Source: Sulfurimonas sp. HSL1-2 (GTDB taxonomy: Bacteria > Campylobacterota > Campylobacteria > Campylobacterales > Sulfurimonadaceae). From it: a DNA stretch of 64,000 nt. Position numbers and translations under genes: made by a program. The DNA lies in assembly GCF_039645565.1 (NCBI RefSeq), contig NZ_CP147914.1, forward strand, positions 989,573-1,053,572, in the 5' to 3' direction. Within the stretch, counting starts at the first letter, position 1; each line of letters opens with the position of its first letter. The notes under the pieces were generated by a model, which made no database searches, was not told the origin of the DNA, and saw nothing but the letters and a program-made list of their open reading frames with translations. Shown one piece after another: positions 1 through 64,000 of the stretch.

Positions 1-2
1 CG

Positions 3-644
3 GCGAAGAAACTCGTCTTCGGCGACGTCAACATCGATATGATCGCCGGTCCGAGCGAGATCGGTGTCCTGGCCGATGCGAGCGCGAATGCGCACCACAT
101 CGCGATCGACCTGCTGTCGCAGGCGGAACATGACGAGATGGCGAGCTCCATCCTGATCACCCCCTCGGCCGAACTGGCAGAGCAGGTGAACCTCGAGATC
201 GAAGCCTGGCTGCAGAAGCTGCCGCGCGAACAGATCGCCCGCAAGTCCATTGTCGAACGGGGAGCCATCATCGTCGCGCGTGACATGGCCGAGGCGGTAT
301 CGCTGATGAACGAGGTCGCACCGGAACACCTCGAGGTGGCGACGGACAACCCCTTTGAACTGCTCGCTTCCATCAAGCACGCCGGCGCCATCTTCCTGGG
401 CCACTATACCCCCGAGGCGATAGGGGATTACGTCGCCGGGCCGAACCACACGCTGCCGACCGGCGGCACGGCCCGTTTCTACTCGCCGCTGGGCGTGGAG
501 AACTTCATGAAGAAGTCCTCCGTCATCGCATTCTCGCGCGGGGCCATCAACGAAATCGGCGAGGCGTGCGCCCTGATTGCGCATACGGAAGGGCTGACGG
601 CACATGAACAGTCCGTCCGCGTCCGCATGGAAAACGCCGAGTAA
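3..644 (+). CDS. hisD: Histidinol dehydrogenase, C-terminal part (5' end outside window)
   Basis: This is the C-terminal half of histidinol dehydrogenase, which carries out the two NAD-dependent oxidations of L-histidinol to L-histidine in the cytoplasm. The reading frame is already open at base 3, so the gene starts before the window. Recognisable family motifs are GPSEIGVLAD near the start, VAPEHLEVAT in the middle, and GPNHTLPTGGTARFYSPLGV near the end. The catalytic Glu-His pair lies in the APEHLE segment. The stop is followed by a probable intrinsic terminator, so it is the last gene of its transcript. No other his gene is visible downstream. Confidence 0.95.
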   Translation, partial: AKKLVFGDVNIDMIAGPSEIGVLADASANAHHIAIDLLSQAEHDEMASSILITPSAELAEQVNLEIEAWLQKLPREQIARKSIVERGAIIVARDMAEAVSLMNEVAPEHLEVATDNPFELLASIKHAGAIFLGHYTPEAIGDYVAGPNHTLPTGGTARFYSPLGVENFMKKSSVIAFSRGAINEIGEACALIAHTEGLTAHEQSVRVRMENAE

Positions 645-666
645 GATAACCGCTGCTTATCCAGCA

Positions 667-707
667 AAGATGTTCACTTTAGTTGAACATCTTCTTCAAT
701 TCTTTTT
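667..707 (+). terminator. Probable intrinsic terminator after hisD
   Basis: A 10-bp perfect stem (AAGATGTTCA at 667-676 with TGAACATCTT at 684-693, 7-base loop) lies 23 bases after the hisD stop. A run of T follows at 701-707. The T-run is separated from the stem by seven bases, which is less than ideal. Confidence 0.6.
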
Positions 708-831
708 TATATTATTAAAAATAATTTTACCAACTCCGCATTTTTTACACATATCAGTCCATTTTTGATAAGTGTGTGCCACAAATTTAGTTTCAGTTAA
801 AGTTAAATCCGATAGCATCCATGTAGCGTAA

Positions 832-880
832 ATGCCTTGTAATCCCCCTATTTGCGGGGGTTTTAAATATTATAAGGCAT
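832..880 (+). promoter_or_regulatory. Nested inverted repeat with terminator-like core in the operon leader
   Basis: ATGCCTTGTAAT (832-843) pairs with ATTATAAGGCAT (869-880), with one G-T wobble in RNA. Inside this stem sits a second hairpin, CCCCC (844-848) with GGGGG (856-860), followed by TTTT. The inner hairpin resembles an intrinsic terminator, and the outer stem could form at its expense. This suggests attenuation of the operon starting at 971, or the end of an unannotated short transcript. Function is inferred only from the shape. Confidence 0.45.
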
Positions 881-892
881 GATAATCGTACT

Positions 893-938
893 GACGCTTT
901 TGCATTTTCCGTTCCGAAACGGAGGATACAAAAGCGTC
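893..938 (+). promoter_or_regulatory. Second nested inverted repeat in front of the molybdoenzyme operon
   Basis: GACGCTTTTG (893-902) is perfectly inverted as CAAAAGCGTC (929-938). It encloses a second perfect repeat, CCGTT (909-913) and AACGG (918-922). The structure lies 33 bases upstream of the first start codon, so it is either a two-part operator or a structured 5' UTR. No known riboswitch consensus was recognised. Confidence 0.45.
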
Positions 939-970
939 TGTGCCGCTTAAAACTGGTGTAAGGAGAACAC

Positions 971-1612
971 ATGCAATTAGGCTTCCTGGTTGATCTGCAT
1001 CTGTGTATGGGATGTAAGGGTTGTGAGATCGCCTGTAAAGTGGAAAACCAAGTTCCGCTTTCGACATGGCGTCTTCGTGTTAAATATGTGGACGTGGGTA
1101 CGTTCCCGGAGACAAAACGGACGTTTACTCCGCTGCGCTGTAACCACTGTCACAATGCGCCTTGTGAGCGCATCTGTCCGGTCAGCGCGCTGCACTACAT
1201 CGACAACGGTATCGTGAACATCGACAAAGAGCGCTGTATCGGTTGTGCGGGTTGTGTCATGGCGTGTCCGTACGGTGCGATCTACATTGATCCGGAGACA
1301 CAGACGGCGGATAAATGTACGTACTGTGCCCACCGTATCGCTTCGAGCCTTATGCCGGCGTGTGTTGTTGCCTGTCCGGTTGAAGCGAACATCTTCGGCG
1401 ACCTGGACGATCCGACGTCCAACATCAGCAAGTACATCCAGAACCATCAGGGCGATGTGCAGGTCCGCAAACCGGAAAAAGGCACGGATCCGCACCACTA
1501 CTATGTCGGCGGCGGCAACGTCACCCTCAATCCTCTGGCATCGTTCAGAGTCGAAGGTCACCAGCTCTTTAACAAGCTGACGACACACATGCCGGTAGGA
1601 GGACACCACTAA
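971..1612 (+). CDS. CISM electron-transfer subunit with four [4Fe-4S] motifs
   Basis: This 213-residue protein is the electron-wire subunit of a DMSO-reductase-type complex, the B subunit in Psr/Phs/Ttr/Soe nomenclature. Four cysteine clusters of the expected ferredoxin type are visible: CMGCKGCEIAC near residue 13, CNHCHNAPCERIC near 58, CIGCAGCVMAC near 91, and CTYC with CVVAC near 117-140. It carries no signal sequence, as expected if it is exported with the Tat-bearing catalytic subunit. A Shine-Dalgarno AAGGAG precedes the ATG. The stop overlaps the start of the next gene by one base. It would pass electrons between the NrfD-like quinone site and the molybdenum subunit. Confidence 0.9.
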   Translation: MQLGFLVDLHLCMGCKGCEIACKVENQVPLSTWRLRVKYVDVGTFPETKRTFTPLRCNHCHNAPCERICPVSALHYIDNGIVNIDKERCIGCAGCVMACPYGAIYIDPETQTADKCTYCAHRIASSLMPACVVACPVEANIFGDLDDPTSNISKYIQNHQGDVQVRKPEKGTDPHHYYVGGGNVTLNPLASFRVEGHQLFNKLTTHMPVGGHH

Positions 1613-2511
1613 TGGTACATGAAGCTGTAGCTGCGACAAATGCCGTCGTCACACTCGACGTCGGGCTCCCGGGTATCGTCTGGGGATGGATCATTACAAT
1701 GAACATGTGGGCGAAAAGCATCGGTACCGGTGTCATTTTCATGCTCTTCTACCTGTTGAAGCGCTACCCGGAAGCGGCTGGAAGCCTGCGTTTCCCGGTG
1801 ACGGTGGTCTCCATCGTCTTCATCCATATTTTCCTGTTCTTTACGGTCATTGACCTGCACCAGATGTTCCGCTTCTGGCACATCTTCTTCCACCCGCACT
1901 GGACGTCGGCGATTACCGTCGGTGCATGGATCGTCACAATCCTCGTCCTCGTGCTGTTCGGTATGGCGTTCGCGACCTTCATCAAAAAGGACAACGCGCT
2001 CTTTGACAAGCTCCTGGTGTGGGCGGTCATCCTGGCAGTACCGGTGACACTTTACACTGCGGCTATCATGGCGGAAGCGACGGCACGCGAACTCTGGCAG
2101 ATGCCGACGGAAGCGGCGCAGATGATCCTGGCGGCGACCCTGACGGGTTCCGCGACGCTCCTGCTGATGGGCGGCAATCTGCCGTACGAAGCGAAGCGCG
2201 ACCTCGCGGTTGTCCTCGGACTCTCCGCGCTGGCAGCATTCATCCTCTATATGTCCGAGCTGGTTTTCGGCCCGATCAAAGCAGAAGAGGTTGCGGCAAC
2301 ACTTGAAGCGGTCAAAGGCCACGGCGAGTATACGACGATGTTCTGGGTCGGTCAGGTTCTGGCCTTCATCGCACCGTTCGTCCTTGTCATCCTGAGCGTA
2401 ACAAACCGTTCTGCAGGCCTGCTGAAAGTTGCAGCACTCTCTGCGATCGTGGGACTCTGGATCGTCAAGCACGTCTGGCTTGTCATTCCGCAACTCCTGC
2501 CAATGAGCTAA
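1612..2511 (+). CDS. NrfD/PsrC-like membrane anchor subunit
   Basis: A 299-residue very hydrophobic protein with about eight predicted membrane spans. It lies directly between the Fe-S and molybdopterin subunit genes. Family knowledge (NrfD/PsrC/SoeC-type anchors) says such proteins bind quinol or quinone and link the pool to the Fe-S subunit. No heme-binding pattern was recognised. Assignment rests on hydrophobicity, length and position. The start ATG overlaps the preceding stop. Confidence 0.82.
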   Translation: MVHEAVAATNAVVTLDVGLPGIVWGWIITMNMWAKSIGTGVIFMLFYLLKRYPEAAGSLRFPVTVVSIVFIHIFLFFTVIDLHQMFRFWHIFFHPHWTSAITVGAWIVTILVLVLFGMAFATFIKKDNALFDKLLVWAVILAVPVTLYTAAIMAEATARELWQMPTEAAQMILAATLTGSATLLLMGGNLPYEAKRDLAVVLGLSALAAFILYMSELVFGPIKAEEVAATLEAVKGHGEYTTMFWVGQVLAFIAPFVLVILSVTNRSAGLLKVAALSAIVGLWIVKHVWLVIPQLLPMS

Positions 2512-2527
2512 ACGAAGGAATCGAAGA

Positions 2528-5500
2528 ATGTATAAAGAAAGCAGAAGAACATTTCTCAAAGGCGCGGCATTTACGGTTGCCGGCGCCGCTGTAGCCAAAG
2601 GGGTTTTCACAACGGACGCTATCGCGGATTCCGTTGAAGAAAGCAAATTTACGAACACTCCGGACTCGCTCTCCTTCTACCCGCCGCTCGAGCAGTGGGA
2701 TGATTTCAAAGAGCTCGACGGCGACGACTGGAAGCGCGGCGGTATCGCCCGCAAAGGCGTCCAGAGCCCAGAGAACCCGGACGGTATCTATGTCAATGAT
2801 TTCGCGATCGTCCCGACGGCATGTTCCAACTGTGAGGCCTCCTGTGGTCTGACGGCGTGGATCGACAAGAAGTCCTTCACGGTCAAAAAATACATGGGTA
2901 ACCCGCTGCACCCGGGCTCCCGCGGCCGTAACTGTGCCAAAGGTTACGCGACACAGTCACAGATGTACGATCCGGACCGCCTGGCGTTCCCGATCAAGCG
3001 TGCACCGGGTTCCAAGCGCGGTGAAGGTAAATGGATCCGTACGACCTGGGACGAGGCGATGAGCACCATCGGTAAAAAGATGAACGATACGCTCAAAACA
3101 GGCGACGAGCTCTCCCGCAAGTCCCTGATGTTCCACGTCGGCCGCCCGAACGAGAACGGCTTCACGGGTCAGGTCTGGACGACGTTCAAGCAGGACGCGT
3201 TCAACTCCCACACCAACATCTGTTCTTCCGGCGGTCGTACACCGACGATCCAGTGGGCGAACGATGACCGTACGAGTCCGGACTGGGCGAACGCAAAGCT
3301 CGTTTTCCTGAACTCCTCGCACGCAGCGGATGCCGGTCACTACTTCCAGCAGTCCGCCGGTTTCATCGCTGACGCACGTAAAAAAGGCGCACGCCTGGTC
3401 GTTATGGACCCGCGTATGTCAAACTCTGCCGGTATGGCGGACCTCTGGATCGCGGCATGGCCTGGTACAGAGCCGGTTGTCTACCTCTACCTTGCCAACC
3501 GTATTCTCCAGGAAGGCCAGGTTGACAAGAAATTTGTCAAGAAGTGGTTCAACTGGGAAACCCTGATGAAGAACCGCAACTACCTGCAGTTCATGGTCGA
3601 CAAGGGCTATATTTCCAAGGTGCCTGCTGACAAGAGCTTCGAAAGCTTCCTGGAAGTCATGAAAGAGATGTATGCGCCGTATACCCTTGAATATGCCGTC
3701 AAAGAGACGCATGTTCCGGCATACAAACTCGAGAAACTCTACGAGATGTTCATCTGGGCAGGCGATGCGATCAGCTCCTACTTCTGGCGTGCGGCTGCTT
3801 CCGGTAACCGCGGCGGCTGGATGTCCGGTCGTACAGGTTACCTCGCCATCGCACTGCGCGGTGCGATCGGTACCGTCGGCGGTACGTTCTTCCACCACTG
3901 GCACGTTATTTCCGTTGCCGGTAAAGGCGGTTCCGCGACTGTCGGCCAGGGCCGCAGCGGTTCAAACGTCCCGAAAGTCGACGTCTGGAACGAACTGACG
4001 TGGCCGCCGGAGTGGCCGCTCTCTACGTACGAGATGTCCTACCTTCTGCCGCACCTCCTCAGCGACGTCGAGTGGCAGGAAAAATGGAAGAAACGCGGCC
4101 TGAACGTTCCGCAGAAACTGGCGGTCTGGATCCCGCGTATGTACAACCCGGTCTGGATCAACCCGGACGGTTTCCGCTGGCTGGAAGTCCTCAAGGACGA
4201 AAGCAAGATGGAACTGACGTTCAACCTGTCACCGACATGGTCCGAAACGAACTGGCACGTCGACTACGTCCTGCCGGTCGGTCTGGCGGGCGAACGCCAC
4301 GACCAGCACTCCGAAGCGACAATGCCGGCACGCTGGACCTCTTTCCGCCAGCCGGTCATGCGCGTTGCGCTTGAAAAAGCGGGCTGGAAGCCGAAGAACC
4401 CGAACCGTGCAACCCTCGAAGCGCACATCAAAGCGGGTCTGGGCGAAGTCTGGGAAGAGAACGAATTCTGGTTCGAAATGGGCTTCAAATACGTTGACCC
4501 TGACGGAAGCCTCGGCATCAAGAAGATGTGGGAATCCAAGCGCAACCCGGGCCAGGCGGTTACGATCGCCGAGTGGTACGACGCGGCGTTCGGCGACAAC
4601 CTGCCGAACCTGTACAAGACGGCCACAACCGATGCACGCTACAAAAACAGCGAGTTCCCGGTCTATAACTTCATGCGTGACCACGGTGCATGGCTCGAAG
4701 AGAGCAACATCTACCACGCTCAGGAGCGCGAGATCAAAGAAGAGGGTGACAACCTGATCGCTCACGGTCACAAGTTCAACAAGCACCATGTCGAGAAAGA
4801 CGAAGAAACCGGTGTCCTTTACGCGGAAGCCCACGGCGACGCCTGGAAGTACAAAGACGGCAAACAGCCGATCGGTATCGAGATCGACGGCAAGCGCATG
4901 GACGGTTTCGAAACGCTCGACAAGAAGCTGGACTTCTTCTCCGAGTGGCTTGCAGACGAGTGGAAATGGCCGGAGTACGCGGTACCGTTCTACCCGCGTA
5001 ACGACGAAGAGAAAGCAGCGATGCCGCATATCGTGTCCCATGTCAACCACATGTACATGAAAGCGGACAACGAGTTTGCGCTCAACACGGTCTTCCGTCT
5101 GCCGTACAACATTCACACGCGTTCTGCGAACTCCAAACACCTGATGGAGATCTCCCAGAACCACGACCCGATCTGGATCAACACGCAGGATGCGAAGCGC
5201 ATGGGCTTCAAGCGCGGTGACGCGATCCGTGTCCGTATTACGGATACCGTCTCCGGTCTGGAGAGCGGTTACTTCGTTGCGATGGCGGTGCCGACCGAAG
5301 GTCAGATGCCGGGCGTTCTCGCCTGTTCACACCACGGCGGCCGCTGGAAGCTGAAAAACTCCGTCACGATCCCGAACGGTGTTTCCGACGGTAAAGTCGA
5401 AGACATCACCGTCGGTTCCGGCGACCTGAACGATCCGGCATTCCTGCAGGCCTCACCGGAAGGTGCGGGTACGGCTGCCGGTGCGATCAAAGTCGCTGAT

Positions 5501-5947
5501 TATGACGGCACGGCCGGCATGAACAGCTTCGGTGTCCCGACGGCAGAGATGCAGATGGACGGTAAAACGGGTAAACTCAAATATGTCGAGGGTATCCATC
5601 CGTTCCACACCAAGCGTTTCGCGGCGTACAACAAAGACAGCGACAACATCTGGTGGGACGGTCTTTCCGGTTCCTGGCAGAATGCCGTCGCTCCGACGCA
5701 CCCGGACCCGATCTCCGGTATGCACTGCTGGCACCAGAAAGTTATCCTGGAGCCTGCACAGCCGGGTGACAAAATCGGTGATATCGTTGTCAACTACGAG
5801 AACAACTTTAAAACCTACCAGGCATGGCGTGACGAACTCACGCGCGGTCTGGACGCCAATTCCGAGTTCCGCCGCCCGCCGCACATCAAGCGTCCGTGGG
5901 TGCCGCTCAACGAAAAAGCGTACCGCGTCGATATCAAAGACGTTTGA
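2528..5947 (+). CDS. Tat-exported molybdopterin oxidoreductase, catalytic subunit (CISM; substrate unknown)
   Basis: This 1139-residue protein begins with a twin-arginine signal (SRRTFLKGA, residues 5-13), so it is exported folded. A [4Fe-4S] motif follows with cysteines at about 99, 102, 106 and 136 (CX2CX3CX29C). The segment NICSSGGR (Cys near 232) is where many family members carry the cysteine that ligates molybdenum. It is much longer than PsrA or PhsA (about 760) and closer to tetrathionate, sulfite (SoeA), arsenate or selenate reductase-like subunits. The gene order B-C-A resembles srdBCA-type clusters. I do not assign a substrate. A TorD-like chaperone and a poly-ferredoxin follow in the same operon. 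Confidence 0.85.
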   Translation: MYKESRRTFLKGAAFTVAGAAVAKGVFTTDAIADSVEESKFTNTPDSLSFYPPLEQWDDFKELDGDDWKRGGIARKGVQSPENPDGIYVNDFAIVPTACSNCEASCGLTAWIDKKSFTVKKYMGNPLHPGSRGRNCAKGYATQSQMYDPDRLAFPIKRAPGSKRGEGKWIRTTWDEAMSTIGKKMNDTLKTGDELSRKSLMFHVGRPNENGFTGQVWTTFKQDAFNSHTNICSSGGRTPTIQWANDDRTSPDWANAKLVFLNSSHAADAGHYFQQSAGFIADARKKGARLVVMDPRMSNSAGMADLWIAAWPGTEPVVYLYLANRILQEGQVDKKFVKKWFNWETLMKNRNYLQFMVDKGYISKVPADKSFESFLEVMKEMYAPYTLEYAVKETHVPAYKLEKLYEMFIWAGDAISSYFWRAAASGNRGGWMSGRTGYLAIALRGAIGTVGGTFFHHWHVISVAGKGGSATVGQGRSGSNVPKVDVWNELTWPPEWPLSTYEMSYLLPHLLSDVEWQEKWKKRGLNVPQKLAVWIPRMYNPVWINPDGFRWLEVLKDESKMELTFNLSPTWSETNWHVDYVLPVGLAGERHDQHSEATMPARWTSFRQPVMRVALEKAGWKPKNPNRATLEAHIKAGLGEVWEENEFWFEMGFKYVDPDGSLGIKKMWESKRNPGQAVTIAEWYDAAFGDNLPNLYKTATTDARYKNSEFPVYNFMRDHGAWLEESNIYHAQEREIKEEGDNLIAHGHKFNKHHVEKDEETGVLYAEAHGDAWKYKDGKQPIGIEIDGKRMDGFETLDKKLDFFSEWLADEWKWPEYAVPFYPRNDEEKAAMPHIVSHVNHMYMKADNEFALNTVFRLPYNIHTRSANSKHLMEISQNHDPIWINTQDAKRMGFKRGDAIRVRITDTVSGLESGYFVAMAVPTEGQMPGVLACSHHGGRWKLKNSVTIPNGVSDGKVEDITVGSGDLNDPAFLQASPEGAGTAAGAIKVADYDGTAGMNSFGVPTAEMQMDGKTGKLKYVEGIHPFHTKRFAAYNKDSDNIWWDGLSGSWQNAVAPTHPDPISGMHCWHQKVILEPAQPGDKIGDIVVNYENNFKTYQAWRDELTRGLDANSEFRRPPHIKRPWVPLNEKAYRVDIKDV

Positions 5948-6024
5948 GTTTAATTCTCCCCACCAAGCAGGCCTTCAGCCTGCGCGGTTACAATCTCACC
6001 ACATTTTCTACAGTTAGGTAATTA

Positions 6025-6642
6025 ATGGAACAGACACAAGCACGCAGCAATATCTACGCACTTCTTTCAAGAGTGTTGATGCAGGAAGCCGATACGGAAC
6101 TTATTGACATTATCAACAACGATGACGCCATTTTGGAGATGATGCCGAACTACAAGATCTGGGAAGCACGCATGACTCTTCAAAGCAGTGAACTGATCGA
6201 GAAGCATCTGAACCCCGATTTCACCAACGTCTCGCTGCTTCACCTGATCCCCTACGAGACCTTCTATACCCGCGAGGACCAGATGATCGAGACGGGGGGC
6301 GCCAACCCGGTGACCGACATCTATTCCGCCTACGATTTTATGGTCGATTTCGAAGCGGCGCGGGTCGTTTCGGCCGATCATATCGGGGTCGAACTGGAGT
6401 TCATGCACCATCTCTGCGAAGCACAGATCAAGGCGATGAACGACAACGACGGCGAAGCGGTGGACGAACTGATGGAGGTGGAACGCACCTTCCTCGAGAA
6501 GCACCTTGTGCGCTGGGCGCCGATGTACCTGCTCAATATGAAGCACGAGTCCCGCACACCGCTCTATTATGACGCGGCGGACATGACGCTGGAGTTTCTC
6601 CTCAGCGACTACCAGTACCTCAGCGAGACAGCGGGAGCCTGA
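6025..6642 (+). CDS. TorD/DmsD-family molybdoenzyme chaperone
   Basis: A 205-residue, mainly helical, acidic protein without signal peptide. The segment around residue 70 (HLIPYETFYTREDQMIE) and the C-terminal helices match the pattern of TorD-family system-specific chaperones. These bind the Tat signal of a molybdoenzyme until its cofactor is inserted. Its place directly after the catalytic subunit supports that role. It overlaps the next gene by one base. The family call is by pattern and context only. Confidence 0.75.
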   Translation: MEQTQARSNIYALLSRVLMQEADTELIDIINNDDAILEMMPNYKIWEARMTLQSSELIEKHLNPDFTNVSLLHLIPYETFYTREDQMIETGGANPVTDIYSAYDFMVDFEAARVVSADHIGVELEFMHHLCEAQIKAMNDNDGEAVDELMEVERTFLEKHLVRWAPMYLLNMKHESRTPLYYDAADMTLEFLLSDYQYLSETAGA

Positions 6643-7745
6643 TGGCCGGTATTACCCTCAATCCGGGCCGCTGCGTACGGCAGCTGAGCACCTTCAGCAC
6701 CTGTAACAGCTGTATCACGGCGTGCCCGACCGAAGCGCTCGTGGCGACGGAGAACGTCCCGGCCGTCAACCAGGCGGCCTGCGTCGGCTGCGGCGGCTGC
6801 GCGGGCGCCTGCCCGACCGAAGCGATCCGCGTCGACGATTTCAGCGCGACGGAGTTCTTCTTCGCCTTCGCGGGCGACACGGACAACCTCGTCTCCTGCC
6901 GCAAAAACGTTCCCTGTATCGCGGCGCTGAGCGTGGATCACCTCTTCTCGCTCGCCTCGCTCAAGGGGGGCATCCGTCTCGATACGGGCCACTGTGAGGG
7001 GTGTGAGATCGCCTCAACCTGCCGCCCCCAGTTCGAGGTGCGTGCCGAAGAAGCCTCCTACCTGCTCGAGGCGATGATGAGCAGCGCGGAGATCGTTTTC
7101 GAGGATGTCGCCTATGCAGCAGAAACACCCGGGGAGGAGGGCGACCGCCGCGGCTTCCTGCGGGCGTTCAATCTCAAGACACTGGCCGAGGGCAAAGCAA
7201 AATTCGAGCGCGAGGTGGAGACGGCGACGGATGAGCTGATCCGCCACCAGCTCGATTCGGCGGCGATCGCCCAGCTGCGAACCAAGACGCTGCCGGACAA
7301 GCGCAAACTGCTCTTTACCGCAATGAAACGGGCTGAAAAGCCCTCTGAGTACCACGTCGTCGATGCTTCCGAACTGACGCTGGCCTCCCAGAAGCTGATG
7401 GACGGAGACAAATGTACAGCGTGCCAGATGTGCTACCGTGTCTGCCCGACGGGGGCGCTCACCAGCGACATCAAGGGTGCCAAGATCGATTTCGACGCGA
7501 TGATGTGCGTGCGCTGCCACCTCTGCCATGACGTCTGCGAACCGGACGCCCTGACGCTGTCGCCGTCGTTCAATATGAAAGAGCTTTTCGAACCGACGCA
7601 GCAGCGCCTCGTGACCTTCTCCGTGCGCAACTGCGACGAGTGCGGGAACCCCTTTACCTCCCTCGCCGGGGAGCGGGTTTGCCACCGCTGCCGGATCGAG
7701 GAGGAGGAAGCGCGCACCCTCTGGGGCATAGGAGATGATGAGTGA
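6642..7745 (+). CDS. Multi-cluster 4Fe-4S ferredoxin protein of the molybdoenzyme operon
   Basis: A 367-residue cytoplasmic protein with at least four ferredoxin-like cysteine motifs. Two N-terminal ones are CNSCITACPTEAL and CVGCGGCAGACPTEAI; a third cysteine group is CEGCEIASTC near residue 115. A C-terminal pair is CTACQMCYRVCPTGAL and CVRCHLCHDVCEPDAL. A final CDECGNPF...CHRC looks like a zinc ribbon. There is no signal sequence, so it acts inside the cell, perhaps in cluster or electron supply during enzyme maturation, or as a soluble electron partner. Similar poly-ferredoxins are found next to formate dehydrogenase clusters in this phylum (general knowledge). Starts on ATG overlapping the TorD-like stop. 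Confidence 0.8.
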   Translation: MAGITLNPGRCVRQLSTFSTCNSCITACPTEALVATENVPAVNQAACVGCGGCAGACPTEAIRVDDFSATEFFFAFAGDTDNLVSCRKNVPCIAALSVDHLFSLASLKGGIRLDTGHCEGCEIASTCRPQFEVRAEEASYLLEAMMSSAEIVFEDVAYAAETPGEEGDRRGFLRAFNLKTLAEGKAKFEREVETATDELIRHQLDSAAIAQLRTKTLPDKRKLLFTAMKRAEKPSEYHVVDASELTLASQKLMDGDKCTACQMCYRVCPTGALTSDIKGAKIDFDAMMCVRCHLCHDVCEPDALTLSPSFNMKELFEPTQQRLVTFSVRNCDECGNPFTSLAGERVCHRCRIEEEEARTLWGIGDDE

Positions 7746-8503
7746 ACGAAGCGAATCAGATAACACAGGTAACGAAGCTGTATGGTTTTATTGCGGAAGA
7801 GGCGCAGCAGAACCGTTTTGCGGTCACCCTGAACAAACGGTTCAAGGCGAGCGGGGACGATGCGATGATGATCCCGATGAACATCCGTCCCGACGACTTC
7901 TATTTTACGCTCTCGAACATGAAGCAGTCGCACGTCAACGGGGCGGTCATCGCAACGGAGTACCAGGACCAGGTGCTTGAAATCGCCGATACCGCTTCAC
8001 CGTTGTGTGAACGTACGGGGATTTGCGATACCGTCGTCGCTGAAAACGGGCAGATGCACGGCGAGCTTCTCCTGCCGTTTGCCCTGAAAGAGATGGCGGA
8101 AAAAAGCGGTGTGAAGCGTATCGCCCTGATCGGTGCCACCCCTTTGGCGGGGGCATTGGCGCTGATCTTGGAAAACATGAGCGTCGCGATGTTCGATCCG
8201 TGGATCGAGGATCTGATGGCACTGCAGGAACGCCTCGGTGCCGAACTCGACATCAACCGCCTCGCGGAGGGGATGCGCGTCGATCTTTCCGGCTATGACA
8301 TGCTGATCGACCTTTCCGGGATACAGGATCTCTCGATGGTCACCGCACTCCCGGCGCTCAATGTCGACCTCAAACAGCCCCGGCAGCCGTCGGCACTGCG
8401 CCGGCGCTGCGTCGAACTGGACCGCTCTTACAGCGGCTATGAGAGTCTGCTGGACATTATGACCGAGACCGTTTATAATTATTTGACAAAGGAAACCAGA
8501 TGA
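7742..8503 (+). CDS. Conserved-looking operon protein of unknown function
   Basis: A 253-residue soluble protein starting with GTG inside the preceding stop (4-base overlap), which indicates translational coupling. The middle reads SGVKRIALIGATPLAGALAL, a hydrophobic strand followed by a glycine-containing turn as in a Rossmann-like fold. A later strand is GYDMLIDLSGI. I recognise no catalytic motif. Because it is locked between the ferredoxin and another small gene of the operon, a role in assembly of the molybdoenzyme is the most economical guess. Confidence 0.7.
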   Translation: MNEANQITQVTKLYGFIAEEAQQNRFAVTLNKRFKASGDDAMMIPMNIRPDDFYFTLSNMKQSHVNGAVIATEYQDQVLEIADTASPLCERTGICDTVVAENGQMHGELLLPFALKEMAEKSGVKRIALIGATPLAGALALILENMSVAMFDPWIEDLMALQERLGAELDINRLAEGMRVDLSGYDMLIDLSGIQDLSMVTALPALNVDLKQPRQPSALRRRCVELDRSYSGYESLLDIMTETVYNYLTKETR

Positions 8504-9009
8504 ACCCACATGATCTCGACGATCTCAAAGCGGAGTTCGACAAGTTCGTCCGCGAAAAATGTTCGACCGATGAAAGCGGCAACCCCGTCGAAAACGAGCG
8601 CGATGCCGGTGATGTCGTCGATGACGAGCCCGTCCCGGCTTTTGTCGATGAACTGGAAAACAAGCTGTTGGCACCGGCACTCAGCGGCGTCTATCTCTCG
8701 CGTATCGATATCAAACGCATCTCCCAGGCCCTGGACGAATCGCTGCCGATCAAAGAGCGCAAGAAGATGATCAAGGCGCTGTTCCGCCATACGAACTCCA
8801 AGGCGTGGCTGCGCGGCGCCTTTGACGAGATCAACAACCACATCAACGGGCGTATCCTTATCTACCGTGAGCTCTCAGAGACCTTCCCGGCGACGGCGCC
8901 GATCTTCAACGAGCACATTGCCAAAGCGGAGAAAACGAAAAAGATGTTTGACCAGATCGTCGCGGACTTCGAGGAGATCGAACCGACCGACGAACCGATG
9001 ATGGTGTGA
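8500..9009 (+). CDS. Hypothetical helical protein, last gene of molybdoenzyme operon
   Basis: A 169-residue, charged, mostly helical protein without signal or membrane segment. The ATG overlaps the preceding stop by four bases and is preceded by AAAGGA. The C-terminal third (EHIAKAEKTKKMFDQIVADF) looks amphipathic. No family was recognised. Its tight coupling marks it as part of the molybdoenzyme set, and after its stop the next gene has its own promoter-like region. Confidence 0.65.
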   Translation: MNPHDLDDLKAEFDKFVREKCSTDESGNPVENERDAGDVVDDEPVPAFVDELENKLLAPALSGVYLSRIDIKRISQALDESLPIKERKKMIKALFRHTNSKAWLRGAFDEINNHINGRILIYRELSETFPATAPIFNEHIAKAEKTKKMFDQIVADFEEIEPTDEPMMV

Positions 9010-9094
9010 CGCTACGCGTCCGCAGTATGAGTTACTATAAGGTTATGGTATAGTATATGCGCATAAACGGTGCCTTGCACCGAAAGGAGTATTT

Positions 9095-9406
9095 ATGATC
9101 AGTAAAGGTCTTCTTGCCCTTGCATGTATCGGAGCACTCTGTGTCTTCCCGGTCCAGGCGAAAAACGACAAACACGGCGATCTGCCCCCGGGGCTGCAGA
9201 AAAAAGCGCGCAGCGGCAAGCCGCTGCCTCCGGGCTGGCAGAAAAAGCTCCAGAGAGGGCAACGGATCGACCGTACCGTGTTTGAACAGGAAGCCGTGAT
9301 TATCGCTCCGCGTGACCGTGACGGTCTGCTGACCGTCCGTATCGATGGCAAGGTGGCACGGGTCGCTGAAAAAACCCTGGAAATCGTCGATATTCTCCAG
9401 CGGTAA
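9095..9406 (+). CDS. RcnB-like small periplasmic protein
   Basis: A 103-residue protein with an N-terminal signal peptide (MISKGLLALACIGALC, cleavage near VQA). A repeated motif follows: LPPGLQKKARSGKPLPPGWQ. This PPG-[LW]-QKK pattern is typical of RcnB-family periplasmic proteins, some of which affect nickel/cobalt homeostasis. AAAGGAG precedes the ATG, and a small GGTGC/GCACC hairpin sits just before it. Upstream, ACTATA (9034-9039) and TATAGT (9049-9054) form an inverted repeat over the likely promoter. Metal function is inferred from the family only. Confidence 0.7.
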   Translation: MISKGLLALACIGALCVFPVQAKNDKHGDLPPGLQKKARSGKPLPPGWQKKLQRGQRIDRTVFEQEAVIIAPRDRDGLLTVRIDGKVARVAEKTLEIVDILQR

Positions 9407-9485
9407 CGATGCGCGGCCTCCGCTTTGCCGTGCCGCTCCCGGCGTGTCGGACGGCGCCGAACCCCTTTTCTTGTCCGAGTAACCC

Positions 9486-10379
9486 ATGAGTTTTGAATTT
9501 CCCTGGCTGTTTTTGCTGCTGCCCCCGCTGTGGTACTGCCTTTACCGCTGCCGCGAACGCCTGAGCCCGCGCTATTTCGTCCATCTCGAACTCTTTGCCG
9601 TACGGCGGGGATGGTTCAAATGGCTTTGGCTGCTGCGCTACCTGGCGGTGCTGCTGCTCGTCATAGCAATCGCCTCTCCCGTCACGATCGATCAGGATGA
9701 CCCGCTGAACCGCCAGGGGGTCGACGTCGTGCTGGCGCTCGATGCCAGCGGGTCGATGGGGGCATCGGGTTTTGACCCCAAAAGCCGGGAGAGCCGTTTC
9801 GATATTGCCAGAAAGATCGCCAAGCACTTTATCGTTGACCGAATCGGCGATAACGCCGGGGTCGTCCTCTTCGGCGATTTCGCCTTTATCGCCTCGCCGG
9901 TAACCTATGAAAAAACCGTTGTCGCGGAGATGATGGATTACCTTGTCTACGGCATGGCGGGGCAGAACACGGCCATCGGCGAGGGGATTGCCATGGGCGT
10001 CAGGGCGCTTGAAGATTCCAAGGCGACCTCCAAGGTACTTGTCCTGCTGACCGACGGGGAACACAACAGCGGGCGGGTGTCGCCCAAAGCGGCGACGGAG
10101 CTGGCCGTCAAACACGGTATCCGCATCTATACGGTCGGGATGGGACAGAAGGGGGAGTTCGACGAAGCGATGCTACGCCGGATCGCCGACGAGAGCGGCG
10201 GCGCCTTCTTCGCCGCCTATGACCCGGAATCCCTGGCTGCGGTCTATGAAGCGATCGATGCCCTGGAGCGCTCCAGAATCAAGTCGGAACGGATCCTGCG
10301 GAAAGAGTACTATTACACCTGGCCGTTGGCCGCGGGCGTATTGCTGATCTTCTACCTCTGGCGCAGGGAGGCACTGTGA
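9486..10379 (+). CDS. batA: BatA-like von Willebrand factor A membrane protein
   Basis: A 297-residue protein with two N-terminal membrane segments, a VWA domain (about residues 80-260) and a C-terminal membrane segment. The metal-ion-dependent adhesion site is intact: DASGSMG near residue 90 and LTDGEHNSG near 190. It heads four overlapping genes in the order batA-batB-batC-batD. Bat proteins are linked in other bacteria to envelope stress tolerance, usually with a MoxR ATPase and a DUF58 protein. Neither partner is present in this window, so they lie elsewhere or are absent. Confidence 0.85.
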   Translation: MSFEFPWLFLLLPPLWYCLYRCRERLSPRYFVHLELFAVRRGWFKWLWLLRYLAVLLLVIAIASPVTIDQDDPLNRQGVDVVLALDASGSMGASGFDPKSRESRFDIARKIAKHFIVDRIGDNAGVVLFGDFAFIASPVTYEKTVVAEMMDYLVYGMAGQNTAIGEGIAMGVRALEDSKATSKVLVLLTDGEHNSGRVSPKAATELAVKHGIRIYTVGMGQKGEFDEAMLRRIADESGGAFFAAYDPESLAAVYEAIDALERSRIKSERILRKEYYYTWPLAAGVLLIFYLWRREAL

Positions 10380-11284
10380 TGACGTTTATGGCCCCGCTGT
10401 GGCTCTGGCTGCTGCTCTTCTTCGGACTCTACCTCGTCTACCGCCGTCAGCGCGGCGGTGGTCTCGTCTGGAGCGTGCGGAGCATCTTCCTGGTGTCGGC
10501 GATCGTCTTCGGCATTCTCGCACTGGCCCGCCCGGTGGCGATGCAGGAGCCGGTGTCGATCGAGCAGCGCGGCAGCGACGTCATCTTTGCCATCGACATC
10601 TCCCGTTCCATGCAGGCGACCGATATCGCCCCGAGCCGCCTGGAGGCGGCGAAGCAGCTGCTCTCGTCGGTGGTGGCAGCCGACGATACGAACCGCTTCG
10701 GCGTCCTGGCGTTTACGACGAACCCGGTGATCCTGTCGCCGCTGACCCGCGACGACGAACTGCTGCTGCATCTCTTTTCGGGTCTGGACACGTCGATGGT
10801 CATGACCCGGGGGACGGAAATAGGCGGTGCGTTGAAACTGGCACGCAAACTGTCGCGTTCCGAGCATCCCATCGTCGTGCTTCTGACGGATGGCGGCGAT
10901 AGTCTGGGATACTCCCAGGAGGCGGCGAAGGCGCGCGCAGCGGGGCTGATCGTCAACGTCGTCATGCTGGCGACGTCGTCGGGGGGAACGCTCAAAGCCG
11001 AAGACGGAAAACTGCTGCGCAACGAGGAGGGCGGTATCGTCGTGACGGCGCGCAACAGTGCGATCGAGGCGATCGCCGACGCGACCGGCGGCGTTGTGAT
11101 CGACGGGGCGGATGCCGGGGCGCTTGAGGCGGCCATTCAGGCCCAGGGGATGGAGGATATCCGCGAGAAACGGAAGATTATCCTCTACCGGGAGTATTTT
11201 TTCGCTCCGCTTGCGCTGGCACTGCTGTTCGCCATGCTGGGCATGACGGATCTCATCTCCCGTATCGGAGGGCGTCGTGCGTAA
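10379..11284 (+). CDS. batB: BatB-like von Willebrand factor A membrane protein
   Basis: About 301 residues, with the same architecture as BatA: two N-terminal membrane segments, a VWA domain with DISRSMQ (near 80) and LTDGGDSLG (near 165), and a C-terminal membrane helix. I start it at the ATG at 10379, because GGGAGG lies seven bases upstream; a GTG three bases earlier is also possible. It shares one base with the batA stop. BatA and BatB probably form a membrane complex (family knowledge). Confidence 0.83.
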   Translation: MTFMAPLWLWLLLFFGLYLVYRRQRGGGLVWSVRSIFLVSAIVFGILALARPVAMQEPVSIEQRGSDVIFAIDISRSMQATDIAPSRLEAAKQLLSSVVAADDTNRFGVLAFTTNPVILSPLTRDDELLLHLFSGLDTSMVMTRGTEIGGALKLARKLSRSEHPIVVLLTDGGDSLGYSQEAAKARAAGLIVNVVMLATSSGGTLKAEDGKLLRNEEGGIVVTARNSAIEAIADATGGVVIDGADAGALEAAIQAQGMEDIREKRKIILYREYFFAPLALALLFAMLGMTDLISRIGGRRA

Positions 11285-12044
11285 CCGTCTTAGTCATATC
11301 ACTTCCACCCCCGCCGTCACTGCATCCCTCCTGGCGCAGGGATGGCGCGTGATCTCCGCCAGCAAAGGGCACCGGGCGCTGCTCCCGCTCCTGCTTGGTT
11401 TCTTTGCGGCGCTGTTGTCGGTACTGCTGCTGCTACTGTGGAACGCGACGCTGCCGTACCGGGCGGCAGAGGCCTATCATGCGGCCGACTACAACCGCAG
11501 TGCCGCGCTCTATGCACAGATGGAGGGTGCGGCGGCACTGTATGATGCGGGCAATGCCTGGTACCGCACAGGCGAGTATGAACGCGCACTGCAGTACTAC
11601 AGCGCGCTGAAGCAGCACGAAGGCAGCTTCGGCGCGTCGGTATGGTTCAACCGGGGCAATGCCCTTGTCCGTCTCAAGGAGTTCGCGAAAGCGCGCGAGG
11701 CCTTTGCCCGTTCCCTGGCGCTGCACTACGATGAGGAAGCGCTCGCGAACATGATGCACATTCTCGCGGCGGAGGAGCAGGACCATATGCTCACCGGACG
11801 GCAGGAGGGCAAGAAGCGCGCCCAGGACCAGGAGACCGAACGCAGCGAAGGCGCTCCCAAGAAAGAGGGCGGTGGCAGCAACCAGCAAAGCAGTGCCGAA
11901 CGCCGCTCCGGTGCCGGAAGTCAGGGGAAAAAGGTGGAGCGCGAGGAGCAGCTGGAGTTTTCGAACAAAGGCAACAGCCGCCTGAGCTCAAAACAGTATG
12001 AACTGATCAATCAAAGGAGCGTACATGAAACGAATCCCTGGTAG
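11277..12044 (+). CDS. batC: BatC-like tetratricopeptide-repeat membrane protein
   Basis: A 255-residue protein starting with GTG inside the end of batB. It has one membrane helix (about residues 34-58) followed by TPR-like repeats (AYHAADYNRSAALYAQMEG, ALYDAGNAWYRTGEYERALQ and two more). The tail is highly charged, Lys/Glu/Gln-rich and probably disordered (residues 175-240). The TPRs would face the periplasm and act as scaffold for BatA/BatB. The last 20 bases overlap batD. Confidence 0.8.
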   Translation: MRNRLSHITSTPAVTASLLAQGWRVISASKGHRALLPLLLGFFAALLSVLLLLLWNATLPYRAAEAYHAADYNRSAALYAQMEGAAALYDAGNAWYRTGEYERALQYYSALKQHEGSFGASVWFNRGNALVRLKEFAKAREAFARSLALHYDEEALANMMHILAAEEQDHMLTGRQEGKKRAQDQETERSEGAPKKEGGGSNQQSSAERRSGAGSQGKKVEREEQLEFSNKGNSRLSSKQYELINQRSVHETNPW

Positions 12045-13143
12045 AGGAGTGCTCTGGATGGGCATACTGCTTCCGCTGCTCTCCTGGGCCGTGGAGACAA
12101 CCTACACCTGGAGCGCCGCGGCGACGAAAACGCGTGTAGCGCAACACGAAGCCTTTGCCGTCGAGTATACCTGCCGCTTTGATTCGGAAGCCTATGCCTA
12201 CATCATCGCTTTCGATCCGGTGAAGGAGACGGAGGCGTACCGCATCGAACCGCAGAACAGCGATGAGCAGATCGTCGATGGGCATCGGGTAAACCGTTAC
12301 CGTTTCACCGTTTTCCCGAAAACAGCCGGAACACTCTCCCTGGCGTTTCATGCTACGATGGAGCATACGACAAAGGCTTCCATCGAAAACGCGGTGATGG
12401 GGCGGGACAACGTCGAAAAGCTCGACTACACGGCCCGTACCGTCTCGCTGCCCGTGATCGACGTGGCGGTGGCACCGCAGCAGACGCCTTATGCCGGGCA
12501 TTTGACCCTTTCGCTCGTAGTTGACCGCGAAACGGTCGATGCCTTTACGCCGGTACAGGTGGCCGTAAGACTGGACGGCTACGGAAACCTCGACACGATG
12601 GCACCATTTGCGCTGAATATCCCGGGTGCCCGGCAGTTTACCGACGGGGACGAAAAAACGCTCCGTCTCGGCGACAACGGCTACGAGGGGAGTATCGGTC
12701 AGCAGTTCGCCATCGTTTCGGACCGCAATTTCACAGTACCGGCCCTGGAGCTCTCCTATTACGACACGGAGCAGCAACGGACGGTGACACTGACCACCGA
12801 GCCCCATACCGTAGCCGTCCGTTCCGCCGCTGCCGCCGATGCGGACGAAGCGGAGGCTGCGCCGTCCGGCGAAGCGTCAATGCAGTGGAACGCGTCGTGG
12901 CTGCACCTGCTGCTGGCGCTGCTGGCGGGTGTCGTTATCGGGCGCTTCCTGCTGCCCGTGCGGGTGGAGACGGAAGCCGCCTCACTCCCGGAGAAGCTCA
13001 GACGCTGCAGTGATCCGAAACGCTTCGCCGCCTACCTGGCCATGGTGGATGCCGAGGGGTACCGGGAGATGATCGATACGATCGAGGCGAAGCTGAAGGC
13101 GGGGGAGAAGGTCGACCTCTCCGCGTACAAGCGGCAGCTCTGA
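12025..13143 (+). CDS. batD: BatD-like membrane-anchored envelope protein
   Basis: A 372-residue protein with a signal peptide (hydrophobic run LWMGILLPLLSWA). Beta-rich periplasmic domains follow, then one C-terminal membrane helix (WLHLLLALLAGVVIGRFLL) and a short cytoplasmic tail. AAAGGAG precedes the ATG. Position as fourth gene after batABC and the topology match BatD. It is shorter than many BatD proteins. Function in the Bat system is unproven here. Confidence 0.75.
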   Translation: MKRIPGRGVLWMGILLPLLSWAVETTYTWSAAATKTRVAQHEAFAVEYTCRFDSEAYAYIIAFDPVKETEAYRIEPQNSDEQIVDGHRVNRYRFTVFPKTAGTLSLAFHATMEHTTKASIENAVMGRDNVEKLDYTARTVSLPVIDVAVAPQQTPYAGHLTLSLVVDRETVDAFTPVQVAVRLDGYGNLDTMAPFALNIPGARQFTDGDEKTLRLGDNGYEGSIGQQFAIVSDRNFTVPALELSYYDTEQQRTVTLTTEPHTVAVRSAAAADADEAEAAPSGEASMQWNASWLHLLLALLAGVVIGRFLLPVRVETEAASLPEKLRRCSDPKRFAAYLAMVDAEGYREMIDTIEAKLKAGEKVDLSAYKRQL

Positions 13144-13178
13144 GGCCGTGCTTTTAATAGAACGTCGGTTGCAATAGT

Positions 13179-13442
13179 GTGGAAAAACAGAGAGTGCATT
13201 TGACAAAGATACTCCGTTTCAAAACTGCGGCGGGCGTGTTCCATGTTGCCCGCGACGGCGGCGGACGTTACCATGTCCTTTTCAACGACGAAAGCATGGG
13301 CGACTACAGCGATATGATCGACGCGATCGAGGGGTTTGTCCACGAGAGCGGTTTCTACATCATCCACCCCGAGATGGCCTATCCCCTCGATACCTTCGAC
13401 CTCGGCATTCCCGACGACATCAGCGGCTGGGAGCCCTGCTGA
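13179..13442 (+). CDS. Small acidic hypothetical protein
   Basis: An 87-residue protein without signal or membrane segment; the sequence is rich in Asp and aromatic residues (RDGGGRYHVLFNDESMGDY). The start is uncertain: GTG at 13179 or TTG at 13200, neither with a strong Shine-Dalgarno. It ends two bases before the stop of the convergent CHAD gene. No family was recognised. Its codon use is like that of its neighbours, which supports a real gene. Confidence 0.55.
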   Translation: MEKQRVHLTKILRFKTAAGVFHVARDGGGRYHVLFNDESMGDYSDMIDAIEGFVHESGFYIIHPEMAYPLDTFDLGIPDDISGWEPC

Positions 13443-13443
13443 G

Positions 13444-14187
13444 CTAGAGCTCAAAAGCCTTTTTCAGATCACGGAGTGCCTGCCTGCGTGTCTCGTAAAG
13501 CGTATGGCATTCGTCCGAAGGGTGCTTTTCGCAGAAGTGGTGGAGCCAGTCGAGCTGGTTGGCCGCATCCTGGATGGCACCGAAATGTTCCAGGTGCTTT
13601 TTGGCATTCCTGATCTTGCGTTTGGCCTCGATCAGCCCGGCTTCATGGAGGAACTCCAGGACGTAACGTGCCTGTTTGTACCGCAGCCGGATCTCATGGA
13701 TCTCTTTTTCATTAGACTCTTTCCCGAGGGCCTGGCGTGCACGTTTGGCCTTTTCATACAGGGCTTCGCCCCGGACGACAAGCCGCTTTTTACGCTGGTC
13801 GAGTTTCAGGGCTTCGACATCGGCGATCAGCAGGTCGATCGTCTGGCCGAACCGCGCCGCCGTCTCGGGCGGCCACCTTTTTTTGTACTGTTTGGTCCGG
13901 TAGCGTGTCAGTGCCCCATGCAGTTGCGGGTAGCTTTCGGGGGAGAGAGCGTCGAGAAAGACATCGGTTTCGCGCAGCGGGTTGGTGACTTTGAGCATCG
14001 ACTTGGCGATGGTGTCGGGGGCGTAGAGATGCCGGCTGTATGCCGCCAGGACGGAACGGAACCGCCGGAGGGCGACACGGAAACGGTGCAGGGCTTCGAT
14101 ATCGGCGTCCGGCCCGATAAGCGGGAGCTGCTGCTTGGCCGTTTCGAGCTGTTGTACCAGGTAGGATTTCAAAAGCGCGCTTTCCAT
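13444..14187 (-). CDS. CHAD-domain protein
   Basis: A 247-residue helical protein with the conserved histidines and basic residues of CHAD domains: DIEALHRFRVALRRFRSVL near residue 30 and EIHEIRLRYKQARYVLEFL near 165. CHAD domains bind polyphosphate and often accompany CYTH triphosphatases; a CYTH gene lies about 4.3 kb away at 18463-18936. A TATAAT on the same strand (14196-14201) ends only eight bases before the ATG and there is no Shine-Dalgarno, so the mRNA may be leaderless. Confidence 0.82.
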   Translation of the reverse strand: MESALLKSYLVQQLETAKQQLPLIGPDADIEALHRFRVALRRFRSVLAAYSRHLYAPDTIAKSMLKVTNPLRETDVFLDALSPESYPQLHGALTRYRTKQYKKRWPPETAARFGQTIDLLIADVEALKLDQRKKRLVVRGEALYEKAKRARQALGKESNEKEIHEIRLRYKQARYVLEFLHEAGLIEAKRKIRNAKKHLEHFGAIQDAANQLDWLHHFCEKHPSDECHTLYETRRQALRDLKKAFEL

Positions 14188-14220
14188 GATGGACCATTAT
14201 AGTGCAGCTTTGTTACATCC

Positions 14221-15231
14221 TCACTTCAAGATGAAATCGGCGTAGATCGGAAGGTGGTCGGAGTAGCCCTTCCCGGTATGGTGCTTGGGGTAGGTACGGC
14301 TGCGCTGCCAGCGGTAGGGAGCCCCCTTCTTGCTCAGGAGGTAGTCGGGACGGAAGCGTGCAAAACTTCCCTTAACGTATTCGTTCCCTTTCCCGTCCGC
14401 CAGTGCGGGGGAGATGATGATGTGGTCGAGCGCCTCTTGCTGCCCGTAGAAACTGTGGCTCCAGCGCTGCAGGCCGGGAAGATCGTACCAGAGGTCGTAG
14501 GCACACGCCGGGCAGCTGCGCAGATCGTCGAGGGTGACGCCTTTTTCACCGCGCATTGTTAACAGCACGTCGTTGATCCCCGTGATGCCGTCGGTGTCGT
14601 TGTGCTTGCGTTTGCGCAGGAAAAGGTGCTTTTCGTCGTAGTCCGAATTGAAATCACCCAGCAGGACATACGATACGCTCCCCAGCGCATCCAGACGGCT
14701 TTTAAGTGCTTTGGCCGAGAGCATGCGCAAACTCTCCGGTCCCGACTTGCTTTTCCAGTGATTGACGAAGATGTAGAGCGGTTCGCCGCCGGTATCGAGG
14801 CGGACTTCGAGAATGTTGCGGATACGGTTGCCGTTGGCGACGGCGATTTCACGTTTGACCTTGACGGGAAAGCGCGAGAGCAGGGCCGTTTTGACGACAC
14901 TCGGTTTGGCGTCGGCAATGGCGCGGTGGGGGAGGTAGAGCCCCGCACGTTTGATCTCCACCTGCAAATCGCGCAGGGCCCGGTCTGATTCAACCTCCTG
15001 CAATCCGATGACGTCGGGTTTCATTTCGGCGATGACGCGGGCGATGTTTCTCAGTTTTTTGCGGTAGTTCTTTTCGTTCCACTGCCAGGGGGTGTTCGGG
15101 ATGTACTCGGCGTATTCATGCCCGCTGCGTTCGAGGTCGAAGAGGTTTTCAATGTTATAAGTTGCGATGCGCACGGTCTCTCCTGCAAACAGCACCAGCG
15201 GCAGCAGCAGCGCCGCGAGGAGTTTGATCAC
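14221..15231 (-). CDS. Secreted endonuclease/exonuclease/phosphatase-fold protein
   Basis: A 336-residue protein with a signal peptide (MIKLLAALLLPLVLFAGE) and the EEP fold (DNase I / exonuclease III superfamily). Visible active-site segments are RIATYNIENLFD, DVIGLQEVE (metal-binding Glu), LLGDFNSDYDE (Asp/Asn) and YSDHLPIYADF (final Asp-His). The protein would act in the periplasm or outside the cell on nucleic acids or phosphoesters. The start overlaps the stop of the M3 peptidase gene by four bases, so the two are co-transcribed. Confidence 0.85.
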   Translation of the reverse strand: MIKLLAALLLPLVLFAGETVRIATYNIENLFDLERSGHEYAEYIPNTPWQWNEKNYRKKLRNIARVIAEMKPDVIGLQEVESDRALRDLQVEIKRAGLYLPHRAIADAKPSVVKTALLSRFPVKVKREIAVANGNRIRNILEVRLDTGGEPLYIFVNHWKSKSGPESLRMLSAKALKSRLDALGSVSYVLLGDFNSDYDEKHLFLRKRKHNDTDGITGINDVLLTMRGEKGVTLDDLRSCPACAYDLWYDLPGLQRWSHSFYGQQEALDHIIISPALADGKGNEYVKGSFARFRPDYLLSKKGAPYRWQRSRTYPKHHTGKGYSDHLPIYADFILK

Positions 15232-17189
15232 GCCTCAATGCCGCTCAGGCGCAGCAGGCTCTGCGTTTCGGGTTCGCGGTCCATCAGCTTGTAGAAGAGG
15301 ACGCGCATGCTCTCCGAGCCGCCGCGCCCCAGAACGATGTCAAGGTAGCTGCGGCCCAGGGCGGTATCGAAGACCCCCTGGTCGACGATGGCGAAGAAGG
15401 CGTCGGCGCTGAGGACCTCGGCCCATTTGTAGCTGTAGTAGCCTGCCGCATACCCGCCGGCGAAGATGTGCGAAAAGCCGTTTTGGAACTTGTTGTACGA
15501 CGGGGGCGTCAGCAGGGCGGTCCGTTCGCGCACGGCGTCGAGGACCGCCTGGACGTCCGGTGTCTCCTCCATGTGGAGGGTGAAGTCGAAAATGGCGAAT
15601 TCGAGCTGGCGGAGCATACCCATTGCCGACTGGAAGTTCTTGGCGCGGACCAGTTTGTCGATCATAAGGTCACTGATGACTTCGCCGCTCTCATGGTGTT
15701 TGGCGAAGAGCTTCAGTACCTGCGGCTCGTAGGCGAAATTCTCCAGGAACTGCGACGGGAACTCCACGGCGTCCCATTCGACCCCGTTGACCCCGCTGAC
15801 CCCGTTTTCGTTGACGGTACTGAGCAGGTGGTGGATGGCGTGGCCCGTTTCATGGAAGAGGGTGACGACGTCGTCGTGGCGTAGCAGGGAAGGAGTCGTA
15901 GCGCTTGAAGGCGGGAAGTTACAGACGATAAAGGCGCTTGCCAGCTGCTCCTGCCCGTGTTCGTCGAGGCAGTGGCTCTGCCAGTTGTGCATCCAGGCTC
16001 CGCCGCGTTTGCTCGGGCGCGCTTCGAGGTCGAGGTAGAGACGGGCGCGCAGCTGGTCGTCGACGTAGAGGTCGTGGGCCGTCGCCGTGTCGTGCCAGAG
16101 CGCGACGTCCTCGGCGGGGCGGATGCTGACGCCGAAGAGGCGGTGCAGGAACTCGAAAAGCCCCTCGACGACGGAGTTCTGCTCGAAGTAGGGGCGGTAC
16201 TCCTCTTCGTCGATGTCGTAGCGCGCTTTTTTGAGCTGCTCGCCGTAGAAGGCGCTGTCATAGCTCTGCAGCTCCTGCGCACCCGCAAACTCCCGCAGTT
16301 CGGCCAGTTCGCGCTGTCCCTGGGCCATGGAGGCGTCGGCCAGTTCGTTGAGGAAGGCCAGTACGGTGTCGGGGTCTTTGGCCATCTTCGTGGCGAGGGA
16401 GCGTTCGGCGTAGGTCTCGAAGCCGATCAGGCGTGCCGCCTCTTTGCGCAGGGCGAGGGTCTCTTCGATGATCTCGGCATTCTCGGGGGCGCGGGTCGTG
16501 TAGCCCTTGTAGAGCGCTTCGCGGATCTCGCGGTTGGGGCCGTAGGTCATGTAGGCGATGTACGAGGGCATCTGCAGGGTGAACTTCCAGGCGGTTTTTC
16601 CCTCTTCGGTTTCAAACGCCGCGCTCTCGATGTCGCTTTTGGGCATCCCCTCCACGTCCGCGGGATCGGTGATGATGTACTCGAAGGCGTTCGTCGCGTC
16701 CAGGAGGTTCTGGGAGAAACGGTTCGAAAGCTCGCTGCGGCGGAGGCTGATCTCCGCGAGGCGCTTTTTGCTGGCTTCGTCGAGGTGGGCGCCGCTCAGT
16801 TCGAACCCCTGGATGTTGAGATCGATGACGCGCTGCTGTTCGGGGGTGAGGAGGTCATACTCGGAGGCCTTGATGCTTTTGAACGCCGTATAGATATCGA
16901 GGTTCTGCCCGACTTCGGTGCCGTACTCGGTGAGCAGGGGGAGGGCCGCGGTGTAGACCTCCTGGGTCTCGTCGCTGTTGTTGACGGCGTGCAGGTGCGA
17001 CATCGGCGTAAAGAAGTGGTCGAGCCGTTCGTCAAGCATCTCGAAGGGTTTGACAAAGTTGGCATAGGTCTTCGCTTCGATGGCAAGGAGGGCCTGGATC
17101 TGGGCACGTCCGTCGTCCAGGGTGCGCTTGAGATCGTCGATAAACGTCTCGAGGTTGACTTCAAAGGGTAGAAAAGGTGCTTTGCTCAT
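15228..17189 (-). CDS. M3-family oligopeptidase (oligopeptidase A type)
   Basis: A 653-residue cytoplasmic zinc metallopeptidase. The zinc motif HETGHAIHH (near residue 440) is intact, with the downstream Glu in the segment EFPSQFLENFAYEP. Length and the N-terminal helical domain fit the PrlC/oligopeptidase A and Dcp branch, which degrades short peptides such as cleaved signal peptides. No signal sequence is present. It is the first gene of a two-gene minus-strand unit with the EEP protein. Confidence 0.9.
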   Translation of the reverse strand: MSKAPFLPFEVNLETFIDDLKRTLDDGRAQIQALLAIEAKTYANFVKPFEMLDERLDHFFTPMSHLHAVNNSDETQEVYTAALPLLTEYGTEVGQNLDIYTAFKSIKASEYDLLTPEQQRVIDLNIQGFELSGAHLDEASKKRLAEISLRRSELSNRFSQNLLDATNAFEYIITDPADVEGMPKSDIESAAFETEEGKTAWKFTLQMPSYIAYMTYGPNREIREALYKGYTTRAPENAEIIEETLALRKEAARLIGFETYAERSLATKMAKDPDTVLAFLNELADASMAQGQRELAELREFAGAQELQSYDSAFYGEQLKKARYDIDEEEYRPYFEQNSVVEGLFEFLHRLFGVSIRPAEDVALWHDTATAHDLYVDDQLRARLYLDLEARPSKRGGAWMHNWQSHCLDEHGQEQLASAFIVCNFPPSSATTPSLLRHDDVVTLFHETGHAIHHLLSTVNENGVSGVNGVEWDAVEFPSQFLENFAYEPQVLKLFAKHHESGEVISDLMIDKLVRAKNFQSAMGMLRQLEFAIFDFTLHMEETPDVQAVLDAVRERTALLTPPSYNKFQNGFSHIFAGGYAAGYYSYKWAEVLSADAFFAIVDQGVFDTALGRSYLDIVLGRGGSESMRVLFYKLMDREPETQSLLRLSGIEA

Positions 17190-17295
17190 ACGGGTCCTTG
17201 TTGCTTTGCTGAAATATTACCTCAAGATGCTGATACGTGATTAAACAATGGCAGTTATAATAGCCGCAAAACTTTGGTTCACCAGGAGAGTAATG

Positions 17296-17862
17296 ATGAA
17301 AAAGATTGCATTATCGGTTCTTGTTGCCGCCGCCGTCGCCATGGCAGACTGCAGCTATGTGCAAGAGGGCGACGTCAGCGTCAACTGGACGGCGTTCAAA
17401 ACACCGATGAAGGCAGGGGTCAACGGGACATTCCGCTCCGTCGTCTACAAAGGGGCGGACAAAGCGGCGTCGCTGACGGAACTGCTCAAGGGTGCCAAGG
17501 TGATGATCCAGACGAACAACGTCGAGTCGGGCAATGCCGGGCGCGACGCGAAGCTGGTGCAGTTCTTCTTCAACCAGATGGACGGCCAGATGCTTGAAGC
17601 GCAGGTCCTCGCCGTGGACGAAGCGGCCAAGATCGTGCTGGTCGAGGTGATCATGAACGGCAAAGGGCTCAACGTCCCGATGGCCTATACCCTTGAGAAA
17701 GGTGTTTTCAGCGCAAAGGGCGTGATCGACCTCGGTGACTTCAAAGCCCTTGATGCGCTTGCGTCCATCAACCGCGCCTGCTATGATCTGCATGCCGGCA
17801 AAACCTGGCAGGATGTCAACATCGGCTTTGTCATGAAGGTCGAGGAGAGCTGTACGAAATGA
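17296..17862 (+). CDS. YceI-like periplasmic protein
   Basis: About 188 residues with a cleavable signal peptide (MKKIALSVLVAAAVAMA) and a beta-rich body resembling YceI-type lipocalin-like proteins, which bind polyisoprenoids or amphiphiles in the periplasm. I use the ATG at 17296, because AGGAG lies seven bases upstream; the ATG three bases before is equally in frame. It overlaps the next gene by four bases. Family assignment is by pattern (VNWTAFKTPMKAGVNGTF and overall length). Confidence 0.7.
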   Translation: MKKIALSVLVAAAVAMADCSYVQEGDVSVNWTAFKTPMKAGVNGTFRSVVYKGADKAASLTELLKGAKVMIQTNNVESGNAGRDAKLVQFFFNQMDGQMLEAQVLAVDEAAKIVLVEVIMNGKGLNVPMAYTLEKGVFSAKGVIDLGDFKALDALASINRACYDLHAGKTWQDVNIGFVMKVEESCTK

Positions 17863-18479
17863 TCGCCGCCGCCGTCAAGAAGATGATCCGCTTCCTTTTT
17901 GTGGGAGCGCTCTCCTTTTTTCCGCTGGTGGTGGTCCTTCTTGTTGTCAATTTTCTCAAGAACATCGGCCTCAGCGCCTATCTGCGGCTCAACACCCTGA
18001 CCGATTCGGCCGACACGACAGTGCTGCTGATGTTCGGGGTGCTGGGGGCGCTGATCCTGCTGGGATGGACCATCGAACGCTACGGCCGCTCCGTCCTGCT
18101 TTCGGCGATCGACCGGATGTTCGAGAAGATCCCCGCGGTCAACACGATCTACTCCGTGTCGCGCAAGATCTCCAATATGCTGACCGGCAAGGATGATTCG
18201 GGCAAGAAAGAGGTCGTGCTCGTCGAATACCCCAAAGAGGGCGTCTGGGTCCCGGCCTATGTCCTCAACCGCCACAACGGCATCTGCGTCCTCTTCGTCC
18301 CGACGTCGCCGAACCCGACCAGCGGCTATACGGTCCTGGTCAAGGATGAGCTCACCGTCCCGGTGTCACTGACGCTGGAGGAGGCCTCCTCTTTCATTAT
18401 CAGTATGGGGGCGGATTTCACCAAGCGCGACGAGGTGACGGAGAAGATCCACGCCGCGGGGGCTACGCCTCGTCCTTGA
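17859..18479 (+). CDS. DUF502-family inner-membrane protein
   Basis: A 206-residue protein with two N-terminal membrane helices (residues about 9-35 and 52-72) and a soluble C-terminal domain. The segment IPAVNTIYSVSRKI and the later VLFVPTSPNPTSGY are typical of the DUF502 family. Function is unknown. It is translationally coupled to the YceI-like gene. Its last 17 bases overlap the convergent CYTH gene. Confidence 0.8.
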   Translation: MIAAAVKKMIRFLFVGALSFFPLVVVLLVVNFLKNIGLSAYLRLNTLTDSADTTVLLMFGVLGALILLGWTIERYGRSVLLSAIDRMFEKIPAVNTIYSVSRKISNMLTGKDDSGKKEVVLVEYPKEGVWVPAYVLNRHNGICVLFVPTSPNPTSGYTVLVKDELTVPVSLTLEEASSFIISMGADFTKRDEVTEKIHAAGATPRP

Positions 18480-18936
18480 AACGGGCGTAGGGCAGGGTGC
18501 GCAGGTTGGAGTTGTAGTAGCGTTTGTCCTCGGTGACCTCGCGGGTCACCCAGGGCGGAAGCGCGAACGTCTCCTCGGGAGTCTGCAGCTCGATTTCGGC
18601 CAGGAAGAGCCCCGCATTCTCCCCTTCGAAGATATCCACCTCCCATAGATGCCCCTCATACATGATCTCATAGCGGTTTTTTTCGATCAGCGGCGGTGCG
18701 CAGAGCTCTTCGAGCATGGAGAGGGCGTCTTCGTAGGGGATGGGGTATTCGAATTCGCTGCGCACGAGCTCATGCCTTTTGCCTTTGAGGGTCAGATAGG
18801 CTTTGCCGTTTGTCGTACGGATACGGACCGTGACACCTTCGGACGGAATGTATCCCTGCTTGATGACCAGCGGTGCGGGCAGCTCCGGAAGCCGGGCGGG
18901 GTCGATAAGAAATTTGCGTTCGATTTCGATTGCCAT
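18463..18936 (-). CDS. CYTH-domain protein (inorganic triphosphatase-like)
   Basis: A 157-residue protein beginning with the signature AIEIERKFLID, followed by alternating charged strands (VRIRTTNGKAYLTLKGK, SEFEYPIP, EVDIFEGENAGLFLAEIEL). These line the tunnel of CYTH enzymes, which hydrolyse triphosphates or make cAMP. Small single-domain bacterial members are usually inorganic triphosphatases. The CHAD gene at 13444 may be its functional partner. Confidence 0.88.
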   Translation of the reverse strand: MAIEIERKFLIDPARLPELPAPLVIKQGYIPSEGVTVRIRTTNGKAYLTLKGKRHELVRSEFEYPIPYEDALSMLEELCAPPLIEKNRYEIMYEGHLWEVDIFEGENAGLFLAEIELQTPEETFALPPWVTREVTEDKRYYNSNLRTLPYARFKDEA

Positions 18937-18969
18937 GGGGTATTGTAGCGCAGAAAAAAGGGGAAAAAG

Positions 18970-18986
18970 GCCGGGAGCCTCCCGGC
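18970..18986 (-). terminator. Intrinsic terminator after the 30-residue membrane microprotein
   Basis: GCCGGGA and TCCCGGC form a 7-bp stem with a 3-base loop. Read on the minus strand the stem is followed by CTTTTTCCCCTTTTTT. It sits just after the stop of the small gene at 18997-19089 and just before the CYTH gene start. Confidence 0.75.
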
Positions 18987-18996
18987 AGAAAAGTTC

Positions 18997-19089
18997 TTAG
19001 TGCTTGCGGTCGCCGGTGTTGTGGTAAAAATACATACCGTAGCCGATTACAGCGACGCTCGGGTAGAAAATGCCAAGCAGTTCGATCAT
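18997..19089 (-). CDS. Single-span membrane microprotein, 30 residues
   Basis: A 30-codon gene with a perfect Shine-Dalgarno (AAGGAG, five bases before ATG) and its own downstream terminator. The product begins MIELLGIFYPSVAVIGYGMY and ends with a charged His/Arg/Lys tail, so it looks like one membrane helix with the C-terminus inside. Size and topology are like small accessory subunits of oxidases or transporters, but no partner gene is adjacent. Function unknown. Confidence 0.6.
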   Translation of the reverse strand: MIELLGIFYPSVAVIGYGMYFYHNTGDRKH

Positions 19090-19207
19090 TGTTCACTCCT
19101 TCGAAAATAAAGGGGTGTATGCTAGCGAAAAAAGTGGCTCTTTTTCCATTCAAATGAATTGAACAAAAAGATCAGTTTTTTTTCACGACTCCCTGCAGCC
19201 TGCCTGC

Positions 19208-19756
19208 TCAGGGTTCCAGTCCCCTCGCGGGAAAGGCGTCGAGGCTCTCGGCAACCACCTTGTTGATGTACGCCGTCCGCTCCTGGGGCGTATCGAAGTG
19301 TTTCAGCCGGTCGGTCGCGACCGCGCGCCAGAAGATCCTGTTCCCGACAGGGTTGAGCATATCGATGATGATCTTGGCCTCGTCGTAATCGTATTCACGC
19401 TGCACCGGCACGGTCATTGCGGCGCCGTACCCGTACCCGTAGTAGGGGAAGAATCCGACCATCTGAAAATCGGTCGTCACCTGTTTTCTGGTGGTGACGT
19501 CGGTATGGAAGACGATGACGAAATCGGCATGCTCTTTGTCGGCGGAGAGATACCCTTTCTTGGTCATATCGGCGGTAATCGCACTGGCGATCCGGCTCTG
19601 CGTCAGGGTTTCGATACCGTCTTTGAGCGGATAGACGACGGCGAAACGTTCAAGGGGTTTGAAATCAAATTCCGGATCGTAGTCGCGCTGCACCTGCATG
19701 CCGGAACACCCGGCAAGCAGTATCAGAAGCCCTACGGAAAACAGCCGCGTAAGCAT
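19208..19756 (-). CDS. DUF4136-like lipoprotein
   Basis: About 182 residues. The N-terminus MLTRLFSVGLLILLAGCSG is a lipoprotein signal with lipobox LAGC. The body (RDYDPEFDFKPLERFAVVYP, ...ADFVIVFHTDVTTRK, ...EGTxxIDMLNP-like strands) matches DUF4136 proteins, which are envelope lipoproteins of unknown role. The ATG at 19756 is chosen because AAAGGAG precedes it and it gives a clean signal peptide. It is divergent from the cis/trans isomerase gene. Confidence 0.8.
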   Translation of the reverse strand: MLTRLFSVGLLILLAGCSGMQVQRDYDPEFDFKPLERFAVVYPLKDGIETLTQSRIASAITADMTKKGYLSADKEHADFVIVFHTDVTTRKQVTTDFQMVGFFPYYGYGYGAAMTVPVQREYDYDEAKIIIDMLNPVGNRIFWRAVATDRLKHFDTPQERTAYINKVVAESLDAFPARGLEP

Positions 19757-19825
19757 GGTGACTCCTTTCGTGCTTTTTAGCATTGTAGCAGGGCAATGCA
19801 AACGGGTTACGGTACACTACACCCA

Positions 19826-22222
19826 ATGAAACCTTTACTTTATGCTTTGACCATCCTCTTGCTTATGTTGGCCGGCTGTGCACCGAAACCCTTCCCCCCT
19901 GTCGCCGTCGCCGTATCCGAGCGCGCCATCGACTACACCAAAGAGGTCCGTCCCATTCTCGACCGCCGCTGTGTGGTCTGCCATTCGTGCTACAACGCTC
20001 CCTGCCAGCTGAAACTGAGTGCCTACGAGGGGCTGGAACGCGGCGCGTCGAAAACGGCGGTCTATGACTCCGAACGGCTCACTGCCGTCCACCCGACCCG
20101 CCTCTTTGTCGATGCGGATTCCGCCGAGCAGTGGCATGAAGACTACGGATTCTTTTCCGTCACGGCCAGCAGCGCATCGGGCCGTTTCAATGATTCGACG
20201 CTGATCAGTCTGCTCGAGGCCAAGCGCCGGCTGCCCCATATGGCCGGCGAATACCGGCCGGAGAATGACGAACTAACCTGCCCAAAGGACCATGACGAAC
20301 TCGAAGAGTACCTGGATGAGTACCCGGACCGCGGGATGCCTTACGGGTTCCCGCCGTTGACAACCGCCGAGTATACGACGCTGTCGCAGTGGATACAGCA
20401 GGGTGCCCGGGGACCGGGCAGCGAAGAGCAGGCGGCGACGGAGCGTCCGGTTCGGCCGGACACGGCACTCCTGGAGGCGTGGGAGCGTTTTTTGAACCTG
20501 CCCGATGCCAAGCATGCCCTCACGGCACGTTATCTTTACGAGCATCTCTACCTGGCCCACATCCGGTTCGGCACGCCTGAGGGCACCTTTTATGAACTGG
20601 TCCGTTCCAAAACGGCCGCGCCTGCTCCGGTCGAGATCATCCCGACACTCAGATCCTACGACGATCCGGGCAAAGCGCCGTTTTATTACCGTTTCCGCCG
20701 GATTACCTCGACGCTGGTGCACAAGACGCATATGGTTTTTACCCTTGACGAACATCAGTTGACGAAGGTCATAAGGAGCTTCATCGACACGCCGTGGCTC
20801 GAGACCCCGCATGTGATGGGGTACGGTGCAAAGGCATCGGCCAACCCCTTTGTGACCTATGCCCAGATCCCCGCTTCGGTACGCTACGGCTTCTTGCTGG
20901 ACAACAGCGAATATATCGTACGGACGTTTATCCGCGGTCCGGTCTGCAAGGGGCAGGTGGCGCTGAACGTCATCAACGATCACTTCTGGGTCATGTTCCT
21001 CGACCCCAAATATGATCTGAGCCTTCAGTACCCGAACCTGCTGCGTTTCAACGAGAAGGAGCTCTCCGTGCCGGACGAACGGGGCAGCGATTTCCCGGCT
21101 TACCGCTTCTTCAGCGACCGGTACATCGAGCGGGCCGTCGATTACTACAAAGCGCGAGCGGATTTTTATTCGCTCATCTATACGGACGGGCTGGGGTATG
21201 ACGCTATCTGGAAGGGTACCGAGGCCGATGATGCACCGTTGCTGACGGTCTACCGCCACTTCGACAGTGCCTCGGTACACAAGGGTGTGCTCGGGGATCT
21301 GCCCAAAACCCTCTGGGTCATCGACTACCCGCTTTTCGAACGCATCTATTATGCACTGGTGGCCGGATTTGACGTCTTCGGCAACGTCGGGCACCAGACC
21401 AACGTGCGGCGCTATATGGACCGGCTCCGGGTGGAAGGGGAGAGCAACTACATCGACTTTATGCCGGTAGATGTCCGCGGGAAGCTCTTCGATGCCTGGA
21501 ACAAAAACCTCAATATCCTGGTGGAGGAAAAGCTGTTCTACCGCCCGGCGCGCATGCCTTCAGCCATTGTCTACCAGACTGATGATCCCAAACGGGAGTT
21601 CATCGAACACCTTGTCGATCACGAACTGCCCGCAACGACCGGGATCGGGTTCGACGCGCTGAACTATTTCCGGGCGGGCGAAGCCCATCCGGGCCTGCCG
21701 GAGCATTATCGGACCCGTGAAGATTACATCCAGGCCTTCCGCGCCGTCGAAAAACCAGGTACGGCGTTTATCCGTACGGTCAACGGGCAGCAGTCGAATC
21801 TGGCCTATGTCCGTGTCCGTATGCCCGAAGGGGAGGAGGATATTGTCTTCTCGGTCATTATCAACCGCTGGCACGATAACGTTGCTTTTCTGTTCGACGA
21901 GCAGAGCCAGCTCGATCCCTCCAAAGACCAGGCAAACTTTATTTTCGACTTCGTCGGGTCCTATCCGAACATGCTGCTGGAGCTGGACGTTGACGAGGCG
22001 CCGGCTTTCTTCGATATGTTGCAGCATTACGAGGACACGCCGGAATACCGCCGCCGCTTTTTCCATTTCGGGATTACGCGGGACAACCCCCGCTTCTGGG
22101 AAGCGTACGACTGGTTCCAGAAACGTTTCGAGGCGATGCACCCCATCGACGCGGGGCTGTTTGACCTGAACCGCTACTACTACCTCTCTTTGCCGCATGG
22201 TGCTGCGGCGGCCGGAGAGTAG
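19826..22222 (+). CDS. cti: Fatty acid cis/trans isomerase (Cti), heme-binding lipoprotein
   Basis: A 798-residue protein with lipoprotein signal MKPLLYALTILLLMLAGCA. A c-type heme motif CVVCH (residues about 52-56) is followed by SCYNAPCQLK. Cti converts cis-unsaturated fatty acids of membrane phospholipids to the trans form in situ, stiffening the membrane under solvent, heat or metal stress (known from Pseudomonas and Vibrio). Length and the heme segment fit the family. The ATG at 19826 is chosen because it gives the signal peptide; an in-frame ATG lies 30 bases upstream. A GC-rich hairpin (22211-22238) overlaps the stop but lacks a T-run. Confidence 0.88.
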   Translation: MKPLLYALTILLLMLAGCAPKPFPPVAVAVSERAIDYTKEVRPILDRRCVVCHSCYNAPCQLKLSAYEGLERGASKTAVYDSERLTAVHPTRLFVDADSAEQWHEDYGFFSVTASSASGRFNDSTLISLLEAKRRLPHMAGEYRPENDELTCPKDHDELEEYLDEYPDRGMPYGFPPLTTAEYTTLSQWIQQGARGPGSEEQAATERPVRPDTALLEAWERFLNLPDAKHALTARYLYEHLYLAHIRFGTPEGTFYELVRSKTAAPAPVEIIPTLRSYDDPGKAPFYYRFRRITSTLVHKTHMVFTLDEHQLTKVIRSFIDTPWLETPHVMGYGAKASANPFVTYAQIPASVRYGFLLDNSEYIVRTFIRGPVCKGQVALNVINDHFWVMFLDPKYDLSLQYPNLLRFNEKELSVPDERGSDFPAYRFFSDRYIERAVDYYKARADFYSLIYTDGLGYDAIWKGTEADDAPLLTVYRHFDSASVHKGVLGDLPKTLWVIDYPLFERIYYALVAGFDVFGNVGHQTNVRRYMDRLRVEGESNYIDFMPVDVRGKLFDAWNKNLNILVEEKLFYRPARMPSAIVYQTDDPKREFIEHLVDHELPATTGIGFDALNYFRAGEAHPGLPEHYRTREDYIQAFRAVEKPGTAFIRTVNGQQSNLAYVRVRMPEGEEDIVFSVIINRWHDNVAFLFDEQSQLDPSKDQANFIFDFVGSYPNMLLELDVDEAPAFFDMLQHYEDTPEYRRRFFHFGITRDNPRFWEAYDWFQKRFEAMHPIDAGLFDLNRYYYLSLPHGAAAAGE

Positions 22223-22290
22223 AAAGGCGCTCTCCGGCACTGAAATGTGCTACAATGGTTTCAAGCCACTTCATACTTAAGGAGAATCGG

Positions 22291-22578
22291 ATGTCAAAAT
22301 CGATGGTTGAACTCAAAACGCTAAAACTGGCGCATACGCAAAACGGTACGATCAGTATCGCGCACATCGAGGAGCCCTACGGCAAACACAGCAGTCCGGT
22401 GGTCAGTATTTCCATCGCATTGGAAGGTGCATCCAGCGACTGGAAAGTCCATATTCCTTACGAAAACATCGATGAGGTGATCAAGGGGCTCCAGGAAGCG
22501 AAAGCCTCCAACGAGGGGATGCCGCATCACGACAAACACACCGAAGACCTGAGTGCCGATACCGGCGGCGGCGCCTAG
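22291..22578 (+). CDS. Small conserved-type protein of unknown function
   Basis: A 95-residue soluble protein (MSKSMVELKTLKLAHTQNGT at the start). It is preceded by AAGGAG and a TACAAT -10 element at 22251-22256. It consists of a short beta-rich body and a disordered, His- and Gly-containing tail. No family recognised. Its stop overlaps the stop of the macro-domain gene on the other strand by four bases. Confidence 0.6.
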   Translation: MSKSMVELKTLKLAHTQNGTISIAHIEEPYGKHSSPVVSISIALEGASSDWKVHIPYENIDEVIKGLQEAKASNEGMPHHDKHTEDLSADTGGGA

Positions 22579-23126
22579 GCACGCTCCTCGCCGAAGACGC
22601 GCTGCATCAGTAAGCAGTCGGCTTCGGAATGACCATACAAGAACACTTCACAGTCAAAATCGACTTCCCTCCTGAAAAAACCGCGATAGATCTCCAGCAC
22701 ATGACGTTTGTCCAGTCCGCCCACGCCCGTGCCCATCAGCGGCAGGGTAAGAGTAACCGGTCCAGAGGACGCAGCTGCTTCGTCTGCAAGGAAAAGCTCT
22801 ATGTTTACGAGTATCGTTCGGATGTCATCGAGGCTCGGCACGGTTTCGGCCGCATTCGGACGGTAGTCCATGACCGCGGCATGCAGCACGTGACGGAACG
22901 CTGTACAGCCTCCCGCTCCGGTGAGGACGACATCGCCTTTGGAGAGGGGGGCGCTGCTATCTCTTTTCCGGTTCATCTCCTCCTGCAGCGCAGGCCCGCA
23001 GGCCGCAGCAAACGCCCCCGAAACCCCCGAGCCCAATGCCAGGATCGTATTGGAGGGGTTGACGATGAAGTCCGATGCCGGTGCGTCCAGAAGGTTTCCC
23101 TCTTTTATCGTGATACGGTATGCCAT
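22575..23126 (-). CDS. Macro-domain (ADP-ribose-binding) protein
   Basis: A 183-residue single macro domain. Diagnostic segments are EGNLLDAPASDFIVNPSN at the N-terminus, LGSGVSGAFAAACG (diphosphate-binding glycine loop) and LPLMGTGVGGLDKR near residue 135 (second loop). Such proteins bind ADP-ribose or remove it from proteins or O-acetyl-ADP-ribose. ATG at 23126 is used; a GTG two codons upstream is possible. No clear Shine-Dalgarno is visible. Confidence 0.8.
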   Translation of the reverse strand: MAYRITIKEGNLLDAPASDFIVNPSNTILALGSGVSGAFAAACGPALQEEMNRKRDSSAPLSKGDVVLTGAGGCTAFRHVLHAAVMDYRPNAAETVPSLDDIRTILVNIELFLADEAAASSGPVTLTLPLMGTGVGGLDKRHVLEIYRGFFRREVDFDCEVFLYGHSEADCLLMQRVFGEERA

Positions 23127-23238
23127 AAACACATTGTAGCATCATCGCGGCGGGGCAGGGTAGCGCCTACATGTTGATCCTGTTGAATATAAATAACAGG
23201 GATAGGCCTGAGCGGTGCGGACCGCCGTTGCTGCAATT

Positions 23239-23266
23239 TTGTAGTAACTTTAACAAATTACTACAA
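23239..23266 (+). promoter_or_regulatory. Operator-like inverted repeat upstream of the EAL gene
   Basis: TTGTAGTAA (23239-23247) is perfectly repeated in inverted orientation as TTACTACAA (23258-23266), with a 10-base A+T-rich spacer. A third partial half-site, CGTAGTAAT, lies at 23282-23290 between the -35 and -10 elements. The placement suggests a repressor or activator site. Confidence 0.55.
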
Positions 23267-23271
23267 TTTCC

Positions 23272-23301
23272 TTGACATGATCGTAGTAATTATGCTAGCA
23301 T
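23272..23301 (+). promoter_or_regulatory. Probable promoter of the c-di-GMP gene pair
   Basis: A consensus -35 TTGACA (23272-23277) is followed after 18 bases by TAGCAT (23296-23301). The region is A+T-rich compared with flanking DNA. A perfect -35 is unusual for this window, where most genes show only a -10. Confidence 0.5.
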
Positions 23302-23316
23302 GAAAAATTGTGTGAA

Positions 23317-23360
23317 ACCGTCGTCGCCGTGACGACGGTGTCAAAGCGGCCTGCGGGGCC
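23317..23360 (+). promoter_or_regulatory. Two tandem hairpins in the 5' leader of the EAL gene
   Basis: ACCGTCGTC (23317-23325) and GACGACGGT (23331-23339) form a 9-bp stem with a 5-base loop. GGCC (23348-23351) and GGCC (23357-23360) form a second short stem, joined by TCAAAGC. The layout recalls a small RNA switch but does not match the c-di-GMP-I consensus. Confidence 0.4.
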
Positions 23361-23393
23361 ACCAAAAGGATGAACGACCGGACGGAGGGCATG

Positions 23394-24956
23394 ATGCCGA
23401 TTCGGACAATTCAAGATAAACACTACAAAGGGATCAGCGAACTCTACCGCAAGTCCGACGGTACGGTAACGGGTTACTACGTTACCTACCGCGACGAGGA
23501 GGGCAAGCCGGTCAAGCGGAGGGTCGCCGCCGACGACAAGGACGAGGCGCTTCGCAAACTGGTCGACATCAGAGATGAAGTCGACCGACTGAAACAGGAG
23601 AAGGCGATGAGCGCGCTCCCCCACACTGCCGAACACCCGGTGAAGAAAAACTCTGCTGCAGGCCAAGGTACAGACGTATCGCATGAGGTCCATTCCATGC
23701 ACGATTGTCAGAAGCGGATCTCGGCATACGGCGGCAAAGCCGTCGTGCTGCTGATCGACATCGTCGCTTTTGATGACATCCGCATCCTTTATGGGTACGA
23801 GAAGGCGGAACAGATGGTGGCAGAGCTTGAAGTGCTGGTGGCTTCGGCGCTCGGCCGGCTCAAAAATGACGGGCATTTCCGCACCCTCGGTTTCGCAGCG
23901 TTCGATTTCGAACTCTACCATCTTTATGCCGACCGGCTCTGCCTTTTTGTCAAAAATGACTTCTCGCACCGGCTGCTCGATTTTATTGCCGAAAAACTCC
24001 ACGCCTCTGTGTCGGAGTACGCTTTCAGTGTTGTACCCGGGAACAGCATTCATATCAACGTTTCGATCGGTGCGAGCAAGGCGGACGGCGCCGTGAGCCT
24101 GATGTACGCGGAAAAAGCCCTGCAGGAGGCCAAACGGCTGCACAACAGCTATATCTTCTATGACAGCGGCTCCGCCGAGCGCAATGCCCATTTTTCCAAC
24201 AAAACCTACGAACTGCTTCAGGAGAACATTGAGCGCAGGATGGTGACCCCCTATTTTCAGGGAATCTTCCGCAACGATGCGCTGACGAAACCGGCAAAAT
24301 TCGAGAGCCTGATGCGGCTGGTGGACCGTCAGGGACGGGTGCTTTCGCCGGCGGCTTTCCTGGAAAAGTCCAAAGAGTACCGCCTCTATACCCAGCTGAT
24401 GCTCCAGATGATCGATAAGGTTTTTGACGTTCTGGCGCACTATGACGTCTCGGTGACGCTCAACCTCTCCTATGTCGATATCAACAACGTGCTGCTGAGA
24501 GAGTCCCTGCTGGAGCGGCTTGCCAAAGAGGGCGTCGGCCGGAGGCTGACGGTTGAAATCCTCGAGAGCGACCAGATCCGGGACCTGGAGACCGTCAACG
24601 AGTTCATCTTCAGGCTGAAAAAGCGCGGCGTGAAGATTGCCATCGACGATTTCGGCAGCGGCTACTCCAACTATGACAACCTGCTGAACCTCGAGATCGA
24701 CTACGTCAAGCTCGACGGATCGCTGATCTCGAAGATCCACGACCGCAAACACCGTATCATCCTCGGGAACATGGTCAATATCTGCCATGAACTGGGGATC
24801 GAGACCGTGGCGGAGTATATCAGTGACACGGGCGTGCTGCGTATGGCGCAAAGCATCGGCGTCGACTATTTCCAGGGGCACCATCTGCACAAGCCCCAGC
24901 AGTGGGACGATGTCCTGCAGACCTTCGGTTATACGGAGGCGGCCTATGCATCATGA
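23394..24956 (+). CDS. Degenerate GGDEF-EAL protein with integrase-arm-like N-terminus
   Basis: About 520 residues if started at the ATG at 23394, which has GGAGG five bases upstream (an ATG at 23370 is in frame). Residues 8-60 (YRKSDGTVTGYYVTYRDEEG, KRRV, then a helix) look like the arm-type DNA-binding domain of tyrosine recombinases. Residues about 95-250 have a GGDEF-like fold with no GGDEF motif. From about 260 to the end is an EAL domain: FESLMR in place of EALxR, NLSYVDIN, EILESD, IDDFGSGYSN, VKLDGS and VAEY. Most metal and catalytic residues look retained, so phosphodiesterase activity is possible but unproven. Confidence 0.78.
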   Translation: MPIRTIQDKHYKGISELYRKSDGTVTGYYVTYRDEEGKPVKRRVAADDKDEALRKLVDIRDEVDRLKQEKAMSALPHTAEHPVKKNSAAGQGTDVSHEVHSMHDCQKRISAYGGKAVVLLIDIVAFDDIRILYGYEKAEQMVAELEVLVASALGRLKNDGHFRTLGFAAFDFELYHLYADRLCLFVKNDFSHRLLDFIAEKLHASVSEYAFSVVPGNSIHINVSIGASKADGAVSLMYAEKALQEAKRLHNSYIFYDSGSAERNAHFSNKTYELLQENIERRMVTPYFQGIFRNDALTKPAKFESLMRLVDRQGRVLSPAAFLEKSKEYRLYTQLMLQMIDKVFDVLAHYDVSVTLNLSYVDINNVLLRESLLERLAKEGVGRRLTVEILESDQIRDLETVNEFIFRLKKRGVKIAIDDFGSGYSNYDNLLNLEIDYVKLDGSLISKIHDRKHRIILGNMVNICHELGIETVAEYISDTGVLRMAQSIGVDYFQGHHLHKPQQWDDVLQTFGYTEAAYAS

Positions 24957-25632
24957 CGACAAGCACCTCTCGGAGGTGACGGAGCGGACGATGCGGCGGC
25001 TCATCAACGAAGCGGTTGTCCTTCCTTCGAAATACCAGGAAACGTTTGCGGAAGAGGAGCAAAAAAGCCTGAACATGGCTGCGGAAAAAGCGGATGGTGA
25101 TATGGTGCACCGTGAGATCGATCTGCTGCGCACGCACCTCTTTTCCGACGATGTCACGCCGGCGAAAAACCGTCTCTGGCTCTACAAACAGAAGCTCAAT
25201 GCACGCCAGGGCTTCAGCGATGAGGGCTACCTGGTCAGCCTCCGTATCCCGGATTACAAAACAATCGTCGCTGAATACGACAGCATCATCGGCAACCGGG
25301 TCCTGATGCTGGTCTGCAGCTATGTGATCGAGTTCCTGAAAATGCAGCGGGTACATTTTGAAATTGCCCGCTATACCGAAGGGGATTTCCTGCTCTTTAT
25401 GCACCGGATCGACGAGGCTGAAGTCGAATCGCTTCTGATGAATATGCAAAACGGTGCCGCCAACCATACGTTCAAGCACCGCAGCAGAATTTTCGGGCTG
25501 ACGTTCGATGCCGTTGCAGTCCGCTACCTTGAAAATGAACCGTTCGCGACCGTCATGGATCAGCTCGAAGAAAAAAGGTTTGAAAAAAAGTTGAAGAGGG
25601 TGGTACCGCTGGCCGGACTTGAAGAAGACTAA
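24946..25632 (+). CDS. Degenerate GGDEF-like protein, 3' end formed by the island attachment site
   Basis: A 228-residue soluble protein that overlaps the EAL gene by 11 bases, with GGAGG upstream. The middle part (EGYLVSLRIPDYKTIVAEYD-type strand and helix, later YTEGDFLLFMHRID) has the GGDEF domain layout. The signature motif is absent (EGDF instead), so it is probably a sensory or partner protein of the EAL protein rather than a cyclase. The final codons (VVPLAGLEED) are read from the 25-bp repeat of the genomic island and a few island bases. Before insertion the gene must have ended differently. Confidence 0.7.
   Translation: MHHDDKHLSEVTERTMRRLINEAVVLPSKYQETFAEEEQKSLNMAAEKADGDMVHREIDLLRTHLFSDDVTPAKNRLWLYKQKLNARQGFSDEGYLVSLRIPDYKTIVAEYDSIIGNRVLMLVCSYVIEFLKMQRVHFEIARYTEGDFLLFMHRIDEAEVESLLMNMQNGAANHTFKHRSRIFGLTFDAVAVRYLENEPFATVMDQLEEKRFEKKLKRVVPLAGLEED
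25599..25623. repeat. attL: left 25-bp direct repeat of the tRNA-Leu island
   Basis: A perfect 25-bp copy of 30630-30654, beginning GGTGGTACCGCTGG. The right copy is the 3' end of tRNA-Leu(CAA) (T-arm part, acceptor and CCA), so this is the classic duplication left by integration at a tRNA 3' end. Confidence 0.88.
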
Positions 25633-25745
25633 AAGTGCCTGAAATAGGCAAATAGCAAGCTTTTCTAACTTTCACAGTAGTCATAAAAAGACATTTCTAG
25701 GCGCACACCGGGCACAAAAAATAAACATAGTGATATTGGTTTTCG

Positions 25746-25760
25746 GTACCAGGTGTCAGG
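25746..25760 (+). repeat. 15-bp direct repeat, copy 1 (GTACCAGGTGTCAGG)
   Basis: Identical to 25870-25884. Copy 1 runs directly into the T-arm of the tRNA-like fragment. Spacing between copies is 124 bases. It could be a recombinase site or a duplicated piece of the same tRNA. Confidence 0.7.
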
Positions 25761-25785
25761 GGTTCGAATCCCTTCGGGCGTGCCA
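25758..25785 (+). pseudogene. tRNA 3'-end fragment (T-arm, acceptor strand, CCA)
   Basis: AGGGG-TTCGAAT-CCCTT forms a proper 5-bp T-stem with the conserved TTCGAAT loop. It is followed by CGGGCGT, a discriminator G and CCA. No complementary 5' acceptor strand (ACGCCCG) or anticodon arm lies upstream, so this is a remnant, not a tRNA gene. The 3' end resembles tRNA-Arg-type sequences of this phylum (from memory, low certainty). It differs from the tRNA-Leu that bounds the island. Confidence 0.65.
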
Positions 25786-25869
25786 CTTTTACTTTCAACA
25801 GTTCCTAAAAATACGATATCACTACACTTTTTCAAAGTGTGACTCACTTGCTGCTGATTTATGGATTTT

Positions 25870-25884
25870 GTACCAGGTGTCAGG
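25870..25884 (+). repeat. 15-bp direct repeat, copy 2
   Basis: Second copy of GTACCAGGTGTCAGG, here without the tRNA T-arm following. The sequence after it diverges completely from copy 1. Confidence 0.7.
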
Positions 25885-26017
25885 TAGATTTGGCCCGGTT
25901 TTGGCATTAATATCTTTATATCCATTACCCTACCCCCGTCAAGAAACTCATAAGAAGTAGACTTAACTCAGTCTATGATAAAGTATTTTCAAATTTAAAG
26001 TCATTTGGAGAACTGCT

Positions 26018-27208
26018 TTGATTAATGAAGAAGATGCTTTCATTGAGTATGACAATCAATCTGAATCTGAAGAAGACATAACGGAGCTTGATCAAAGTTT
26101 TTTTTCTCAAGCCGTTGTTAGTGCAACTGACTGGACAACAGAAACAATCATCAATCAAATTAATAAGGGCAATATCCAATTAAACCCAGATTTTCAAAGA
26201 CGCGATGCATGGGATAAAAAACGAAAAAGTCGTTTCATTGAATCATTAATTCTTGGACTACCTGTACCTCAGATTGTCTTGGCTGAGTCGATAGATAGAA
26301 GAGGTTCGTATATTGTCTTAGACGGTAAACAAAGGCTATTGAGCATTCGCCAGTTTGCAGCTGAAAGAGATGATAACGTGTACGTCCAGTTGAAGTTATC
26401 TTCGCTCGACATTAGAAATGATTTGAAAGGTAAAAGCTTAGTAGCTTTACGCGAAGACCTGGACCTATTTGATGACCTTTCAGCATTTGAAAATCAGCCA
26501 ATAAGAACTGTGGTCATCAAAAATTGGCCAAATGAGAACTTTTTATATCATGTCTTTCTGAGACTAAATACTGGAAGTGTACCATTGTCTCCACAGGAGT
26601 TGAGACAAGCGTTACATCCAGGGCCATTTATATCATTTTTGGATGAAGCATCATCAGGAAGTGCGGCGTTACAAGACATTCTAAAGCTGAAGAAGCCAGA
26701 CTTCAGAATGCGCGATGCGGAGCTATTACTAAGGTATTTTTCTTTTAAAAACTATCTGTCCATGTATTCCGGCACATTAAAGTCTTTTTTAGACTACTGT
26801 TGCTCGACTATGAATCAAGAGTGGGGGGAACTAGAAGAGAATACATTTCAGCAAATGGCTGAGTTTGAAGAAGCTCACTTGTCCATCAAGAGGATTTTTG
26901 CGAATAATGCCTATAAGAAGTGGATTGGTGACACCTATGAAAGTAGATTCAACCGCTCTATTTTCGATGTCTTAATCCTATCCTTTTCTGAGTCGACAGT
27001 CCGCGAATTGAGCGATGGAAAAGAATTAGCGATTGAAGAAGCTTTCAAGGAGCTGTGTATAAATCCAGACTTTAAAGCATCTATCGAAAGCACAACCAAG
27101 AGTCTAACAGCAACACACACTCGCATATCTTTGTGGAACACAAAGTTAAATGAAATACTAGGTTCAAGTTTACATGTTCCCAAATTAGTAGAACACCGTA
27201 TTATATAG
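26018..27208 (+). CDS. DUF262 (ParB/Srx-like) protein, probable defence component
   Basis: A 396-residue protein starting with TTG at 26018, seven bases after TTTGGAG. The DUF262 core is clear: NPDFQRRDAW (residues 57-65), a helix ending ESLILGLPVPQIVL, then YIVLDGKQRLLSIRQF with DGKQR at 102-106. DUF262 is the nucleotide-using ParB-like domain found in GmrS/GmrSD type IV restriction enzymes. The C-terminal DUF1524 His-Me nuclease of GmrSD is missing; residues 200-396 are helical and unassigned. A HEPN gene follows nine bases later, so the nuclease role may be supplied there. Confidence 0.85.
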   Translation: MINEEDAFIEYDNQSESEEDITELDQSFFSQAVVSATDWTTETIINQINKGNIQLNPDFQRRDAWDKKRKSRFIESLILGLPVPQIVLAESIDRRGSYIVLDGKQRLLSIRQFAAERDDNVYVQLKLSSLDIRNDLKGKSLVALREDLDLFDDLSAFENQPIRTVVIKNWPNENFLYHVFLRLNTGSVPLSPQELRQALHPGPFISFLDEASSGSAALQDILKLKKPDFRMRDAELLLRYFSFKNYLSMYSGTLKSFLDYCCSTMNQEWGELEENTFQQMAEFEEAHLSIKRIFANNAYKKWIGDTYESRFNRSIFDVLILSFSESTVRELSDGKELAIEEAFKELCINPDFKASIESTTKSLTATHTRISLWNTKLNEILGSSLHVPKLVEHRII

Positions 27209-27216
27209 GACGTTGT

Positions 27217-27867
27217 ATGCCTATATCAAAGAGATTTAAAGAGTTGCGTTCGAGACTCATTGAGTTAAAAACTCATATGCTTCCAGGAAGTTTTTCTGCT
27301 ACTGGGAACTATACAGACAGACAATTGGATCGTACACGAGGATACCGCTTATTGGTTCATGCTGAAATCGAGTCATATCTCGAAGATGTCTCCAAAGAGA
27401 TTGTCACAGATGCCATACGAGAATGGAAACGAAATGGTAAAGCATCCAACTTGCTCATCGCATTTTTAGCATCATATCATTCTAGCTGGAGTGTTAATGA
27501 TGAATGCTCAAATGAAGAAATAATCCAGTTAGCAAGATCTCGCAAGAAGCCAAATGACTCTATAGAAGAAGTAATTGATTTAGCACAAAAGCAATTTGTT
27601 CAAATTGTAAAAGACAACCATGGTGTTAAAGAAAACAACTTTAAATCACTTATCCTACCTACAGGAATTGACATTGCCGGACTTGATAATACCTGGATGA
27701 CTACCTTAGACAACTTCGGTAGTTTACGAGGTGAAATTGCGCACAAAACAAAAAGAGCGACAACACAACTGAATCCAGAAGACGAGTATAAAAGAGTAAA
27801 AGATTTACTAGAAGGATTGAAAGATCTTGATAAAAAAATCATGAATATAAAAAGTGAATTAATATAG
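27217..27867 (+). CDS. HEPN-family RNase-like protein (RiboL-PSP or MAE_28990 type)
   Basis: A 216-residue all-helical protein. The N-terminal half has YRLLVHAEIESYLEDVSKEI, typical of HEPN families of the RiboL-PSP / MAE_28990 kind. The catalytic RX4-6H motif is present as R171-GEIA-H176 followed by KT. HEPN RNases act in toxin-antitoxin, abortive infection and CRISPR-linked defence (family knowledge). The gene starts nine bases after the DUF262 stop with AGGA upstream, so the two form an operon. I infer a two-gene defence module with DUF262 as sensor or regulator and HEPN as effector. Confidence 0.8.
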   Translation: MPISKRFKELRSRLIELKTHMLPGSFSATGNYTDRQLDRTRGYRLLVHAEIESYLEDVSKEIVTDAIREWKRNGKASNLLIAFLASYHSSWSVNDECSNEEIIQLARSRKKPNDSIEEVIDLAQKQFVQIVKDNHGVKENNFKSLILPTGIDIAGLDNTWMTTLDNFGSLRGEIAHKTKRATTQLNPEDEYKRVKDLLEGLKDLDKKIMNIKSELI

Positions 27868-28046
27868 TTCAAGGGGTCACTTCAAAAGAGTAACTGGATT
27901 ATTAGTCCAGGAGTCACAACCCAAGAAACATAGTCTATGAGGGCCTTACAATACCTTTTCAAAAACCAGAGTGTCGGATATGCGCCGTTTTGGATGTTTT
28001 GTTTGATAGAATGCAGTGTTTTAGAGAGGATTGAAGGCTTTTTTTT

Positions 28047-29963
28047 ATGTTAAACCTTGAACAAATATTGATTAAAGCAGCTCAATATCTAGATTTGGAT
28101 TTAAACAGACTGGCTATCAAACAGACCCCACAAAAACGACGCTTTATTGCAAGAGACAATCTCAAAGAAAAATATGATGAAGTGCTCCAAAACCTTCTCC
28201 AGGAAATATACTATTTCAATGCGCATCCAGTTTTAAAAGACATTGTTTATGAATTTCTGGAGGACTATGAGTATGTGCAGAGGGAACTCTATTCAACCTA
28301 TAATCAATCCCTCGAAAAAAAATATGACTGGCTACTGTTAAAGCATTTTGTTGTGCCCTATTTTGCATATCTGCTGGGTCGTTATTTTTCCCAATATGCT
28401 GACAGAATCGATAAAGGCCTACCGGGTGGAGAGTTCTGGTATTTGCCAAAGATCAAGAATAAGAAAATAATTTTTCCTCTCAATATGGTCCTGAATTGGT
28501 GGATAGACTTATACGGCGGAACCAATGAAGATTTTTATGCTGCAATGCCACTCGAGAATAGCCGACAGGAGACAAGTTCAGAAAACTTCGCGTCCGACTT
28601 TAAAGAGATGGATCAACGTCGAAACGTCTTGAAAAGTTGGCACGATAAATTTGTAATTCCAGATATGTCAAGCATTCACAAGTACGCAAGTGAGAAGTTA
28701 AATTATCAAGGTCTTTTCATACGTCATACAGACAAATCCCTGGAGGAGCAGTTTGAAGATGCCTGTACGTTTGTCAAAGATGTTAAAACACTGACTCTGG
28801 ATGATTTGAAAAGAGAGTTTCCAAATCCCAACAACCTATTAGGTCGACTTGAAGAGAATCTAGAGGCTCCAGAAAAAGAGAAATTCGTTTCCTACGTTCA
28901 CGATAGATGGCAAGAGCCAATGTCAAAACAACTTTCATCCATATTGACATCGGTACGTGTGATTCAATCTGCCTACAAATATCTGAGCAACTACTTTGAA
29001 TCCGATATGAAGAGTCCTGATATTGAGCAAAACAGGATATTGCAACTTTGCGGGTTATTCTCGAAAGTTCATAACCTAACTAGTGAATACTACTATGGTG
29101 ATTCAATAGAAAACCTAAACCCTTACGCACTGTATTACAAAGATTATGTGGCATGCTTTTTTGAAAATGAAAATAAAAAGGAAATGCTCGATCGAATTAT
29201 TTCCTACATCAGCAAGGAAGTCGGCCAAGATAACTTTCATTATTCAGTCGATGAACTTTTATTATTTGGGCCGGAAATTGCCAATGTAAATCTGCAGGCC
29301 GCACAAAGATTGTCTGAAAAAAAAGCGCGTATCGAAAGCGAAAAAGCTGATGAAAAAAGGCTGCTGGAAGTACTATTTGCGATTCAGGGTAGTCAAGATG
29401 GAGCCTTCATAGATCTCCAGCTTAAATCACTGGAAAATTTTCACAGTGTAGTAAACCTTGGAGAATGTTTTGAAGGGAATAATTTTCTAACCAATGAATT
29501 CGTATTCCCAAATCTACATCTTGCAATGAAAGCATACTATCATGCTTTTGCAATCGCTCAATCAGATTTTGAACGGACCTATGCTGCCATAGCAATCATA
29601 AATCTTGCAACTAGCCCTTTCCATCCCCGTTTGTTGAAAAAAGAAGAAGTTGACTATTGGTTTGAACAATGCACAGGATGTGACGATATGGGAATGGAAA
29701 GAGACTATTTGATCCACTTAACCCAGAAGGCTTTTCATGAGATTCTTCAAAAAAAGCACCAGAATGCCGTTCCCATGATTGTAGAATTCATGAATAAAAC
29801 CAGGCGCTTAAAAGATAATGAATACCGCCCTGAGCTGTTGTGTGTAGGTGAAAAAGTAGCAAAGCTACTGAAGAACAGGAAGCTCGAACAAGAACTCAAA
29901 AAAAGAAACGCACACCATAAACCTTGCAAAGTCTACATCTACGCTTCAATCAACTACTACTGA
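28047..29963 (+). CDS. Large helical island protein, function unrecognised
   Basis: A 638-residue soluble protein, Lys/Glu/Tyr/Phe-rich, with no signal peptide and no convincing membrane span. A helix-rich N-terminal part contains YDWLLLKHFVVPYFAYLLGR and a Trp-rich patch PLNMVLNWWIDLYGG. The centre (about 410-440) is a charged coiled-coil-like helix (AAQRLSEKKARIESEKADEK). I see no nuclease, ATPase, protease or helicase motif. It lies 180 bases after the HEPN gene behind a small hairpin (27894-27910) and probably has its own promoter. Island position suggests an accessory or defence function. Confidence 0.7.
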   Translation: MLNLEQILIKAAQYLDLDLNRLAIKQTPQKRRFIARDNLKEKYDEVLQNLLQEIYYFNAHPVLKDIVYEFLEDYEYVQRELYSTYNQSLEKKYDWLLLKHFVVPYFAYLLGRYFSQYADRIDKGLPGGEFWYLPKIKNKKIIFPLNMVLNWWIDLYGGTNEDFYAAMPLENSRQETSSENFASDFKEMDQRRNVLKSWHDKFVIPDMSSIHKYASEKLNYQGLFIRHTDKSLEEQFEDACTFVKDVKTLTLDDLKREFPNPNNLLGRLEENLEAPEKEKFVSYVHDRWQEPMSKQLSSILTSVRVIQSAYKYLSNYFESDMKSPDIEQNRILQLCGLFSKVHNLTSEYYYGDSIENLNPYALYYKDYVACFFENENKKEMLDRIISYISKEVGQDNFHYSVDELLLFGPEIANVNLQAAQRLSEKKARIESEKADEKRLLEVLFAIQGSQDGAFIDLQLKSLENFHSVVNLGECFEGNNFLTNEFVFPNLHLAMKAYYHAFAIAQSDFERTYAAIAIINLATSPFHPRLLKKEEVDYWFEQCTGCDDMGMERDYLIHLTQKAFHEILQKKHQNAVPMIVEFMNKTRRLKDNEYRPELLCVGEKVAKLLKNRKLEQELKKRNAHHKPCKVYIYASINYY

Positions 29964-30063
29964 AAAAATTGTACGACTTACTATCCACCGCCGTTTATCC
30001 CTCCCCAATAAAATTTTCGCATCGGTTCATCTTTGAATCGAAATAAACGTGAAAGGATCTGGC

Positions 30064-30159
30064 ATGTCCAAATCAAGTGGATGCACGCCTCCGAAGGGAC
30101 CAAGTACTACTGGTAACCCATCTGGCGGTGGTAGGGGTAACTGCCCTTCAAAAAAATAG
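30064..30159 (+). CDS. Gly/Pro-rich two-cysteine microprotein, 31 residues
   Basis: ATG preceded by AAAGGA at about seven bases. The product starts MSKSSGCTPPKGPSTTGNPS, continues with a GGGRGN segment and ends in CPSKK. It has two cysteines and no hydrophobic stretch. A strong terminator (30181-30204) follows at once, which supports a real short transcript. Function unknown; small Gly-rich proteins of this look occur in defence and mobile contexts (memory, low certainty). Confidence 0.5.
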   Translation: MSKSSGCTPPKGPSTTGNPSGGGRGNCPSKK

Positions 30160-30180
30160 GTCGTTTATCACAACAACACA

Positions 30181-30204
30181 AAGAGCCCAGTTGGGCTCTT
30201 TTGA
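30181..30204 (+). terminator. Intrinsic terminator inside the island
   Basis: AAGAGCCC (30181-30188) and GGGCTCTT (30193-30200) form an 8-bp perfect stem with a 4-base loop, and the T-run continues past the stem. It separates the 31-residue gene from the next small operon. Confidence 0.8.
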
Positions 30205-30221
30205 TAGAAAAGGATTAAAAC

Positions 30222-30374
30222 ATGGCATATTATCATTACCAGTGCCGGCATTGCCTGGTCACTACGTATCTATATGATGATGGAGAAGATGACGGCATAA
30301 TCGTACAAAATGCGTACGATGACTGTGGGTGTCAAGATGATGAGGACGACTTTTATGATGATGACGATGATTAG
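30222..30374 (+). CDS. Acidic zinc-ribbon-like microprotein, 50 residues
   Basis: ATG with AAAAGGA eight bases upstream, directly after the terminator. The product has C8-X2-C11 (QCRHC) and C35-X-C37 (DCGC), a likely metal site, and an Asp/Glu-rich tail of about 12 acidic residues. It lies eight bases before a basic 96-residue protein. An acidic first gene and basic second gene is a common toxin-antitoxin layout; this is inference. Confidence 0.55.
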   Translation: MAYYHYQCRHCLVTTYLYDDGEDDGIIVQNAYDDCGCQDDEDDFYDDDDD

Positions 30375-30382
30375 GAATCGAG

Positions 30383-30673
30383 ATGAGAATAACAAAACAT
30401 GCTAAAAGGAGAATGAAAGAACGTCTTGGATTGCCAAAACGTGCACAGCTCAAGCACCTTACTAAAGCCATAAACGATGGAAGATTGATCTATCGAAAGG
30501 GGTTTGATGTTTTCCAAATCATCTATAAGGATTTCATCTATATATTTGCTCTTGATGAGTATTTATCACCTAAGTTGATTACAACTTATAACTATGAGTC
30601 TCGGAAAGTCCCTGTACAAGGGCTAAAGAGGTGGTACCGCTGGCCGGACTTGAACCGGCACACCCGAAGGTAA
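30383..30673 (+). CDS. Small basic protein, DUF4258/BrnT-like, running into tRNA-Leu
   Basis: A 96-residue protein with the opening ITKHAKRRMKERLG, an INDGRLIYRK segment and a final strand LITTYN. This pattern recalls DUF4258 or BrnT-like small proteins, some of which are ribonuclease toxins. The body seems to end near residue 70-75. The last 14 residues (RWYRWPDLNRHTRR) are read antisense through the tRNA-Leu gene and attR, so the present C-terminus was created or changed by integration. AGGAATCG precedes the ATG. Confidence 0.55.
   Translation: MRITKHAKRRMKERLGLPKRAQLKHLTKAINDGRLIYRKGFDVFQIIYKDFIYIFALDEYLSPKLITTYNYESRKVPVQGLKRWYRWPDLNRHTRR
30630..30654. repeat. attR: right 25-bp direct repeat within tRNA-Leu
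   Basis: Perfect match to 25599-25623. It covers the CCA, acceptor 3' strand and most of the T-arm of tRNA-Leu(CAA), which stays intact. Confidence 0.88.
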
Positions 30674-30715
30674 CGGATTTTGAATCCGTCGTGTCTACCA
30701 TTCCACCACAGCGGC
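30632..30715 (-). tRNA. tRNA-Leu (anticodon CAA)
   Basis: Read on the minus strand: acceptor GCCGCTG pairing with CAGCGGT (G-U at the first pair), discriminator A and an encoded CCA. The D-arm contains GGTAGA. The anticodon arm is ACGGA-TTCAAAA-TCCGT with anticodon CAA, the long variable arm has a TTCG loop, and the T-arm is GCCGG-TTCAAGT-CCGGC. The long variable arm and CAA anticodon identify leucine (UUG codons). Its 3' end is the island attachment site. Confidence 0.95.
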
Positions 30716-30730
30716 ATTTTGCAGAGCCGA

Positions 30731-30736
30731 ATTGTA
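30731..30736 (-). promoter_or_regulatory. -10 element of tRNA-Leu
   Basis: TACAAT on the minus strand, 15 bases before the first tRNA base, at the spacing expected for a -10 box. No clear -35. Confidence 0.5.
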
Positions 30737-30797
30737 ATGGATGCATCCTTAAAATAGGCCCGGAGCCATCCCAATGGGCGGGCAAAGCAGTTTTTGT

Positions 30798-30803
30798 TAT
30801 AAT
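30798..30803 (+). promoter_or_regulatory. -10 element of ftsK
   Basis: Consensus TATAAT preceded by a T-rich stretch (TTTTTGT), the usual promoter form in Campylobacterota. The predicted start of transcription gives a leader of about 24 bases before the TTG at 30834. Confidence 0.7.
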
Positions 30804-30833
30804 CCCTAACACTACTTGAAAAGAGGATTGTTT

Positions 30834-33074
30834 TTGCGGCAGGCATTTTTCATCACTGTTTTGGCCATTTTGGTATATGCGGGGATCTCGACGATCATCG
30901 CGGATGCGGCCGTCATCGGGACGATCGGGGAGATTATCGCCAAGGCGAACCGGGCACTTTTCGGTTACGTGGCATTTGCCTACCTCTTCGCCCTGTTGTA
31001 CCCGCTCTATCGTTATTACCGGAACAGTGAGATCGATGTTGAACGTACCGAGAAGGTCCTGGCGGGGATTCTCCTCTTTTTCTCCCTGCTGATCCTGCAG
31101 GCCCTCGTGACCGAGGGGCCGCTGCGCGGTGCGCTCGGTGCCGGTTTCGTCGATTTCCTCGAGCCCTATATCGGGACGTTCGGGCTCTGGGTCTTCTGGC
31201 TGATGACGGTGACGATTGCCGCCGTGATTCTGATCGATGCCGAAAAGTTCCCCTCGATGCCGAAACCGAAACTCCCTTTTTCGTTCCGCAAAGCGGAAGA
31301 GGAGGATGATGACGAGGAGCCAGAATACTCCTCTTACACCCCGGCAGCCGGGAAACGGACGGTCGCGGCCGAGCAGCCGGGCCTGTTCGACGACGACCCT
31401 TTCGATACCCCGGCCTACGAACGGATGAAGATGCCGCTGGATTCGGAAGAGGCTCCTATCCGGCTCGTCTCGAAAGGCCCTAAAGAAGCATTGCCCGATG
31501 AGGGGGATGATGAAGAGGACCTGCCGGTGAGCACGCCGGCAGCGAAAGCGGGAACGATTCTCGCGATGGCAGAGGGGGTCCGGCAGAAAAAGAGCGCCGT
31601 GATCGTCGAGGAGCTCGATGAGAACAAGAAGCTGCTCGAACAGATCGAGAAGGGTAAGTCGGAGAAGCCCAAGAACTTCAAGCTGCCCTCCCTCGACTTT
31701 TTTCAAAAGCCGCCGAAGCAGGGCAACAGTATCGACGAACGCGAGCTCGATGACAAGATCCGCGACCTGATCGAGAAACTGGCCCAGTTCAAGATCGACG
31801 GGGACGTTATCCGCACCTACGCGGGCCCGGTCGTTTCGACCTTTGAGTTCAAACCGGCCGCGCACATCAAAGTATCGAAGATTATGAACCTCCAGGACGA
31901 CCTCGCAATGGCGCTGCGTGCCGAGACGATCCGTATCCAGGCGCCGATTCCGGGCAAGGACGTCGTCGGTATCGAGATCCCGAACCATACCGTCGAGACG
32001 ATCTACCTGCGCGAGATCTTCGAAAGCAAGCTGTTCCAGGAGGCCAAGTCCCCGCTGACGATCGCGCTGGGCAAGGATATCGTCGGCAAGCCCTTCATCA
32101 CGGACCTGAAAAAACTCCCCCACCTCCTGATCGCCGGAACGACGGGGTCGGGTAAATCGGTAGGGATCAACGCGATGATCCTCAGCCTGCTGTACAAAAA
32201 CTCCCCCGACCAGCTGCGGCTGCTGATGATCGACCCGAAAATGCTGGAGTTCTCCATCTATAACGACATCCCGCACCTGCTCACCCCGGTTATCACCAAG
32301 GCCAAGCAGGCGATCGCGGCGCTGAACAACATGGTCGGGGAGATGGAGCGGCGCTACCAGCTGATGAGCGAATCGCGTACGAAGAACATCGAGAACTATA
32401 ACGAGAAGATGAAGCGCGAAGGCGGCCAGCCCTTCCCCTACATCGTCGTCATCATCGACGAACTCGCCGACCTGATGATGACCTCGGGCAAGGACGTGGA
32501 GTACTCCATCGCCCGCCTGGCGCAGATGGCCCGGGCCTCGGGGATCCACCTGATCGTGGCGACCCAGCGCCCTTCAGTCGATGTCGTGACGGGCCTCATC
32601 AAGGCCAACCTGCCTTCGCGCATCAGTTACCGTGTCGGCCAGCGTGTCGACAGCAAGATCATTCTCGATGCCCAGGGTGCGGAGTCGCTGCTGGGGCGGG
32701 GCGATATGCTCTTTACCCCTCCGGGTGCCACCGGGCTGATCCGTCTGCATGCGCCGTGGAGTACCGAGGAGGAGATCGATCACATCGTCGAGTTCCTCAA
32801 ATCCCAGCGCGAACCGCAGTATGACGACTCCTTCCTGGCCGAAAGCGGCAGCAACGGGAGCAGCGGTTCGGACGAGGGGAGCATCGAGGATATGGACGAA
32901 CTTTACGAAGAGGCCAAGGAGATCGTCCTGGCCGACCGGAAAACGTCCATCAGCTACCTGCAGCGCAAACTCCAGATCGGCTACAACCGTGCCGCGCGTA
33001 TCATCGAACAGATGGAGCAGCGCGGTCTGCTGTCACCTCCGAACGCAAAAGGAAACCGCGATATTCTCGCTTGA
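30834..33074 (+). CDS. ftsK: DNA translocase FtsK
   Basis: A 746-residue protein with four N-terminal membrane helices (about residues 5-130) and an acidic linker (130-280). The translocase motor carries Walker A GTTGSGKSVGINA and Walker B IVVIIDELADLM, and the C-terminal gamma winged helix is KTSISYLQRKLQIGYNRA. It pumps chromosome DNA toward the division septum and activates dimer resolution (family knowledge). I take TTG at 30834 as start because AGAGGA lies seven bases upstream; another TTG lies 18 bases before. It is divergent from tRNA-Leu. Confidence 0.93.
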   Translation: MRQAFFITVLAILVYAGISTIIADAAVIGTIGEIIAKANRALFGYVAFAYLFALLYPLYRYYRNSEIDVERTEKVLAGILLFFSLLILQALVTEGPLRGALGAGFVDFLEPYIGTFGLWVFWLMTVTIAAVILIDAEKFPSMPKPKLPFSFRKAEEEDDDEEPEYSSYTPAAGKRTVAAEQPGLFDDDPFDTPAYERMKMPLDSEEAPIRLVSKGPKEALPDEGDDEEDLPVSTPAAKAGTILAMAEGVRQKKSAVIVEELDENKKLLEQIEKGKSEKPKNFKLPSLDFFQKPPKQGNSIDERELDDKIRDLIEKLAQFKIDGDVIRTYAGPVVSTFEFKPAAHIKVSKIMNLQDDLAMALRAETIRIQAPIPGKDVVGIEIPNHTVETIYLREIFESKLFQEAKSPLTIALGKDIVGKPFITDLKKLPHLLIAGTTGSGKSVGINAMILSLLYKNSPDQLRLLMIDPKMLEFSIYNDIPHLLTPVITKAKQAIAALNNMVGEMERRYQLMSESRTKNIENYNEKMKREGGQPFPYIVVIIDELADLMMTSGKDVEYSIARLAQMARASGIHLIVATQRPSVDVVTGLIKANLPSRISYRVGQRVDSKIILDAQGAESLLGRGDMLFTPPGATGLIRLHAPWSTEEEIDHIVEFLKSQREPQYDDSFLAESGSNGSSGSDEGSIEDMDELYEEAKEIVLADRKTSISYLQRKLQIGYNRAARIIEQMEQRGLLSPPNAKGNRDILA

Positions 33075-33193
33075 GGATGCCTGCCCATATCCGCGCTGAG
33101 AAAAGTGTTTCGAAACTAAACAGTTTGGAAACAAAATTTCAGAATTATGTTTCCTTTTGTAACATATGAAATCTACTTGATTCTTTCCTTCGC

Positions 33194-33199
33194 TATAAT
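33194..33199 (+). promoter_or_regulatory. -10 element of acnB
   Basis: TATAAT preceded by a T/C-rich tract, 30 bases before the acnB ATG. Intergenic DNA upstream (33075-33190) is A+T-rich, and no other signal was recognised. Confidence 0.65.
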
Positions 33200-33229
33200 C
33201 TCTCGAAATCTTCTTTACAGGATATAACG

Positions 33230-35782
33230 ATGGCTTTTATGGACGAATACAAAGCGCATGTAGCAGAGCGTGAAGCTCTGGGCGTACCTCCACTTCCTTT
33301 GTCTGCAGCGCAGACGGCTGACCTGATCGAAATGATCAAGGCCGGCGAAGGCGATATGGCCGAAAATATCGATCTTCTGAAAAACCGTGTCTCTCCGGGT
33401 GTTGACGATGCAGCGTATGTCAAAGCGGCATTCCTCAACGACGTGGCACAGGAAAAAGTAAGCGTCTCCGGCATCGCACCGGAAGCTGCGGTCGAAATGC
33501 TCGGGATGATGCTCGGCGGTTACAACGTCAAGCCGATCATTGATGCCCTCACATCTTCCAATGCCGCCGTTGTCGAAGCCGCCGTCAAGGCACTGAGCCA
33601 TACCCTGCTCGTCTATGACGCGTTCAACGATGTCGAAGAGCTCCACAAAGCGGGCAACGCTGCCGCGACAAAGGTCCTTGAATCATGGGCAAATGCAGAG
33701 TGGTTCACGTCCAAAGCCGACCTTCCTGAAAAAATGACCGTCACGGTCTTCAAGGTCCCGGGCGAAACGAATACGGACGACCTCTCCCCGGCATCCGAAG
33801 CGTTTACACGCTCCGACATCCCGCTGCACGCCAACTCCATGCTGACGGCAAAGATGGATGACCCGATCGGTACGATCAACGCCCTGAAAGAAAAAGGCCA
33901 CCCGGTCGCATACGTCGGTGACGTTGTCGGTACGGGTTCTTCACGCAAGTCCGGTATCAACTCCGTGCAGTGGCACATGGGTGAAGATATTCCGGGCGTT
34001 CCGAACAAGCGCACCGGCGGTGTCGTTATCGGCGGCATCATCGCACCGATTTTCTTCGCAACTTCCGAAGACTCCGGTGCCCTTCCGCTTGAGATGGACG
34101 TCACGCAGATGGAAACAGGCGATGTCATCGATATCTACCCGTTCGAAGGCAAAGCAGAGAAGAACGGCGAAGTGATCGCGACGTTCGACCTGCGCCCGAA
34201 CACGATCACGGACGAGGTCCGCGCCGGCGGCCGTATCCCGCTGATCATCGGCCGCGGTCTGACCAAGAAAGCGCGTGAAGTACTGGGACAGGGCGATATC
34301 GATCTCTTCCTCAAACCGGAACAGCCTGCCGATACGGGCAAAGGCTATACGCTGGCACAGAAGATGGTCGGTAAAGCCTGCGGCCTCGAAGGTGTCCGCC
34401 CGGGCATGTACGTCGAGCCGGTCATGACGACGGTCGGTTCCCAGGATACGACAGGTCCGATGACACGCGACGAGATCAAAGAGCTTGCAGCCCTGGGCTT
34501 CAACGCGGACTTCGTTCTGCAGTCTTTCTGTCACACGGCGGCCTATCCGAAGCCTTCCGACATCAAGATGTACCACACGCTGCCGGACTTCATCTCCAAC
34601 CGTTCCGGTGTTGCACTGCGCCCGGGCGACGGCGTTATCCACTCCTGGCTCAACCGTATGTGTCTGCCGGACACGGTCGGTACGGGTGCGGACTCGCACA
34701 CGCGTTTCCCGATCGGTATCTCCTTCCCGGGCGGTTCGGGTATCGTTGCATTCGCGGGCGTTACCGGTTCCATGCCGCTGACGATGCCGGAATCCGTACT
34801 GGTCCGCTTCAAAGGCGAACTCCAGCCGGGCGTCACGCTGCGTGACCTCGTCAACGTGATCCCGTACGTGGCGATCAAAGCGGGTGACCTGACGGTTGAG
34901 AAGAAAGGCAAGAAGAACATCTTTGCCGGCCGTATCCTCGAGATCGAAGGTCTGCCGGACCTGAAAGTCGAGCAGGCGTTCGAGCTCTCCGATGCTTCTG
35001 CAGAGCGTTCTGCGGCGGCGTGTACGGTTCACCTGAACAAAGAACCGGTCATCGAGTACATCAAATCCAACATCGTTCTGCTCCAGGGGATGATCGATGC
35101 GGGCTACCAGGATGCGCGCACCCTGGCACGCCGCAAAGCGAAGATGGAAGAGTGGCTCAAAAACCCGGAACTGATGGAAGCGGACAAAGACGCCGAGTAC
35201 GCAGCGGTTTACGAGATCGACCTTAACGAGATTACGGAGCCTATTCTCGCGTGCCCGAACGATCCGGATGACGTTGCAACCCTCTCCGAGGTTCTTGCAG
35301 ACGAAAACCGCCCGCACAACATTGACGAAGTCTTCGTCGGTTCCTGTATGACCAACATCGGTCACTACCGCGCCCTGGGCGAAGTCCTGAAGGGTGAAGG
35401 CCAGGTGCCGACGCGTCTGTGGGTTGTCCCGCCGACCCGTATGGACGAAAAGCAGCTCCAGGAAGAGGGCTACTACGCGATGTACGGTGCTGCAGGCGCA
35501 CGTACGGAAATCCCGGGTTGTTCACTCTGTATGGGTAACCAGGCGCGTGTTGCGGACAACGCCATCGTCTTCTCTACCTCGACGCGTAACTTCGACAACC
35601 GTATGGGGAAAGGCGCGCAGGTCTATCTCGGTTCTGCGGAACTGGCAGCCGTCTGTGCGATGCTCGGACGTCTCCCGACAAAAGAGGAGTACCTCGAGAT
35701 CGTACCGAAGAAGATCTCCGGCAAAGAGGCCGATATCTACAAGTACCTCAACTTCAACCTGCTCGAAGAGTTCGCACTCTAA
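33230..35782 (+). CDS. acnB: Aconitate hydratase B
   Basis: An 850-residue AcnB-type aconitase interconverting citrate and isocitrate in the (possibly reductive) TCA cycle. The N-terminal HEAT-like domain is followed by the swivel domain ([36 protein letters not shown]). The catalytic domains carry the [4Fe-4S] cysteines in [11 protein letters not shown] and [12 protein letters not shown]. Its codon use is strongly biased, as for a highly expressed gene. Single transcription unit with its own promoter and terminator. Confidence 0.96.
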
Positions 35783-35786
35783 GCAG

Positions 35787-35817
35787 CACTCCCCGTTTCG
35801 GGGAGTGTCTTTTTTTT
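35787..35817 (+). terminator. Intrinsic terminator of acnB
   Basis: CACTCCCC (35787-35794) and GGGGAGTG (35800-35807) form an 8-bp stem with loop GTTTC. A T-rich tail of about ten bases follows. Confidence 0.92.
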
Positions 35818-35911
35818 CTCCTGATTTTTCTACCGCATTTCTACTAACTCAAAACGCCCGTCCGTTGTTGCACTCTAAGCCGTGTGGATAGTCACGTGCC
35901 GTCAATAGAGG

Positions 35912-36946
35912 CTACGCTTCTTTCAGCGGCCACTGCTCCCACGGTTCGACGTCATAGTCCATTTCCAATATCCACGGGTGATAGGTGCCCGGAGCGTTTT
36001 TGTGGCGTTCAAGCACGCTGGCGTGCACGACAGGTTTGCCGTGGGTGGCTGCGTCCCAACGGCGGGGCTCGCGGCGGTAGAGGCTGGTCAGCCTTGTGCC
36101 GCGCGAATCGTGCATCACCCCCTGGGCATCTTCATGGGGGTCGACCGTGTGTTTCGGATAGATCAGAAGCCCGTGGCCGATCGCCTGCCGGGTGAGCCAG
36201 ACCAGGGGGATGTCCGAGAGATCCTGCTCTTTGTACCCCCCGCCGACGTCGGTATGCATCCCGCTGAACCATACCTGTTTGACGGTCTGCCACGCTTCGG
36301 TCTGCCTCTCCCACAGCACCGGGTGGAAGGTCTTGCGTTCATCGTCGATGGCCAGGGCATGGTAGGCGTGTTTGATCGTTTCGCTGAGCCTGAAATTGTG
36401 GAAACGGTGTCGGAATCCCGGGATGCCGTCGAGCAGGACGCTGAGGCCCTTGATGGGAAGGCCTAGAGCGGCGACGGTGTCGTAGCAGCCGATAAATTCC
36501 ACCTTTGTCCACATGTTGTGATGGTCTTTGAGGAAAGCGGCGGCTTTTTCCTTGCGTTTGCCCTCATCCTTGATCATATAGATGCCGTAGGCTTTGGCGA
36601 TCAGTTCCGGGCGGGATTTCGGCAGGATGCCGAAGTAGTGCAGAAACCCTGAAAGGCTCCGCACCGTCGCCGCGCCCCGGCTGAAGCCGAACAGAAAGAT
36701 CTTGTCGCCCGCCTCGTAATGCTCGAAAAGAAAACGGTAGCACTGCTGGATATTGCGGGAGATCCCGAAGCCCCCGACGTTGCCGGTCAGCCGGTGTAAC
36801 CCTGTCCCCAGGCCGGGGTCGTAAAAGGCGATCTGCCGTGGTGTCCGGTCTTCGATCATGTTGAAAAGCTTGTAGATGTTGGTGTTGTGCCCCTTGCCGC
36901 CCTCCTGGCCGGTGCCGTCGGAGAAGATTACGATGTTTTTAGCCAT
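35912..36946 (-). CDS. DUF2235 alpha/beta-hydrolase (Tle1-like fold)
   Basis: A 344-residue protein starting MAKNIVIFSDGTGQEGG, the N-terminal signature of DUF2235. The nucleophile motif GFSRGA occurs in FLFGFSRGAATVRSL. A later Asp (ECYD-like IGCYDTVAALG) and a His (GMHTDVGGGY) could complete a Ser-Asp-His triad. Tle1-type phospholipase effectors of type VI secretion share this domain, but no T6SS or VgrG gene is in the window. The start at 36946 is supported by AAGGG six bases upstream. It lies one base after the GGDEF-EAL stop and is probably co-transcribed. Confidence 0.82.
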   Translation of the reverse strand: MAKNIVIFSDGTGQEGGKGHNTNIYKLFNMIEDRTPRQIAFYDPGLGTGLHRLTGNVGGFGISRNIQQCYRFLFEHYEAGDKIFLFGFSRGAATVRSLSGFLHYFGILPKSRPELIAKAYGIYMIKDEGKRKEKAAAFLKDHHNMWTKVEFIGCYDTVAALGLPIKGLSVLLDGIPGFRHRFHNFRLSETIKHAYHALAIDDERKTFHPVLWERQTEAWQTVKQVWFSGMHTDVGGGYKEQDLSDIPLVWLTRQAIGHGLLIYPKHTVDPHEDAQGVMHDSRGTRLTSLYRREPRRWDAATHGKPVVHASVLERHKNAPGTYHPWILEMDYDVEPWEQWPLKEA

Positions 36947-36947
36947 A

Positions 36948-39419
36948 TTATCCCTTTTTGATTTGATCCCGCACAAAGTATTTGGCGACCAGTGCGCCGG
37001 CCGTCATGGGTCTGTCGAAATAGAAACCCTGGAAAATGTCGCACTGCATCTGATTGAGCAGCTCGACCTGCCGTGCGTTCTCCACGCCTTCGATCACGAC
37101 TTTCATCCCCAGGGAGTGTCCCAGTGCCGTCATGGTTTTGACGATGACAGCCGTTTTCGGGTTGAACTCGATCTCGTCGATGAAGCTTTTGTCGATTTTA
37201 ATGGTATCGACCTGGAAGGATTGGAGATAGGTAAACGTTGAATAGCCGGTCCCGAAGTCGTCGATGGCGATTTTGATCCCTGCATCGCACAGCGCCTTGA
37301 TCTTCTGGATGTTGTCGGTGGAACTTTCGACGATGATCCGTTCGGTCAGTTCGAGCTCCAGCAGGTCGGGGGTGAGATTATATTCGGTAAAGAGATCCAG
37401 CAGGTCCCGGATGAAATAGGGGTCGTTGATATCGACGGCGGTGACGTTGACGGCGGCATAGATGCCGTCCCATCCCATCCGTTGCCACTGCTTGAGTGCT
37501 TTGCAGGACTCTTCCAGCACCCAGCGTGTCATACGGAGGATCAGGCCGTTCTGCTCAGCGATGCCGATGAAGATATCCGGCGTGAGAATACCGCGCTGGG
37601 GGTGGCGCCAGCGGATGAGGACTTCCACACCGGAAAGCGTACCGTCCACAGCGCTGACCTTCGGCTGAAAGAGGAGAAAAAATTCGTTCTTTTCCAGGGC
37701 TTCGAAGAGGTCGTTGTGGAGTTTCAGGCGTTCGAGGGCCATATTGTCCAGGACGGGGTTGAAAAAATAGAAGCGGTTCTTTCCCAGCTCTTTGGCCTTG
37801 TGCAGTGCCGAGTCGCTGTTCTTGATGAGGGTGTCGTAGTCCTCCCCGTCATTGGGATAGAGGGCGATACCGACGCTGGCCGTAATATGCACGATCCGGT
37901 TATCGAGGTTGAAGGGTTTACGGATCTGGACAAGGATCTGCTCGGCGACATGTGTCAGCGTTTCCGTAGACTCGATGCGTTCGAGAATAATCAGGAATTC
38001 GTCCTGCCCCATACGCAAAATGGTGTCGTAACGGCGAATGTGGGCTTTGAGCCTGGAGCTGAGCAGCATCAGCAGCTGGTCTCCGACCCGGTGTGTCATG
38101 GAGTCGTTGATGGTTTTGAAATCATCGATGTCGATCAGGAGTACGGCGAAGGGAAGCTTGTCTTTTTTGGCGTAGTGCATGGCGGAGGAAAAAATCCGCT
38201 GCATCGAGTGGCGGTTCCCCATTCCTGTCAGCTGATCGATATAGAGCAGTGACTGCAGCTGGTCTCCCAGGGCGTAGGAGAGGACGACGATTTTGAGCAG
38301 AACGCCGATCTGTTGGGAGTGCAGGATGATCCAGGTGGAGGGGATCAGTCCGAATTTATGGAGTGCCAGCAGGGTGGAACCTGCAAAGAAGAGGCTCCAG
38401 GCACCGAGGTAGAAGCGGGCCCGTCTTTTGTTGAATTGCAGGACGACAAATGCGGCCGAGAGCAGGATGAGCGGCGTTACGGCTGCCAGGAGGGTGGTGA
38501 GTTTGACCGTGAGGTAGTAGAGGTCGAAAAAACTCATGCCCATCGGAAGCAGGTTGATCATGATGACGACGTTCAGTACCGAGTGCAGTCTGGGGGTATA
38601 GAGCGCCGTTTCCAGGAAGCGCTGGCCGAACAGTACGGCAGACCAGATGGTGAGGTTGACAAAGAAAGGGACCCCCGCGTTATAGAACCACGGATGATCG
38701 GGCAGAAGCAGCACGGGTGTGAAACCGTCGAAAGAGAGCTGCATCATCGTATAGAAGACGATGAAACCGACATAGTAGAGGTAGATGATTTTTTTGAAAA
38801 TCAGGAAAAAGATGAAGTTGTACAGCGACAGGATGATGAGGATCCCGTAAAAGATGCCGTAGAAGAGGTAGCTTCTGAGGTCGGCGTCCTGCATTGCCTC
38901 GGGGTCGTTGAGGGTGATGGGAAGGTCGATCGCCGATTCGGAACGGATTTTCCAGACCAGTGTGGTCGTCTTCCCCGGTACGAGGGTGATCGGAAAACGG
39001 AAGTCCAGACTGGAAATAGGACGGGAAGCGACAGGACGTCTGTCCCCGCTGGGAAAGTAGGCGAGGATCTGGCCGTTTTCGATGACATAGAGGTCGACGT
39101 AATCGAGCAGCGGACTGGCCAGTTCCACCACCCAGGCATTCTCTGTCACGGAAGTATTTCTGATCATGGAACGCAGCCAGATGGTGTCATCGGTATATCC
39201 GAAGGGCAGCTCTGTCTTGTCGACCGTATTGCAGATCGGCGGGACCCTGTTCTCGAGGAACATGTCGATGTTCAGTGTGTTAAGGTGATCCATGCAGAGC
39301 AGTACGGAGGAGGTGAGGTCGTATTTTTTCCCGCTGGAGGTGACATCGACTACCGTCTCGGCATAGAGAGCATGGAGAAAGATATTAAATAAAATAAAAA
39401 TATGAAAAACTGTTTTCAT
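36948..39419 (-). CDS. 7TMR-DISM sensor with GGDEF and EAL domains
   Basis: About 823 residues. Order: signal peptide (MKTVFHIFILFNIFLHALYA), periplasmic 7TMR-DISM extracellular beta domain (25-175), seven membrane helices (180-385), GGDEF domain with GQDEF in place of GGDEF (400-560), and EAL domain (575-815) with EVLIRW, NVTAVDIN, ELTERI, IDDFGTGYS, IKIDKSF and EGVEN. The EAL motifs look intact, so phosphodiesterase activity is likely and cyclase activity possible. It would link an extracellular ligand to c-di-GMP. TATAAT (39426-39431) ends six bases before ATG without a Shine-Dalgarno, suggesting a leaderless mRNA. Confidence 0.88.
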   Translation of the reverse strand: MKTVFHIFILFNIFLHALYAETVVDVTSSGKKYDLTSSVLLCMDHLNTLNIDMFLENRVPPICNTVDKTELPFGYTDDTIWLRSMIRNTSVTENAWVVELASPLLDYVDLYVIENGQILAYFPSGDRRPVASRPISSLDFRFPITLVPGKTTTLVWKIRSESAIDLPITLNDPEAMQDADLRSYLFYGIFYGILIILSLYNFIFFLIFKKIIYLYYVGFIVFYTMMQLSFDGFTPVLLLPDHPWFYNAGVPFFVNLTIWSAVLFGQRFLETALYTPRLHSVLNVVIMINLLPMGMSFFDLYYLTVKLTTLLAAVTPLILLSAAFVVLQFNKRRARFYLGAWSLFFAGSTLLALHKFGLIPSTWIILHSQQIGVLLKIVVLSYALGDQLQSLLYIDQLTGMGNRHSMQRIFSSAMHYAKKDKLPFAVLLIDIDDFKTINDSMTHRVGDQLLMLLSSRLKAHIRRYDTILRMGQDEFLIILERIESTETLTHVAEQILVQIRKPFNLDNRIVHITASVGIALYPNDGEDYDTLIKNSDSALHKAKELGKNRFYFFNPVLDNMALERLKLHNDLFEALEKNEFFLLFQPKVSAVDGTLSGVEVLIRWRHPQRGILTPDIFIGIAEQNGLILRMTRWVLEESCKALKQWQRMGWDGIYAAVNVTAVDINDPYFIRDLLDLFTEYNLTPDLLELELTERIIVESSTDNIQKIKALCDAGIKIAIDDFGTGYSTFTYLQSFQVDTIKIDKSFIDEIEFNPKTAVIVKTMTALGHSLGMKVVIEGVENARQVELLNQMQCDIFQGFYFDRPMTAGALVAKYFVRDQIKKG

Positions 39420-39525
39420 GGGTTCATTATACAAGAATGGTCTCTTATTTGTGTTAACCCCGGCAATTTATGATTTTGTGCTCGTTGCCTGAACTGGTAC
39501 AATTAGCATTTTGAAAAGGATGAAA

Positions 39526-39867
39526 ATGGAACAATTGCCGAAATGCCCCCAGTGCGGCAGCGAATACACCTATGAGGACGGCGATCTTTACGTCTGCCCG
39601 GAGTGTGCCCATGAGTGGTCGAAAGATGCTGCTGCAGCGTCTGAAGAGGCGTTTGTCGTTCGCGATGCCAATGGCAACATTCTGCAAGACGGCGATACCG
39701 TCACGGTGATCAAAGACCTGAAGGTCAAAGGCGCTTCTTCCGATATCAAGGTCGGTACCAAGGTCAAGAACATCAAGCTGAACCCTGACAGCGACCACAA
39801 CATCGACTGCAAGATCCCCGGTGTCGGCGCGATGGGACTCAAATCCGAGTTCGTTAAAAAAGTCTGA
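39526..39867 (+). CDS. PhnA/YjdM-family zinc-ribbon protein
   Basis: A 113-residue protein with an N-terminal zinc ribbon ([21 protein letters not shown], here given as CPQC and CPEC). The PhnA core [20 protein letters not shown] follows. The family is named after the phn cluster but is unlinked to phosphonate breakdown in most genomes; its role is unclear. ATG at 39526 has AAGGA six bases upstream. A TACAAT -10 lies at 39498-39503. Confidence 0.88.
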
Positions 39868-39927
39868 TCCCCCTCTTTACGGCCGGCGTGCTTCTGCCGG
39901 CCGCCCTTCCTATCATTCTACGTCTTC

Positions 39928-40767
39928 CTATCGTTCTTCAACCGGGCGGAACCGTGCCGTTCTGATCCATTGGCCACCCGTGTATGCCGTCGTCAGCGGC
40001 GAGCCGTAGTTGTACCAGATGAAGCGGTCGTTGAACATCCCTTTGGGGTGGTAGTTCGGGAGGGTGGCGGCGAAGGGAAAACTGCGTTTAGGCTGCTTGT
40101 CCGTCGCCTCGAGCAGGTAGGTATTCCCCGCTTCAAAGACAACGACCCAGGCGTGCCCCTCGTTTTTGTACGTCCCGAAAACGACACGGGCATCATAACC
40201 CATACCGCAAAGCCAGTCGGCGAGCAAAATGGCATGGTCCTCGCAGTCACCGCGGCCGCTGAGATAGGCCTCTTCGGAACTGAGCCAGATCTCGGTGAAG
40301 CCCTTGAACTGCTGTTCGTCGCGCAAGTAGCGCATATGCCTTGAAACATGGTGCATCGCGCTCCATTTCGAATCGACCGTGAACGGGACGAAGTGTTTGA
40401 AAAACCCGTTGGCATAGTAGGCTTTCAGATCGCGTCCGTAGGCGAAATAGGCGACGGGCTTCTGGTTGATGCTCTGAGAGCCGGACCCTTTGCCGCGCGA
40501 CTTGTTTGCCGGTCGGTCGAGCCATGCCGGGATCCGGGCGCTTTGTTTGACCGGAAGCGAGAGCAGCTGCATTTCACCCGCCCTGGGCCCCGGACGGCGG
40601 AGGGGAGGCGTCTCTTCCGGGGCGGTGACGCTTTTCGGCGCCGGTGGAAGCGGCAGGGCTGCTTCGTCGTGCCGCTGTTTCAGCGCCGTGATGAAGAAGA
40701 GGGGGACATAGAGCAGGATAAGGACCCGAAGCAGGGTGAAAAAAGCCTGTTTGAACCGTGTGATCAT
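39928..40767 (-). CDS. Transglutaminase-like cysteine protein, membrane-anchored
   Basis: A 279-residue protein with one N-terminal membrane helix (LLRVLILLYVPLFFITAL), a Pro-rich linker and a transglutaminase-like domain. The catalytic triad is visible as Cys in SGRGDCEDHAILL, His in NEGHAWVVVF and Asp in LLEATDKQP. It probably acts in the periplasm on proteins or peptidoglycan. The ATG overlaps the stop of the small membrane gene upstream, so the two are coupled. Confidence 0.8.
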   Translation of the reverse strand: MITRFKQAFFTLLRVLILLYVPLFFITALKQRHDEAALPLPPAPKSVTAPEETPPLRRPGPRAGEMQLLSLPVKQSARIPAWLDRPANKSRGKGSGSQSINQKPVAYFAYGRDLKAYYANGFFKHFVPFTVDSKWSAMHHVSRHMRYLRDEQQFKGFTEIWLSSEEAYLSGRGDCEDHAILLADWLCGMGYDARVVFGTYKNEGHAWVVVFEAGNTYLLEATDKQPKRSFPFAATLPNYHPKGMFNDRFIWYNYGSPLTTAYTGGQWIRTARFRPVEER

Positions 40768-40994
40768 GTCATCGAGGAAGCGACGATGATGGCAATGAAT
40801 ATCAGGATGGTCGAAGCAAAGATAGCAGCGGCAATGTTGCCATTTTTGATCTCCTCCTCAAGCGCGATCGATTTGAGCAGTTTGCTGTCGATGTATTTGA
40901 GGGCAATGACGGCGATAACGAGTACGGCGACCGTATAGACGAGGTTGACGGAGAGGTTGATCAGGGTGGAGATGAAAAAGTCGCTTTCGGGCAC
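40764..40994 (-). CDS. DUF350-like small membrane protein
   Basis: A 76-residue protein with two hydrophobic helices (LVYTVAVLVIAVIALKYID and the C-terminal AAAIFASTILIFIAIIVAS) separated by a charged loop. It resembles half of a DUF350 protein. I use GTG at 40994, because AAGGAAG lies at proper spacing upstream and the stretch before it is not conserved-looking. Co-transcribed with the transglutaminase-like gene. Confidence 0.7.
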   Translation of the reverse strand: MPESDFFISTLINLSVNLVYTVAVLVIAVIALKYIDSKLLKSIALEEEIKNGNIAAAIFASTILIFIAIIVASSMT

Positions 40995-41155
40995 AGACGC
41001 TTCCTTCAATGAAAATATTGAGGTAGTGTATCGCAGCTCATCTTTGTCCGTCGTAGGGAACTCTGTACCACGATGCTTTTGCAACAGAGTGATGCAATAC
41101 GCTCATCCGTGCAAAAACATTTGAGGCCGCAGGTACGGGCCAGGCCCGCCGGGCA

Positions 41156-41806
41156 CTACTTAACCTCTTTGATGATGACGCTGTCCGTACTCCAGCAACC
41201 CGTATCATATTGAACACCTGTCGCCCCGCCGGATGTTGCTCTTGCATACATACTGACCGTGTGTGGTCCGGCAGTTAAACCTGAGAAAAAACCTTCCATC
41301 GTAACAGGGACACCGCTGATACCAATTTCAGCTGATTTGACGCTGCCTCTGATACGGCCGAGGGTGGTGGCTGCATCGTCGATTCTCAGTTCGAAAATCA
41401 CCCCGGTACCTGTCATTGTAGCGACGGCAAGCCGTCCGCTAAAGACGATATTCAGCTTCGTGTCATCTTGGACTTTAGCAAATGAACCGATTGTAGCGAT
41501 TTTTGTATAGGCTGTCGTGACACTGACCGATGAAGGACAGCTGACGTTGAGGACCGTCACTTTCATCCCCGTTTCGGCGATCGCGGTAGTATTGTTCTGG
41601 ATCGCCGTTGCATTGGCCGTGATACGGGTGTCATTGTCGTTGATCTGTGTAGTCTGTTCGCTGAAGTTGTCATTGACTTCGGAGGCATACGCAGTCGTAC
41701 CCGGGGTGAATGTTGTCATCCCGCTGACCTGCCCGGCGTAAAGACTCCCTGACACCATCAACGCCGAAACACCCAGAAGGCGCAATCCAAATTGTCTGAT
41801 TTTCAT
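41156..41806 (-). CDS. Secreted coiled-coil protein with beta-rich C-terminal domain
   Basis: A 216-residue protein with a signal peptide (ending GSLYAG). A heptad-like, Asn/Thr-rich coiled-coil stretch follows (QTTQINDNDTRITANATAIQ, residues 50-80), then a beta-rich domain (90-215) with two cysteines (CPSS, GCWS). A coiled coil followed by a jelly-roll-like head is typical of trimeric fibre-like surface proteins; this is inference from layout. A tiny lipoprotein gene lies just upstream on the same strand. Confidence 0.65.
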   Translation of the reverse strand: MKIRQFGLRLLGVSALMVSGSLYAGQVSGMTTFTPGTTAYASEVNDNFSEQTTQINDNDTRITANATAIQNNTTAIAETGMKVTVLNVSCPSSVSVTTAYTKIATIGSFAKVQDDTKLNIVFSGRLAVATMTGTGVIFELRIDDAATTLGRIRGSVKSAEIGISGVPVTMEGFFSGLTAGPHTVSMYARATSGGATGVQYDTGCWSTDSVIIKEVK

Positions 41807-41845
41807 GATGAATCCTTTTGAGTTTGTGTTCTGCCGAAACGGCAG

Positions 41846-41980
41846 TTATCCCCAGTTGTCCTGATCCCAGGTCATGGTGTCCCAGTCACTGGAACCGGAC
41901 GATGAACCGCCTCCGCCTCCGCCGCATCCGTAAATCGCGATGGCTGTCACCGCGAGAATTGCCAGGAACCAACGTTTCAT
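41846..41980 (-). CDS. Tiny Gly/Ser/Trp-rich lipoprotein, 44 residues
   Basis: AAAAGGAG lies five bases before the ATG. The product opens MKRWFLAILAVTAIAIYGCG, a lipoprotein signal with lipid-modified Cys19. Six glycines, a serine linker and an acidic Trp-rich tail (DWDTMTWDQDNWG) follow. It is upstream of the secreted coiled-coil gene on the same strand, so both may be one unit. No homologue is recalled. Confidence 0.6.
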   Translation of the reverse strand: MKRWFLAILAVTAIAIYGCGGGGGGSSSGSSDWDTMTWDQDNWG

Positions 41981-42275
41981 GTCATCTCCTTTTGCTCGTA
42001 TTTTCATGTGATAATGCGTATACGAGAGCAGATATTTACATCATAGCTCCCTTATACTTAAAATAAGAGATTAGAATCAATATATAAAAAAGAAGTCGGG
42101 GGCGTGAAACGGTACAGTCAGTGAAAAACTCTGATTTTTTTTAGGGCACCCTGGGATTGATTTGATGTGTTGTTTCGCCTCTATCAGATATAAAATGTGA
42201 TGTTATTTTGATAATTTGTGGAGAGAATAAGACGCTTTGAATTAGAATGAATGATTGCGATGACGAAGGGGAAAA

Positions 42276-43223
42276 ATGCAACTGCTGATCGTACTGCTGG
42301 GCGCGCTGCTCGGTTTCACTTACGGCTATAACACCGACGGGTTTATCTTCAGTTCGAATATCTGTCTTTTCGCGGGATTGACAATGATCATGCCTTCACT
42401 CTTCAAAGTGAAGCTGATGGACGTCAAGCTGCTCTGGCACCACCGTACGGTCGTTATCAAAAGCCTCTTTCTCAACTTTGTACTGCTGCCGATCTTCGCC
42501 GTCATTATCGGCCTGCTGAGCCACGACTACGGCATCGCTGCAGGGCTCTTTCTGCTGTCGGTGCTGAGCGGCGGCGGGATGGTCATGTACTGGATCAAGA
42601 AATCCGGCGGCGACACGTCTCTGGGCTTTCTCATCCTCTTCATCAACCTGCTGCTGATCTCGCTGTCGTTTTTAATGCTGCACCTTTTCGGCGTCTACAC
42701 CGAGCGCTATTTCGATACCCTCTATACGGACGACAATAACAATATGGAGAGCTATGCGCGGCTGGTCATCGAACTGCTCATCGTCATCCCGTTTATCGCG
42801 AGCCGCTTTGTGGTGCTGTTCAAGCCGCTGGAGAAGTTCATTGAGACCTACCGCCCCTACATCAGCAATATCAGTATGTTCATCATCCTCTTCTACCTCT
42901 TTGGTCTCCAGAGCACGCAGAACCTCGTCGATCTGTACGATTTCGAACCCGAACTGATCGTGATTGCACTGGTTGCCGTTATCGCGTTTTATGTCCTGGA
43001 CCTTACGAGTGCCTGGTTCATCTTCAAGATGGACTCTCCCCAGGAGCGTGCGGCTTTCTGGCACAGCGTGACGCGCTATATCACGCTGGCGCTGGTCCTC
43101 TCCACCTTCTCCATGAAGGCGTTCGGCGTCTCGATGCTGCTGCCCATCATGATCGCTTATATGATCCAGATCCCCTTTGCGATCCTTACCGACCGGAAGC
43201 TGGTCGAGAAAGAGAAGGCGTAA
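42276..43223 (+). CDS. SBF-like (bile acid:sodium symporter fold) membrane transporter
   Basis: A 315-residue protein with about nine or ten membrane helices. Length, helix spacing and motifs such as GLFLLSVLSGGGMVMYW resemble the bile acid:sodium symporter / ACR3 superfamily, but substrate residues cannot be read. AAGGGG precedes the ATG. Intergenic DNA before it (41981-42275) is A+T-rich and holds no gene I can support, only probable divergent promoters. Confidence 0.65.
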   Translation: MQLLIVLLGALLGFTYGYNTDGFIFSSNICLFAGLTMIMPSLFKVKLMDVKLLWHHRTVVIKSLFLNFVLLPIFAVIIGLLSHDYGIAAGLFLLSVLSGGGMVMYWIKKSGGDTSLGFLILFINLLLISLSFLMLHLFGVYTERYFDTLYTDDNNNMESYARLVIELLIVIPFIASRFVVLFKPLEKFIETYRPYISNISMFIILFYLFGLQSTQNLVDLYDFEPELIVIALVAVIAFYVLDLTSAWFIFKMDSPQERAAFWHSVTRYITLALVLSTFSMKAFGVSMLLPIMIAYMIQIPFAILTDRKLVEKEKA

Positions 43224-43230
43224 GCGGCCG

Positions 43231-44385
43231 CTAGACAGCCTGCTGCGGATCGTTGAAATAGATTCGTCGTTTGCCGCCGGGGTTTTTGAGGTTGGTGATC
43301 CAGTCGCTCGTTGAGAGCGCATAGCGGTCGCCGACGGCGGAAAAGTGCATGTAGCTTTTGTCAGGAGATGCCGGGGCTTCGTAGAGGCTGTGACCGGCAG
43401 CCGTCTGCCCCAGGAGCTCCAGCCCTGCAAGGGCGGGTATCTGTTCAGAAGCCTTCGTATACATCAGCTGCAGGGCGCTGTTGCCAAGACCGTAGGCGAC
43501 CGGTGCATGTTCGATGAAACAGGCATCCAGGGCCCAGTCGGAGAGGGCGGGGAGCTGGGTGAGCGTATAGAGCAGTTTATAGCCTTTCCCCTCGGCCTCC
43601 TGCTGCAAGGCATTAACCTGCTGCTCTGCCTGGCCTTTCTTGTGTTTCGGATAGACCTGGTAAAACTCCGACCCTTTGACGAGAACATCCTGGCGGTCGT
43701 CAAGCTCTCCGTATCCGCCGCCGATATCGGCATGAACCCCCAGCAGGGCGATCTCTTCCGTATTGGGCTCCGTCGTACCGTCCGCACGCTTGAGTGACTC
43801 CAGCGGGAAGTTGTGGCGGTGTTCGTCTTTGGCGGTCAGGTGAACGATCTTTTGGGCCGAGTCGTTCGAGAGATTCAGGTCAAAGCCGATGTTGACATCG
43901 TTGGCAAGGCCTATTGTCGCCACTGTATCGAAGAGGCCGACAAACCCGACGCGGACGTTTGCATCGTGTTTGTAAACGGCATTGACGCGGTTGATGAAGT
44001 CGCGCGCCTCGGCAGAACCCCGGCTGAAACCGAAGACATCGATGATGACGGTCTCACCGCCGTTTTGCCGTACAGCCGAACGGACCTTTTTGAGTTTGCG
44101 TTTGACGAAGCTTTTGGCATCACCCCCGAAGGCCATGTGGAGGGCGTCGTAATAGTCGTTTTTGGCCTTTTTCCGCTGCCGTATCGCCTCGACGGCCTTG
44201 GGAGAGAGGGTTTGCCCCTGTTTGTATTTTCCCGTGCCGACCCCCTGGGAATAGTAGGCGGTGTAGCCGCTGGCACGGTAGACTTTGTAGAGTTTGGCGA
44301 CGTTGCTCAGCGACCCGTCGCCGATGAGGTCATCGTTGTAGAGATTGTTACCCGTCCCGTCAAAAAATACGCCAAGCCGCATCAT
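43231..44385 (-). CDS. Second DUF2235 alpha/beta-hydrolase
   Basis: A 384-residue protein with N-terminal RLGVFFDGTGNNLYND and nucleophile motif GFSRGSA in VFGFSRGSAEARDF. A later Asp (GLFDTVATIG) and His (LGVHADIGGGY) are placed as in the DUF2235 protein at 35912. Overall similarity to Tle1-type lipase effectors is by these motifs. No immunity or secretion gene is adjacent. AAGGAG precedes the tandem ATGs. It is convergent with the transporter gene, eight bases apart. Confidence 0.8.
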   Translation of the reverse strand: MMRLGVFFDGTGNNLYNDDLIGDGSLSNVAKLYKVYRASGYTAYYSQGVGTGKYKQGQTLSPKAVEAIRQRKKAKNDYYDALHMAFGGDAKSFVKRKLKKVRSAVRQNGGETVIIDVFGFSRGSAEARDFINRVNAVYKHDANVRVGFVGLFDTVATIGLANDVNIGFDLNLSNDSAQKIVHLTAKDEHRHNFPLESLKRADGTTEPNTEEIALLGVHADIGGGYGELDDRQDVLVKGSEFYQVYPKHKKGQAEQQVNALQQEAEGKGYKLLYTLTQLPALSDWALDACFIEHAPVAYGLGNSALQLMYTKASEQIPALAGLELLGQTAAGHSLYEAPASPDKSYMHFSAVGDRYALSTSDWITNLKNPGGKRRIYFNDPQQAV

Positions 44386-44510
44386 CGCCTCTCCTTGTAG
44401 AAACTCTTTATAACACCATAAAATATTTTACATTTAATAATGCTTCACGGGAGATCGACGACGGTATGGAGCGCCGTCGGAGGGGAAAAAAGGAGCGTGG
44501 CCCTGGTGCG

Positions 44511-45581
44511 TTATCCGAGTGTCGGGTAATCCAGGTAGCCCTTTTCATCCTGGGTGTAGAAGGTGTCGGGGTCCGGTTCGTTCAGCGGTGCATCGGTCTT
44601 GAAGCGTTCCGGCAGGTCGGGGTTGGCGATGTAGAGCATCCCGTAAGCAACGGCGTCGGCGAGTCCGTCGGCGATGGCGGCATTGCCTCTGGCTTTGTCA
44701 TAGCCGCCGCAGGTAATAAGCACTCCCTTGTAGGCGTCGCGCAGAGCGGCAAGTTCGACGACGTTCGCCCCGTGGCGGATATCGCCTTCCAGGGCATCGA
44801 CAATATGCACGTACGCCAGCTGATGGTCACTCAGGCGGTTGAGCACGTAGGTAAAAAGCGTCTGGGGATCGGAATCGCTCATGTCGTTAAAGGTCCCGCT
44901 GGGGGAGAGCCGCACACCAGTACGGTCGGCGCCGATGGCGGCGCTGACGCCTTCAACGATTTCGAGCAGGAAGCGGCTGCGGTTTTCGACGGAACCGCCG
45001 TAAGCATCTTCGCGCTTGTTCGTGCCGTCGCGCAGGAACTGGTCGATAAGGTAGCCGTTGGCACCGTGGATCTCGACGCCGTCACACCCGGCGGCAATGG
45101 CGTTTTTCGCCCCGGCGACAAACTGGGCGACGATCTCCGGGATCTCCGTTGTTTCGAGGGGGCGCGGGGTGACAAACTCCTGCATCCCTTCGAAGGTGTA
45201 GGTCTCTCCTGCCGGTTTGACCGGCGAAGGGGCGAGGGGAAGTTCGCCGCCCAGGAATGAGGGGTGGGAGATCCGGCCCACATGCCACAGCTGCATATAG
45301 AGCTTCCCGCCTTTTGCATGCACGGCCTGTGTCACCTGTTTCCATGACTCCGTCTGTTCAGGCGTATAGATGCCCGGTGTCGCGGGGTAGCCTATTCCCA
45401 TCGGGGAGACCATGGTCGCTTCGCTGATGATCAGCCCGGCAGAGGCCCGCTGGGCATAGTAGTCGGCCATCATGGCGTTGGCCCGGTGATCTTCTACACT
45501 GCGGCAGCGGGTCAACGGCGCCATAACAATGCGGTTTTGAAGGGTGATGCTCCCGACGTTCAGCGGTGAAAAGAGATCCAT
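44511..45581 (-). CDS. nemA: Old Yellow Enzyme family alkene reductase
   Basis: A 356-residue FMN-dependent ene-reductase. It has the family opening PLNVGSITLQNRIVMAPLTR, the substrate-binding pair in VEIHGANGYLIDQFLRDG (His-X2-Asn) and the flavin-binding segment LLITCGGYDKARG. It reduces activated C=C bonds, and related enzymes act on N-ethylmaleimide, nitrate esters or quinones. AGGAG precedes the ATG. Monocistronic by spacing. Confidence 0.92.
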   Translation of the reverse strand: MDLFSPLNVGSITLQNRIVMAPLTRCRSVEDHRANAMMADYYAQRASAGLIISEATMVSPMGIGYPATPGIYTPEQTESWKQVTQAVHAKGGKLYMQLWHVGRISHPSFLGGELPLAPSPVKPAGETYTFEGMQEFVTPRPLETTEIPEIVAQFVAGAKNAIAAGCDGVEIHGANGYLIDQFLRDGTNKREDAYGGSVENRSRFLLEIVEGVSAAIGADRTGVRLSPSGTFNDMSDSDPQTLFTYVLNRLSDHQLAYVHIVDALEGDIRHGANVVELAALRDAYKGVLITCGGYDKARGNAAIADGLADAVAYGMLYIANPDLPERFKTDAPLNEPDPDTFYTQDEKGYLDYPTLG

Positions 45582-45677
45582 TGTAGTGCTCCTGTGTGGT
45601 GATGGGCCATTATTTCATGACGGGTGTAACAGCTCTATTAAAAACCGGCGGCAATTCGGGGTATTAAAGATGCGAAG

Positions 45678-46595
45678 CTAGAGACGGTGGTGATGATGAA
45701 TTGCCTTGACAGCCTCGCGTGCGAAATTGAGCGCATTGATGCTGTAGGTCAGATCGTTGAAGGTCCATGAAAAAGGCTGGAAAAAACCGCCGTTTAGGAC
45801 GGCGATATAGATAGTGTCCCCGACGAAAGCGATGCGGGGAAAAACGCGGTATTTCTTGATAAGCGCTTCGAGCTTTTCCATCACGGTATGCGAGAGCAGA
45901 AAGTTGGCCTCGATGGGATCGCTTCCGTGGACGACATACTCTTTTTCAAAGCCGCTGCTGTCAAGACGTATTTGTTCCAGTCCGCGGTACATCCGCTTTG
46001 GCTGCAGCCCGTGACCGAGAAAACCGAGGTGCTTTTCCGCCAGGTCGAAGGAGACGATCGTTGTTCCCGCTACCGGTCGGCGGGCCGCCGTCACGACGAA
46101 CAGGCCACCGAGTACCGGAACTTTTTCCCCCTTTTCGTGATGCTCGAGCATGACGTGCGACATGCTGACCGGGAGGCCGTCATTGTCATAGGTAAGCAGG
46201 TTGTTGGCTTCATAGGTCTTGGCGGGAAAATCATCCACCAGTTTCGATGCGAGGATGTCGCGATAGGAGATGCCCCTGTAGGGGTTGTACTTCAGTCCGG
46301 GATCAAATGCACGGAGCAGCGGAGCGGCGACGAGACGCTGAAAGCTCTTAAGGGTCCGTCGGCTTCTTCCCGGTTTCCGCCTGGTAGCAAGGATGCTGTA
46401 TATCAGTACGAAAAAAAGCAGTACGAGGAGGGCGATCTTGGGTTTTCCCGCGAGGAGCAGGACGGCCGTCACCGCAAAAAGGGTGGTAAAGAGGGCGGCT
46501 TTGAGCGTGCCATTGACAGGTACAGTGCCTTCGGAGGGGATGTTCGGCCGGATCTCCTGCTCGAAGACGCGTTCCAGTTCTGCCAATGTCTTCAA
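45678..46595 (-). CDS. DUF3137-family membrane protein
   Basis: About 305 residues. Two adjacent membrane helices (LKAALFTTLFAVTAVLLLA and ALLVLLFFVLIYSILA) precede a cytoplasmic domain with GISYRDILASKLVDDF and the GTTIVSFDL segment typical of DUF3137. I place the start at TTG 46595, which has AAAGGAG seven bases upstream, rather than at the TTG 30 bases before. -10 TATAAT on the minus strand lies at 46641-46646. Function unknown. Confidence 0.8.
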   Translation of the reverse strand: MKTLAELERVFEQEIRPNIPSEGTVPVNGTLKAALFTTLFAVTAVLLLAGKPKIALLVLLFFVLIYSILATRRKPGRSRRTLKSFQRLVAAPLLRAFDPGLKYNPYRGISYRDILASKLVDDFPAKTYEANNLLTYDNDGLPVSMSHVMLEHHEKGEKVPVLGGLFVVTAARRPVAGTTIVSFDLAEKHLGFLGHGLQPKRMYRGLEQIRLDSSGFEKEYVVHGSDPIEANFLLSHTVMEKLEALIKKYRVFPRIAFVGDTIYIAVLNGGFFQPFSWTFNDLTYSINALNFAREAVKAIHHHHRL

Positions 46596-46780
46596 ATCGC
46601 CGCTCCTTTGTACCGATCTAAACAAGATCTTTTATAGGAGATTATATCGAAGGTCCGCCGCACCGCTCTGCGGAACATACTGCTTTGGCGGAATCGCTAT
46701 TATGACGCCATACGAACGGGCGGTGCCGAAGACGACGGGTTATAATAGGGCAGAACAGATGTAAGGGGAGGAAAGAGCCT

Positions 46781-47401
46781 ATGAAGCTCGACAAACTCAA
46801 AACGGCCGAAGCGGAATTCTTCGCGATGTACCCCGGCGGTTTCAGGGATGAAGCCCTTCTCCCCGTTGTCAAACGGCATCACAGCGAGGAGATCGGCCGA
46901 CAGGTCGAAACACTTTTTGCCGAAAACGCCTTTGGGCAGCCTGACGAAGTGTGCGACAATTTCGCAAAGATCGTCTCCAAATCCTCCATGATCTCCTTTT
47001 TCGAGAAACCGCGCGTGCGCGACATGGTCAAACAGATGAGCCCGGAGCAGAAAGATATGCTCTCCATCGCGCTGTACGAACTGCTGCACGGTAACGAAGA
47101 AGAGGGTTTTGAGGGGCTTGTTGAGGTGTTGTCGTATTACAAGCTGGCGAAATGGTCGCTGGTTTCCATGCTGCCGTACTATTACAACCGCCGCAAGGCG
47201 TTCTTCATCAAGCCGACGACGACCAAGAACATTCTCAAACACTTCGAAATAGGCGGACTGGTGTACAAGCCGCGCCCGGCGTACGCCTTTTATAAAGGCT
47301 ATTCAAAAGTGCTCAACGAGATGAAAAAACGCGTGGACCCTTCGCTGGGAAAAGACAACGCTGCGTTTACCGGTTTTTTGATGATGACGATGGGGGAGTA
47401 G
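46781..47401 (+). CDS. Hypothetical helical protein
   Basis: A 206-residue soluble, helical protein with many aromatic and basic residues toward the end (YYYNRRKAFFIKPTTTKN). GGGGAGG precedes the ATG and TATAAT lies at 46741-46746, so expression signals are good. It appears conserved in style (no low complexity), but I recognise no domain. Divergent from the DUF3137 gene. Confidence 0.65.
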   Translation: MKLDKLKTAEAEFFAMYPGGFRDEALLPVVKRHHSEEIGRQVETLFAENAFGQPDEVCDNFAKIVSKSSMISFFEKPRVRDMVKQMSPEQKDMLSIALYELLHGNEEEGFEGLVEVLSYYKLAKWSLVSMLPYYYNRRKAFFIKPTTTKNILKHFEIGGLVYKPRPAYAFYKGYSKVLNEMKKRVDPSLGKDNAAFTGFLMMTMGE

Positions 47402-47430
47402 GGCGCAGCCGCCCTGTTAAAGGCAATAGC

Positions 47431-48777
47431 TCAATTGCCCAGCACGTTTGCTTCGGAATCGTCGAGGTTGTACCAATCGACGTTACGGGTGATGTACATG
47501 ACCGTCCCCAGGACGCCTAGAAGTCCGAGGCTGCCCATCAGAAGGGCATAGTCTTCAAGCTGTAGCACGATATAGAGATAGGCGTAAAGCACGACGAGAA
47601 TACCGAAAACGATGCGTGTGAAGAATCTGTTCCTGACGATGCCATGGGAGTAGGCCGTAATCATGAGGGTGATCGACGCGGCAGAGAGAATATAGGCCAG
47701 ATCGAAGTTCAGCTGTTCGGAGACAGAGAGCAATAGGACGTAGAACAGGACAATGGCCAGGCCGATGAGCAGGTACTGGATCGGGTGGATGCGTTTTTTG
47801 CTCAGGACGTCAGAGAAAAAGAATGCCGCGAAGGTAAAGACGATGAACATCAGGGCGTATTTGGACATACGGGTAGCCCTTTGGTATACGTCGGCGGTGA
47901 TAAGGAGGCTGACGCCCGAAGAAGCGTCTTCGAGGGTGTAGGCGTTCCCTAGCCAAACCTGTGGGAAGTTTCGGTTCAAATGAAGTAGTTTCCAGTGTGC
48001 GGAGAAGCCGTCGTCCGTCACCTTCCTTGACACGGGCAGGAATGCGCCGTCGAAACTCGGAGAAGGCCAGCCGGATTTCAGGTTGATCTCGGTGAGCTCG
48101 CCTACGGGGACGAAGTGCAGCTGCTCGCTTCCGTTGAGGTTGAGTTTCAGGCTGAAAGCGTTATCCGTGTCCGCGGGGGAGAGCGGGATGATCCTGCTGA
48201 CGCCGGATGCGGCGAGATCGGTTGTTTTCAGACCGGGATCGAGCGCGTAGTGTTTGGTGTCAAACGTGACGTCGATGACATCCTGTATCCCTTTCATATC
48301 GGTGATTCCGACGGAAAGAATGGCGTTTTCCCAAAGGATGTCTTTTGTGTTGATGTTCAGCATTTCCAGATCGGGGAGCGAAAAGTTGCCCGTCAGTGTA
48401 ATTTGGGCGTTGTACAAGACGGCTTCATAGATGCTCCGGTACCGGATATGCGAGTCGATGTTGCCTGAAATTTTCAGCCGTTTGGGAAGCAGGTGGATGT
48501 ACCGGATCACACGTTCCGTTTTCCCGTTTTCACCTTTGACCAACGTGTTGTAAGGGACAGTGAAGTAGGGACCGGTGATGGTCTGATCGCTGCCCCATTT
48601 CTGATTGATCTCCTGAACGACGGCGTCACGCCGCGTTTCGCGTTCGTCAATGACGGAAGAGACCATCAGCAGCGGGATCAGCAGTACCAGGATTATGACG
48701 CCGATCGTAATAATCTTGAGCGTTGCGGAATTGCTGAAATTGATGCCGGGCTTCGGGGGAGTGTCTTTGGCTTCGAT
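47431..48777 (-). CDS. creD: CreD-like inner-membrane protein (probable ATC start)
   Basis: About 448 residues if translation begins at ATC 48777. N-terminal helix (TIGVIILVLLIPLL), then the CreD signature MVSSVIDERETRRDAVVQEI, a beta-rich periplasmic domain with GSDQTITGPYFTVPY, and six C-terminal helices. No ATG, GTG or TTG exists between the in-frame stop at 48825 and the internal ATG at 48666, which would delete the first membrane helix. AAGGAG lies five bases before the ATC. CreD proteins affect envelope integrity and beta-lactam or colicin tolerance in enterobacteria; no CreBC pair is adjacent. Confidence 0.8.
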   Translation of the reverse strand: MEAKDTPPKPGINFSNSATLKIITIGVIILVLLIPLLMVSSVIDERETRRDAVVQEINQKWGSDQTITGPYFTVPYNTLVKGENGKTERVIRYIHLLPKRLKISGNIDSHIRYRSIYEAVLYNAQITLTGNFSLPDLEMLNINTKDILWENAILSVGITDMKGIQDVIDVTFDTKHYALDPGLKTTDLAASGVSRIIPLSPADTDNAFSLKLNLNGSEQLHFVPVGELTEINLKSGWPSPSFDGAFLPVSRKVTDDGFSAHWKLLHLNRNFPQVWLGNAYTLEDASSGVSLLITADVYQRATRMSKYALMFIVFTFAAFFFSDVLSKKRIHPIQYLLIGLAIVLFYVLLLSVSEQLNFDLAYILSAASITLMITAYSHGIVRNRFFTRIVFGILVVLYAYLYIVLQLEDYALLMGSLGLLGVLGTVMYITRNVDWYNLDDSEANVLGN

Positions 48778-48905
48778 GCGCTCTCCTTCACAGGTAGGTT
48801 GTGCCTCTGGGGTAGGATGATTCTATAGAAGACAACCTTAAACTTGTGGCAACGAAACCGGTGCAGCTTGCACGCCACTTGCATATGACGCACAAAGGAG
48901 TCAAC

Positions 48906-50102
48906 GTGATCATTAAAGCCAACGTTCTCTACGACGGCCGCACGCGCCGGGAAGCATGTTATGTCCATATCGAGGGCAACCACATCAAAGCCGTGACGGA
49001 GAGGGCGGAGCGGTACGATTTCGAAGGGATCGTCACTCCTGCCTTTGTCGATCCGCACTCCCATATCGGGATGTTCCGGGAAGGCGAACCCTCCTCAGAG
49101 GCCGAAGGTAACGACATGACTGACCAGATCCAGCCGTTGAACGAGCCGCTGCAGAGCATTTATATGGATGATCCGGCTTTGACATATGCCATTGATTTCG
49201 GCGTGCTCTACAGCTGCATCGTCCCAGGCAGCGGCAACGTCATCGGCGGGAAGACGACCGTCATACGCCATTTTGCGTCAAACGTCGATGGTGCGCTGGT
49301 TAAATACCTGGGATACAAGATGGCGCTGGGCTACAACCCGACATCGACGCGGCAGTGGAAAGGAACGCGTCCCAATACGCGCATGGGGGTCAATGCACTC
49401 CTTGAAGAGCGTTTTGATACGCTGCTGGCCCGGGAAAAAAAAGTGCGTACTGCCCGCGATATCGCCCTGCTCGAGCTGGACGAAAGCGCTGATGGAGAGC
49501 TCCTTGCCCTCAAACATGAGCAGATCGAGGCGGACTACCATGCCGCCTTCACTGCGACGGAACATGCGCTGCTGGACCTGCTGCAGGGGAACAAACTCGT
49601 CAAGATCCACGTCCACAAAGAGGACGATGCACTTTATCTGATCGAGTTGGTCAAAAAGTACGGATTGCGCGCCAGCGCGGAGCATTGCATGGATATTCAT
49701 CACCGCCATATCTTCGAAGCCCTCGATGCGGCGGGAATCCCGGTTGTCTTTGGACCGTTGGGAAGCGTCGGGTATAAAACCGAGCTCAAACACGCCTCGT
49801 ATAAGAACGTCTCCGAGCTGGTCGGGGCAAAGGTGCCGATGGCGGTCATGAGCGATCATCCCGTCATCCATGCACACACCCTTCGTGATGCGTCGCAATA
49901 CTTTATGATCGCCGGTCTCGATGCGACGGATGCGATCAACCTTCTTACCCGGGAAAATGCCCGTGCCATCGATATGGACGCGGAGCTCGGCACCATCGAG
50001 CCGGGCAAATGGGCCTCGCTGTTGTTATGGGACCGTGAGCCGATGATGCTCGGCGCCATCCCCCGCGTCGTTATCGGCGAAGGGCGTGTACTGCGGCAAT
50101 AA
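48906..50102 (+). CDS. Amidohydrolase, imidazolonepropionase-like
   Basis: About 398 residues. Metal-site motifs of the amidohydrolase superfamily: VDPHSHIG (HxH), KIHVHKEDD (His on strand 5), SAEHCMDIHH (strand 6) and MSDHPV (Asp on strand 8). The C-terminal strand domain (GTIEPGKWASLLLWDREP) is typical. Substrate not predictable. GTG at 48906 is preferred because AAAGGAG lies five bases upstream. It is divergent from creD. Confidence 0.85.
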   Translation: MIIKANVLYDGRTRREACYVHIEGNHIKAVTERAERYDFEGIVTPAFVDPHSHIGMFREGEPSSEAEGNDMTDQIQPLNEPLQSIYMDDPALTYAIDFGVLYSCIVPGSGNVIGGKTTVIRHFASNVDGALVKYLGYKMALGYNPTSTRQWKGTRPNTRMGVNALLEERFDTLLAREKKVRTARDIALLELDESADGELLALKHEQIEADYHAAFTATEHALLDLLQGNKLVKIHVHKEDDALYLIELVKKYGLRASAEHCMDIHHRHIFEALDAAGIPVVFGPLGSVGYKTELKHASYKNVSELVGAKVPMAVMSDHPVIHAHTLRDASQYFMIAGLDATDAINLLTRENARAIDMDAELGTIEPGKWASLLLWDREPMMLGAIPRVVIGEGRVLRQ

Positions 50103-50204
50103 GTGCTCGGCAAAACCTATCGACGTACCGTTAGCAAAACGCGGATGGATAATGTTCACACAGAGAGGCTGGTGCTAATGTCGGACGGAAGATATGGGGG
50201 ATCA

Positions 50205-50236
50205 ACCCGTTCCCACACGAGGATTCGGGAACGGGT
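50205..50236. repeat. Hairpin between convergent genes
   Basis: ACCCGTTCCC (50205-50214) and GGGAACGGGT (50227-50236) form a perfect 10-bp stem. It sits just after the stop of the DUF3617 gene (minus strand) and 100 bases after the amidohydrolase. No T-run on either side, so it may protect mRNA 3' ends or pause polymerase. Confidence 0.5.
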
Positions 50237-50244
50237 CTGGAGGG

Positions 50245-50655
50245 TTATTCGCAGGGGCCGAGGTATTTGCCGATCATCGTCGTTGTCATGGACATGGCAC
50301 CCATGCCCGTATCGGTGTGCATGTTCATTTTTCCCTGGAAGTTTTCGCCCGTATAGGTGATGGAGCCGTCGCCTTTGGAATTTTCGCATTCGAAACGCCA
50401 GGAAACGGTGTCGCCGTCAACCTTCTGCTCCATCACTTTACAGCCGTCATTGTCGTTCTTCTGCATCGGAACGCGGTCCTGCGCGCTCAGGCACTGCTCG
50501 AAAGTCGTGGCCGGAATCTGCATCGGCATCCCCTGCATCTCCGTTTTACTGGTGATGGACCATTTTCCCTCTTTGAAGTCCGGTCCTGCCGGTTCCGAAG
50601 AACAGGCGCTGAAGAGGAATCCGGAACAGATTAAGGCGGTAAGTACCGATCGCAT
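50245..50655 (-). CDS. DUF3617-like lipoprotein
   Basis: A 136-residue protein with lipoprotein signal (RSVLTALICSGFLFSAC). The DUF3617 pattern is present: FKEGKWSITSKTEMQGMPM, a Cys near 60, GCKVMEQKVDGDTVSW and a final KYLGPC. ATG at 50655 has AAGGA six bases upstream. Envelope protein of unknown role. Confidence 0.8.
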   Translation of the reverse strand: MRSVLTALICSGFLFSACSSEPAGPDFKEGKWSITSKTEMQGMPMQIPATTFEQCLSAQDRVPMQKNDNDGCKVMEQKVDGDTVSWRFECENSKGDGSITYTGENFQGKMNMHTDTGMGAMSMTTTMIGKYLGPCE

Positions 50656-50837
50656 ATAACATCCTTGTGCATTAATTTTCGGGCCATTGTAATATATTTT
50701 TGTGACAATCGCAAACCGAACATTGAACGGTGTGACGATGTGTAATGTTGTTAAGGTTACTTGCGTTAGGGTTACTTTATACAGACGGTTTGGTACGGCA
50801 CCGTACCCGCCTGTCAACCAACGTTTAAAGGATTCCT

Positions 50838-51893
50838 ATGCTGAAAATGAAATGGGCGCTGATAGCCGTGATGCTGCTGGCGGTCGCCAACACGGCCGGA
50901 GCAGCCGGAAATGAAAATGGCGGGCTTTTCCATAAAAAAGTCCAGTTATACAACGGAAAGCGCAGTGATCCCTACACGGTCTTTTACCCCATAGAGGTTA
51001 CCGAACCGGGGCGGGTGACGTTCGACATCAAGATAACGAACTACACCCATGAGCAGGTCGACCAGCAAAAACGGAACTCCCCTTTCCGCTGGGTGTTTGT
51101 CGATTCGCGTTTTCTTAACGGCAAAGAGCCGATGAAAAAGAGCACCTTTCAGGAGTGGGCGCAAAAAGCGAATAAATATAATCCGGTCGAGTACATTGCC
51201 GGTGACGAGATCCGGGGCGTCTACAAAAGCCTTAAAACGCTCTCAGACTCCATCTTCGGCAAAAAGAAAAAGAAAAAGCTTCCGGCGTATTACCGCCGCG
51301 GAAATGCCCATGTCACGCTTGCCGACGGCCGTTCGACGCCGCCGCACTACGACATCGACCAGATGGAGCTGATGGAGACGCAGGGGATGTACTTCATCGT
51401 CCTGCACAACTACGATACGCAGCTGGCACCGGAGTTCGAGGTCAAGATCTCCTACCCCGGCAAACAGCAGTTTGTCGACGAGGAGCTTCAGCCCAAACCG
51501 ATGGACCTCGGCATCCTGCAGATGGGACAGCGCAAGGGAAGCGGAAAACTCTTTGTGACGCTTCAGAATTTCGGTGAGGGCACCATCGCCGATGAGGTCT
51601 ATGCGCGCAAAGGAAAGGATGCCCTGACACTGATGCTGACGATCGACGGCAAATCATGGGGCGGGGTGACGCTGGCCGGTCTTGATGAGCGCAAACGCCT
51701 GGCGAAACCGGGCGGGAAGGTGACGTATACGTTCGAGAACCTTGCATTGAAAGACGGCATGAAAATCACTGCGTCGCTGAATATGCCGCGTTTCGAGGAT
51801 ACGAACCGCCGTAACAACCGTATGAATACGACGGTCTCCGTCGAACAGACGCTCAAGCCGGTGACGCAGCCGCGCCCGATGCAGGCGCAGTAA
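50838..51893 (+). CDS. Exported beta-rich protein of unknown function
   Basis: A 351-residue protein with a signal peptide (WALIAVMLLAVANTAGAAG). The N-terminal beta domain resembles pre-peptidase-type domains (YTVFYPIEVTEPGRVTFDIK), a Lys-rich loop (FGKKKKKKLP) follows, and the C-terminal part (240-335) looks CARDB-like (LFVTLQNFGEGTIADEVYAR; NRRNNRMNTTV). It probably binds a periplasmic or surface partner. AAAGGA precedes the ATG. No close family recalled. Confidence 0.65.
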   Translation: MLKMKWALIAVMLLAVANTAGAAGNENGGLFHKKVQLYNGKRSDPYTVFYPIEVTEPGRVTFDIKITNYTHEQVDQQKRNSPFRWVFVDSRFLNGKEPMKKSTFQEWAQKANKYNPVEYIAGDEIRGVYKSLKTLSDSIFGKKKKKKLPAYYRRGNAHVTLADGRSTPPHYDIDQMELMETQGMYFIVLHNYDTQLAPEFEVKISYPGKQQFVDEELQPKPMDLGILQMGQRKGSGKLFVTLQNFGEGTIADEVYARKGKDALTLMLTIDGKSWGGVTLAGLDERKRLAKPGGKVTYTFENLALKDGMKITASLNMPRFEDTNRRNNRMNTTVSVEQTLKPVTQPRPMQAQ

Positions 51894-51911
51894 ACAGAAA
51901 AGCGTACGCGC

Positions 51912-52214
51912 TTAAAGCGGCGCGCGGTCTATTTTGCTCAGAACATCATTGGTCCGGAAGATAACGGAGCGGATGTTCTGAATGCCGAACGAGGTCAGGC
52001 GCGCCTCGTGTTTTTCAAGATAGCGGCGGGCATCCGCTTCGTTGTCGAAGAGGTAGATTCCCCCTGCGATTTTTTCGCTTTCGGATTCGGTCCAGATCTT
52101 CCAGACCATTCCTTCCTCCTGCGCAATGTCTTCCGCGAGAGGGCGCATCGCTTCGCTCATCTCCGCTCCGAACGGTCCCTCATAGGGAAAATCGACTTGA
52201 AGAAGAAAATTCAT
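51912..52214 (-). CDS. YdhR-like monooxygenase-fold protein
   Basis: A 100-residue ferredoxin-like dimeric alpha/beta-barrel protein. MNFLLQVDFPYEGPFGAEMS, then EEGMVWKIWTESESEKIAGG and YLFDNEADARRYLEKHEARL match the putative monooxygenase YdhR family. It is divergent from a MarR regulator with an operator-like palindrome between them, so it is probably the target gene of that regulator. Confidence 0.85.
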   Translation of the reverse strand: MNFLLQVDFPYEGPFGAEMSEAMRPLAEDIAQEEGMVWKIWTESESEKIAGGIYLFDNEADARRYLEKHEARLTSFGIQNIRSVIFRTNDVLSKIDRAPL

Positions 52215-52261
52215 AGTACTTCCTTTTTGATTGTTGAAGCCTGCTGACAGGTTGGCGGAAG

Positions 52262-52267
52262 TATAAT
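52262..52267 (+). promoter_or_regulatory. -10 element of the marR-type gene
   Basis: TATAAT 33 bases before the ATG at 52300, with the palindrome at 52282-52300 just downstream of the predicted transcription start. That is a place suited to autorepression. Confidence 0.55.
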
Positions 52268-52281
52268 CAACCCATCAATTT

Positions 52282-52300
52282 TTGTCAACTAGGTTTACAA
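52282..52300. promoter_or_regulatory. MarR-type operator palindrome
   Basis: TTGTCAAC-TAG-GTTTACAA is an inverted repeat with 7 of 8 matching positions. It overlaps the ATG of the MarR-type gene and lies between it and the divergent ydhR-like gene. Size and A/T-rich arms fit MarR operators. Confidence 0.6.
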
Positions 52301-52755
52301 TGTCTTTCTGTTTCAGTGCACTGAGATCCAGCACCATATTCAACCGTATTATCCTTGCAGCCGTAGACCGTGAGGGATTTACGGAACTTACACCCGCATT
52401 GCTCGGCATATTTGCCCATTTGGCAGAGGCAGAACCGATGAGTGTCAGCGCACTGGCAGGCGCACTTGGGAGCACGCGCCAGGCGGCGCATAAGCATGTC
52501 GGGAAACTGGCGGTGTCGGGGTACATCGAACTGCAGACGCGTCCGGACAACCGGAAGGAGAAGGTCGTCGTACTGACGCCGCGGGGTGAAGCACTGGTGG
52601 GAGTAGCGTTAGATGTGATTGCCCGGACGGAGTCGAAAATGTCTGCGTACCTCGGAACGGCAGCCTTTGAAACGTTTATGCGAAACCAGGAGGCGCTTCT
52701 GCATTTTCTGGAGGATCTGGAGCGCGGGGAGTATGGGAACGATCGCAGAGGTTGA
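52300..52755 (+). CDS. MarR-family transcriptional regulator
   Basis: A 151-residue winged-helix regulator. Recognition helix region GSTRQAAHKHVGKLAVSGYI and the wing QTRPDNRKEKVVVLTPRG are typical. N- and C-terminal helices give the dimer. ATG at 52300 is chosen; a TTG 18 bases upstream is in frame. It probably controls itself and the divergent ydhR-like gene in response to an aromatic or electrophilic compound (family knowledge). Confidence 0.88.
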   Translation: MSFCFSALRSSTIFNRIILAAVDREGFTELTPALLGIFAHLAEAEPMSVSALAGALGSTRQAAHKHVGKLAVSGYIELQTRPDNRKEKVVVLTPRGEALVGVALDVIARTESKMSAYLGTAAFETFMRNQEALLHFLEDLERGEYGNDRRG

Positions 52756-52898
52756 CGGGTTCTCTACGGCAATGTAAGCCGGATCGTCCCGGTATGGTGG
52801 AGCGGACAGCGAAACCGGCCGAAAAATATTTGTTTTTATTCTTAACCATTCTTTTACATTACGGCCAATATCATAGTAAAAAACGGGGAGAAGAAACG

Positions 52899-53246
52899 AT
52901 GAAAAAGGTGGAGAGAGAAGCACTTGAATCGCAACTGCTGGCAATGAAAGCGGAGCTGGAATCGAACATCGCGCGTCTGTTGGAAGAGAACGATGCGATT
53001 ACGACGACGGATGATTCGGTGGATATGGAAGACGGGGTGATGTTGCAGAATGAGAGCCGTCATGAGACGGCCCTGCTGAAACAGCAGCGGCATGAACTCG
53101 ACGAGGTCAACCATGCCCTATCCAAAATCAAAGAAGGGACCTACGGCATCTGTGAAGCGAGCGGGAAGAAGATCCCCCTCGAACGGCTCAAAGCGCTGCC
53201 CCATGCACGTTATGTCATCAAAGCGCAACGAGAGGCCGAAGCGTAG
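52899..53246 (+). CDS. DksA/TraR-like protein with lost zinc cysteines
   Basis: A 115-residue protein: an N-terminal coiled coil with the acidic turn (DSVDMEDG, residues 39-46), then the DksA-type C-terminal pattern YGICEASGKKIPLERLKALP. Only Cys85 of the four zinc ligands remains; the second is Ser and the distal pair is replaced (ARYVIKAQ). Such proteins bind RNA polymerase through the secondary channel. ATG at 52899 has GGGGAG upstream; the longer frame before it is not coding-like. Confidence 0.85.
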   Translation: MKKVEREALESQLLAMKAELESNIARLLEENDAITTTDDSVDMEDGVMLQNESRHETALLKQQRHELDEVNHALSKIKEGTYGICEASGKKIPLERLKALPHARYVIKAQREAEA

Positions 53247-53263
53247 GGTTTCCGTCCGTTGCT

Positions 53264-53908
53264 TCAGCCCTGTATGAGCGAGAGCACGACGAAAAAGTGG
53301 AAGATGCTGCCCCCAAGGACAAAGAGGTGCCAGATGGCATGATTGAGATGCAGGGAGTCCCAGACATAAAAGAGGATGCCCAGCGTGTAGGTAAGTCCGC
53401 CGGCAAGCAGCAAGAAGAGCGTCAGCGAATCAACATGGGCGAACATCGGCCCTGCAGCGATCACGATCAGCCACCCCATCAGTGCGTACATGACGAGCGA
53501 AAGCTTCTCGTACCGGCCGTAGAATGCCACTTTGAGCGCGATGCCGAATGCAGCTGCCGCCCATTCGACGCCGAAGATGACCCAGCCGAAGGCTCCCTGG
53601 ACGCCGATCAGGGCGACGGGCGTATAGGTTCCGGCAATGAGCAGATAGATGGCCGAGTGGTCCAGCTGCTGCAGAATACGTTTGAACGCTGGGGCGGTGA
53701 CGGCATGGTAGAGCGTTGAGATGCCGTACATGATAATCAGTGCGATACCGAAGACCAGTGCACCGGCAAGACGGATGCCGCTGCCGCTCTGCGCAGCCAG
53801 GAGGGTCAGGATGCCCAGTGCCGCGGAACTGAGCAGCAGACCGACCCCGTGGGTGACGGCATGCCATATCTCTTCGGCAATGGAAAAAGCGTTGATATCG
53901 GTACGGAT
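53264..53908 (-). CDS. Hemolysin III (YqfA/PAQR) family protein (probable ATC start)
   Basis: About 214 residues if translation begins at ATC 53908. Seven membrane helices with family motifs FSIAEEIWHAVTHGVG, MYGISTLYH, LDHSAIYLLIAGTYTP and HAIWHLFVLGGSIFHFF, which carry the conserved histidines. The only in-frame canonical start is ATG 53731, which would remove the first helix and the conserved His. Upstream from 53731 to the in-frame TAA there is no ATG, GTG, TTG or CTG. CAAGG lies seven bases before the ATC. A TATAAT (53938-53943) lies upstream on this strand. Confidence 0.8.
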   Translation of the reverse strand: MRTDINAFSIAEEIWHAVTHGVGLLLSSAALGILTLLAAQSGSGIRLAGALVFGIALIIMYGISTLYHAVTAPAFKRILQQLDHSAIYLLIAGTYTPVALIGVQGAFGWVIFGVEWAAAAFGIALKVAFYGRYEKLSLVMYALMGWLIVIAAGPMFAHVDSLTLFLLLAGGLTYTLGILFYVWDSLHLNHAIWHLFVLGGSIFHFFVVLSLIQG

Positions 53909-53984
53909 GGGTGCGCCTTGTTCAAGGGATATCGACCATTATACTGCAATGTCGGCCGCATTGGCAGCGAGAATGCTACACAGT

Positions 53985-54671
53985 TCAGGTCGTCTTGAAA
54001 CGGATCGGCAGATGCTTCGCATCGCAGAACGGTTTGTTGGACGATGCACCGCAGCGGCAGAGCGTGACGCGGTTCCTGATCTCGTAGGGGAAGCCGTCCG
54101 CACCGATCACGGGGATGCCGCCGCGCACCCAGATAGGACCGCTGCACTTCATTTTCGGATCTTCTATCAGAACGATGGAGGGTTCGAAATGCGGTTCGAC
54201 GGGTTGGCCCGTCTGTTTGTCCCATGCCACGAGCCGCCCGGCCGGGCAGTCCCACACCTCCTGCAGAAATACCGCCCTGATTTCCGGATCGTCCGACATT
54301 TTTACCTGGTTCCAGACCCCGCCGTGCGGGTCGCAGAAGCGGGCGAGGGCGCAGAAACATTTGGCGTCGGTCAGGTACATGTCAGGGCCGTCGTAGCGCT
54401 TTGAAAGTTCGAGTATGGGCAGACGTTCGGCCGTTTCCGTGCCGTTGAAACCGCTCTTTGCATGGCTGCCGTCGCAGAAGGGGTGCTTTTGGGACCGGCC
54501 GCAGCGGCAGAGGCTATAAACGGCCTGGCGCGGATACTGTTTGTCTTCGATCCATTTGACGGCTTCGCCTTCGTTGTTTACGCCGATACTCTGCACGGAA
54601 AGCGGTACACTGCCCCGTACGATGTATGGTCCGTTTTTGACGATGGTGATACTCTGTTCTGTTTCCGTCAT
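53985..54671 (-). CDS. Twin-CDGSH iron-sulfur protein
   Basis: A 228-residue protein with two CDGSH-type [2Fe-2S] sites: CRCGRSQKHPFCDGSH near residue 55 and CRCGASSNKPFCDAKH near 205, each giving three Cys and one His. Between them is a domain with CFCALARFC and CPAG. This layout is known in bacterial CDGSH proteins with a middle domain of unknown role. Probably redox or Fe-S related; cytoplasmic. Confidence 0.88.
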   Translation of the reverse strand: MTETEQSITIVKNGPYIVRGSVPLSVQSIGVNNEGEAVKWIEDKQYPRQAVYSLCRCGRSQKHPFCDGSHAKSGFNGTETAERLPILELSKRYDGPDMYLTDAKCFCALARFCDPHGGVWNQVKMSDDPEIRAVFLQEVWDCPAGRLVAWDKQTGQPVEPHFEPSIVLIEDPKMKCSGPIWVRGGIPVIGADGFPYEIRNRVTLCRCGASSNKPFCDAKHLPIRFKTT

Positions 54672-54878
54672 ACCAAGCCTTCTGCAGACACTTTAGCATA
54701 TTTTGGAGGTTCCCGGTGTTTTCGCGGATGATTCTGCAGCGACAGGTGTGGCAAAGATGAGGAGTCGGCTGATTGATTGTTGGGGATAAAGATCGCTTAT
54801 AGCATAATGGGGAACGATGCCTGACGCACTATGATACAATCGTATGACATAGACCCCGTCATCAAGGAGAACAAAGAT

Positions 54879-55529
54879 ATGGCCGCTGTCTCTGAAGAAC
54901 TGCTCAACTTTATCCGGGAGGCCTTGCAAAAAGGGCTGGCGCGCACGGAGATCGAAAAGGTCCTGCTTGAAGCCGGGTGGATGCAGGAGGAGGTGACACA
55001 CGGCCTGGGCAAGTTCGCCGACGTCGATTTCCCGATCCCGGTGCCGAAACCGAAGCCCTACCTCTCGGCGATGGAAGCCTTTCTCTATCTGCTGCTCTTT
55101 GCCGCACTCTATATGAGCGCCTATAACCTGGGGAGCCTGCTGTTCAACATCATTACGCTGGTGCTGCCTGATCCCGCATTGACGGGCGGTATGGATATGC
55201 AGGAGTGGATCGAGCGTAGCATTCGCTGGGATATCTCCATGCTGCTGATCGCTTTTCCGCTCTACCTCTATATGAGTTATCTCATCAGCCGCTCCTACCG
55301 GCGCGATCCTCTGGGTCGGGGGTCAAAGATACGGAAATGGCTCACCTATGTGACGCTGTTCATCGTATCGGGCTTTATCGTCGGCGACCTGGCCGTCCTG
55401 GTGTTCAACCTGCTGGGCGGCGAGATGACGCTGCGCTTCTTCCTGAAGTTTCTCGTCGTCGCCGTGATCGCCGGGACGATCTTCGGCTATTACCTGTGGG
55501 ATCTCCGCAAAGAGGAGAAGGAGCAATGA
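54879..55529 (+). CDS. DUF5671-like membrane protein
   Basis: About 216 residues. A short N-terminal helical domain (ALQKGLARTEIEKVLLEAGW) resembles a UBA-like helix pair. It is followed by four membrane helices in the DUF5671 style (EAFLYLLLFAALYMSAYNLG at the first). ATG at 54879 has AAGGAG upstream; an ATG 48 bases earlier overlaps the likely -10 (TACAAT). It overlaps the next gene by four bases. Confidence 0.7.
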   Translation: MAAVSEELLNFIREALQKGLARTEIEKVLLEAGWMQEEVTHGLGKFADVDFPIPVPKPKPYLSAMEAFLYLLLFAALYMSAYNLGSLLFNIITLVLPDPALTGGMDMQEWIERSIRWDISMLLIAFPLYLYMSYLISRSYRRDPLGRGSKIRKWLTYVTLFIVSGFIVGDLAVLVFNLLGGEMTLRFFLKFLVVAVIAGTIFGYYLWDLRKEEKEQ

Positions 55530-55957
55530 GAAGCGGCGACGTGACGGGGAAGTCTCTTATATTCTTGTCGATGACCATCGTAATCGGCGCAATCGTCGCG
55601 GGGATGGTGATGATCGACTCCCCCGCAAAGGAACGGGCGCAGAAACTCGATAAACGGCGCATCGCGGATCTGGCGGAGATCGCCATGAGCATCGACCGCT
55701 ACTGGGAACGGTACAAAAAGCTTCCGGCGGACCTCAATGTCCTCCAGGAAGGCGTGGTCAGCGACCTGGATATTGCAGACCCCAAAACCCTGAAAAGCTA
55801 CCGTTACCGTACCACGGCGTCATCATCGTATGAACTGTGTGCCGAATTTGATACGAAACAGAGCAAAGAAACGTGGATAAACCGATACGGAAGGGACAGG
55901 AACTGGTCCCACACTGCAGGGGAGTACTGTTTCGCACTGGAGCCTTATAAAAAGTAG
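55526..55957 (+). CDS. Membrane-anchored pseudopilin-like small protein
   Basis: A 143-residue protein with one N-terminal membrane helix (IFLSMTIVIGAIVAGMVMI) followed by a helix RRIADLAEIAMSIDRYWERY and a small beta domain with two cysteines. The region DLAEIAMSIDRYWERYKKLP resembles the helix of type II secretion pseudopilins, but the processing site is absent. Coupled to the DUF5671-like gene. Function unknown. Confidence 0.6.
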   Translation: MRSGDVTGKSLIFLSMTIVIGAIVAGMVMIDSPAKERAQKLDKRRIADLAEIAMSIDRYWERYKKLPADLNVLQEGVVSDLDIADPKTLKSYRYRTTASSSYELCAEFDTKQSKETWINRYGRDRNWSHTAGEYCFALEPYKK

Positions 55958-56052
55958 CTCAATATTTTCGGAATTGCTCTGGATGAAGGCGAAGCTTAGG
56001 GGGCATCAGGACGCGTGTGTGTGCCGGTACAGTCTCATAGGGCGAAGGGGCG

Positions 56053-56283
56053 TCAGCTCTCCTCTTCGCCTACCTCTTCAGACTGTGTCGTGACCAGCGC
56101 TTTTGTATGGTCACCGTAGACCGGCTTCTCGTTGCGCAGAAGATCCGTGATGATTGCGAAACTTTCGGCGTTGACGGAGATGCTCTTCGAACGCACGCCG
56201 TCAAAATAGGTAAACCAGAAAAATCCGGAGTTTGTGCTGGCGTCCCACCACGCCTGGTATTTGTTGATCAGCTTAATGGCCAT
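56053..56283 (-). CDS. Small hypothetical protein
   Basis: A 76-residue soluble protein (MAIKLINKYQAWWDASTNSG at the start) with an aromatic-rich first half and an acidic tail. ATG at 56283 has GGAG upstream; the longer open frame before it is A+T-rich and not protein-like. Unrecognised. Confidence 0.55.
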   Translation of the reverse strand: MAIKLINKYQAWWDASTNSGFFWFTYFDGVRSKSISVNAESFAIITDLLRNEKPVYGDHTKALVTTQSEEVGEEES

Positions 56284-56529
56284 TTCTCTCTCCTTGTTAC
56301 CGATTGTTGTATCGTGATTGATCGATTCCCCAAAACTTCCGGAATCATTATAGCCGTAAAAATAAATAATTAAAAACATAAAAACGTAAATATTAGAAAT
56401 ACTATGTTGATTCTGGTCTGTGTAGTCAGAAGCTTGTGTTTCGACAGACATAACAATAATGGAGGGTGGAAGGAAAACGGAGGATGCGGGGGTAAAGCGC
56501 CATGACGGCGCCTTACACTTTAAGCCATT

Positions 56530-57360
56530 TCAGGCACGTTTTAAAACGACGGCAAACTCATCGCATGTGCCATGAAACGGATCGCCGGCGACATTGGCGA
56601 AACATTCCGAGATGGCGAGTCCGTTTGCCTCTACCTCCGTTGTCAGGGTCTCATAGCTGTAATGTTGAAACCAGTTATACACCTCTTTCTGCTGCCCGTC
56701 TTTTACGTAGATGTGATACCGGTCCAATACAACGTTTACCTCGTCGTACTTGAACGTATTGACAAAAGCAAAATAGTTCTGTTCGGACCAGAACCCGTTC
56801 AGTTGATTGCGCTCGTAAATCGCCTGCTCCGTGCGTTTGTCATAGGCGTTCAGCGAGTAGACATCAAGCAGCACGCTGCCGCCGTCGGCCAGGAGCGTGC
56901 GAAATTTCTGAAGCAGCCGTGCGCGCTGTTCCGGGCTCAGTGCGCAGAAATCGCACATGATCATCGTGATGAGGTCGAACGGCATACTGCTTTCGAAATC
57001 GAGATAGTTTCCCTGGACATAATTGACTTCAGGGGTATGCGCTTTGGCGTATGCAAGAGAAGAGACCGAAAAGTCAAGCCCGGTCACATGCCCGCTCAGC
57101 GCGGCAAACTGTGAGGTGTACAGCCCGGGACCGCAGCCGAAATCACAGATGCGGCTGGCACGGTGAAGCCCAAAATGTCTTGCTATCCACGTGACGGATC
57201 GGTCGATAAAAGCTTGCGAGCGGGAGGCGGCATTGATATCGGGATTGAGATGGTATTCCAGCATCTTCTTCGAGGTATGCGGGTCATTCCAAAGTGTTTC
57301 CGCCGTATAGGCACTATAGGGTTGGGGACGCGTATTGATGCGTTTGAGTGTTTGGTACAT
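56530..57360 (-). CDS. SAM-dependent methyltransferase
   Basis: A 276-residue class I methyltransferase: motif I ICDFGCGPGLYTSQFA near residue 70, motif II acidic GLDFSVSSLAYA near 95, and later LITMIMCDFCALSPEQR. The N-terminus (TLWNDPHTSKKMLEYHLNPD) is characteristic of a small-molecule methyltransferase group with this opening. Substrate not predictable. A 20-codon open frame with a strong Shine-Dalgarno lies just upstream. Confidence 0.82.
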   Translation of the reverse strand: MYQTLKRINTRPQPYSAYTAETLWNDPHTSKKMLEYHLNPDINAASRSQAFIDRSVTWIARHFGLHRASRICDFGCGPGLYTSQFAALSGHVTGLDFSVSSLAYAKAHTPEVNYVQGNYLDFESSMPFDLITMIMCDFCALSPEQRARLLQKFRTLLADGGSVLLDVYSLNAYDKRTEQAIYERNQLNGFWSEQNYFAFVNTFKYDEVNVVLDRYHIYVKDGQQKEVYNWFQHYSYETLTTEVEANGLAISECFANVAGDPFHGTCDEFAVVLKRA

Positions 57361-57393
57361 AATGTTTCCGAAATACGGCGACAGTCGTTGAAA

Positions 57394-57456
57394 TCAGCGT
57401 GTTGTCACCGTGTGAAAATTTTGAATAGGTTGAAGCGTTTGTTTAATAGACATCAT
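57394..57456 (-). CDS. Possible 20-residue leader peptide
   Basis: GGAGG precedes tandem ATGs, and the frame encodes MMSIKQTLQPIQNFHTVTTR before a TGA 33 bases upstream of the methyltransferase start. It lacks a run of one amino acid that would mark classical attenuation. It may be a true small ORF that couples translation, or chance. Confidence 0.35.
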   Translation of the reverse strand: MMSIKQTLQPIQNFHTVTTR

Positions 57457-57542
57457 GCACCTCCTGTATGGAAATCGTAGGCACTATTTTAGCAGATGAT
57501 AGAGGAGTAGGAAAAGAAAGGTGGAAAAGGATGAGGGGCGCC

Positions 57543-59441
57543 TTACAGCGCCTTGCTCATGATGCGGTTCATACGTGCGATGAAGCTGGCGGTGTCGTCG
57601 AGTTCGGCACCCTCGAAGAGCTTCGCCTGATCCAGCAGGACGAAGGCGGCGTCGTTGACGAGGTTGACGTCTGACGTGCCGTTGAGCTTCTCGAGCAGCT
57701 CGTGTTTCGGGTTGATCTGCAGGATCGGCTTGATCTCCGGCACTTCCATGCCCATGCCGCCGCCGAATTGTTTCATCATTTGGGCCATCTGGTAGTTCGG
57801 GTCCTCTTTGTCGATCTTGAGGCAGACCGGCGAGTCCGTGAGGTCCGTGGTGATCTCGACCTTGGATACCTTGTCGCCCAGGGCCTCTTTCATGGCACCG
57901 ACGAGGCCTTCGAACGCCTTTGCGGTCTCCTCATCGGCTTTTTTCTCCTCTTCGCTCTCTTCGAACTGGGCATCGGTGACGTTGACGAATTTGTACTCTT
58001 TGTACTCCGTGACCATCGGGAAGACGATGGTGTCGATCTCCTCGTTGAGGATCAGCACGTCGATGCCCTTGGCCTTGAAGCGCTCGAGCTGCGGCGAGTT
58101 CTTGAGCATCTGAAGGCTCATTTTGCCGGTGATGTAGTAGATCTCTTTTTTCGTCTCGTCGACCTTGGTGACATACGACTCGATGTCCGTCTTTACTTCG
58201 CTGTTGAGGGTGTTGAACTTCAGCAACTCCAGGATCTTCTCGCGGTTGCCGAAGTCGCTGTAGAGCCCCTCTTTGATGACGTTGCCGAACTCCGCGTAGA
58301 AGGCGTCGTACTTTTCGGCGTCTTTCTTCTTGAGCTTGGCGAGCTCGCTGAGCACCTTCTTGACCGAGGCGTTCTGGATCTTGTTCATGACCGGGTTGGA
58401 CTGCAGGATCTCGCGGCTGACGTTGAGTGGGAGGTCCTTGGAGTCGATGACCCCGCGCAGGAAGCGCAGGTAGGTCGGCATCAGCTCTTTGTCGTCGTCG
58501 GTGATGAAGACGCGGTTGATGTAGAGCTTCACGCCCGGCTGGTAGTCGACGCGGTAGAGGTCCATCGGCGCCTTGGACGGGATGTAGAAGAGGGTCGTAT
58601 ACTCAATGGCCCCCTCGGCCTTGTGGTGCAGCCAGGTGATCGGTTCGCCGGAGTCGTGCGACAGCGAGCTGTAGAACTCTTTGTACTCGTCGTCGCTGAT
58701 GTCGGATTTGGAAAGGGTCCAGAGCGCGGAGGCCTTGTTGATCTGCTCATTCTTGATCTCCGTGCTGGACGGTTTCGTTTCGTTGCCTTCGTCGTCGCGC
58801 TCGGCCGGGATGAAGTTCTCCTTGTCCATGAAAATAGGGAAAGGGATATGGTTGGAGTACTTTTTGATGATGCTTTCGATACGGTAGGTCTCGAGGAACT
58901 CCTCGTCTTCGTCCTTGAGGAAGAGGGTAATGCTGGTGCCGTTCCCCTCTTTTTCCGCCGGTTCGATGTCGAACTCGCCGTCGCCGGCAGAGATCCACTT
59001 ATACGCCTGCTCCTCGCCTGCTTTCTTGGTGACGACCTCGATCTTGTCGGCGACCATGAAGGCGGCGTAGAAGCCGACCCCGAACTGGCCGATAAGCTGA
59101 CTGTCTTTTTTCGCGTCGCCGGAGAGGTTCTCCAGGAAGGCTTTGGTACCGGATTTGGCGATGGTCCCGAGATGGGCGACGAGGTCCTCGTCGTTCATCC
59201 CGATCCCCGTGTCGCTGACGGTCAGGGTCTTCGCCTCTTTATCAATCGTGAGGTCGACACGCGGCGTGAAGGCGATCCCCTTATAGGCATCGTCGGTCAG
59301 GTGCAGCATGTTGAGCTTGTCGAGGGCATCGGATGCGTTGGAGACAAGCTCGCGCAGAAAAATCTCTTTGTTGGAATAGAGCGAGTGGATCATCAGCTGG
59401 AGCAGCTGGTTGATCTCGGTCTGGAACTGATGTTTGGCCAT
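57543..59441 (-). CDS. htpG: Chaperone protein HtpG (Hsp90)
   Basis: A 632-residue bacterial Hsp90. N-terminal ATPase motifs: ELVSNASDALDKL, DTGIGMNDEDL, GQFGVGFYAAFMV. The middle domain contains LPLNVSREILQ, followed by the C-terminal dimerisation domain. No C-terminal MEEVD, as expected for bacteria. GAGGAG precedes the ATG. Intergenic DNA before and after is A+T-rich; no heat-shock operator recognised. Confidence 0.97.
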   Translation of the reverse strand: MAKHQFQTEINQLLQLMIHSLYSNKEIFLRELVSNASDALDKLNMLHLTDDAYKGIAFTPRVDLTIDKEAKTLTVSDTGIGMNDEDLVAHLGTIAKSGTKAFLENLSGDAKKDSQLIGQFGVGFYAAFMVADKIEVVTKKAGEEQAYKWISAGDGEFDIEPAEKEGNGTSITLFLKDEDEEFLETYRIESIIKKYSNHIPFPIFMDKENFIPAERDDEGNETKPSSTEIKNEQINKASALWTLSKSDISDDEYKEFYSSLSHDSGEPITWLHHKAEGAIEYTTLFYIPSKAPMDLYRVDYQPGVKLYINRVFITDDDKELMPTYLRFLRGVIDSKDLPLNVSREILQSNPVMNKIQNASVKKVLSELAKLKKKDAEKYDAFYAEFGNVIKEGLYSDFGNREKILELLKFNTLNSEVKTDIESYVTKVDETKKEIYYITGKMSLQMLKNSPQLERFKAKGIDVLILNEEIDTIVFPMVTEYKEYKFVNVTDAQFEESEEEKKADEETAKAFEGLVGAMKEALGDKVSKVEITTDLTDSPVCLKIDKEDPNYQMAQMMKQFGGGMGMEVPEIKPILQINPKHELLEKLNGTSDVNLVNDAAFVLLDQAKLFEGAELDDTASFIARMNRIMSKAL

Positions 59442-59594
59442 CGTAAAAACTCCTCAATAGTTAGTCGAATTTTCAAATGTGATTTTAGCAAAAAAATATT
59501 AATGGCCGCAAGTAATATCAATATAGTTTAGTGTAAATGACTAAATTTACTATATGGTGAAAGCGAAAAGTTTTTTTGCTGCAGAACGGACCTG

Positions 59595-60320
59595 TCAGTA
59601 GATGATCTTCGAGAGGTAGAGCCCGGCGGCGGGGGCGAGGTCCGTACTGTGGCGGGCTGTGAGGCCGATCTGCTCCTGCAGCTGCGGCAGGCTCATCTCG
59701 CCGCTGTTGACCTTCAGGACCGCGTCGGCCATCATCCGGATCTGCGAACGGAGGTAGCCGTTGGCCTCGAAGTAGAGGATGGTGTAGTCCTTGCGGCGGT
59801 AGGCGAAGGCCTTGTAGACGGTGCGCACGTAGTGTTTAACGTCTGAACCCGTCTTTTTGAAGTACTCGAAATCGTGCTCCCCCTCGAAAAGACGCATGGC
59901 ACTGTTGAGGCGCTCCAGGTCCAGCGGCGGGGTAAAGGTGACGAGTTCCGCTTCGAAGGGGTTCGGTTCGCGGTCGCTCATGATGTAGCGGTAGACCCGG
60001 CGGCGTGCGCTGAAACGGGCGTGGAAGTCATCCTCGGCCGCTTCCAGGCGTCGGATACCGATGGATGCCGGCAGCTGGTGGGCGAGGGCGCGGCGGAGTT
60101 TGACGAGGTCGCTCCAGTGCGGCGGCAGGTCGAGATGCACCACCTGGCGGAAGGCGTGGACGCCGGCGTCGGTGCGGCCCGAAGCGATGGGTTTGGCGGT
60201 GATGCCGAGGCGAGTGAGCGCCTGGTGCAGGACGCCCATGACGGTGTTGCCCGTCTCCGTCTGGCTCTGGGAGCCGGAAAAGCGGCTGCCGTTATAGCTT
60301 AGGGTCAGTTTGATGCGCAT
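59595..60320 (-). CDS. truA: tRNA pseudouridine(38-40) synthase
   Basis: A 241-residue TruA. The catalytic Asp is in ASGRTDAGVHAFRQVVH; the start RIKLTLSYNGSRFSGSQ and the end PAAGLYLSKIIY match the family. It modifies the anticodon arm of several tRNAs. It lies three bases after the LptF/G-type gene in a minus-strand cluster. Confidence 0.95.
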   Translation of the reverse strand: MRIKLTLSYNGSRFSGSQSQTETGNTVMGVLHQALTRLGITAKPIASGRTDAGVHAFRQVVHLDLPPHWSDLVKLRRALAHQLPASIGIRRLEAAEDDFHARFSARRRVYRYIMSDREPNPFEAELVTFTPPLDLERLNSAMRLFEGEHDFEYFKKTGSDVKHYVRTVYKAFAYRRKDYTILYFEANGYLRSQIRMMADAVLKVNSGEMSLPQLQEQIGLTARHSTDLAPAAGLYLSKIIY

Positions 60321-60323
60321 GGA

Positions 60324-61343
60324 TCAGAACCGCGCCCGGATACGTCTGCGGTAGATGATGTAGGTGACAAAGAGCCAGCTGAAGAAGACGGCCGGGATCG
60401 TATAGAATCCGAGCGCTTTCTGCAGTCCCGTTGTCCCTGCGTAGTAGAAGAGCATTGAGACGAAGAGCCAGAGGTAGACGTACCCTTTCTGATGGCGGAC
60501 GTGGGCGATGCCGATGGAGAGGGCTGCAAAGAGGCCCGCGACGGGGAAGAGAGAGAGCAGAATGTCGGTGATGAACATCCGGATCTTGCTCTTGCGCCGC
60601 TCGGGGTCGAGCCAGAACTCGATGGGGCTGTTGTAGGGGCGCAGCTCCGTCTGCATGACGTTGTTGATCATCATCGCCTCGAACTGCATCTGGGTCATTT
60701 TCTCATCGGTATAGCTGTACCCCTGGCCGTTGGTCAGCTTCAGGCGGAGAATGCCCTTGTTGTTGAGGACTTCGGCTTTTTCCGCCTGGATCAGGATCTC
60801 CTCTTTCGCCTCCTTGTGGAACAGCACGACATCTCCGTAGCTGCGGTCCTTGTGCGCCTTGCCGATGTAGAGCAGCCAGTCGCCGAAGTTGTGCCCGAAT
60901 TCGGAGGCCTGCAGGTTGAAGTTCGCTTCGCTCTGCTTGTAGCGGACGAAGTTCGTCGAGAGGACCGTCGTATGGGGAAAGAGGACGAAAAAGTCGAACA
61001 TCAGCAGCAGGCTCAGCAGTGCCGCCGGCTTCATGAGCGTCGTGAGGATAAAGGTGGGCTTAATCCCCAGGGCAAAGACGACGACCATTTCGTTGTCGGT
61101 CGAGAGGCGGAAGAGGGAGAGGGCCGCGGAGACAAAGAAGGTGATCGGCAGGGTGTAAAAGAGGATCTCGGGGAGGATGAACAGGTAGAGCTTGAACATC
61201 TCCCAGAGGTTGAGCTGAATGACCGCGGTATAGCTGGCGAGCTTGATCAGGAAGATCACCGACGCAATCGAGAAGAGCGGCAGGAAGATCGAGAAAAAGA
61301 GCAGGCCGAAGGTGCTCAGGATATAGCGGCGCAGTCTATGCAT
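60324..61343 (-). CDS. LptF/LptG-family permease
   Basis: A 339-residue protein with three N-terminal helices, a periplasmic beta domain (about 110-245) and three C-terminal helices, the YjgP/YjgQ layout. The lipopolysaccharide export ABC transporter needs two such proteins; the second is not in the window. Start overlaps the stop of the prepilin peptidase gene by eight bases. Confidence 0.88.
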   Translation of the reverse strand: MHRLRRYILSTFGLLFFSIFLPLFSIASVIFLIKLASYTAVIQLNLWEMFKLYLFILPEILFYTLPITFFVSAALSLFRLSTDNEMVVVFALGIKPTFILTTLMKPAALLSLLLMFDFFVLFPHTTVLSTNFVRYKQSEANFNLQASEFGHNFGDWLLYIGKAHKDRSYGDVVLFHKEAKEEILIQAEKAEVLNNKGILRLKLTNGQGYSYTDEKMTQMQFEAMMINNVMQTELRPYNSPIEFWLDPERRKSKIRMFITDILLSLFPVAGLFAALSIGIAHVRHQKGYVYLWLFVSMLFYYAGTTGLQKALGFYTIPAVFFSWLFVTYIIYRRRIRARF

Positions 61344-62169
61344 AGAAGGTTTCCATCCAGCGCGCGATCGGCGTATCGAAGATATAGACGATCCAGGTCG
61401 CCATTGCCAGGAACGGGATAAAAGGCAGCTGCTTGCTGGCGTCGGTCTCGTTGCGTGTCAGCAGCATCGCCGGCAGGGCGAGCAGGGCGGAGAGGAAGAC
61501 AGCAGCCAGGCCGAGCTGAACCCCCAGCAGCGCGCCCATTGTCGCCCCGATCATGATGTCGCCTTCCCCCATCGCCTCGACGACGGCGGGAATCGTGTTG
61601 TAGTTCCGGACCCATGAGGCCTGTTTGAGGTTGGGGCTCATGCGCTTGATCTTGACAAAGAGGTAGTAGGAGACGTAAAAACGCAGGAGCGCAAACCCCC
61701 CGGCGAAGAGCAGGGCGTTTTTCAGGTTCTCTGCCAGCATCTGCGGCGACCAGACACTGATCACGGCGAGGGTCAGGGCCAGCAGGTTCAGGCTGTCGGG
61801 GACCATTTTGTAATAGAAGTCGATCACCAGCAGTGCCAGCAGGGTCAGGAAGACCCCGGTGATCCCGATCATGGCAGCGGAAAGCCCGAGCTTGAGGTAG
61901 AGCGAGGCGGCGATGGCGGCGCTGAGCAGCTCGATCAGCGGGTACTGCGCACTGATGGGGACCCCGCAGAAAGCGCAGCGGCCGCGCAGCATGAGCCAGG
62001 AGAGGACGGGAATGTTGTGCCACGGCTTCAGGTTGGTCCCGCAGTGCGGGCAGTGCGACGCGGGGAAGACGACGCTCTCGCCGCGGGGGATGCGGTAGAT
62101 GACGACGTTGAGAAAGGAGCCGAAGAGGGCTCCGAACAAGGCGACAAGTGCGAGGGTGGTCCAGAACAT
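61336..62169 (-). CDS. pilD: Prepilin peptidase (leader peptidase / N-methyltransferase)
   Basis: About 277 residues. GSFLNVVIYRIPRGES is followed by the zinc-binding loop CPHC...CAFC (two CXXC pairs). Then eight helices with the catalytic aspartates, the first in LLVIDFYYKMVPD and the second in GEGDIMIGATMGALLG (GxGD motif). It cleaves and methylates type IV pilin-like precursors at the inner membrane. GGAGG stands six bases before this ATG; an ATG three bases upstream is in frame. Confidence 0.92.
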   Translation of the reverse strand: MFWTTLALVALFGALFGSFLNVVIYRIPRGESVVFPASHCPHCGTNLKPWHNIPVLSWLMLRGRCAFCGVPISAQYPLIELLSAAIAASLYLKLGLSAAMIGITGVFLTLLALLVIDFYYKMVPDSLNLLALTLAVISVWSPQMLAENLKNALLFAGGFALLRFYVSYYLFVKIKRMSPNLKQASWVRNYNTIPAVVEAMGEGDIMIGATMGALLGVQLGLAAVFLSALLALPAMLLTRNETDASKQLPFIPFLAMATWIVYIFDTPIARWMETFYA

Positions 62170-62846
62170 CATAATCCTCCGAAACGGCGCTCGACCGACT
62201 TGAACCGGTCGATAATGCTTTGCAGCTCATTGGGCGTGAAATCGGGCCAGAGCGTGCGGGTAAAGAAGAGCTCAGCATAGGCCGCCTGCCACAGCAGAAA
62301 ATTGGAGAGACGCTGGTCGCCGCCGGTGCGGATAAGCAGGTCGACGGGTTCGGGGGCGTCCAGCGCACCGTTTAGCGCCTCTTCAGTCAGTTCGAGCTCG
62401 TTTTCCTGCAGCGTTTTGACGGCACGAATGATCTCATCCTTTGCCCCGTAGTTGAGGGCGAGATGGTGATGCAGCCCTGTGCAGTGCGCGGTCTTCTCCT
62501 CCGTCTGGCGGATCAGCTTCTGCAGGGAGGCGGAGAAGCGTGAAAGGTCGCCGATGGCATGGAAACGGACGTTGTTTTCCAGGTAGATATGCTGCTCCTT
62601 TTTCAGGTAGCGCGACAGCAGCTTCATCAGGAACTCCACTTCGGCCTTGGGGCGTTTCCAGTTCTCCGTACTGAACGCATAGAGGGTCAGGATCTCGATC
62701 TCGTCGTGGCGGGAGGCGAAGGTCATGATGTCGCGGACGACTTCCGCCCCTTTTTCGTGCCCCTTGACGCGCGGTTGCTCCTGCTGCTGTGCCCAGCGGC
62801 CGTTGCCGTCCATAATGATCGCGACGTGGCGGGGCAGGTTGCTCAT
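62169..62846 (-). CDS. uppS: Undecaprenyl diphosphate synthase
   Basis: A 225-residue cis-prenyltransferase. HVAIIMDGNGRWAQQ contains the Mg-binding Asp; LTLYAFSTENWKRP and LIRTGGDQRLSNFLLWQAAY are classic. It makes the C55 lipid carrier for peptidoglycan and other surface polymers. It overlaps coaBC by four bases upstream and abuts pilD. Confidence 0.95.
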   Translation of the reverse strand: MSNLPRHVAIIMDGNGRWAQQQEQPRVKGHEKGAEVVRDIMTFASRHDEIEILTLYAFSTENWKRPKAEVEFLMKLLSRYLKKEQHIYLENNVRFHAIGDLSRFSASLQKLIRQTEEKTAHCTGLHHHLALNYGAKDEIIRAVKTLQENELELTEEALNGALDAPEPVDLLIRTGGDQRLSNFLLWQAAYAELFFTRTLWPDFTPNELQSIIDRFKSVERRFGGL

Positions 62847-64000
62847 AGGCCCTCCGCCTCGTCAAGCAGCTGCAGGGAGAGGGTGAGCTTGCCGCTGCGC
62901 GGCAGGACCTTCTCGCCCTGGCCGGAGATGAAAGTGATGGCGTTGTCGTCGCTGCCGAAGCCCTGGGAAGCCGTGAGGACGTTGAGGCAGATCGCATCGA
63001 CGTTTTTGGCTTCCAGCGCTTTTTTGGCGTTTTCAAGGGCGCTGCTTTCGTCGAACTCCGCTTTGAACGCCACGCTCTTGATCCCCTCTTTGTCGACGGA
63101 ACCGATCAGGTCCCGGTTCTGCACGAGTTCGGGCGACCAGGCCGCGCCGAGGGCCTCTTTTTTCAGTTTCCCCTGCTGGGGGTGGGCCGGGACGTAGTCG
63201 CTGACGGCGGCGGCCATAAAGAGGTAGGGGGCCTTCTGGATCAGGTGGATCGGTTCGTCGGTAATGAGCGACGGCTTGCTCATCATCCCTTTCTTCGCGA
63301 CGCGGATGGAGTCGGTGAGGTACTCGGCCATCTCTTCGCTCCCCTCGACATCGAGGGTGTGCATCGTTTCGGGAAGTCCGTCGTCGAAACGGGTTGCGAT
63401 CAGGTTGACGTCCGCACCGCGGAGGTAGAGCGCCGTGGCGAGGGCGGAAGCCATCTTCCCGCTGGAGAAGTTGGAGAGGTAGCGGACGTCGTCGAGGCGT
63501 TCGACGGTGCCGCCGCCGGTGACGATGACGCGGCGGTGGCTCCAGAAATCGTTTTTGAGCAGCAGGCGTGCGCTCTGCCAGAAAAGCTCCAGCGGTTCGG
63601 CCATGGCGCCGTCGCCGGTCGTCTGGCAGGCGAGTTCCTTGGTCTGCGTCCGAACGATCTCATAGTTGGCGACGCCCAGCATCTTCAGGTTGGCCTGGGT
63701 GATGGGGTGCTTGATCATGTTGGTGTTGGCCGAAGGGGCCAGCAGCTTGACGCCCGGGAAGGCCAGGGCGCACTGCAGCAGCAGATTGTCCGCGATGGCG
63801 TTGGCGAGCTTTGCGATCGTGTTGGCGCTGGCGGGGGCGATGACCATCAGGTCCGCGTCCTCTGCGCTCTGGATATGGTTGTGGCGCGATGCCCAGGACT
63901 CATTGGCGCTGTGCAGCACTTCGTTGCGGCTGAGGGTCTCGAAACTGAGCGGCGTAACAAACCGCTTCGCCGCATCGGTCATGACGACCTTGACCTCCGC
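62843..64000 (-). CDS. coaBC: CoaBC: phosphopantothenoylcysteine decarboxylase / phosphopantothenate-cysteine ligase (5' end outside window)
   Basis: 385 residues are visible; the frame is open to base 64000 so the N-terminus lies beyond. CoaC part: VKVVMTDAAKRFV, HIQSAEDADLMVIAPASANT and the substrate loop APSANTNMIKHPITQANL (Asn-Xaa-Met type motif). CoaB part: VIVTGGGTVERLDDVRYLSN, FSSGKMASALA and AAVSDYVPAH. It carries out two steps of coenzyme A synthesis. Family proteins are about 400-420 residues, so little is missing. Confidence 0.94.
   Translation of the reverse strand, partial: AEVKVVMTDAAKRFVTPLSFETLSRNEVLHSANESWASRHNHIQSAEDADLMVIAPASANTIAKLANAIADNLLLQCALAFPGVKLLAPSANTNMIKHPITQANLKMLGVANYEIVRTQTKELACQTTGDGAMAEPLELFWQSARLLLKNDFWSHRRVIVTGGGTVERLDDVRYLSNFSSGKMASALATALYLRGADVNLIATRFDDGLPETMHTLDVEGSEEMAEYLTDSIRVAKKGMMSKPSLITDEPIHLIQKAPYLFMAAAVSDYVPAHPQQGKLKKEALGAAWSPELVQNRDLIGSVDKEGIKSVAFKAEFDESSALENAKKALEAKNVDAICLNVLTASQGFGSDDNAITFISGQGEKVLPRSGKLTLSLQLLDEAEGL

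Follow-up and report, generated by a model that had tools for sequence, protein, structure and literature searches.

The window, a 64,000-nucleotide stretch of the Sulfurimonas sp. HSL1-2 genome, carries two adjacent genes that read in the same direction. The first (positions 26,018-27,208, + strand) begins with a TTG start codon preceded by GGAG and encodes a 396-amino acid DUF262 (GmrSD_N, ParB/Srx-like) protein, a probable sensor or regulator. The second (27,217-27,867, + strand) begins with ATG and encodes a 216-amino acid RiboL-PSP-type HEPN protein, predicted to be the probable RNase effector. An earlier note on this DNA, made from the sequence alone, placed the second gene nine bases after the first; the close adjacency stands, but the DUF262 stop and the HEPN start are separated by eight bases, with the ninth being the A of the ATG. 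In Pfam searches, the DUF262 protein matched GmrSD_N over residues 43-200 (E = 4.4e-24) with no other significant match, and the absence of DUF1524 that had been claimed for it is borne out. The QRRDAW and DGKQR motifs also described there are present, at residues 60-65 and 102-106, respectively. The HEPN protein matched HEPN_RiboL-PSP (E = 3.6e-14, 53.5 bits versus a family cut-off of 28.4) and has the intact R-x4-H motif ascribed to it, as RGEIAH (R171-GEIA-H176).

Pfam detected no DUF1524 or HNH nuclease in the DUF262 protein, the HEPN protein, or a 638-amino acid protein encoded nearby, and no nucleotidyltransferase domain of the kind that partners HEPN in HEPN-MNT pairs; the partner of this HEPN is DUF262. 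When the proteins were compared with the PADLOC defense models, the DUF262 protein matched NsnA over nearly its full length (E = 1.6e-65) and, at a lower level, PD-T4-2_A (E = 3.1e-37). The HEPN protein matched none of the models, and the pair was not called as any complete system. A scan of the sequence for promoters and terminators gave signals no higher than those in shuffled sequences.

The pair lies on a 5.03-kb AT-rich island (25,624-30,654), which we delimited by its low GC content and by the empty site in sister genomes. Repeat comparison showed that its borders carry the tRNA-Leu 3' end as an exact direct repeat of 25 bp: the left copy is at 25,599-25,623, and the right copy, at 30,630-30,654, overlaps the 3' end of the tRNA-Leu(CAA) gene (30,632-30,715, - strand). 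GC content is ca. 0.34-0.42 in the AT-rich stretch versus ca. 0.55-0.60 outside it. In the genomes of four sister species (L140-L143), the flanks are contiguous, with the tRNA end between them, and the 5.03-kb stretch is absent. Thus, this stretch is an insertion. No integrase was seen among the larger open reading frames of the island. Among 298 genomes of the host phylum, we found a single weak HEPN match besides the host itself, and the DUF262 homologs with 61-71% identity occur mainly in Gammaproteobacteria. Because of this distribution, the pair was probably acquired horizontally, and the single weak match in the phylum makes its arrival in the host look recent.

The island has several other features. 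The 638-amino acid protein (28,047-29,963, + strand) has no Pfam family and no homolog in the fetched loci; the PADLOC model Ankyrin aligns through its N-terminal portion (8-339 of 880) with residues 5-349 of the protein (E = 2.1e-38), and the gene is possibly a second defense gene. A 63-bp stretch at 25,737-25,799 is 86% identical to another site in the genome, which overlaps or adjoins a tRNA-Arg gene (L137); it looks like a tRNA 3' fragment and is perhaps the scar of another integration. Three small open reading frames lie at the right end, all on the + strand: a Gly/Pro-rich peptide of 31 amino acids (30,064-30,159), which has no plasmid match, an acidic, Cys-containing peptide of 50 amino acids (30,222-30,374), and a basic protein of 96 amino acids (30,383-30,673), the end of which runs into the tRNA repeat.

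With a DUF262 alignment as the query, 113 loci were obtained from genome and viral collections, and a HEPN gene lies directly downstream of the DUF262 gene in 96 of the 134 loci that were tabulated (the window locus being counted twice). In a maximum-likelihood tree of DUF262 with 105 rows, the window protein falls within a clade of 69 rows (SH-aLRT 99), 65 of which were scored as HEPN-paired. One of the remaining four (L061) has an intact HEPN with a long overlapping frame. The others comprise a locus with HEPN reduced to an N-terminal fragment (L046), one on a contig that stops at the DUF262 stop codon (L088), and one with 528 bases of contig remaining and no HEPN recognized there (L040). 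An intact HEPN therefore lies directly downstream throughout the clade except at these three loci. The clade includes at least six phyla, namely Pseudomonadota, Actinomycetota, Bacillota, Bacteroidota, Cyanobacteriota, and Acidobacteriota, and the pairing on which the earlier note staked its reading is thus conserved well beyond the host.

The genes are also closely spaced, with a median of 2 nt between DUF262 and HEPN and a range of -35 to +25 in 90 of 94 loci. Distance matrices for the two proteins correlate with r = 0.91 over 70 loci, a measure of shared inheritance rather than of physical contact; none of 2000 permutations was as high, and none exceeded 0.24. The two genes are a tight, operon-like module that is co-inherited. 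No third conserved component was found among the neighbors of the homologs, with the exception of structural and replication genes of P2-like phages.

Residue conservation is concentrated in the expected motifs. Across the 94 HEPN proteins that adjoin DUF262 homologs, with identity to the window protein as low as 13%, no column except R171 and H176 is fully invariant, so that the motif noted earlier is kept in every homolog of a set that was gathered by profile search and in which motif-less relatives could be under-sampled. E52 is shared by 91 of the 94 and A175 by 87. In an early set of seven HEPN proteins, of which six had 13-30% identity to that of the window, the only invariant residues were R171, H176, and the start Met. 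HEPN_RiboL-PSP is matched by 64 of 70 homologs at E ≤ 0.001. On the DUF262 side, Q60, R61, W65, D102, G103, Q105, and R106 are invariant (70/70), and residue 104 is Lys in 61 (giving DGKQR) and Gln in eight. Because R171 and H176 alone are invariant in the 94 HEPN proteins, and because the distance matrices of the 70 loci agree so closely, the R-x4-H motif and the pairing are far beyond chance. As read from the alignments, the conserved R-x4-H and Glu are the residues expected of a putative metal-independent RNase, and the conserved DUF262 residues are those expected of a putative NTP-binding ParB/Srx pocket.

Confident AlphaFold2 models were obtained for the DUF262 protein (pLDDT 91.6) and for the HEPN protein, which is all-helical (pLDDT 88.1). 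In a fold search of the PDB, the top ranks for DUF262 were BrxU (7p9k, probability 0.99), SspE (6jiv, 0.82), and CDP-bound ParB (6sdk, 0.99); these matches are weak, with E-values above 0.001 and low TM-scores for BrxU and SspE. The HEPN model gave no significant match, the nearest HEPN entry being 7ae6, a HEPN/MNT toxin (E = 1.1, probability 0.54), and a PDB sequence search with HEPN returned one irrelevant match only. The models thus favor a ParB/Srx NTP-binding core for the DUF262 protein, and the HEPN model neither proves nor excludes RNase activity.

The pairing of DUF262 with HEPN is already known. RiboL-PSP-HEPN has been listed as being in an "operon with ParB" in a one-line table entry (Anantharaman et al. 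2013, PMC3710099); the entry ties the same HEPN family to a ParB-like gene, but holds no data on clade, distribution, mobility, or defense for the branch seen in the window. PD-T4-2, native to E. coli ECOR65, blocks T4 in that strain as well as in K-12 (Vassallo et al. 2022, PMC9519451) and is listed as DUF262 plus a PF18735 HEPN (PMC10952713). In our comparison, PD-T4-2 is represented by a PADLOC-defined member (L155). This member and the window pair share the gene order, with a DUF262-only gene followed by HEPN, as well as the GmrSD_N and HEPN_RiboL-PSP domains, and its HEPN also has an R-x4-H motif (RNSHAH). In contrast, identity between the two DUF262 proteins is only 29% over 252 residues, the L155 HEPN has 167 amino acids versus 216 in the window, with no significant pairwise similarity, and L155 falls outside the clade of the window protein, on a long branch of which the exact place is unsure. 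Neither the window HEPN (searched up to E = 1) nor that of a close homolog, L021 (up to E = 0.1), matched PADLOC PD-T4-2_B, and this model had no match in 295 genomes of the family to which a Pluralibacter metagenome-assembled genome belongs. The PD-T4-2 type as defined by the PADLOC profiles was found in one Nostocales genome only (G639). That genome carries both a pair of the window type (L032) and the PD-T4-2 type pair (L155).

DUF262 also connects the pair to GmrSD, BrxU, and SspE, which act directly on phage DNA (PMC10952713). Like these, the window protein has a ParB/Srx-like DUF262 with D-G-x-Q-R, and BrxU and SspE are its top fold matches. Unlike them, the pair has no DUF1524 or HNH nuclease, and the usual DGQQR gives way to DGKQR (in 61 of 70); the motif of GmrS is described as (I/V)DGQQR (PMC10952713). 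The relationship to GmrSD proposed in the earlier note therefore holds as regards a DUF262 with D-G-x-Q-R, but among known systems PD-T4-2 and, through its DUF262 subunit, Menshen are closest to the pair. Its proposal of a two-gene module stands: a ParB-fold, putative NTP-binding partner is joined to a HEPN with catalytic-type residues, across phyla and on prophages and islands. We found no name in the literature for this DUF262 plus HEPN branch. The window pair is a separate branch and not a categorically new system; it is of the same type as E. coli PD-T4-2, and its recognition is a modest but real discovery.

The homologous pairs reside on islands, plasmids, and P2-like prophages. At ca. 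20 prophage loci, the pair adjoins the P2-type portal, terminase, and replication gene A. Pairs (L081-L086, L091-L094, L096, L098, L110, and others) occupy the interval that separates packaging genes from replication gene A in P2-like prophages, facing either way. These positions suggest that the interval is a cargo hotspot; P2 itself carries the defense genes tin and old there.

On balance, we favor the view that the two genes form an anti-phage module of the DUF262 plus HEPN type, in which DUF262 would control a HEPN RNase. In its favor are the conserved pairing, the close spacing, the co-inheritance, the conserved motif residues of both proteins, and the fold ranking of DUF262; against it stand the PADLOC result, with no complete system called, the HEPN model with no significant fold match, and the weakness of the BrxU and SspE matches. 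The anti-phage reading is drawn from PD-T4-2, which has the same architecture and protects against T4, and from the mobile and prophage context; because of what is known of the family, as in BrxU and SspE, we infer that a DUF262 NTP switch would control HEPN. In an uninfected cell, the HEPN protein would be kept inactive by bound DUF262 protein. A cue from the phage, which may be its DNA in a modified or replicating form or else an altered nucleotide pool, would shift the nucleotide state of DUF262, and the altered DUF262 would then release or activate the HEPN RNase. RNA cutting would halt phage growth, probably through shutdown of the infected cell. A more specific proposal, which we regard as possible if doubtful, is that a ParB-fold NTP/CTP switch licenses the RNase. 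Here, DUF262 would clamp phage nucleic acid and would gate HEPN through the nucleotide state of its DGKQR pocket, in which Lys stands for Gln, so that a GmrSD-like sensor would have RNA as its target.

The strong NsnA match raises another origin for the pair, namely that its DUF262 is an NsnA left over from a Menshen system that has lost NsnB and NsnC. The Menshen DUF262 subunit likewise has no DUF1524, and the match to its profile is nearly full length. However, that subunit pairs with NsnB (annotated as DUF3696) and NsnC, whereas the partner in the window is HEPN; a true NsnA beside NsnB and NsnC (L020) scores 400 bits, versus 220 for the window protein; and NsnA proteins form a clade of their own (support 99) outside the HEPN-paired clade. 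The PADLOC models for NsnB and NsnC were unmatched by the pair, and no such gene is present in the island or recurs near the homologs. We rejected a Menshen remnant on tree position, scores, and the missing NsnB and NsnC, and consider it extremely improbable. Relatives within the host order (L002-L005 and L010) have DUF262 genes that are Menshen-like by clade, with a downstream partner of 350-397 amino acids that is not of the HEPN type.

Direct restriction, in which DUF262, on recognizing phage nucleic acid, would recruit HEPN to cleave phage RNA, or would itself nick DNA, and the infected cell would survive, seems to us unlikely. Such action would resemble that of GmrSD, BrxU, and SspE on phage DNA, and direct immunity accounts for 9 of the 21 systems of Vassallo et al., in the text of which the class of PD-T4-2 is unstated (PMC9519451); yet the pair has no DNase domain in Pfam, and defense HEPN enzymes are described as usually growth-arresting RNases (PMC3710099). 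Plain toxin-antitoxin addiction, with HEPN as toxin and DUF262 as antitoxin, would mainly stabilize the mobile element without phage sensing. The tight linkage of the genes, which overlap or nearly do so, the occurrence of pairs on small islands and plasmids, and the weak fold match of HEPN to a HEPN/MNT toxin all agree with it, but an invariant NTP-pocket motif is unusual for a simple antitoxin, and both the P2-like prophage cargo site and the protection against T4 by PD-T4-2 point away from addiction, which we judge to be quite unlikely.

DUF262 is the recurring sensing half of several defense systems, in which its normal partner is a DNA nuclease or one of the OLD type, and a deep, cross-phylum clade that wires it to an R-x4-H HEPN shows that the sensor is modular. 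PD-T4-2, the single tested example, is thereby extended to a large branch that goes uncalled by PADLOC and that supplies many natural variants with which phage sensing by DUF262 plus HEPN pairs may be tested.
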